Part shown: one piece after another, positions 1 to 23,566 of the stretch
Layout of the letters: the number at the start of each line of letters is the position of its first letter
Numbering within the stretch: the first letter of the stretch is position 1
IMG/VR virus record: IMGVR_UViG_3300008218_000059
Coordinates: 1-23,566 of that record
Strand: one strand, 5' to 3'
DNA length: 23,566 bases
Source: a virus
Translations under genes and position numbers: made by a program
The notes under the pieces: generated by a model
Databases searched by the model: none
What the model was told of the DNA's origin: nothing
The model's input: only the letters and a program-made list of their open reading frames with translations

Positions 1-7
1 AAACTTT

Positions 8-3000
8 GTGCCCAAGGCATCAACCTATCGAGCACGGGCAGCCAAGCCGGGGGTTTTAGGTTCACTGGTAAATGCTGCGACAGGGGCTCGTCCCAACCGT
101 TCATGGACAGGCCCACCCACAGCCAGTAATTTTCTTCGGGATATTGTCCAAAAAACAGGGTCAACTTTCAGGGACTTGTCAGCAATTCCGGGTGTGATGT
201 CAGCGATGGCTCGGATTGAAGAAGCTGAACTTGCTGGGGATCCTGATCTGAAGATGATTGCTGCGCTTGAGTTCGCCCTTGAGTTGGCAGGGACAAAAAC
301 TGCGCAACATGTAGTAGGGAGAACACTGGGGTTAGGTCGGCGGGGAGAGCGCCTTTTGAATGCCCCAGAGACAGAGCAGCCAGCAGGCGTACCACTAGGG
401 GGTGAACAACAAATCGTTGGTGCGCCTCCGATAAATACTAGAGGGGTTGAGCTTGAAGTAGAGACGCCAGATGTGCCTGTTTCTCCAGACCCCCCAACTG
501 GTACTCGTTTCGAAGCAGGTGCTCCTATTATCCCTATTGAACAAGCGGATTCGACTGCTGCTGCGCAGAGGGGAACAACTAGTATCGAGCAGGAAGGTGA
601 CTTATTTTCTGGTCGAGTCAGACCGGAACCGGCTACAACTCCTTTTGTCCCTCAGCGCCCTCCTGTTAACCCAGCTGCAAGGCAACAGGGTGGTGATTTC
701 CAGCGCCCTGCTGAACAGCCTCCTTCAAGGCAGACACAGCTACCAGAAACGGGTGAACTTCAGCTTACTGCGGAGCAGAGGACTGCAGCTGAATCTATTG
801 AATTAGAACTAATCCAACGGGGTGTGCCAGAAGAAGATGCAATAGTTCTCAGCCGTAGTGCTGCCACAGATGATCCTGAGGCACTCGCACAAGTTATTGA
901 CGTTCTTAAGCGTGAGCCTTCAACGTCTCCCACTGCAACACCAACGCCACAGGGCGCTGCTGTCACTCGCCGTACTACCAGGCCCCCAGAGACTCCGGGG
1001 CCGGAAGACGACGTTACAGCTGCTACTGCCCGTGCGAGAGCGCAGGCTGCGACAAGAACTCAAGCGATTGTAAATCCTGCTGGTCAAAAGACTATCAACG
1101 ACACAATAGAAGCACAGCTACGCCAACGTGCTGAGGCCCTGAACAAAAATAAGGGGCAGGTTACTCGTGATATTGACAGAACCAACAGATACATTGATCC
1201 TGTCACGCGACAGCCGAGGGCTGGGATATCTGAGCAGCAAGCAAAGAGAGCCCTCAATGCCTATCAACGGCTTCGGGCTATCTACACTGAGGCAGCACCT
1301 GCAGCAGATACCGCGACTGCGACCGCGCAAACGGGACGCCGCGTTCCTCGTGAGCAGACAATAGAAGACGCAGTTGACCCTGCTTTTCGTGAGACTGACC
1401 CTAATTTAGAGGAGTTCTTGGCTTGGGATGATGCACCTCTACCGGGATCTCCAGTTAAACCCGCTACAGGAGTGCAGCCTGTTGATCGTGGAACACCGCT
1501 TACCCCTGAAACACCAGTTGTTACCGGGTCACAAGTAGTCCAACGAGAACCTGATGTTCCTCTCAGAGATCAGGGCGATGTTCCTGTTATAGCTGACAAG
1601 GCAGCGTTACGTGCAGAGATACGGGAGGCAGGCGTCACGGTTAAAACAGCAAATTTTAACCGGCTTTGGGAACTGCTTGAAAACAATGATCCAGAAGCGT
1701 TGAAGTGGGTTGAAAACTTGCGTGCAGTCGAGCCCCCACCACCTGCTGGAAGTTCTGGTGCAGTTACTGAAGGGGCAGATGCCTCCATGCTGCATCCGGG
1801 AGGTGCGCGCCCACAGGTAGCGGTCAATTTCCCTGACGCTATGCCGGGGGACAAACGCACGGCAGCAGGGAAAGACCTTTGGGCACGGTTTACAGCAGCA
1901 GCAGAAGGGATGACAAAGCGGGAAATTACCCGGATGTGGAGGAACGCCCGCACCAGTCCCGCAGGGTACAGGGAACTACAACAGGTCATCACGAAAGCAG
2001 AAACAGCGTTGCCGGGTTCAGCGGAACGTATAGCTCGTGGAGGTGTTCAACCCGGAAGAGGAGAAGGAGGGTTACCTGCAGCTGGTCTAGGAGAAGTCAG
2101 TCCCGGAGCAACGGGCCCCTATGGACAGACCACCGGAACAAGTGAATTTGTCTCCCCTGAAAATGTGCAGCGACAACGTGATATTGCAGCAGCACGTGCC
2201 GTAGAAGGGAGAGAGCCTGAAATTGAAAGTGTGACTCCCGGCGCTGAGCTGAAGACGTCAGGGAGGGATCTGACTGCTGCGCCTACCACAGCTTTCGTTG
2301 GCCCTCGGCAAATACCTACGACTTCTCCTGCGGGCAGGATAGACCTGACTGGAGGGTCAAGAGGGGAGACTTCAACTGCCCTGCGTGACCCTGAGACTGA
2401 CGAGCTTACCCCTATTGGCGCACGTATTCTGGATACCTATTCAGCCGGGGCTGAGAACGAGATTGCGCAGGTTATCCAGCGTATGCGTACGGCGAATGAT
2501 CCTGCCGCCGTGAAGAAAGCCATTACTGACTTTCACTTGGCGCAGCGAAAAAATTTGCTTGAGTCAAATCTTCAAACTGAAGCTGACTATAAACGGTGGC
2601 AGACACAAACAATTCGAAGTCGCCATACAAACATTGATCTACTTGCGCGTGCAAAGCAAGCGGTACAAGATCAGTTCCGCCATCGCTTAACTGGGATTTT
2701 TGAGCAGCCCGAAGGTCAGCAGGCTAAAACATATTACCGGAAAGAAAGTGTTGAACCGCGCCAATCGGGTGTTGCCTCCTCCTTAGAGAAAGCCTATGGG
2801 GGGAAGGGCGTAGACCCGAATGATCCTCGAAAAGTCTACGCGCAAAATCTGTTTAATGTGTTTTTCGAGGAGCAGGACATCTTGAATAAAGCTGGGGATG
2901 TCGTTGCTACTGTGCCAAAGCATCCTGTTGTACAGCACCTGTATCGCATGGAATTTACGCGGATGCAGGCAAAAGAAAAGGCGATGTTCTTGGAGGCTGC

Positions 3001-5848
3001 CTTCAAAGATAAGGTCGCTCCTGATGTGTGGCAGAGTTTTACTAGACACTTGGATAAGCTGGATGAATTACAGGCACACTTGGACACAGAAGTTGATAAT
3101 TTCCTTCAGGTGTCTGTCTTAGCTCCACGTGCAGATCCAACGACGGGAGGCTATACCTACAGTGCGGGCACTCGTCCCGGTGAAGTGCGTTCAATGCCGA
3201 GTACTTTAGGGACAGGGTACTTGGGGGCTCCTGCTACCAGTAGGATGGATGCCCCTGTGCAGCGTGAAGGTCAGGCGCGCAGTCCATACAAAATACAGGA
3301 GCGCCGGGACACGCAGCATGCTTCACGGGTCTTACCGTCGGATCTTGCAGATGCGCGTGCTCGGATCTTGGCCTATACCCGTGAGATAACCAACTTAAAT
3401 GCAGACATTTCCAAAGCAACGGATGGGTTGTTTTCTATCTACTCAATGGTTGACCCCACACTATGGAGAAACTTTGTGCGGCACCCGGATGCGTTGCGTA
3501 TCGCAGGGGGTGTTACGGGTGGTGGTATTGGGTGGCAGGCAGGGGTAGAAGGGGCCAAGGAAGAAGGCGAAGGCACCTTTGGTCGGATGATTAATGGGGC
3601 GCTTGGTGCCACCCTGTATGGTGTATTGGGATATAAAACCAAAGACATCTACAAAGGAGCCATGAAGGGGGGTGACCCTCGGTTTGGTCGCATGTGGTCA
3701 GAGCGTCTGCGTGATGGACTCCTCTTGAATATGCTTTCCTCTCCTTCATCCCCAGCGAAAGCCTTTCTCGGGGCCCATGCCGGGTTTCAAATCGAAGGCT
3801 TGAGTCGTCAGATTCAAGGTGCCCTGATGAAGTTTGATGCTGGGAGGTTGAGAGCAGGAGGAGACACTGCCCGAGCAGCAGATCTACAAAAAGAAGGCGA
3901 TCTGCTGACAGAGCAGGGCCGTGGCATTAACTCTGACATGTTCAGGTTAGAGGTGGATTTCATGTCTGGTAACCCGAACAATATGATTCGGGAAATCTAC
4001 CGCATTGATCCTGAAACACGTGAAGGCAGACGAGAGCTTGAGCGTTACGTTGAAAGATCGGGTTGGAATGAAGGGGTAGACGCTGCGCTTGCGGTTGAGC
4101 GCATGTCTGGCATGATGAGTGGGAACATGTTAGGGCGTGCTTTTCGCGCTTCTGATTGGGCCCCAGTAACTATTGGATTAAAGCATGGTGTTTCGCTTGA
4201 AGAAGGGAGACGTCTTGCTTTAACAGGCACCCCTGAAACAGAGACTGCGACAGCGGCGATGAAGTGGTTCAGTGGGACACAGGCACAACAGCTTCGCATG
4301 CAGCAAACTGCTATAGCGCAGCGTGCACAGGCACAAGGGATTACGGTAGATACACCTGAAGATGTCGCAAAGTTGATGCAGCACCCTGACTTTGGCCCTG
4401 AGCTGGAGAAGATCCAGTCACAGCTCACAGGAGCAGGATGGGGAGACTTTGTAAAGACGCTTATAGCGCCAATGGCGCGTGTTGGTGTGCAAATGGGGGA
4501 GCAGGCAGCACGTTGGGGTGCAGCCCCCTTAGTGCGTGGAGCCGAGGCGCTTCTTGGGAAGCGATTGAACCTTCCCGGATTTCTTGGACGGGATCTTGAG
4601 ACTTTAGCTCCGGTGGATAAGCCTTATCAAACTGCTGCGCGGGGTGCGATGGCTGCTGGCCTTGGTGGTATCGGGGCAGGCACCATGTTGTATGGTGACC
4701 CTCGCATTCAGAATCTTGCGCAAGCCGGTGGTGGGCATCTGGCAGGGCCACAGGCATTTGGACAGTCAGCTGGTCAAGCGTACGCTGAAGGGGGAAATGT
4801 CCCTGAATCTCTGGCAGCTGGGGCCTCGTCACTTCTGCAAGAGATCAGTCCTGTTGCCGGGGATCTTGTCAGTGGAGAAAATGTTGGCACGACGTTTGGT
4901 AAGTATGCGATTTCGAACCTGCACAGAACACTGCTGCAGGGTATTGGGGGCGTTCCCGGAGGCACGGATCTATCCTCACGAGGAGCAGCACAGGGTGTTG
5001 CTTCGGGGGATCTTCCGCCTGTCTTTACGGCTCCCTATGGGCTTGGATTTACCGCACGCACATTTGCGCCCTTGACCCAGTATGCTGCACGGTTCCCTGC
5101 ACGCAGTCTTGCGCCTAGCCCTATAACGGGAAAGCCCACGCTTGATCCGAGGATAACTCCATTTAATCTGTTCAACAATCCATTCACTGAGGGGATACGT
5201 CGGCAGCCGGTCAGTCCGACTGAGCGTCCCATGCACGAGGAAGATCACGCTGGATCTTATACCCCCGTAGGAGATGCCACATTAAATCCAAATCCGAACC
5301 CACTGCTCAGAATCCCCAAGACCCTCTACAACATAGGACAAACCATGTTTGCCCGTCCCAACGAACAGACGAATCGCGTAACAATGGGACGAGATGAGGT
5401 CGCACAGATATTAGCAGGTCAAGGCAACACGTTTGAGGGTGAGCAGATTGTGGGAGCCCCAACCAGTGGAAGAGTGGTACCTCCGAGTCGTATTGTGGAC
5501 AGTACATGGGATCGACAGGAAGGACACCCATTGAAGGGTGTGCCTCGTCGCGTTGAAGATTTTGCACAGATGTCGCGGGGGATGGATCGGTCAGCACAAT
5601 ACTTCGCCATAAGAGATCATAAGGAAAGGCACCCTGAAACTTGGGCCTCTGCGATGCAAGACCCAACAGGAAACGCTCTGCGCCAGTTGATAGCGGATGT
5701 TCTTCAGGGTCTTGAAGGGACAGAAGTGAACCCACTAGGCACGGATGATGTTATTAAGTCTTTGCGCAATGACCAACTACTTGAAACTATAGCCCGTCAA
5801 CGTGGAGCCACCACCGCGAACCCGGATATACTGCGTCCTATTCGATGA
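8..5848 (+). CDS. giant putative internal virion / DNA-ejection protein (5' end may lie outside the window)
   Basis: This frame is open to the left edge of the window. The GTG at 8 is the first start visible, so the gene may begin further left. The product (1946 residues from here) has a helical N-terminal 120 residues, then a Pro/Gln/Thr-rich, probably disordered region to about residue 740 that contains a Lys/Arg-rich helical patch. A long helical middle follows. Two glycine-zipper-like hydrophobic stretches lie near residues 1165-1220 and 1542-1562, and the C-terminus is helical. Size, composition and position at the end of a plus-strand operon fit the large internal or ejection proteins of short-tailed phages. 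No transglycosylase, protease or polymerase motif was recognised. A short motif, EQ(Q)IVGAP, occurs at residues 133-140 and again at 1812-1818. It ends in TGA inside an ATGA overlap with the next gene. The coding call is firm; the function is inferred from architecture and context. Confidence 0.75.
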   Translation: MPKASTYRARAAKPGVLGSLVNAATGARPNRSWTGPPTASNFLRDIVQKTGSTFRDLSAIPGVMSAMARIEEAELAGDPDLKMIAALEFALELAGTKTAQHVVGRTLGLGRRGERLLNAPETEQPAGVPLGGEQQIVGAPPINTRGVELEVETPDVPVSPDPPTGTRFEAGAPIIPIEQADSTAAAQRGTTSIEQEGDLFSGRVRPEPATTPFVPQRPPVNPAARQQGGDFQRPAEQPPSRQTQLPETGELQLTAEQRTAAESIELELIQRGVPEEDAIVLSRSAATDDPEALAQVIDVLKREPSTSPTATPTPQGAAVTRRTTRPPETPGPEDDVTAATARARAQAATRTQAIVNPAGQKTINDTIEAQLRQRAEALNKNKGQVTRDIDRTNRYIDPVTRQPRAGISEQQAKRALNAYQRLRAIYTEAAPAADTATATAQTGRRVPREQTIEDAVDPAFRETDPNLEEFLAWDDAPLPGSPVKPATGVQPVDRGTPLTPETPVVTGSQVVQREPDVPLRDQGDVPVIADKAALRAEIREAGVTVKTANFNRLWELLENNDPEALKWVENLRAVEPPPPAGSSGAVTEGADASMLHPGGARPQVAVNFPDAMPGDKRTAAGKDLWARFTAAAEGMTKREITRMWRNARTSPAGYRELQQVITKAETALPGSAERIARGGVQPGRGEGGLPAAGLGEVSPGATGPYGQTTGTSEFVSPENVQRQRDIAAARAVEGREPEIESVTPGAELKTSGRDLTAAPTTAFVGPRQIPTTSPAGRIDLTGGSRGETSTALRDPETDELTPIGARILDTYSAGAENEIAQVIQRMRTANDPAAVKKAITDFHLAQRKNLLESNLQTEADYKRWQTQTIRSRHTNIDLLARAKQAVQDQFRHRLTGIFEQPEGQQAKTYYRKESVEPRQSGVASSLEKAYGGKGVDPNDPRKVYAQNLFNVFFEEQDILNKAGDVVATVPKHPVVQHLYRMEFTRMQAKEKAMFLEAAFKDKVAPDVWQSFTRHLDKLDELQAHLDTEVDNFLQVSVLAPRADPTTGGYTYSAGTRPGEVRSMPSTLGTGYLGAPATSRMDAPVQREGQARSPYKIQERRDTQHASRVLPSDLADARARILAYTREITNLNADISKATDGLFSIYSMVDPTLWRNFVRHPDALRIAGGVTGGGIGWQAGVEGAKEEGEGTFGRMINGALGATLYGVLGYKTKDIYKGAMKGGDPRFGRMWSERLRDGLLLNMLSSPSSPAKAFLGAHAGFQIEGLSRQIQGALMKFDAGRLRAGGDTARAADLQKEGDLLTEQGRGINSDMFRLEVDFMSGNPNNMIREIYRIDPETREGRRELERYVERSGWNEGVDAALAVERMSGMMSGNMLGRAFRASDWAPVTIGLKHGVSLEEGRRLALTGTPETETATAAMKWFSGTQAQQLRMQQTAIAQRAQAQGITVDTPEDVAKLMQHPDFGPELEKIQSQLTGAGWGDFVKTLIAPMARVGVQMGEQAARWGAAPLVRGAEALLGKRLNLPGFLGRDLETLAPVDKPYQTAARGAMAAGLGGIGAGTMLYGDPRIQNLAQAGGGHLAGPQAFGQSAGQAYAEGGNVPESLAAGASSLLQEISPVAGDLVSGENVGTTFGKYAISNLHRTLLQGIGGVPGGTDLSSRGAAQGVASGDLPPVFTAPYGLGFTARTFAPLTQYAARFPARSLAPSPITGKPTLDPRITPFNLFNNPFTEGIRRQPVSPTERPMHEEDHAGSYTPVGDATLNPNPNPLLRIPKTLYNIGQTMFARPNEQTNRVTMGRDEVAQILAGQGNTFEGEQIVGAPTSGRVVPPSRIVDSTWDRQEGHPLKGVPRRVEDFAQMSRGMDRSAQYFAIRDHKERHPETWASAMQDPTGNALRQLIADVLQGLEGTEVNPLGTDDVIKSLRNDQLLETIARQRGATTANPDILRPIR

Positions 5849-6051
5849 GTGAAAACGGGTGGCACGAATACCAACGCTTAGTCTTAGCGGAGCTGACTCG
5901 ACTGGACGAGGGGATGCAGAAAGTGCAGGAAGATGTGTCCCAAATCCGTTTGTCGGTTGCAGTGCTTCGCACCAAGGCAGTCACATGGGGAGCATTAGGG
6001 GGCCTGATTACATGGGGGCTCAGCCTTGCTCTTACCTACTGGGGGGATTGA
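5845..6051 (+). CDS. small XhlA-like / holin-associated membrane protein, 68 aa
   Basis: The start ATG overlaps the upstream TGA (ATGA) with no separate Shine-Dalgarno, so translation is probably coupled to the giant gene. Residues 1-45 form a charged amphipathic helix likely to coil (heptad-like RLDEGMQKVQEDVSQIRLSV). A single membrane segment, AVTWGALGGLITWGLSLALTYW, closes the protein. Coiled coil followed by one C-terminal membrane helix is the layout of XhlA-type haemolysin/holin-accessory proteins, which sit in lysis or tail regions. The gene is the last of the plus-strand operon before the hairpin at 6109-6144. It could instead be a virion-associated membrane anchor or a spanin-like protein; sequence alone does not decide. 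Confidence 0.65.
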   Translation: MSENGWHEYQRLVLAELTRLDEGMQKVQEDVSQIRLSVAVLRTKAVTWGALGGLITWGLSLALTYWGD

Positions 6052-6108
6052 CACTATATCTAGTAGTACATATACTTAAAGTGCTCAGCCCATTGTAGTC
6101 CTCAGAGA

Positions 6109-6144
6109 CGGGGTACCTAAGACCACTCTCGCTTGGGTACCCCG
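6109..6144. terminator. hairpin between converging operons
   Basis: A 13-bp stem (6109-6121 pairing with 6132-6144; arms CGGGGTACCTAAG and CTTGGGTACCCCG, with a single G-T pair) encloses a 10-nt loop. It lies between the TGA of the small membrane protein and the TAA of the DNA polymerase, so it can serve both strands. Neither side has a clear T-tract, so it may stop transcription weakly, act with Rho, or protect mRNA 3' ends. Confidence 0.65.
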
Positions 6145-6150
6145 CCTGCC

Positions 6151-8859
6151 TTACACGGTTTTCATCTTTCCCCATCGGTCACCCACTTGCGCTTCCACTC
6201 CGACACTGAGGTGTGTTCCCATGTTCCATTCAGCAGGGAGGGGGAGCCATGGGATGGGTTGCGTCATGATGTTGGTGACGGTATTGATAATGTCATCAGC
6301 ATCTGCCCGTGCGCACTCCCCAACTAGTGAGTCATGGATGAACAAGCGGAGGGATTCATGCGCACTCGGAGAATGCTTCCGCACCCCGGTAATTGCCCGT
6401 CGCCCAATCGCGGCTGCTGCATGCTGAGGGTTGAAGGCGACGAGGGCTTTTGCGGTAGGGCCATAGTTCCATGTCCAACTGTCATCCGACACTCGTGTCC
6501 ACTTGAGGACATTGAAGTATCGGTGAATCATTCCACTGGGATTCCGTACCCACCCTGCTCCAGCGGTAATCCCCAAGCCGGGGTCGTTGTTTTCTGTGGT
6601 GCCATCTACGGCGAGACACAACCCTTTCTGCCACGTGGAAATCTCAGGGAACAGTTCCGCATAGAACTTAAAGAACGCTTTAATATCTTTCAACGGTACC
6701 GTGCGGTTGAGTTCTTTCAAGAGAATTTCCTGTGCCTTGAAGGGCCCCATCATGTAGTGGTGTCCATGCACCAGTCGCTTCCGCACAAACCGTTCACGCG
6801 GGAACCGCTGCTTGAACTCTTTCAACGCAGCACGCAGCTCATCATCCCCCCACCCTAATTCTGGCAAGGCACTCGCCGGAATTTTTTGATCAAGGAAATG
6901 AAGGGCATACGCATTGACGTAATCATGTACTCCCATGGTAGACAGGCGCATGAGTTGTGGGCTGCGGGCAAAGTACCCTACCAACAGGGCTTCAATCCCT
7001 GAGTAGTCAATCTCCCAGAAGCAGGAGCCTTTCGGAGCCACGAAGATATCCTTCACCAGTCCTTGGAGTCCACCCCCATGAGGAATCTGCTGCAGGTTGG
7101 GGTTGACCATGGAGGTACGCATGGTGTCCGGGTTGTTGGTGATAGTGGGGTGGCACCGTCCATCAGCATAGACGGGTAGCCCCCCTTCAATCTTCCCGAA
7201 GGGGGCTGGGCGTCCGATGTAGGTACCGCTGAGCTTCTGCACTTCACGGTAGTCCAGCACGAGCGGGTAGAGGGGGTCATCAGGGTGCTTGAGGATTAAG
7301 GCACGGAGGGCTGTCTCATCTGTTGTGCGCTTCCCTTTGCGCAGCACGGCTTTGTGCTTGTGGTAGTCCTGCCACTTGGCAATGCTCTGCCAGCTCACGA
7401 TAAAGGGTTGTGGGATGGCCCATTGTGTAGTGCGCACTGTCCGTGTTTCGAGTGGGACATTGCAGGGATGCGTGGCTTCAGTGATTCGTCCTTCCTTCCC
7501 ACAGGCAGGGCAGTGCTTGACGATAGCTTCGGCTTCGACCTCAGAGCCTTCGCCGTGATGGGCAGCGCGAGCACGACTGACGCTCTTGTAGAGTTTCACC
7601 TTCTGCAACGCTTCAGGGATGATGTCCTGTATCTGCTGGTCAATCGCCTTGAGCTTCTCGTCGAGGGTGATGGCATGCTTCCGTCGGGTGACGCTATCGA
7701 CAGGCATTCCCTTCCGGTGCATGTGCTGGAACACGGGCTCACAGTCTACGATTTGTTCTTGGTAGAGCTTCCACATGTCCATCTCTTTCAGCAAGTCCCA
7801 TGTCTTGAGGGTAATGCGTAGCGCAGCATCACTATCAATAGCGTTATAGAACGCTGGGGTCTGCCGACTGAGGTGCTTCCATCGGGGCTGGTCATCCAAC
7901 AAGAGGGAGGCCACAAAGCCGAGGCTTTTGGGAAGGTCAGAGTGGAGGACATGCCATGCAATCATGCCGTCATAGACGGTGCCGTTAATCTCAAAGCCTT
8001 TGACTTCGAGACGGGGACAATCGAAGGCAGCGTTCCAGACAATCTTTGGATTCGGAGAGGCCAAGGCTTCACGGATGACGGACTTCGTGAGGCGATTAAA
8101 CTTCAGGCTCATGGCATGGTGCGGGCGCGCAGCAAAACTAATACGGGTGATGCGTCCATCTGCACGCCAGTCCACCATGTCTTCATCTATCCCTTTGTCG
8201 GTGGTTTCAATGTCAAAGGCTACCGGGGTGGTAGGGTCACGGAGTTCACGGCGTAGCCATTCACGTGCCACATTGGGGTTGGGGTCTTGTACGTAGTGGG
8301 TCTGCGTACGCTTGAAGCCTTCTTGTGCCATGCGCACGGCCAGCTGCAGGTCATGGATAAGCACAGAAGCATAGTTTGGATTCCCCCGCATGATGTAGCT
8401 GGGGTGTACTGAAGGTACTAGTACGTGGCGTTGCCACACTGTAGCGTAGCCTCGGTGGTCAAGGATGTTGGCGCGCTCAATGAACTGGCGCAGGGCAATG
8501 TTGCCCAAGGGCATGATGACAGCAGGGGGGTGACGTTTGATGAGGGGGTAGAGATGTTCTATCCAACATTGCTTCAAGGCAGCTGGCGCATAGGGGCCAG
8601 CGATATCATTGCGTGGTGGGCGACACCACATGGCATTGGCAATTCTGAAATCTTCGCGGTTGAATCCTGCTCGGGCGATACAGTCATTCAACACTCGGCC
8701 TGCTGCCCCTACAAAGGGACGGCCTGCCTCTGCTTCTTCAGCACCCAACGCCTCCCCAATGAGAAGGACACCATTTGTGCCCTCCCCATCAGGGGACATG
8801 AAGCCAGAGCCCACGACGCCTAACGAACAGCCGTGGCACCCGGACGGTTTACGGAGCAT
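6151..8859 (-). CDS. fused uracil-DNA glycosylase (family 4-like) and family A DNA polymerase, 902 aa
   Basis: Replicative polymerase. Residues 1-180 look like a family 4 UDG: Cys8/Cys11 and Cys79/Cys98 fit the Fe-S ligands, GEALG at 35-39 precedes GRPFVG, and SVHPSY lies at 150-155. The 3'-5' exonuclease is intact: D216xE218, N276AAFD280 and Y338xxxD342. Within about 425-500 there is an insertion with a small Cys/His cluster (C450, C453, H464, C466). The polymerase domain has RTSMVNPNLQQIP (571-583), motif A D618YSGIE623, motif B R690, K694, H698, Y702, and motif C H842DS844. By motif B spacing, H698 sits where E. coli Pol I has F762. Motif C has Ser where most relatives have Glu. An N-terminal UDG domain on a phage PolA is known, for example in SPO1-type polymerases. 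Only the codon TCC separates its ATG from the stop of the upstream gene, in the same frame; no good Shine-Dalgarno is seen, so coupling is likely. Last gene of its operon. Confidence 0.95.
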   Translation of the reverse strand: MLRKPSGCHGCSLGVVGSGFMSPDGEGTNGVLLIGEALGAEEAEAGRPFVGAAGRVLNDCIARAGFNREDFRIANAMWCRPPRNDIAGPYAPAALKQCWIEHLYPLIKRHPPAVIMPLGNIALRQFIERANILDHRGYATVWQRHVLVPSVHPSYIMRGNPNYASVLIHDLQLAVRMAQEGFKRTQTHYVQDPNPNVAREWLRRELRDPTTPVAFDIETTDKGIDEDMVDWRADGRITRISFAARPHHAMSLKFNRLTKSVIREALASPNPKIVWNAAFDCPRLEVKGFEINGTVYDGMIAWHVLHSDLPKSLGFVASLLLDDQPRWKHLSRQTPAFYNAIDSDAALRITLKTWDLLKEMDMWKLYQEQIVDCEPVFQHMHRKGMPVDSVTRRKHAITLDEKLKAIDQQIQDIIPEALQKVKLYKSVSRARAAHHGEGSEVEAEAIVKHCPACGKEGRITEATHPCNVPLETRTVRTTQWAIPQPFIVSWQSIAKWQDYHKHKAVLRKGKRTTDETALRALILKHPDDPLYPLVLDYREVQKLSGTYIGRPAPFGKIEGGLPVYADGRCHPTITNNPDTMRTSMVNPNLQQIPHGGGLQGLVKDIFVAPKGSCFWEIDYSGIEALLVGYFARSPQLMRLSTMGVHDYVNAYALHFLDQKIPASALPELGWGDDELRAALKEFKQRFPRERFVRKRLVHGHHYMMGPFKAQEILLKELNRTVPLKDIKAFFKFYAELFPEISTWQKGLCLAVDGTTENNDPGLGITAGAGWVRNPSGMIHRYFNVLKWTRVSDDSWTWNYGPTAKALVAFNPQHAAAAIGRRAITGVRKHSPSAHESLRLFIHDSLVGECARADADDIINTVTNIMTQPIPWLPLPAEWNMGTHLSVGVEAQVGDRWGKMKTV

Positions 8860-8862
8860 GGA

Positions 8863-9387
8863 CTACCGAACGAAGTAAAAAATCCCGGCCCGTGCGGGAA
8901 CTTTCTTCCCCGTTGCGGGGTTCTCAATGTACGGAAGTTTCTGTCCCGGCTTGTCAGGGTCATCCGGGAACTCGTTGTAGCTATTGGCAAGGACTTCTTG
9001 GGTGTCCTTGTCCCAACACCGCCAGCTGACCTCAGCATCAAGGTAACACCCAGCGGTCTGGTTCACAGCATCCATGGCTGCCTGTGCATCCGAGTTTGCC
9101 AGTGGCTCAACACTACAGGCTTTGAGATAGTCGGTCAGGCGTGAGCCATTCCCACTTCTCTTTGGCTTGAAGCTGGCCCGCACGTAGCGGATAGTGTTGT
9201 AGTGTCCCTCGGGACAGTCCTGAATCTCCAGATCCATCACGGCTCCGAGGTACCCTTGATCGTCGACGAACTCAAACTCGTTCGGGGCTTTGAAGGTGTA
9301 GCGTCCAGCGGGGACAGGGCCTTCGAACTCACGGTCATCCCATTGGGAGGGGTCAGGGCCTTTTAATGCAGTTGGGTCAATACTCAT
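8863..9387 (-). CDS. probable OB-fold single-stranded DNA-binding protein (DUF669-like), 174 aa
   Basis: The protein is rich in beta-strand. Near residues 24-70 it has the pattern VPAGRYTFKA...GYLGAVMDLEI followed by a small-ligand-like strand pair, which resembles the N-terminal part of DUF669-type phage proteins that accompany Sak4/AAA_24 ATPases and are thought to bind ssDNA. The family assignment rests on this pattern and on the neighbours: ATPase upstream, DNA polymerase downstream. The ATG at 9387 follows the ATPase TAA by one nucleotide, with only a weak purine-rich stretch upstream. The TAG stop is in the same frame as the polymerase and one codon away from it, so amber readthrough would yield a fused ssDNA-binding/UDG/polymerase chain. 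A hypothetical gene of other function cannot be excluded. Confidence 0.75.
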   Translation of the reverse strand: MSIDPTALKGPDPSQWDDREFEGPVPAGRYTFKAPNEFEFVDDQGYLGAVMDLEIQDCPEGHYNTIRYVRASFKPKRSGNGSRLTDYLKACSVEPLANSDAQAAMDAVNQTAGCYLDAEVSWRCWDKDTQEVLANSYNEFPDDPDKPGQKLPYIENPATGKKVPARAGIFYFVR

Positions 9388-9388
9388 G

Positions 9389-10300
9389 TTACTTACTCTC
9401 TTTCTTTCTTGAGGTTAATCGGGTTAATAGTTCTTCTTGAGCTGCCTGCTCACGTGCCTGCAAAATACGCAGGGCTTTGACGAGTGATGCTGGTTCGATT
9501 GAAGCAGGGACATCAACCGAGGCTCCCGCCTTGGGGATGCGGGGGTTCGCAAGAACCACAGTGCGTGGGCCAAGCGTAGGGTCTGTGTGCGGAGCCAGAT
9601 ACAGGTGGTATTTCCCTGCGGTCATGGCACACCGAAAGGTGTAGTCCATCCACCGTGGGAGTTGCCCAGTCAGGGCTTCCCCAACCACCAACGGGCCAAG
9701 CACAGGGGTATTGGAGGCGCTTTCTCCACGGCGTACCCCTGCCGTGTAGATGTGAGGGACGGGAGGTTTGGGAGCGAGTACGCCTTCACGGATTTGGAGT
9801 TGGGCCATGCCGTAGTGAGCCATGTTGGATGTCCCCACTTTTAGCGTGTCCTTTCCCTCGCGTAAGACGACATTCCATGCTCCCTCCCCTCCAATGTTGG
9901 TGCCGTTGCTGGACATCTCTGCCATGGTGGACATCAAGAGTTCAGCGTAGGCGGTCAGTCCTTCATGGACAATCATGCCTGTGCCCTCGTTGCCCTCACC
10001 AGCAACGGGGACATACTTCCCGGTGTTGTCATCGCGCACCTCACCACGCAGCGCATGATGTAACCACAGCCATGCGTTGGCATCAGGGGGTGGGCTATGA
10101 ATGGTTACGCAGTTGGCTTTCTCCAACGTGCGGTACGGTTTCAAACTCCCTCGGTCTGCGAGAAAGATTGCGGTGGTCTTCCCGGTATCTATAAAGACTT
10201 CTTCAATCAGTTCTGCAATGAGGGTGGACTTCCCGTGTCCGGTGTCACCGAACAGGAGAATAGATAAGTCTGGTGCTAGGTCGAGAGGTTGCTCAGCCAC
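9389..10300 (-). CDS. P-loop ATPase, Sak4 / AAA_24-like recombinase, 303 aa
   Basis: Residues 18-26, GDTGHGKST, form a clear Walker A motif close to the N-terminus. A hydrophobic strand IFLADRG follows at 45-51. The likely Walker B region is GMIVHEGLT (108-116), where the usual acidic end is replaced by His-Glu. The C-terminal 40 residues are a charged helix. A short RecA-fold ATPase next to a probable ssDNA-binding protein and a RecB-like nuclease is the usual setting of Sak4-type single-strand annealing/recombination ATPases. The start is GTG at 10300, chosen because AAAGGAGG (10306-10313 on the complement) lies 5 nt upstream. DNA packaging or repair roles are less likely, given the replication genes around it. 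Confidence 0.85.
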   Translation of the reverse strand: MAEQPLDLAPDLSILLFGDTGHGKSTLIAELIEEVFIDTGKTTAIFLADRGSLKPYRTLEKANCVTIHSPPPDANAWLWLHHALRGEVRDDNTGKYVPVAGEGNEGTGMIVHEGLTAYAELLMSTMAEMSSNGTNIGGEGAWNVVLREGKDTLKVGTSNMAHYGMAQLQIREGVLAPKPPVPHIYTAGVRRGESASNTPVLGPLVVGEALTGQLPRWMDYTFRCAMTAGKYHLYLAPHTDPTLGPRTVVLANPRIPKAGASVDVPASIEPASLVKALRILQAREQAAQEELLTRLTSRKKESK

Positions 10301-10320
10301 TCGCTCCTCCTTTGTATTAG

Positions 10321-10395
10321 TTAATCAATCAAGGCGTATAGTTGAAGCGCAAAGATTATCAAATATAGGACGGCTACGGCAAACTCAATCTCCAT
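10321..10395 (-). CDS. possible 24-aa single-pass membrane peptide
   Basis: A tiny ORF begins at the ATG at 10395, overlaps the last 11 nt of the nuclease gene, and fills most of the gap before the ATPase. It encodes MEIEFAVAVLYL followed by IIFALQLYALID, that is, one uninterrupted hydrophobic helix with an acidic N-terminal end. Phages often carry such micropeptides, but the Shine-Dalgarno is poor (CAGG placed too close) and a hydrophobic run of this length can arise by chance. Reported as a candidate only. Confidence 0.3.
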   Translation of the reverse strand: MEIEFAVAVLYLIIFALQLYALID

Positions 10396-11449
10396 CCTGC
10401 ATTTGAATCATTGTATTCTCTGCGGCATGATGTGGTTCCCGAGGCACGAATGACCCACTCCCTATGGGGTTCTTGTGAATGGTGGAGACATGACACATGT
10501 CGAAGTAACTGCACTGCCCCCAGCCTGTGTCACACTGGGAGATATGTTGCGGGAAGATACCCATGTGCTGTGCCCACTTTGTTTTGTGGTCACTAGGCTC
10601 TCGTGTCTTGGCAATGAGCTGTTCCCTGTAGGTAATCTGCTCCAGCACCCCGTCCATAATCTTCTGCGGGAAGATGGGCTGTGATTGTGGATAGACCTTT
10701 GCCACCATGTCTGGGTGCTTCTTCATCAGCTGTTGAATCCAGCCTTGCACTCCGTTGTGGTGGTACTCCTTGGTGTTGAAGCGTTGGAATCCTGTCCGTC
10801 GCTGCACCCCATAGGTAGGCTCCGAGACTCCCGGCACTCCGGGATGTCGATAGCCAAAGACTAAGGGATGGTACAACATACCCTTCCGACCACTTCCTTT
10901 GCCGAGTCCTTGTATCCATGCACCTGCGAGGTCTAAGTCCAACGCTTTCTCGCATGCAAGGAAGGTCAGCTGTTGCTGCAGGCTGATGACCCAACGGTGG
11001 TAGTTGAATGACCCACTGAAGGTCTTGAAGTCAGGATACCAATGGTCACCTGTGCGTTTGTGTTTGAGGATAAGGTCGGGACGGCACATGAACAGCACCC
11101 CGTCATGCTCAAACTCCAGCTCCTGTTCTACGACAACAGGCTCATAGTCTGTCATCCACTGGGGCCAGATGTATTCGAAGAACCCTGTCACGATAGCCGT
11201 CACACAATCCTTCTGGTCATCAGTCATGTCAGCCTCGGAGATATCCGGTGCTGTCTCTCCCTTGATGCCTGCTTCAATCCCCTCATGCACAGCCAACCCA
11301 AAGGTAAAGGCTGGTGGGTTGGAGGCAGGCACCAATCCTGTGCTGGTATGCTCATCTCGATACTCAGTCAACCAGTACCGCTTGCGTGGACAGAGCCAGT
11401 CGGCTTCAATCCGTGAGCGGTCAGTTAAAATTAAACTTACTTTATTCAT
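10385..11449 (-). CDS. PD-(D/E)XK nuclease with probable Fe-S cluster (Cas4/RecB-like), 354 aa
   Basis: The motifs of RecB/Cas4-type nucleases appear in order: Cys20 in CPRKRYW, His55 in GLAVHEG, PD at 124-125 in CRPDLIL, the DxK core D140FK142 in WYPDFKTF, and the helical QQQ at 158-160. Three cysteines follow near the C-terminus (C306, C313, C319), so Cys20 plus these could bind a 4Fe-4S cluster as in Cas4 and AddB; the last spacing (CX5C) matches those families, while the first (CX6C) is longer. No cas1/cas2 or repeats are present, so this is a phage recombination/replication exonuclease and not part of a CRISPR system. The start ATG has AAGGAG (11455-11460 on the complement) 5 nt upstream. 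First gene of the replication operon, divergent from the helicase. Confidence 0.9.
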   Translation of the reverse strand: MNKVSLILTDRSRIEADWLCPRKRYWLTEYRDEHTSTGLVPASNPPAFTFGLAVHEGIEAGIKGETAPDISEADMTDDQKDCVTAIVTGFFEYIWPQWMTDYEPVVVEQELEFEHDGVLFMCRPDLILKHKRTGDHWYPDFKTFSGSFNYHRWVISLQQQLTFLACEKALDLDLAGAWIQGLGKGSGRKGMLYHPLVFGYRHPGVPGVSEPTYGVQRRTGFQRFNTKEYHHNGVQGWIQQLMKKHPDMVAKVYPQSQPIFPQKIMDGVLEQITYREQLIAKTREPSDHKTKWAQHMGIFPQHISQCDTGWGQCSYFDMCHVSTIHKNPIGSGSFVPREPHHAAENTMIQMQDGD

Positions 11450-11466
11450 CTCAGCTCCTTGAAACT

Positions 11467-11495
11467 ATGATACTATTACTTTTATGAAACTGCAA
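11467..11495 (-). promoter_or_regulatory. candidate promoter for the replication operon
   Basis: Read on the minus strand, TTGCAG (11490-11495) and TATCAT (11467-11472) are 17 bp apart. The -10 matches consensus at 5 of 6 positions, the -35 at 3 of 6. Initiation would fall near 11460, right at the Shine-Dalgarno of the nuclease. The -10 overlaps the -10 of the opposing helicase promoter. Confidence 0.4.
11468..11476 (+). promoter_or_regulatory. extended -10 promoter for a leaderless helicase mRNA
   Basis: TGATACTAT fits the extended -10 form (TGn followed by TACTAT at 11471-11476). The ATG of the helicase begins exactly 7 nt after this hexamer, where transcription would be expected to start. 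No Shine-Dalgarno precedes that ATG. A -35 element is not evident, as is common for extended -10 promoters. Confidence 0.5.
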
Positions 11496-12404
11496 TCATT
11501 ACTTCCGCCGAGTGAGGTGAGTGTCTTGGCGGGTGCCTCTGGTGCAGGCAAGTCAACACTCATCCTTCAGTTCCTCCATGCGTGGCTGCAAGGGAAATCC
11601 TTTTTAGAGGTAACACCCCCCGATGAGGGCATAGCGTATCTGGTGGGCGACCGCTCGATTGACTCGCTGCGTCGTCGTGGATCTGATGTAGGACTCGACA
11701 TTGGTATCCTTCCTCATGCGTCTCTTGTTGATGATGAAAGCATTGACTTGAATCGGTTCAAGCAAGACCCGTTGGGGTTGCTGTGTACGCTGCTTGATGG
11801 ACTCAAGGGCCCGCTCTTTATTGTTGACCCGCTCATTGTGTTTCTCGGTGTGGACTTGAATCGTTATAACCTCGTTGCGCCTCAGCTCATCCGGTTGAAT
11901 CGCTTTTGCCGGGCGCGTGGATACACTGTGCTGGGCACACATCACACAACCAAAGCCCGCACAGACTTTGCCTTTCTTCGACCGCAAGACCGCATCTCAG
12001 GAAGCTCAGCCTTGAGTGCGTTTACTTCTACCCAACTGGCGTTGACCTCACCGGATGAGGTGCAACACAGCATCCCACTCTTGGAGCAGGCTGCACGGTT
12101 GGATGTTGTGAGTCACCTCGCTGCTCCTGAAACACACTGGCTCAGCCGAGACAGCGAGGGGTTGTTCACACCTATGGGAGCCGAGGCCGAACACATTCTG
12201 TCAGCGTGTGGCCCCGCTGGACTGGCGGTGTATCAGACCATCGCTCCGGTAGCCGATGGCCTGACACAGACCAGTGAAATCGTGGACGCTCTCTCAGGCA
12301 CAGCCTCACGAGCGACCGTGTTCCGTCAGTTAGATAAGCTGCTTGATGCAGGACTCATTACCCGACATGAACAAGGCCGGTATAGCCGTGCCCCTGTCCA
12401 CTAG
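11484..12404 (+). CDS. RepA / AAA_25-type replicative helicase with C-terminal winged helix, 306 aa
   Basis: RecA-fold hexameric helicase of the RSF1010 RepA/AAA_25 kind. Walker A is GASGAGKST at 17-25, Walker B LFIVD at 111-115, a sensor-like GTHHTTK at 151-157, and RISGSSALSAF at 170-180, which resembles the arginine/loop region of these ATPases. Residues 245-305 (TSEIVDALSGTASRATVFRQ and following) read as a winged helix-turn-helix for DNA binding. It is the only plus-strand gene inside a long minus-strand region, divergent from the nuclease and convergent with the small membrane-protein gene, whose TAG shares two bases with its own TAG. No Shine-Dalgarno is visible; an extended -10 sits 7 nt upstream of the ATG, so the mRNA may be leaderless. 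It probably loads onto the origin and works with the UDG-PolA. Confidence 0.9.
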   Translation: MKLQSLLPPSEVSVLAGASGAGKSTLILQFLHAWLQGKSFLEVTPPDEGIAYLVGDRSIDSLRRRGSDVGLDIGILPHASLVDDESIDLNRFKQDPLGLLCTLLDGLKGPLFIVDPLIVFLGVDLNRYNLVAPQLIRLNRFCRARGYTVLGTHHTTKARTDFAFLRPQDRISGSSALSAFTSTQLALTSPDEVQHSIPLLEQAARLDVVSHLAAPETHWLSRDSEGLFTPMGAEAEHILSACGPAGLAVYQTIAPVADGLTQTSEIVDALSGTASRATVFRQLDKLLDAGLITRHEQGRYSRAPVH

Positions 12405-12556
12405 GCGATTGCTTCTTTGGTGAAGAAGCGCAGCACGATATTGGCAACAGCCAGTATCTGTGCTGTGACTTCAGGGTTGGGCTGCTCTAGTGCTGACGCT
12501 ACACCGAGCGTAGCAATGTTCAACCAGAACGTCTTGGATTTCCACCATCGTTTCAT
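12401..12556 (-). CDS. small two-helix membrane protein, putative holin, 51 aa
   Basis: The ORF begins MKRWWKSKTFWLNI, a basic/aromatic N-terminus, followed by a hydrophobic stretch (NIATLGVASAL), a short polar turn (EQPNPEV) and a second hydrophobic stretch (AQILAVANIVLRFF) ending in TKEAIA. The pattern KWWKSKTFW...VLRF.TKEAI recurs in small phage proteins of the holin/lysis type. AGAGAGG lies just upstream (12563-12569 on the complement) at a suitable distance. It is the last gene of the minus-strand lysis-side cluster. Its TAG overlaps the TAG of the converging helicase. Coding status is well supported by the protein pattern and ribosome site; the holin role is inferred. Confidence 0.75.
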   Translation of the reverse strand: MKRWWKSKTFWLNIATLGVASALEQPNPEVTAQILAVANIVLRFFTKEAIA

Positions 12557-12613
12557 AGCAAACCTCTCTTTCAAATTAAAATTTTATACGAGTTTGGGTA
12601 TCTACTCCCTGAC

Positions 12614-12961
12614 TCAATGCACAATTTCCCCTGAGTCTGTTGAATACTTCGGGGCTTGCTCAATTTCTGCAGCTGCCCACAGCCCTTCGAATAATCTGGT
12701 GCAGATTTCTGCCCGTTCTTCATCTGTGTCTGTTGTGTCCTTAATCAACAGGCTCACCACGCTCATCAGTGAGGTCAGGAGCTGTCCTTTCGTCAGCTTC
12801 TTGGCCTCCGCTACGATGAACACTTCACGGGAGAAGGTCAGGGTATTGCGCACATCGTCAGGTGGAATCCCTAACATCTGTGCGGCTTTCTCTATTGATG
12901 CGTCATCGTCATCGTCAATGTTAATCAGGAATGTCCTGAGTTTCCGTGTGTCGTCTGCCAT
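12614..12961 (-). CDS. hypothetical acidic protein, 115 aa
   Basis: Not recognised. The N-terminal third carries an acidic run, INIDDDDDAS (13-22), followed by EKAAQMLGIPPDDVRNTLTFSR, which could be a small helical DNA- or protein-binding unit, and then a helix-rich half with KGQLLTSLMSVVSLLIKD. It is predicted soluble, with no Cys-based site. Its ATG directly follows the TAA of the endolysin gene with no gap and in the same frame. There is only a weak purine stretch upstream, so translation is probably coupled. A gap of 57 bp, AT-rich with a TATAAA on this strand, separates it from the putative holin gene. A lysis-regulator role is possible from position only. Confidence 0.7.
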   Translation of the reverse strand: MADDTRKLRTFLINIDDDDDASIEKAAQMLGIPPDDVRNTLTFSREVFIVAEAKKLTKGQLLTSLMSVVSLLIKDTTDTDEERAEICTRLFEGLWAAAEIEQAPKYSTDSGEIVH

Positions 12962-13315
12962 TTAATCCGCTTTCCGTTCTCGTTGCCGGATGTCCCACTC
13001 CACATGGATGTGGTTGTAGTGTCCGGGTGCGTCCCATATTAAGTCCCATCCCAAGCCAAGGTTCCCACGCAGAAAGTTAGCAAGGCTTTCCATTGCCTCT
13101 ATGATGGGGATGTCTTGCGCCTTCACTTGGAAGTCTACTGCTTTGTCCTCGTAGTGCAAGCTGCGCTTACTGTGCTTGTGGTCATTCATGGAGGTAACAA
13201 TCACGTCGTGTCCATGTCGAGCAGACCACACGCTGGTCAGGTTCAGGAGCTGCACTATCTCAGGCTCAAGGAATCCTACACGTACGGGTTCACGGTGCCC
13301 TTCAAATCTAATCAA
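12962..13315 (-). CDS. M15-type peptidase endolysin, 117 aa (TTG start)
   Basis: The catalytic pattern of small zinc L,D-/D,D-peptidases of the M15 family is clear: SLHYEDKAVDF (S52, H54, D61) and HYNHIHVEW (H102, H104), giving H54, D61 and H104 as likely zinc ligands. The frame extends to an ATG at 13528, but those extra 71 residues are compositionally odd and lie across the upstream membrane-protein gene. TTG at 13315 is chosen because AGGAGA stands about 6 nt before it and it overlaps the upstream stop as TTGA. Length is close to the shortest phage M15 endolysins. No signal peptide or wall-binding domain is present, so export would need a holin (candidate at 12401-12556). The substrate is the peptide stem of peptidoglycan. 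Confidence 0.85.
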   Translation of the reverse strand: MIRFEGHREPVRVGFLEPEIVQLLNLTSVWSARHGHDVIVTSMNDHKHSKRSLHYEDKAVDFQVKAQDIPIIEAMESLANFLRGNLGLGWDLIWDAPGHYNHIHVEWDIRQRERKAD

Positions 13316-13551
13316 TTCGTCTCTCCTAAAGGGGGCACTACTAACCCTCGCTGCGTTAGGGTGTCCCTGATAGATGTCAGGGTGCGTGTCTGTGCTTCGA
13401 CACGCTCTGACAGGAGTGCCATATGCTGTTGCATCATCTGTTGCTGTTGGGTTTGGGCTGTCCATATCAGCCAAATCATCACAGCGTAGGGAAGGAGCTG
13501 GAAGACGGTGGTCTTCAGCTCTGTCCATGCGTATTCAATTAAGGCGTTCAT
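13312..13551 (-). CDS. membrane-anchored coiled-coil protein, i-spanin-like candidate, 79 aa
   Basis: A short cytoplasmic N-terminus, one membrane helix (FQLLPYAVMIWLIWTA, about 17-32), then a Gln-rich and heptad-like helix (QQQQMMQQHMALLSERVEAQ and on) that would extend on the far side. This N-in signal-anchor plus coiled-coil layout, directly before an endolysin, resembles inner-membrane spanins; an embedded outer-membrane partner with a lipobox was not found. The ATG overlaps the upstream TGA (ATGA), and its own TGA overlaps the endolysin TTG. Alternative: a generic anchor protein. Confidence 0.7.
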   Translation of the reverse strand: MNALIEYAWTELKTTVFQLLPYAVMIWLIWTAQTQQQQMMQQHMALLSERVEAQTRTLTSIRDTLTQRGLVVPPLGETN

Positions 13552-13856
13552 TCTGCTGTCCCTTTCTTGGGTGTCTCGTTCCCATCATGGATGGAATCTT
13601 CTTTGGCAATGGCTGGTGCCCACATATCAAGGTAGTCCAGCTTATTTTTCACGGCCACGATTGCGAGTTCAAGCAGGTTAATCCTCTTGGCTAGCTTATC
13701 AACCTCCTCATGGTAGCGGTCAAGGTGTTGGGTCAGGTCATTGACTGCTGTCATCACCTGTGCCACGGCTGCTACCTGCCTGTCCCCTATCAATGCTTCT
13801 GCCTCAAGCATCTTATCCATACCCTCACGCATCACCCACTCTTTCGTCTTTGACAT
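13548..13856 (-). CDS. hypothetical coiled-coil protein, 102 aa
   Basis: The product is almost wholly helical, with heptad-like stretches (LTQHLDRYHEEVDKLAKRIN and LLELAIVAVKNKLDYLDM) and a polar tail. No enzyme motif is seen. An ATG further upstream (13889) exists, but the ATG at 13856 is preferred: GGAGGAG lies about 5 nt before it and the upstream gene ends one base away. The longer form would overlap that gene. The stop joins the next gene as ATGA. It may be a structural or lysis-accessory protein. Confidence 0.7.
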   Translation of the reverse strand: MSKTKEWVMREGMDKMLEAEALIGDRQVAAVAQVMTAVNDLTQHLDRYHEEVDKLAKRINLLELAIVAVKNKLDYLDMWAPAIAKEDSIHDGNETPKKGTAE

Positions 13857-13857
13857 G

Positions 13858-14073
13858 CTACTCCTCCTCCTCGTTGTCGTCCTCATCACTCTCTGGCTCT
13901 GGCTCTGCAGCTAACCATCCTTCAAGGAACGCATTCGCTAGTTCTTTGTGGATAATTGCACACTGTTGCTCTGTACTCTCAGGAGAACCTTCAAGTTGGA
14001 AGTTAACTGTTGTTAGCCTTCCCAATCCGAACTTAGCCCCCTGCTCCCTTGCTTCCCATAGTGTTGTTGCCAT
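13858..14073 (-). CDS. hypothetical small protein with acidic tail, 71 aa
   Basis: Not recognised. A helical body (CAIIHKELANAFLEGWLAA) is followed by an acidic tail (EPEPESDEDDNEEEE). The repeated GAG codons of the tail double as the Shine-Dalgarno for the next gene. GAGGG precedes its own ATG at a suitable distance. It overlaps the end of the upstream Cys-containing ORF by 41 nt in a different frame. Acidic tails of this type occur in small phage proteins that bind or mimic nucleic-acid-binding surfaces, but no function can be given. Confidence 0.65.
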   Translation of the reverse strand: MATTLWEAREQGAKFGLGRLTTVNFQLEGSPESTEQQCAIIHKELANAFLEGWLAAEPEPESDEDDNEEEE

Positions 14074-14236
14074 GTCTCACCCTCTCTTTGTAGTTCTCTC
14101 GTTCAATGTGTGCTCTCAGTTGATTATCAGTGGACTCACACTGCAGGGGAGGCTCCCTGTCTGGATACCTCGCTTCACTCCGCGGATACCCACACTGAAG
14201 ACACTCCACCTTGAATCGCACCTTGTTACAGGACAT
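14033..14236 (-). CDS. hypothetical small Cys-containing protein, 67 aa
   Basis: Cysteines at 3, 12, 15 and 33, with ECLQC forming a CxxC, suggest a partial zinc-ribbon-like fold. The C-terminal half is basic and helical. The ATG is one base after the stop of the neighbouring zinc-ribbon gene and has GGAGGG just upstream, which is a good ribosome site. The 41-nt overlap with the following gene leaves some doubt about the exact extent of both. Confidence 0.6.
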   Translation of the reverse strand: MSCNKVRFKVECLQCGYPRSEARYPDREPPLQCESTDNQLRAHIERENYKERVRHGNNTMGSKGAGG

Positions 14237-14237
14237 C

Positions 14238-14519
14238 TCACCCTCCTACGGAACAGACGCCACACCAGAGCCAGCCATGCGTGTTCCTCTCATCTCCTGC
14301 ATCTTCCGCATTCTCTATCACACACCACTTGGCATCCTTCCCACAATCAGTACAGGGTGTGCGACTTCCCCCTTCCGAATCAATGCGGTCCAGCCTCGCT
14401 ATTGGAATGAGATGCACCGTGCGTCCATGCATGTCATACTCAATCGCTTTCAGGCTTACGTGTACACTGAATCCACCTTTAATATCCATATGTAATCTTT
14501 CGACTCCAAACTTATCCAT
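14238..14519 (-). CDS. zinc-ribbon-like hypothetical protein, 93 aa
   Basis: Two CxxC pairs in the C-terminal half, TPCTDCGK and WLWCGVC, about 30 residues apart, form a likely zinc ribbon; the N-terminal half is beta-rich with no known motif. The ATG at 14519 is chosen because GAGGA stands 6 nt upstream. An earlier ATG (14540) and a later one (14489) also exist, and the two inner starts sit in a 15-nt direct repeat of 30-nt period. First gene downstream of the control region at 14520-14773. Possibly a DNA- or protein-binding accessory factor. Confidence 0.7.
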   Translation of the reverse strand: MDKFGVERLHMDIKGGFSVHVSLKAIEYDMHGRTVHLIPIARLDRIDSEGGSRTPCTDCGKDAKWCVIENAEDAGDERNTHGWLWCGVCSVGG

Positions 14520-14578
14520 ATGTAATCCTCGCTGCTGCAATCATATACCTATTGACTGCACCTTAATACATGTGTGTA

Positions 14579-14668
14579 TGAGACTATGCCCGTATAAATG
14601 TTTTAAGTACCATTTAATCAGGGACTTACAAGAGTCTCACCACACAATGTAAATATTATACCACATGA
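14579..14668 (-). repeat. promoter/TGAGACT module, copy A
   Basis: Minus-strand order: GTCAT at 14664-14668, TATAAT at 14655-14660, GTGAGACT at 14633-14640, AGTCTCA at 14579-14585. The last two form an inverted repeat with about 47 bp between arms. The GTGAGACT element would lie just past the transcription start, a position typical of an operator. Confidence 0.5.
14655..14663 (-). promoter_or_regulatory. extended -10 promoter
   Basis: Read on the minus strand this is TGGTATAAT, an exact TATAAT with the extended TGn. No good -35 is present. It lies about 136 nt upstream of the zinc-ribbon gene start, giving that operon a long leader. Confidence 0.6.
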
Positions 14669-14707
14669 CTGATGCCTATCTCATATCTCCCTCCAATCTC
14701 AGGCCCT

Positions 14708-14783
14708 TGAGACTACACTAAAGCCTTTAGTTATATACAGTTAAGTGGGAAAGTCTCACGCAGCACACCATATTTATGCTATG
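14708..14783 (-). repeat. promoter/TGAGACT module, copy B
   Basis: Minus-strand order: GTCAT near 14779-14783, CATAAA as a weak -10 (14773-14778), GTGAGACT at 14752-14759, AGTCTCA at 14708-14714. The geometry matches copy A but the -10 is poorer. It overlaps the last codons of the amidoligase gene. Confidence 0.4.
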
Positions 14784-15685
14784 ACTATGGTGTGTCCGTG
14801 TGTGGCTGGTAGTCCGTCAGCCATGACAGGATGGTGGAACTGGTTGTTCTCCACTGTCTCATTGACTACGGTGCCGATGTTCGACAGGGTTAAGTCCTGC
14901 TCTTGCAAGACATCACTACTGACCTGCTCCCACAGTGAGGGATTTGTCCAGTAGTTGTGGGTTGAACGCAGCACCTGTTCTACCATAATCAGGGCTGACT
15001 CTGGTGTCGTGGCTGCGGGACAGACACGCACCTCGATGGTACCATGCTGCTCAAAGGCAGTGTAGTTCACATGGTTGTAGCGTTCCCACATCCTGCGCCA
15101 ACTGTTGGGATGGCAGTAGCCAGCCACCTCATTACTGGATGTGCCGTGATAACACCGATGGGTTAACCATTTAGCGTCCTGTTCGGGCAGCTTCCCTTGT
15201 TCAGCAAGGTCTAGGAGGTCAAGCCTGATGAGATTCCAATAGACCGCAGACATGGTGAAGTCAAAGAGTTCTTGCGTCACCCCGATATGCACATGCATCC
15301 CTGTGTGAGCAGACACCCTGTTTGGATAGCCTAACCCTCTGTTGCCGCAGTTAGACACGCTGCGCACCAAGTCACTCCAGTTATGCAGCACAGGAGAGGC
15401 ATACTCCGCACCAACATAGTCATTAGAACCCGTGGCTTCTCGTGCATAGCCACTGACTGACCCGTCCTCCTTCAACCCATGTCGCTCAAGGAATCCGTGC
15501 ATGCCTCCTTCCTCTCGGCAGTTATAGCAGAGATGTGTTCTCTCCCTAACCCCATCATCGTGTTCTTCCCAATCGCAGTCATAGCAATCAGGGTCTAGTT
15601 CCGAGTCCCAGTTCGGAGGCTTAGACCAGAAGCCTTCGACCTCAACGCCAATCGTCTTAATTGAAGTAGGAAATTCTCTCATCAT
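14774..15685 (-). CDS. amidoligase (ATP-dependent carboxylate-amine ligase fold), 303 aa
   Basis: Amidoligases use ATP to join a carboxylate to an amine through a glutamine-synthetase-like fold. Family landmarks seen here: GVEVEG (13-18), EDGS (73-76), EYASPVL (94-100), GMHVHIG (129-135), RYNHVN (202-207) and TIEVR (216-220). Between the first two, an inserted pair of CxxC motifs (C34/C37 and C53/C56) probably binds zinc. Three in-frame ATGs occur at the start; the one at 15685 is chosen because GGAGG is 8 nt before it, while it is only 2 nt before the ATG at 15691. The glutamine amidotransferase gene ends 12 nt upstream, so the two are almost certainly co-translated. Such pairs are described in phages and are predicted to make peptide or side-chain amides; the substrate here is unknown. 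Confidence 0.9.
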   Translation of the reverse strand: MMREFPTSIKTIGVEVEGFWSKPPNWDSELDPDCYDCDWEEHDDGVRERTHLCYNCREEGGMHGFLERHGLKEDGSVSGYAREATGSNDYVGAEYASPVLHNWSDLVRSVSNCGNRGLGYPNRVSAHTGMHVHIGVTQELFDFTMSAVYWNLIRLDLLDLAEQGKLPEQDAKWLTHRCYHGTSSNEVAGYCHPNSWRRMWERYNHVNYTAFEQHGTIEVRVCPAATTPESALIMVEQVLRSTHNYWTNPSLWEQVSSDVLQEQDLTLSNIGTVVNETVENNQFHHPVMADGLPATHGHTIVIA

Positions 15686-15697
15686 GGACATATCCTC

Positions 15698-16582
15698 CTA
15701 GCTGATGGTGCCTTGAAGTTCAGGGAGTAACCCGAGTTCGTATGCACAGCTATCACAGACCAGCTCGTGACTCACTGTGCATGCTGTTTGATACTGCTCA
15801 GTCGGAAGTGACTGGTCACAGCCTGCGCACTTGATGTCTACACTGTCAGGTTCAATCGGGGCTGGTGGATAGGATTCCTCCTTTACCTGTGGGGTAGCCT
15901 TCTTCTTCCCATGTAGGGTGTAGCCATCCCACTTGTTATACCTGTTATCCCACTCATCCCACAGGGAATTACCAACGTAGCCTGCCCCTGTGTAGAATCC
16001 ACCCACTGGGCGTGACCAACAGTGGTTGAGGTTCGAATAGAAGCACCCGTCAGTGGTACCATCAGTAGCCTTTGAGCCAACCTCCCACTGCCCAAAGCGC
16101 ATCAGCCTTGACGGAGAGAACAACACCAAGCGTCCTGCTGATGTCGCAATCTGCTTGGCTGTCCCATCCCTGTTCTCATCTCCTGTGCGCCACAAGACCC
16201 ATGCCATGATGCGAGTATCTGACGCTGAGCCTTTGAGACTTGGCGTGAACTGTGCATGCTCATTCCAGATGCCATTGTGGAACAGCACCTCCCGAGCCTG
16301 TCCTTCCACAGCAGTGCCGACGTTCCTGCTAATCGGGAAGGGATGGCACAACCCTGCTGACTTTCCTCCATGTGTCGCAAGCCTGAAGTGCATGACGTAT
16401 GGCAGTGGCACTGACTGACTGAGGTCTGTCAGCTCCTCCACTGAGATGCCCTTGCGCCATGTCACAAGGTTGCTGTCTGGTTCTTTGTACGCAATGCCTA
16501 ACCCATCGGGATTGGTGTTGTCTGCATCTTCAATCTCTTTGGATGTAGGGCGAGCGGTATCTGCAACAATAATTAAACACAT
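15698..16582 (-). CDS. class II glutamine amidotransferase with C-terminal zinc ribbon, 294 aa
   Basis: An Ntn-hydrolase: Cys2 directly follows the initiator Met and would be the nucleophile after Met removal. Matching landmarks are NPDGLGIAY (24-32), HFRLATHG (65-72), HPFP (80-83), the oxyanion motif HNG (102-104), SDTR (121-124) and FYSNLN (181-186). Residues 252-279 hold C252/C255 and C276/C279, a zinc ribbon not usual in the minimal GATase II domain. The enzyme hydrolyses glutamine and passes ammonia to a partner; the adjacent amidoligase is the obvious candidate. The Cys2 requirement fixes the ATG at 16582; only a weak AAGAA purine stretch lies before it. The zinc ribbons of both proteins may help them bind a shared target. 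Confidence 0.9.
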   Translation of the reverse strand: MCLIIVADTARPTSKEIEDADNTNPDGLGIAYKEPDSNLVTWRKGISVEELTDLSQSVPLPYVMHFRLATHGGKSAGLCHPFPISRNVGTAVEGQAREVLFHNGIWNEHAQFTPSLKGSASDTRIMAWVLWRTGDENRDGTAKQIATSAGRLVLFSPSRLMRFGQWEVGSKATDGTTDGCFYSNLNHCWSRPVGGFYTGAGYVGNSLWDEWDNRYNKWDGYTLHGKKKATPQVKEESYPPAPIEPDSVDIKCAGCDQSLPTEQYQTACTVSHELVCDSCAYELGLLPELQGTIS

Positions 16583-16603
16583 AAGTTTTCTTCTTTCGTT
16601 GGA

Positions 16604-17155
16604 TTAGGAGATGACGTGTGCGGTAGTCACTTCAGTTTTCTCGACTACGACACGTCCGAGGACGAGCTGCTTGATGGAGTAGTCAAGATTCACCGCAATG
16701 TTGTGACGTTCAGCCTGTTTCACTTCACAGTACTGTTTACGCCACAAGTCATGGTCACTCTCAGACCTGATAGCAATCCTTCGCGTCAAGCTGTCAGTGC
16801 AGAGGCGTAAGAACGCAAGGTTCTTATACCAATGCGATGACTCCTCGAACCGGAGGCTTGGCTGTGCTGATGCCGAGTGGAACTCACTCCGATTGAACTG
16901 CCAGCACAGACTACTATACTCATCAAGGATAGAGATGCGCTGCGCTCCTCTGTCCATGTCATACAGGGCTAACTTATCTTCCCCATTGCTGGTTGTGCCC
17001 TCCTCCACACACGCTGCTGCGACCATCCTCATCCAATCCTGCAATGCCTGATGGACTGTGAACGTCAAATCTATCCCGTGTATAGGGTCACGCTTGATGG
17101 TGTACTTCACTAGCGTGTCACCCTTCCGAAGTGAGATGATGTTCTGCTCTGCCAT
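16604..17155 (-). CDS. hypothetical protein, 183 aa
   Basis: Not recognised. Mixed alpha/beta composition with an N-terminal beta-rich part (VKYTIKRDPIHGIDLTFTV) and a helical middle (ALQDWMRMVAAACVEEG). The protein is polar overall, with no membrane segment and no clear metal or nucleotide motif. AAGGAG 7-8 nt before the ATG is encoded by the last codons of the gene upstream, so the two are coupled. It stands 21 bp before the glutamine amidotransferase and is the nearest co-transcribed candidate for a substrate or partner of the amide-forming pair; that is inference. Confidence 0.75.
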   Translation of the reverse strand: MAEQNIISLRKGDTLVKYTIKRDPIHGIDLTFTVHQALQDWMRMVAAACVEEGTTSNGEDKLALYDMDRGAQRISILDEYSSLCWQFNRSEFHSASAQPSLRFEESSHWYKNLAFLRLCTDSLTRRIAIRSESDHDLWRKQYCEVKQAERHNIAVNLDYSIKQLVLGRVVVEKTEVTTAHVIS

Positions 17156-17159
17156 TGTG

Positions 17160-17345
17160 CTACTCCTTACTGTCCTTCTGCTGCTTGGTTTGTGCTGCTG
17201 TTTCTCGCTTCTTTGCTGCTGCTTTCCTCTTTGCTGCTGCTGCTCTCCACTCTGCTACTCTCTTTCGCCCTGATGGTGTGGACTTTATTGGCCCTGCTGA
17301 TGTAGTGATTCCTGCTACTAGTGTCTGTGTCACTGGACTTGACAT
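17160..17345 (-). CDS. small basic Ala/Lys-rich protein, 61 aa
   Basis: The second half, RKRVAEWRAAAAKRKAAAKK and following, is a strongly basic alanine-rich helix; the first half is Thr/Ser/Pro-rich. Such proteins often bind nucleic acids or membranes non-specifically. The ATG follows the TAG of the upstream gene without a gap and in the same frame, with GGAAG nearby. The Lys/Glu codons at its end supply the Shine-Dalgarno for the following 183-aa gene. Confidence 0.65.
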   Translation of the reverse strand: MSSPVTQTLVAGITTSAGPIKSTPSGRKRVAEWRAAAAKRKAAAKKRETAAQTKQQKDSKE

Positions 17346-17579
17346 CTATCTTCCCTCTCTTTCTCTGCGTAGTCGGGCTGCTTCACGGGCTGCTTGCCAC
17401 TTCAGGTACTTCTGTCCTCGCAGGACTTTGTGTGTCGCTCCTGTCTCCTCGTCCACTGTCACCTGACAGTGCTTAGTGAAGTGGTCACTCGGTCGTCTGT
17501 CCTCATCAGCAAGCTGCTTATAGGCGGCTTTCACCTCATGCAACGTGCCATCGCTGTGTAGTCCTACCTTTACCCTCAC
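17346..17579 (-). CDS. hypothetical small protein, 77 aa (GTG start)
   Basis: Not recognised. The N-terminus is a beta hairpin-like KVGLHSDGTLHEV, followed by a helix and an Arg-rich C-terminal helix (QAAREAARLRREREGR). The GTG at 17579 has AGGAGG about 4-5 nt upstream, which supports this start. Its TAG abuts the ATG of the next gene in the same frame. Confidence 0.65.
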   Translation of the reverse strand: MRVKVGLHSDGTLHEVKAAYKQLADEDRRPSDHFTKHCQVTVDEETGATHKVLRGQKYLKWQAAREAARLRREREGR

Positions 17580-17591
17580 TATTCCTCCTAT

Positions 17592-17846
17592 CTAACGTGC
17601 CCCGCTTTTCCATGCTGCTAACGCTTCTGCTACTAACGCAACCAAGTCTTGCTCGTCGAGTGTTCTGATGTCGATGTTCCGATGCTCATCATCACACTCC
17701 TCAAGACACCATATCAACACATAAAAACACTTAGCCATCTCAGCATGTCGAGCGCCTTGCTGATACCCTGCATCTTCCTGCTGAGCCTTGATCATCTGCG
17801 CTTCACAGATCTCATAAATCTCTTTCGTGTTCGCTTTCAAAGTCAT
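17592..17846 (-). CDS. hypothetical helical protein, 84 aa
   Basis: An all-helical, acidic small protein with Cys residues at 14, 40, 47 and 51 but no ordered CxxC pair. The ATG at 17846 overlaps the upstream TGA as ATGA, and AAGGAGGGG stands directly before it, which is good evidence for translation. Function unknown. Confidence 0.7.
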   Translation of the reverse strand: MTLKANTKEIYEICEAQMIKAQQEDAGYQQGARHAEMAKCFYVLIWCLEECDDEHRNIDIRTLDEQDLVALVAEALAAWKSGAR

Positions 17847-18061
17847 GTTCCCCTCCTTCCATACACCAGCTCTGTCCCGACATAGGACAGGAGTCCGGCG
17901 AATAGAATCCCTAATGCAAACGTGAACATCCGCTTGGCTAGTTCCTGCTGCTCATACCACTCTGATATTCCATGCTGATACCCTGCGCTGTAGCAGAGAT
18001 AGAACCCAATGAATATAAGCAGTAGACTGGCACACCGACAGGCTATCTTCTCAGCTCTCAT
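17843..18061 (-). CDS. two-helix membrane protein, 72 aa
   Basis: Two hydrophobic segments (ASLLLIFIGFYLCYSAG and FTFALGILFAGLLSYVG) flank a polar, aromatic loop (HGISEWYEQQELAKR), with basic ends. It could be a holin-like or a host-membrane-modifying protein. The ATG at 18061 lies within the last codons of the upstream gene (11-nt overlap), with GAGG about 9 nt before it. No lysis gene is adjacent, so a holin role is less likely than for the 51-aa protein. Confidence 0.7.
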   Translation of the reverse strand: MRAEKIACRCASLLLIFIGFYLCYSAGYQHGISEWYEQQELAKRMFTFALGILFAGLLSYVGTELVYGRRGT

Positions 18062-18557
18062 CGTATTTGACCTCTTCTACGTATTTCTTCCAGCGTTTAT
18101 CAACACGTTCCATTGCTTTGTCTGCATACTCTTTGAACTCATCCCCCTCCTGCGACAGACTGTTCTTTACTGTGATGCAGTCATCGACTGTGTTACTCAG
18201 CATCCTCCCGACTCGCTCAGCTTTCGCCTCCATCTTCTCTGCTTTGGCTCGCGTGTTTGCTAAGTCCTCTTTCGCAGACTCCACATACCAGCGAATACCT
18301 GCTGGTTCCCACTCATCCTCATGTGCTTGGGCAACAAACGTGGAACAGTCGAGCAGGAATAGCATCGTGCGCTTCTGCTCCTGCCATCTTGCTGCGTTTA
18401 CCTTGCGCTGCTCCTCCATTGCAGCAAGCTGCTTCTCTAGTTCTCCTTCATGCCTAAAGTCTCCATCTTCTATCAGCTCCTGCGCTTTGATCACCGCCTT
18501 TAGTGACTCAATCTCCTTCAGTGCTGCTGTGTACTTTGCATGTAATGTCTCAGCCAT
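18051..18557 (-). CDS. hypothetical long coiled-coil protein, 168 aa
   Basis: Nearly continuous helix with heptad patterns, for example ALKEIESLKAVIKAQEL and AKAEKMEAKAERVGRML, broken near the middle by LFLLDCSTFVAQAHEDEWEP. The frame extends upstream to 18641, but the ATG at 18557 is preferred because it overlaps the TAA of the previous gene as TAATG and starts cleanly with MAETLHAKYTA. No known domain. Could be a scaffold-like or regulatory protein. Confidence 0.7.
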   Translation of the reverse strand: MAETLHAKYTAALKEIESLKAVIKAQELIEDGDFRHEGELEKQLAAMEEQRKVNAARWQEQKRTMLFLLDCSTFVAQAHEDEWEPAGIRWYVESAKEDLANTRAKAEKMEAKAERVGRMLSNTVDDCITVKNSLSQEGDEFKEYADKAMERVDKRWKKYVEEVKYDES

Positions 18558-18844
18558 TATCTCTGTCTCAGTTCTGCTGCACGTTGCGACCATGCGGCAT
18601 CCACTTCGACCTGCTTCTCCAACTGACGAGTGACCAAGCACTGCGTGGACACAGGCTCGTTGAACAGCTGCCGACCGACGGCATCTCGTGTGACTTTCAG
18701 CAGTTCCACCAGTGTTTCCAGCACGACCTGATGCACCTCATCAAGTGGCTTTCGGCGGAGGATGTTCCGCTCCTGATTGCGCTGCTGTTTACGCTGTTGC
18801 TTCCGCGCATCCATGAACTGGATGTGCATTGTATTGAATGGCAT
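18557..18844 (-). CDS. hypothetical basic protein, 95 aa
   Basis: The N-terminal third is very basic and Gln/Arg-rich (ARKQQRKQQRNQERNILRRK), the remainder helical. Nucleic-acid binding is plausible from charge only. The ATG at 18844 has AAGGA about 7 nt upstream. The stop overlaps the next ATG (TAATG). Confidence 0.65.
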   Translation of the reverse strand: MPFNTMHIQFMDARKQQRKQQRNQERNILRRKPLDEVHQVVLETLVELLKVTRDAVGRQLFNEPVSTQCLVTRQLEKQVEVDAAWSQRAAELRQR

Positions 18845-18906
18845 GATGCCATCCTTCCTGCCCTGACTGGGCGGAATAGTGTTGACTTGATTGACAACAC
18901 AAGCAG

Positions 18907-18932
18907 GGACACCAGACCTGAGCCTGATGTCC
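18907..18932 (-). terminator. intergenic hairpin 2
   Basis: Arms 18907-18915 and 18924-18932 give a 9-bp stem on the minus strand (GGACATCAG with CTGGTGTCC, one G-U pair) and an 8-nt loop, in the roughly 100-bp gap after the 94-aa gene. It shares the CATCAGG...CTG-TGTCCC pattern with the hairpin near 19286. No T-tract follows, so attenuation or RNA processing is as likely as termination. Confidence 0.45.
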
Positions 18933-18945
18933 TAGCTTCTACTGT

Positions 18946-19230
18946 CTAGGGAAGAACCATTGGCCAGTCAATCATAGCCTTGGGCTTGTAGATGTATGTC
19001 ACATCTCCGCTGCGCAGCTTGGTGCAATCTTCATGGTCTACATGCAGCGTTTTCACTGCCATCCCATCAATCACCCGCACTTGGTACCACTTCTCTCCTT
19101 GCTGGTGCCCGCTGTACGTACATCCCAGCACAGTTCCTTTGCGCACATCAGGCCAGAATTGCTGCTGCTTGAAATGCACAGTATCGCCAACCCCTGCCTC
19201 TGGCAGAGCATTAGTCACATGTGTAGTCAT
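18946..19230 (-). CDS. hypothetical beta-rich protein, 94 aa
   Basis: A small beta-barrel-like protein (GDTVHFKQQQFWPDVRKGTV, then KWYQVRVIDGMAVKTLHVDH), reminiscent of SH3-like or KOW-like folds, but no family is recognised. AGAGG lies about 5 nt before the ATG at 19230. It is flanked on both sides by related hairpins, so it may be expressed separately from its neighbours. Confidence 0.7.
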   Translation of the reverse strand: MTTHVTNALPEAGVGDTVHFKQQQFWPDVRKGTVLGCTYSGHQQGEKWYQVRVIDGMAVKTLHVDHEDCTKLRSGDVTYIYKPKAMIDWPMVLP

Positions 19231-19271
19231 ACTTACCTCTGGAATAGAACTGAAGGAATTAACAGTTCAAA

Positions 19272-19300
19272 GGGACATCAGAGCCGAAGCCCTGATGCCC
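19272..19300 (-). terminator. UUCG-tetraloop hairpin 1
   Basis: On the minus strand a 9-bp stem (19276-19284 with 19289-19297, one G-U) is closed by C(UUCG)G, with three further G-C pairs outside it (19272-19274 with 19298-19300) across one bulged base. UUU follows. It lies 24 bp past the stop of the 153-aa gene. This is a typical stable terminator hairpin with a short U run. An outer ACAGTT/AACTGT inverted repeat flanks it. Confidence 0.6.
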
Positions 19301-19323
19301 GATTCAACTGTCAAGCCCGAGTG

Positions 19324-19785
19324 TTACTTTGTGGCATACTTCATTTCAAACATCTGCGCATACCGTTCAGCGTTCAGTTCACGAATGACATACTTGCTCG
19401 GACGGTTCTTGTTCTGTGCATTCGTGAGTACTTTCTGTGCCTTGTTGGTGACTAAGCGACCAGAAAGAACCAGAGATAGAACAGCTGTCGTCAGTTGTGC
19501 CTTGGTTGGGGTCTTAACAGCTATTCCATGTTTCTTCTGCATAAGGTCAGTCACAGTAGCTCTCAATTCACCCAAGCCTTTAGGCTTAAGTACCTGTACC
19601 GGACGGCCCTTTGCTTCGTCCACAATCAAGCTAACTGCTAACAGAACTGCACTTTCCCAGACAACCTTCTTCTCTTCTGTGGTTCCTGTTACTGTTGTTG
19701 GAACCTGTACCTGTGCTGCTAACTTCGCAGTTAGGATCTGTACCATTTCTTCAAGTTGCTTCTTTGTTAACTTTTTTGTAGCCAT
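19324..19785 (-). CDS. hypothetical basic helical protein, 153 aa
   Basis: Lys-rich N-terminal helix (MATKKLTKKQLEEMVQILTA), then two further helical blocks (ESAVLLAVSLIVDEAKGRP and TKAQLTTAVLSLVLSGR) and a basic C-terminus. The general look is that of a DNA-binding or nucleoid-like protein but no family is recognised. AGGA 7 nt before the ATG. It is the first gene of the minus-strand operon, next to the main control region, so an early regulatory or host-takeover function is plausible. A UUCG hairpin follows it. Confidence 0.75.
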   Translation of the reverse strand: MATKKLTKKQLEEMVQILTAKLAAQVQVPTTVTGTTEEKKVVWESAVLLAVSLIVDEAKGRPVQVLKPKGLGELRATVTDLMQKKHGIAVKTPTKAQLTTAVLSLVLSGRLVTNKAQKVLTNAQNKNRPSKYVIRELNAERYAQMFEMKYATK

Positions 19786-19974
19786 TGTTTAGTCCTAAGT
19801 AGGTAATAGGAAGTACTAAGAAGTTATTATCTTAGTTTCACTTGCCTACCTCCCCTACTCCCAATACACATACCAAGAATCGTGCCAACTATTGTAAATC
19901 CTTGCAAACCGTTGTGAACAAACGAGTTACAGCCGTGACCAGACGGTTGGTCGAATGCCCGAAAGCCCCTTTTT

Positions 19975-20012
19975 ATCCAACATATTGGATAGTCAATCCA
20001 GCATATTGGATT
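19975..20012. promoter_or_regulatory. pair of 16-bp inverted-repeat operators
   Basis: ATCCAACATATTGGAT (19975-19990) and ATCCAGCATATTGGAT (19996-20011, extended by A and T to 19995-20012) differ at one base and are 21 bp apart, two helical turns. This is the classic layout of cooperative repressor sites; the HTH protein encoded at 20156 is the natural candidate to bind. Confidence 0.7.
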
Positions 20013-20118
20013 CGCAGCACACACTCATCCCGAAACAAGGGGGGAGGGGTCATTTTACTTAAAGATTCTGCACGGGGGGTAAATCCCTTCTACGAAAGTG
20101 AGGGGGTTCCAGAATAGG

Positions 20119-20148
20119 TTGACTGACAAGAGCATCAATCGGTAGACT
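20119..20148 (+). promoter_or_regulatory. sigma70-like promoter of the packaging operon
   Basis: TTGACT (20119-20124), an 18-bp spacer, and TAGACT (20143-20148). The -35 is 5/6 and the -10 4/6. Expected initiation falls at or next to the ATG at 20156, so the regulator mRNA may be leaderless. Confidence 0.6.
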
Positions 20149-20149
20149 A

Positions 20150-20165
20150 TGTTCCATGTGGAACA
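20150..20165. promoter_or_regulatory. parS-like 16-bp palindrome at the regulator start
   Basis: TGTTCCATGTGGAACA has 7-bp arms around a CATG-like centre. It differs by one base from TGTTCCACGTGGAACA, a parS form of bacterial chromosomes. It covers the transcription start and the ATG of the HTH gene, so it may serve as an autoregulatory operator instead. Confidence 0.5.
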
Positions 20166-20557
20166 CTACAGGCCCGAAAACACTCAGTCCGTCATTGTCC
20201 GTACCAAGAAAAGCCACGGAAAAGCGAGGACAATCAATTCCCTACGAGTTGACCCTACAACGCGGGGCCTTTGCGGCCTTGTTGAAGGAGATGCAGCGTC
20301 GATCCACGTTGACCACGCGCACCTTATCGAAGAAACTGGGAGTCGAGCCCAATTCGATTAATCAGTATTTCTACAAGAAACGAGGCATGGGTGGGAGTAG
20401 CACCCTCAAATGGTTTCTCAGATTTGCCGAAGCGTGCGGATGTCGCGTGCATCTCACCTTCCCATCAGAACATGACCTGCGCCATTTGGAGCGCCGCCCC
20501 ATGAAGCCTCCCGTGATCGAAGCGATTGAAAGTGAATCCCATGAGAGCCCTTACTGA
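20156..20557 (+). CDS. helix-turn-helix DNA-binding protein, 133 aa
   Basis: Residues about 52-96 (LTTRTLSKKLGVEPNSINQY and on) form a helix-turn-helix like those of phage repressors, followed by a short beta/helix tail. A 25-residue basic N-terminus precedes the domain. The ATG at 20156 has no Shine-Dalgarno and is 7 nt after the -10 hexamer, so it is either leaderless or the real start lies further in. It overlaps the next gene by 17 nt. First gene of the packaging operon and next to two operator types, so it probably controls this operon and the divergent one. It may alternatively be a DNA-binding packaging factor. Confidence 0.75.
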   Translation: MWNTTGPKTLSPSLSVPRKATEKRGQSIPYELTLQRGAFAALLKEMQRRSTLTTRTLSKKLGVEPNSINQYFYKKRGMGGSSTLKWFLRFAEACGCRVHLTFPSEHDLRHLERRPMKPPVIEAIESESHESPY

Positions 20558-20978
20558 AGTCGAAGCTGACCAGTTTTCACTCATGCTGCTCTCAGGGGCT
20601 CCCGTCAGTGATGCCGTGCGGTATTTTCTGGATCCCCTGACCCCGGAAGAATTTCTGGTGGAAGCCGCAGAACAATGGCCCCAACAAGCCGAAGTGCTTG
20701 ACCGATTACAGCACTATACCGGCGGGGAAGCATGGCACAAGATGACTGACCAGCAGCGACTGGAAACAGCCATTAAAAAGCACTATAACGAGATGGCCTA
20801 CTTCCTCTGGACCGTCAATTACGTGGAATGCTCGGGCAACGACAAGATTAAAGCCGATACCTGCCGCCAATCACTTGAAGTCAAACTTGCAGGCTTAGCA
20901 GGACAGGATTCACCGTTATCCCGGTTCTATAACGATATGCTGGCAAAGTATGACCACACAGCTGGCACCGTGAGTTAA
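20541..20978 (+). CDS. probable terminase small subunit, 145 aa
   Basis: A helical protein directly upstream of the large terminase, with which it shares a TAATG junction. A possible HTH-like N-terminus (MLLSGAPVSDAVRYFLDPLT) precedes helical segments. Small terminases are poorly conserved, so position and size carry most weight. The frame also allows TTG at 20526 and GTG at 20532; the ATG at 20541 is taken as the simplest choice, with GAAAGTGA upstream. It would bind the packaging site and regulate the ATPase. Confidence 0.7.
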   Translation: MRALTEVEADQFSLMLLSGAPVSDAVRYFLDPLTPEEFLVEAAEQWPQQAEVLDRLQHYTGGEAWHKMTDQQRLETAIKKHYNEMAYFLWTVNYVECSGNDKIKADTCRQSLEVKLAGLAGQDSPLSRFYNDMLAKYDHTAGTVS

Positions 20979-22558
20979 TGGCAACCTCAACGGTGCCTCC
21001 CGATCTGCGAGATCGGTTAATCACAGAATTTCGTCGGTTTCTCTGCGACCAGATTGGATTCGTGCCCTTTGAGCACCAAGCTGACTGGTGGGTCACCACC
21101 GATGGCTACGCACTGAGTCAACAAGTCACGGCCCCGGATGATACACGTCCCTCCATCAAAATCTGCCTGCCCACTGGCACAATCGAACACCGCTTGCTCG
21201 TTCCTCGCAAGCACGGGCGCGCGAAAGTCGTCGCAGAACTCGGAGCCTACAAATCAGGCAAATCCGCTGGCGCGGGACTTTGGGGGGCCGCATTCGCTGC
21301 CGTGCCCAACGCTTTGGTGTATCTCGTGGGCAATGAATACGATATGACCGCGCCAGAGTTTGACTATATCCTTGAATCCCTCTGTTCAGAGCGAGGACTC
21401 AACCAAAAATACAAATCCCTGCAAAATCGCCCGAAAGACGGACGCCTCTGGTTGGAAATGGAAAACGGAGCCCGATTTGAAGCCCGATCATGGGAACGCT
21501 CAGAATCCCTCAAGGGGAAGGAAGTTGACGCCTATATTTACTGCGAAGCCTACCAATTACCGGGGATTGAGTGCTTTACCTCCGTCTCACAGAATCTGCG
21601 CGTGCGACAGGGCTATGCTGTGTTTCCGACCACGCCTGACCGCCCGTGGGTGGGGGTATTTCACGATAATGGACACGGCCACGAGGATTTCCCGGAATGG
21701 GTCTGCAAATGCGCCGTCCCGGCGACGGTGAACCCTTATAGCTTCGATCAGAAGGCCATGGATCGAGATCGACATTTATTGACGCGCGAAAAATTCTCGA
21801 TTGCCTATCTGGGCAAGTTGGGGGATTTTGTGGGGCGTGTGTATAACTATCAGCGCGGAGATCGACTTTTTACCCCACGCTCCCACCCGCACCTGTGGCA
21901 TCGACCGGAACGAGGCGACATGAAGGAGAATTTCAAGTTGCCTCACGATTGGCGGGTGGAAATCGGGGCGGATACCGGCACCTACTGCGCAGCGTTGGCT
22001 GTTGCCATTTCCCCGGAGGGAGATGCGTTCATTCTGGATGAATTGACGAACTATAACTATGTGGCAAACACCCCGGAGCTGGATCCCTCTTCGTCGATTG
22101 TGACATGGGCACAAGCGTTTACCCGCATGGCCGCACTGTGGCGCACACGCCCCATGGCGTGGGTGGACAGCAATAGCCAGTTCAAACAGGAATGTCTCCA
22201 CCACGGCGTCCACTTGATGGCAAATAAACGCGGTCGGGAAGTGCGCACGGAAGCTGCCCGTCAATATTTCCAGCACGACAGAATTTTTCTGGCCCCATGG
22301 CTTGAACGGCTCCCGTATGAAGTCGAGCACGCCCAATGGCCCGACCACACGTCGGCGTCAGGAAAATATGAGCGGATGAAATCCAATGATCATGTGCTGG
22401 ATTGTCTGGAGCATGTGCTCTCTCGGCATCCACGGGGCATGGCGAAAAAACAGCCCCCGGTCATGCAGCCCCCGGTGGGCAGTGTGCAGTGGTTAGGGAA
22501 TCCCATCAAGAAACGGAAAAGTCGTGCGCCGGCAGACAGTCATTTAGGAGGACAGTAA
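20978..22558 (+). CDS. terL: terminase large subunit (packaging ATPase-nuclease), 526 aa
   Basis: Drives DNA into the prohead and cuts it. The ATPase part has Walker A GAYKSGKS (89-96) and Walker B AYIYCE (185-190, catalytic E190), followed by the coupling region around residues 200-220. The RNase H-like nuclease part has acidic residues D332 (IGADTG), D397 (AWVDSN) and D471/D475 (SNDHVLDCLEH). Length is normal. The start overlaps the preceding TAA. The C-terminal tail is basic (KKRKSRAPADSHLGGQ), and its codons contain the AGGAGG used by the next gene. Intact, with no sign of damage. Confidence 0.95.
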   Translation: MATSTVPPDLRDRLITEFRRFLCDQIGFVPFEHQADWWVTTDGYALSQQVTAPDDTRPSIKICLPTGTIEHRLLVPRKHGRAKVVAELGAYKSGKSAGAGLWGAAFAAVPNALVYLVGNEYDMTAPEFDYILESLCSERGLNQKYKSLQNRPKDGRLWLEMENGARFEARSWERSESLKGKEVDAYIYCEAYQLPGIECFTSVSQNLRVRQGYAVFPTTPDRPWVGVFHDNGHGHEDFPEWVCKCAVPATVNPYSFDQKAMDRDRHLLTREKFSIAYLGKLGDFVGRVYNYQRGDRLFTPRSHPHLWHRPERGDMKENFKLPHDWRVEIGADTGTYCAALAVAISPEGDAFILDELTNYNYVANTPELDPSSSIVTWAQAFTRMAALWRTRPMAWVDSNSQFKQECLHHGVHLMANKRGREVRTEAARQYFQHDRIFLAPWLERLPYEVEHAQWPDHTSASGKYERMKSNDHVLDCLEHVLSRHPRGMAKKQPPVMQPPVGSVQWLGNPIKKRKSRAPADSHLGGQ

Positions 22559-22872
22559 TGAATCGACACGAAGTCGAAAAACGCTTAATACAGGTGGAAG
22601 CCAAGGTGCAATTTATTATGCACACCCTTGCGCTGACCCGGAAAGATAATCAATCAGGGGCAACGGAATCACGCACATTTGATACGTTGTTTGAGGAGGC
22701 ATTGAAACATGACATGGATAGTGCAAATCTTGCGCAAGTGGCTCAACGTACCTTCGCCTCCCCCGGACCTCCAACCGGACCTCAAAGTGCTGATGGCCCG
22801 GATGGATTCCCTAGAGCGGATGGTGATGACGGAACTGCAGAAACCAGACCCACAAGTCGGGATAGTGGATAA
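22558..22872 (+). CDS. hypothetical small protein, up to 104 aa
   Basis: The ATG overlaps the terL TAA, with GGAGG 6 nt before it, so the start is well supported. The first 50 residues (MNRHEVEKRLIQVEAKVQFI and on) look like a genuine coiled coil. From about residue 51 the frame becomes Gly/Pro/Asp-rich with few G/C third positions, while the overlapping frame (22709-22930) becomes protein-like. Either the two are true overlapping genes, or a +1 frameshift joins the first half of this frame to that one. Confidence 0.6.
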   Translation: MNRHEVEKRLIQVEAKVQFIMHTLALTRKDNQSGATESRTFDTLFEEALKHDMDSANLAQVAQRTFASPGPPTGPQSADGPDGFPRADGDDGTAETRPTSRDSG

Positions 22873-22930
22873 TAGTGTAGACGAAGGGCGTCTGCAGGAT
22901 TTACCGGACGCGCATTTAGGAGCGCAATAA
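22709..22930 (+). CDS. hypothetical small protein, 73 aa, overlapping the previous gene
   Basis: Starts MTWIVQILRKWL and continues with an amphipathic helix (LKVLMARMDSLERMVMTELQ) and a polar tail. Third-position G/C is much higher than in the overlapped frame. GGAGG lies about 10 nt before the ATG. It ends TAA directly against the portal ATG, in the same frame, and its last codons contain the Shine-Dalgarno of the portal. Function unknown; may be a head or connector accessory protein. Confidence 0.65.
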   Translation: MTWIVQILRKWLNVPSPPPDLQPDLKVLMARMDSLERMVMTELQKPDPQVGIVDNSVDEGRLQDLPDAHLGAQ

Positions 22931-23566
22931 ATGGCGAACGATGATGAGAAACTGACTGAGTATACCGATGACTATAACCGACTCCGTGCGCAGAAAGCAC
23001 GCAACATCGGGTCTGTGGAACTCCGTATTCTGACCAATCTCTCGTTTATTTCGGGAGAGCATTGGATTGGGTCACAGAATCGGGTGTTGTTCACCCGTCG
23101 GCGTGATCCGAACAAACTCCATCTGGTGTTTAATCTCGCTGCGCAGATGCTCTACAAAATGATGGGGCGTCTGAGCAGTATTGCCCCTATTTTCAAGGCC
23201 AGAGCGGATAAACAAGATCCGAAATCCATTGGCAACGCTGCCGTCATTGATAAATTGATCAAAGCCTTGGACGAAAAGCTCGATCAACCCTCACGTACAT
23301 GGGAAATTCTCTGGTGGATGTCCGTAGGAGGAGTAGCGTTTGAGTATGTGCCATGGGTCAAAGATGCCTGTATGGAGCCGATGCCCCAGTTTGACCCGGA
23401 ACCGGGAGAATTGCAGTGGACGCATGTGCAAACCGGAGAAGTTGTCCCGGAATCGGCGCGTAAGATGATGATGGCGCAGGGAGCACCCAAAGAACAGTTC
23501 GAAGTCGTAGAAGAAATGGTCTTGACTGGAGATGTGGGCAGTGAAGTCCTCAGTCCCCTCCAAGTG
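22931..23566 (+). CDS. portal protein, N-terminal part (runs off the window)
   Basis: The frame opens with ATG at 22931, has AGGAG before it, and is open to the last base, giving 212 residues. It has the portal-type opening: helical N-terminus (DDYNRLRAQKARN), FISGEHWI (the F..G..W pattern), and HLVFNLAAQMLYKMMGRL, where P22-like and related portals have a conserved N and a helix entering the ring. Position after terL supports this. It forms the dodecameric DNA channel of the capsid. The C-terminal part is missing because of the window boundary. Confidence 0.85.
   Translation, partial: MANDDEKLTEYTDDYNRLRAQKARNIGSVELRILTNLSFISGEHWIGSQNRVLFTRRRDPNKLHLVFNLAAQMLYKMMGRLSSIAPIFKARADKQDPKSIGNAAVIDKLIKALDEKLDQPSRTWEILWWMSVGGVAFEYVPWVKDACMEPMPQFDPEPGELQWTHVQTGEVVPESARKMMMAQGAPKEQFEVVEEMVLTGDVGSEVLSPLQV

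Follow-up and report, generated by a model that had tools for sequence, protein, structure and literature searches.

Computational analysis of the 23,566-base virus record IMGVR_UViG_3300008218_000059, the whole of which is hereafter called the window, showed that two adjacent genes encode a class II glutamine amidotransferase (GATase) and a glutamine synthetase (GS)-like amidoligase, both with intact active sites. A third gene, X1, is a further member of this cassette within group 1, the seven related contigs, all fragments, that include the window. With a probability of roughly 0.6, we read the cassette as a virus-specific system for the glutamine-dependent amidation of a carboxylate by the GATase, the GS-like ligase and the third protein, X. 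Phage amidoligase/GATase pairs were first noticed more than a decade ago and, to our knowledge, still lack a known target. The linked protein X is a concrete handle for finding the acceptor by co-purification or pull-down, and amidation of envelope or protein carboxylates, should the pair perform it, would be a phage route to chemical remodelling of the host. Features of the window lie on the minus strand unless marked (+) and those of the cassette are collected in Table 1.

Table 1. Cassette features, with positions in the window and the evidence for each.
Feature	Position	Strand	Basis
Class II GATase, N-terminal Cys2, 294 aa	15698..16582	-	Invariant catalytic residues; PurF/GlmS profile matches; GATase_4 in relatives
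GS-like amidoligase, Amidoligase_2 superfamily, 305 aa from 15691	14774..15691	-	Fold, motifs, profile match; start probably 15685
GVEVEG motif, acidic strand, predicted metal/ATP site	15632..15649	-	G15, E17, E19, G20 invariant in 15 sequences
GMHVHIG motif	15281..15301	-	G131, H133, H135 invariant in 15
TIEVR motif	15026..15040	-	T218, E220, R222 invariant in 15
X1 (P0003), third cassette gene, 183 aa	16604..17155	-	Same-position homologues in six relatives
AGGAGG ribosome-binding site	15694-15699	-	Sequence reading; overlaps GATase stop codon
Ligase double CxxC insertion (C36, C39, C55, C58), predicted Zn module	15518..15586	-	Invariant in 4/4 close homologues
GATase C-terminal Cys4 ribbon (C252, C255, C276, C279)	15746..15829	-	Invariant in 5/5
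Zinc-ribbon ORF, 100 aa, CTDC...WLWCGVC (CxDC...WxWCGxC)	14238..14540	-	Start codon uncertain

Identity of the two enzymes

Alignments were built from relatives collected from viral contigs. C2, H65-F66-R67, G72 and H102-N103-G104 of the GATase were invariant in 15 homologues and T70 and D122 were conserved in at least 90% of these. The GATase profile matched the PDB structures of PurF (E 5.8e-4) and GlmS (E 6.9e-4), and Pfam GATase_4 was recognised in 8 of the 15 relatives; for the window GATase (P0002) by itself the Pfam match was below threshold. The features that mark class II GATases, namely an N-terminal Cys after Met, R67, N103-G104 and D122 together with profile similarity, were all present, and the assignment to this class made in the preliminary description on the basis of the Cys2, HNG and HFR motifs was thus confirmed. 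Two scans of cellular genomes using GATase alignments returned no relative. One weak GATase relative was found on a plasmid with no annotated ligase beside the gene, which counts against our reading.

The ligase was similarly conserved, with G15, E17, E19, G20, D76, S78, E96, G131, H133, H135, R204, Y205, N209, H216, T218, E220 and R222 invariant in 15 homologues. The motifs GxExEG, DGS, ExxS, GxHxH, RYxxxN and TxExR were invariant or nearly so and aligned with those of recognised amidoligases. At the level of motifs, GxExEG, GxHxH and TxExR would correspond to the metal, glutamate and phosphate site of glutamine synthetase. When the AF2 model of the ligase (pLDDT 77, pTM 0.73) was searched against the PDB with Foldseek, glutamine synthetase, PafA and YbdK were retrieved, with structural Z scores of 9.7–10.5 against GS and YbdK, and a comparison with BFVD retrieved phage amidoligases (E 1.8e-6). 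Alignment of the ligase profile to recognised phage amidoligases using hhalign gave a match at 98.9% (E 1.6e-17), and PF12224 (Amidoligase_2) matched 4 of the 15 family members, at best with 1.6e-7. The amidoligase assignment, proposed earlier from the presence of GVEVEG, GMHVHIG and TIEVR, is therefore upheld by invariant residues, model and profile alike. Structure prediction had been named beforehand as a possible route to its refutation, and it returned the GS/YbdK/PafA fold.

Single-sequence scans of both enzymes were weak because both are divergent. The window ligase (P0001) matched PHROG 7469, an amidoligase family, at E 0.0064, and had no match when scanned alone against Pfam. No PDB structure was retrieved with the ligase alignment as profile, and none of P0001, P0004 and the L052 ligase found a match by tblastn among 50,697 phage records.

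Layout of the locus and the third gene

The transcription order is X1, GATase, amidoligase and the zinc-ribbon ORF, and near-identical copies of the cassette region were found on two further IMG/VR contigs. The GATase start follows the end of X1 by 21 nt. Between the GATase and the ligase the gap is 6 nt if the first ATG of the ligase (15691) is used and 12 nt, the value given in the preliminary description, from the ATG at its third codon (15685). The AGGAGG is spaced 2 nt from the former ATG and 8 nt from the latter, and on account of this better spacing 15685 is probably the translation start. As the same AGGAGG overlaps the stop codon of the GATase, it suggests that the two enzymes are translationally coupled. 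The genes likely form an operon, in keeping with the coupled pair proposed at the outset; promoter and terminator scans gave results no better than shuffle level.

Homologues of X1 at 25–32% identity occupy the same position in L012, L013, L014, L015, L031 and L032, so that X1 homologues adjoin the pair in 7 of 7 group-1 contigs, a stronger association than was claimed when the gene was put forward as a candidate partner. No match to X1 was found in Pfam, PHROG or NCBIfam, and a single weak match among phage records (E 0.5) was disregarded. Its AF2 model is of low confidence (pLDDT 41.7), and the order of elements in it, strand-strand-helix followed by helix-strand-helix, is only suggestive. 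In deeper lineages (L016, L017, L018, L019, L004, L021, L041 and L052) a protein of 159–232 aa, X2, is encoded beside the ligase and GATase, and a scan with X2 brought up cassette contigs only. X1 and X2 share their place and resemble each other in size and in the order of their predicted elements, and one sequence bridges the two (p 0.0067); their profile comparison was not significant (E 0.33). A single X family across the lineages is likely, with homology of X1 to X2 only suggestive. Possible roles of X1 are those of a partner, a specificity subunit or a substrate.

Mitochondrial IF-3 and SNAP-25 appeared only as weak PDB profile matches of X (best E 0.059) and were disregarded, and LUZ24 gp17 (189 aa) and RIO-1 gp12 showed no homology to X. 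In L053, a 620-aa protein with six CxxC pairs (2951-4813) has a weakly X2-like C-terminal region (E 0.022) and overlaps the start of an amidoligase gene.

When 2.9 million viral contigs were scanned, all 5 confirmed relatives of the zinc-ribbon ORF downstream of the ligase lay on cassette-bearing contigs; as those relatives were part of the query alignment, this result means only that the scan added none. The ORF is common to L004 and L021, which represent one unrelated lineage and otherwise share only the cassette with the window phage. Elsewhere in the window, a 902-aa protein (6151-8859, minus strand) has a uracil-DNA glycosylase domain (E 8.8e-22) at its N-terminus, joined to a DNA polymerase of family A (E 4e-21), and a 1946-aa ORF (8-5848, (+)) without a Pfam family probably encodes a large virion or internal protein. 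From its P-loop-like AYKSGKSAG motif and context, a 526-aa protein (20978-22558, (+)) is probably the terminase large subunit. It had no match in Pfam or, by tblastn, in the 50,697 phage records, and the phage group therefore appears to be undescribed.

Cysteine modules, linkage and divergence

Both enzymes carry added Cys-pair modules, as first noted from the window, and the invariance of their quartets (Table 1) bears this out. CxxC pairs were found at the same position in 6 of 6 group-1 ligases, and GATase residues 244–283 matched PHROG 4736, a family of phage GATases, in its C-terminal part. Over 15 cassettes, Cys pairs were located at the ligase N-terminus, in the ligase insertion, at the GATase C-terminus or in the third protein, while one cassette (L016) has none in any of its three proteins. 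Because of this variable placement, the cassette without pairs and the C-terminal CxxC pairs also present on the RIO-1 and LUZ24 GATases, the modules are accessory and mobile between subunits, not catalytic. The same evidence does not sustain the earlier suggestion that the modules distinguish this pair and direct its two enzymes to one substrate. Zinc binding by the modules is a prediction. The L016 cassette (4820-6588) is minimal, comprising an X2 of 159 aa, a ligase of 230 aa and a GATase of 195 aa, and should be convenient to express.

The order X1-GATase-ligase was retained in every group-1 contig covering the site (the window, L012, L013, L015, L031 and L032; L014 ends after the GATase, before the ligase). 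In the deeper lineages (L016-L019, L004, L021, L041 and L052) X2, ligase and GATase also occur together, in variable order, and GATase and ligase are adjacent in Marvin, MEP402 and gut phages. The neighbourhood survey proposed in the preliminary description, in which unlinked genes in related phages were to speak against a coupled pair, found no related phage contig covering the site in which the pair is split.

Within group 1, identity was 26–32% for X1, 34–39% for the ligase and 43–47% for the GATase, as against 72–83% for flanking TerL-like and ATPase genes (terminase-like 78–83%, AAA ATPase 75%); one flanking gene (10385-11449) was also low at 46–48%. Across positions 14774-17155, which span X1 and both enzymes, related phages are hence far less alike than in most of the flanking genes. 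Between the close relatives L013 and L032 the dN/dS of the three cassette genes was 0.17–0.41, which indicates purifying selection, and the conservation seen in motifs, Cys quartets and dN/dS is far beyond chance. Divergence combined with purifying selection would fit functional proteins with changing targets, and horizontal replacement could also account for it.

Proposed chemistry, acceptors and known systems

In the mechanism that we propose, the N-terminal Cys of the class II GATase would liberate ammonia from glutamine, the GS-like amidoligase would convert a carboxylate into its activated acyl-phosphate at the expense of ATP, and the reaction of the two products would yield a primary amide. 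X would be an obligate third component, most likely recognising the acceptor or holding the two enzymes together, and the Cys4 modules would serve as interchangeable docking or recognition appendages. We infer the amidation chemistry as such, with ATP-dependent amide formation and transfer of ammonia between subunits, as well as the role of X. GS-superfamily ligases such as GCS and PafA can also use amines or amino acids in place of ammonia, so that a peptide-type amide is a possible product instead of a primary one. As acceptor, the data would accommodate either a carboxylate of a cell-envelope peptide, whose modification would alter the host surface, or one on a protein.

If the acceptor is the host wall, for which the chances appear real but fall short of even, the locus would be a reduced peptidoglycan modification cassette that alters stem-peptide carboxylates and so hinders superinfection or shields the wall from other lysins. 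Wall modification has been suggested for the amidoligase, GATase, GGCT and ATP-grasp set of RIO-1/PSA-HP1 and LUZ24-like phages (PMC5498523, PMC3890496), in which the wall is itself a putative target, and MurT/GatD illustrates the amidation of a wall precursor by a glutamine-dependent pair of proteins (PMC6113224). GGCT, frequent in other phage cassettes, was found near the block in L004, L021, L019 and L052; however, it was detected neither in the window nor in the rest of group 1, fragments throughout, and the window ORFs that were scanned yielded neither ATP-grasp nor a second COOH-NH2 ligase. Both window enzymes are, moreover, only distant relatives of their LUZ24/RIO-1 counterparts. A host or phage protein is also a credible acceptor, without being the probable one: side-chain or C-terminal carboxylates would be amidated or have an amine attached, X and the Cys modules would recognise the protein, and X might perhaps be the substrate. 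The relation of the ligase fold to that of PafA, a protein ligase, agrees with this, as do the shifting of Cys4 modules between subunits, the constant adjacency of X in the contigs tested and the much faster divergence of X1 and the ligase than of most flanks, as expected of host-facing proteins. Such divergence could however equally reflect relaxed constraint or horizontal replacement, no target motif was found, and X has neither the conserved C-terminal tail nor the fixed acidic residue that a substrate might show.

Synthesis of a small-molecule amide or of a modified nucleotide for phage DNA is improbable. It finds a precedent in GAT-QueC of phage 9g, where a class II GATase domain takes part in deoxyarchaeosine base modification (PMC5567051), and the uracil-DNA glycosylase domain on the window polymerase might be taken to point the same way. 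The ligase nevertheless groups with phage amidoligases, not QueC, and DNA modification is made less likely by the lack of QueC, TGT, GCYH or other base-modification genes among the part of the window ORFs scanned. Returning to the amidation of a carboxylate by the three proteins, a more specific form of this reading is rather doubtful at present: a virus-only three-component machine in which X is the obligatory acceptor-recognition subunit or the acceptor itself, and in which specificity is set by mobile Cys4 modules and fast divergence of X.

The cassette is not a new kind of system, as phage amidoligase/GATase pairs are already known; the preliminary description was right to recall them from comparative genomics, where they are described in LUZ24, RIO-1/PSA-HP1 and OM43 phages (PMC5498523, PMC3890496, PMC10580990), and a change of the host surface that wards off superinfection has been suggested for related cassettes (PMC5498523, PMC10580990). 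The cassettes of LUZ24/UFV-P2 and RIO-1/PSA-HP1 comprise COOH-NH2 ligase, Amidoligase_2, GATase II, ATP-grasp and GGCT. With these the window shares an Amidoligase_2-type ligase linked to a class II GATase in the early region and Cys pairs at the GATase C-terminus; it differs in the internal double CxxC of its ligase, an X unrelated to LUZ24 gp17 and very divergent sequences. We do not class the window among these cassettes. Ligase and GATase genes are adjacent also in Marvin and the OM43 phage MEP402, and the N-terminal part of Marvin gp105 carries Cys pairs, but identity is low (29% for the Marvin GATase), MEP402 came up only when the L018 GATase served as the query, and the Marvin region searched held no X homologue.

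Outside phages, glutamine synthetase, the GCS-like YbdK and PafA share the ligase fold at 10–19% identity; they have no GATase partner gene and act on different substrates. MurT/GatD of Staphylococcus aureus unites a glutaminase with an ATP-dependent ligase bearing a Cys4 zinc ribbon and amidates a wall-precursor carboxylate (PMC6113224). It is a functional analogue and not a homologue, built from a Mur-ligase fold and a class I GATase where the window has a GS fold and a class II enzyme. Some of the present architectures may already be mentioned in the original comparative study of Iyer et al. 2009. New relative to these systems are a divergent clade absent from 50,697 phage records (ligase) and from two cellular-genome scans (GATase), and a three-component form with a linked third protein, Cys modules that move among subunits and a linked zinc-ribbon gene.
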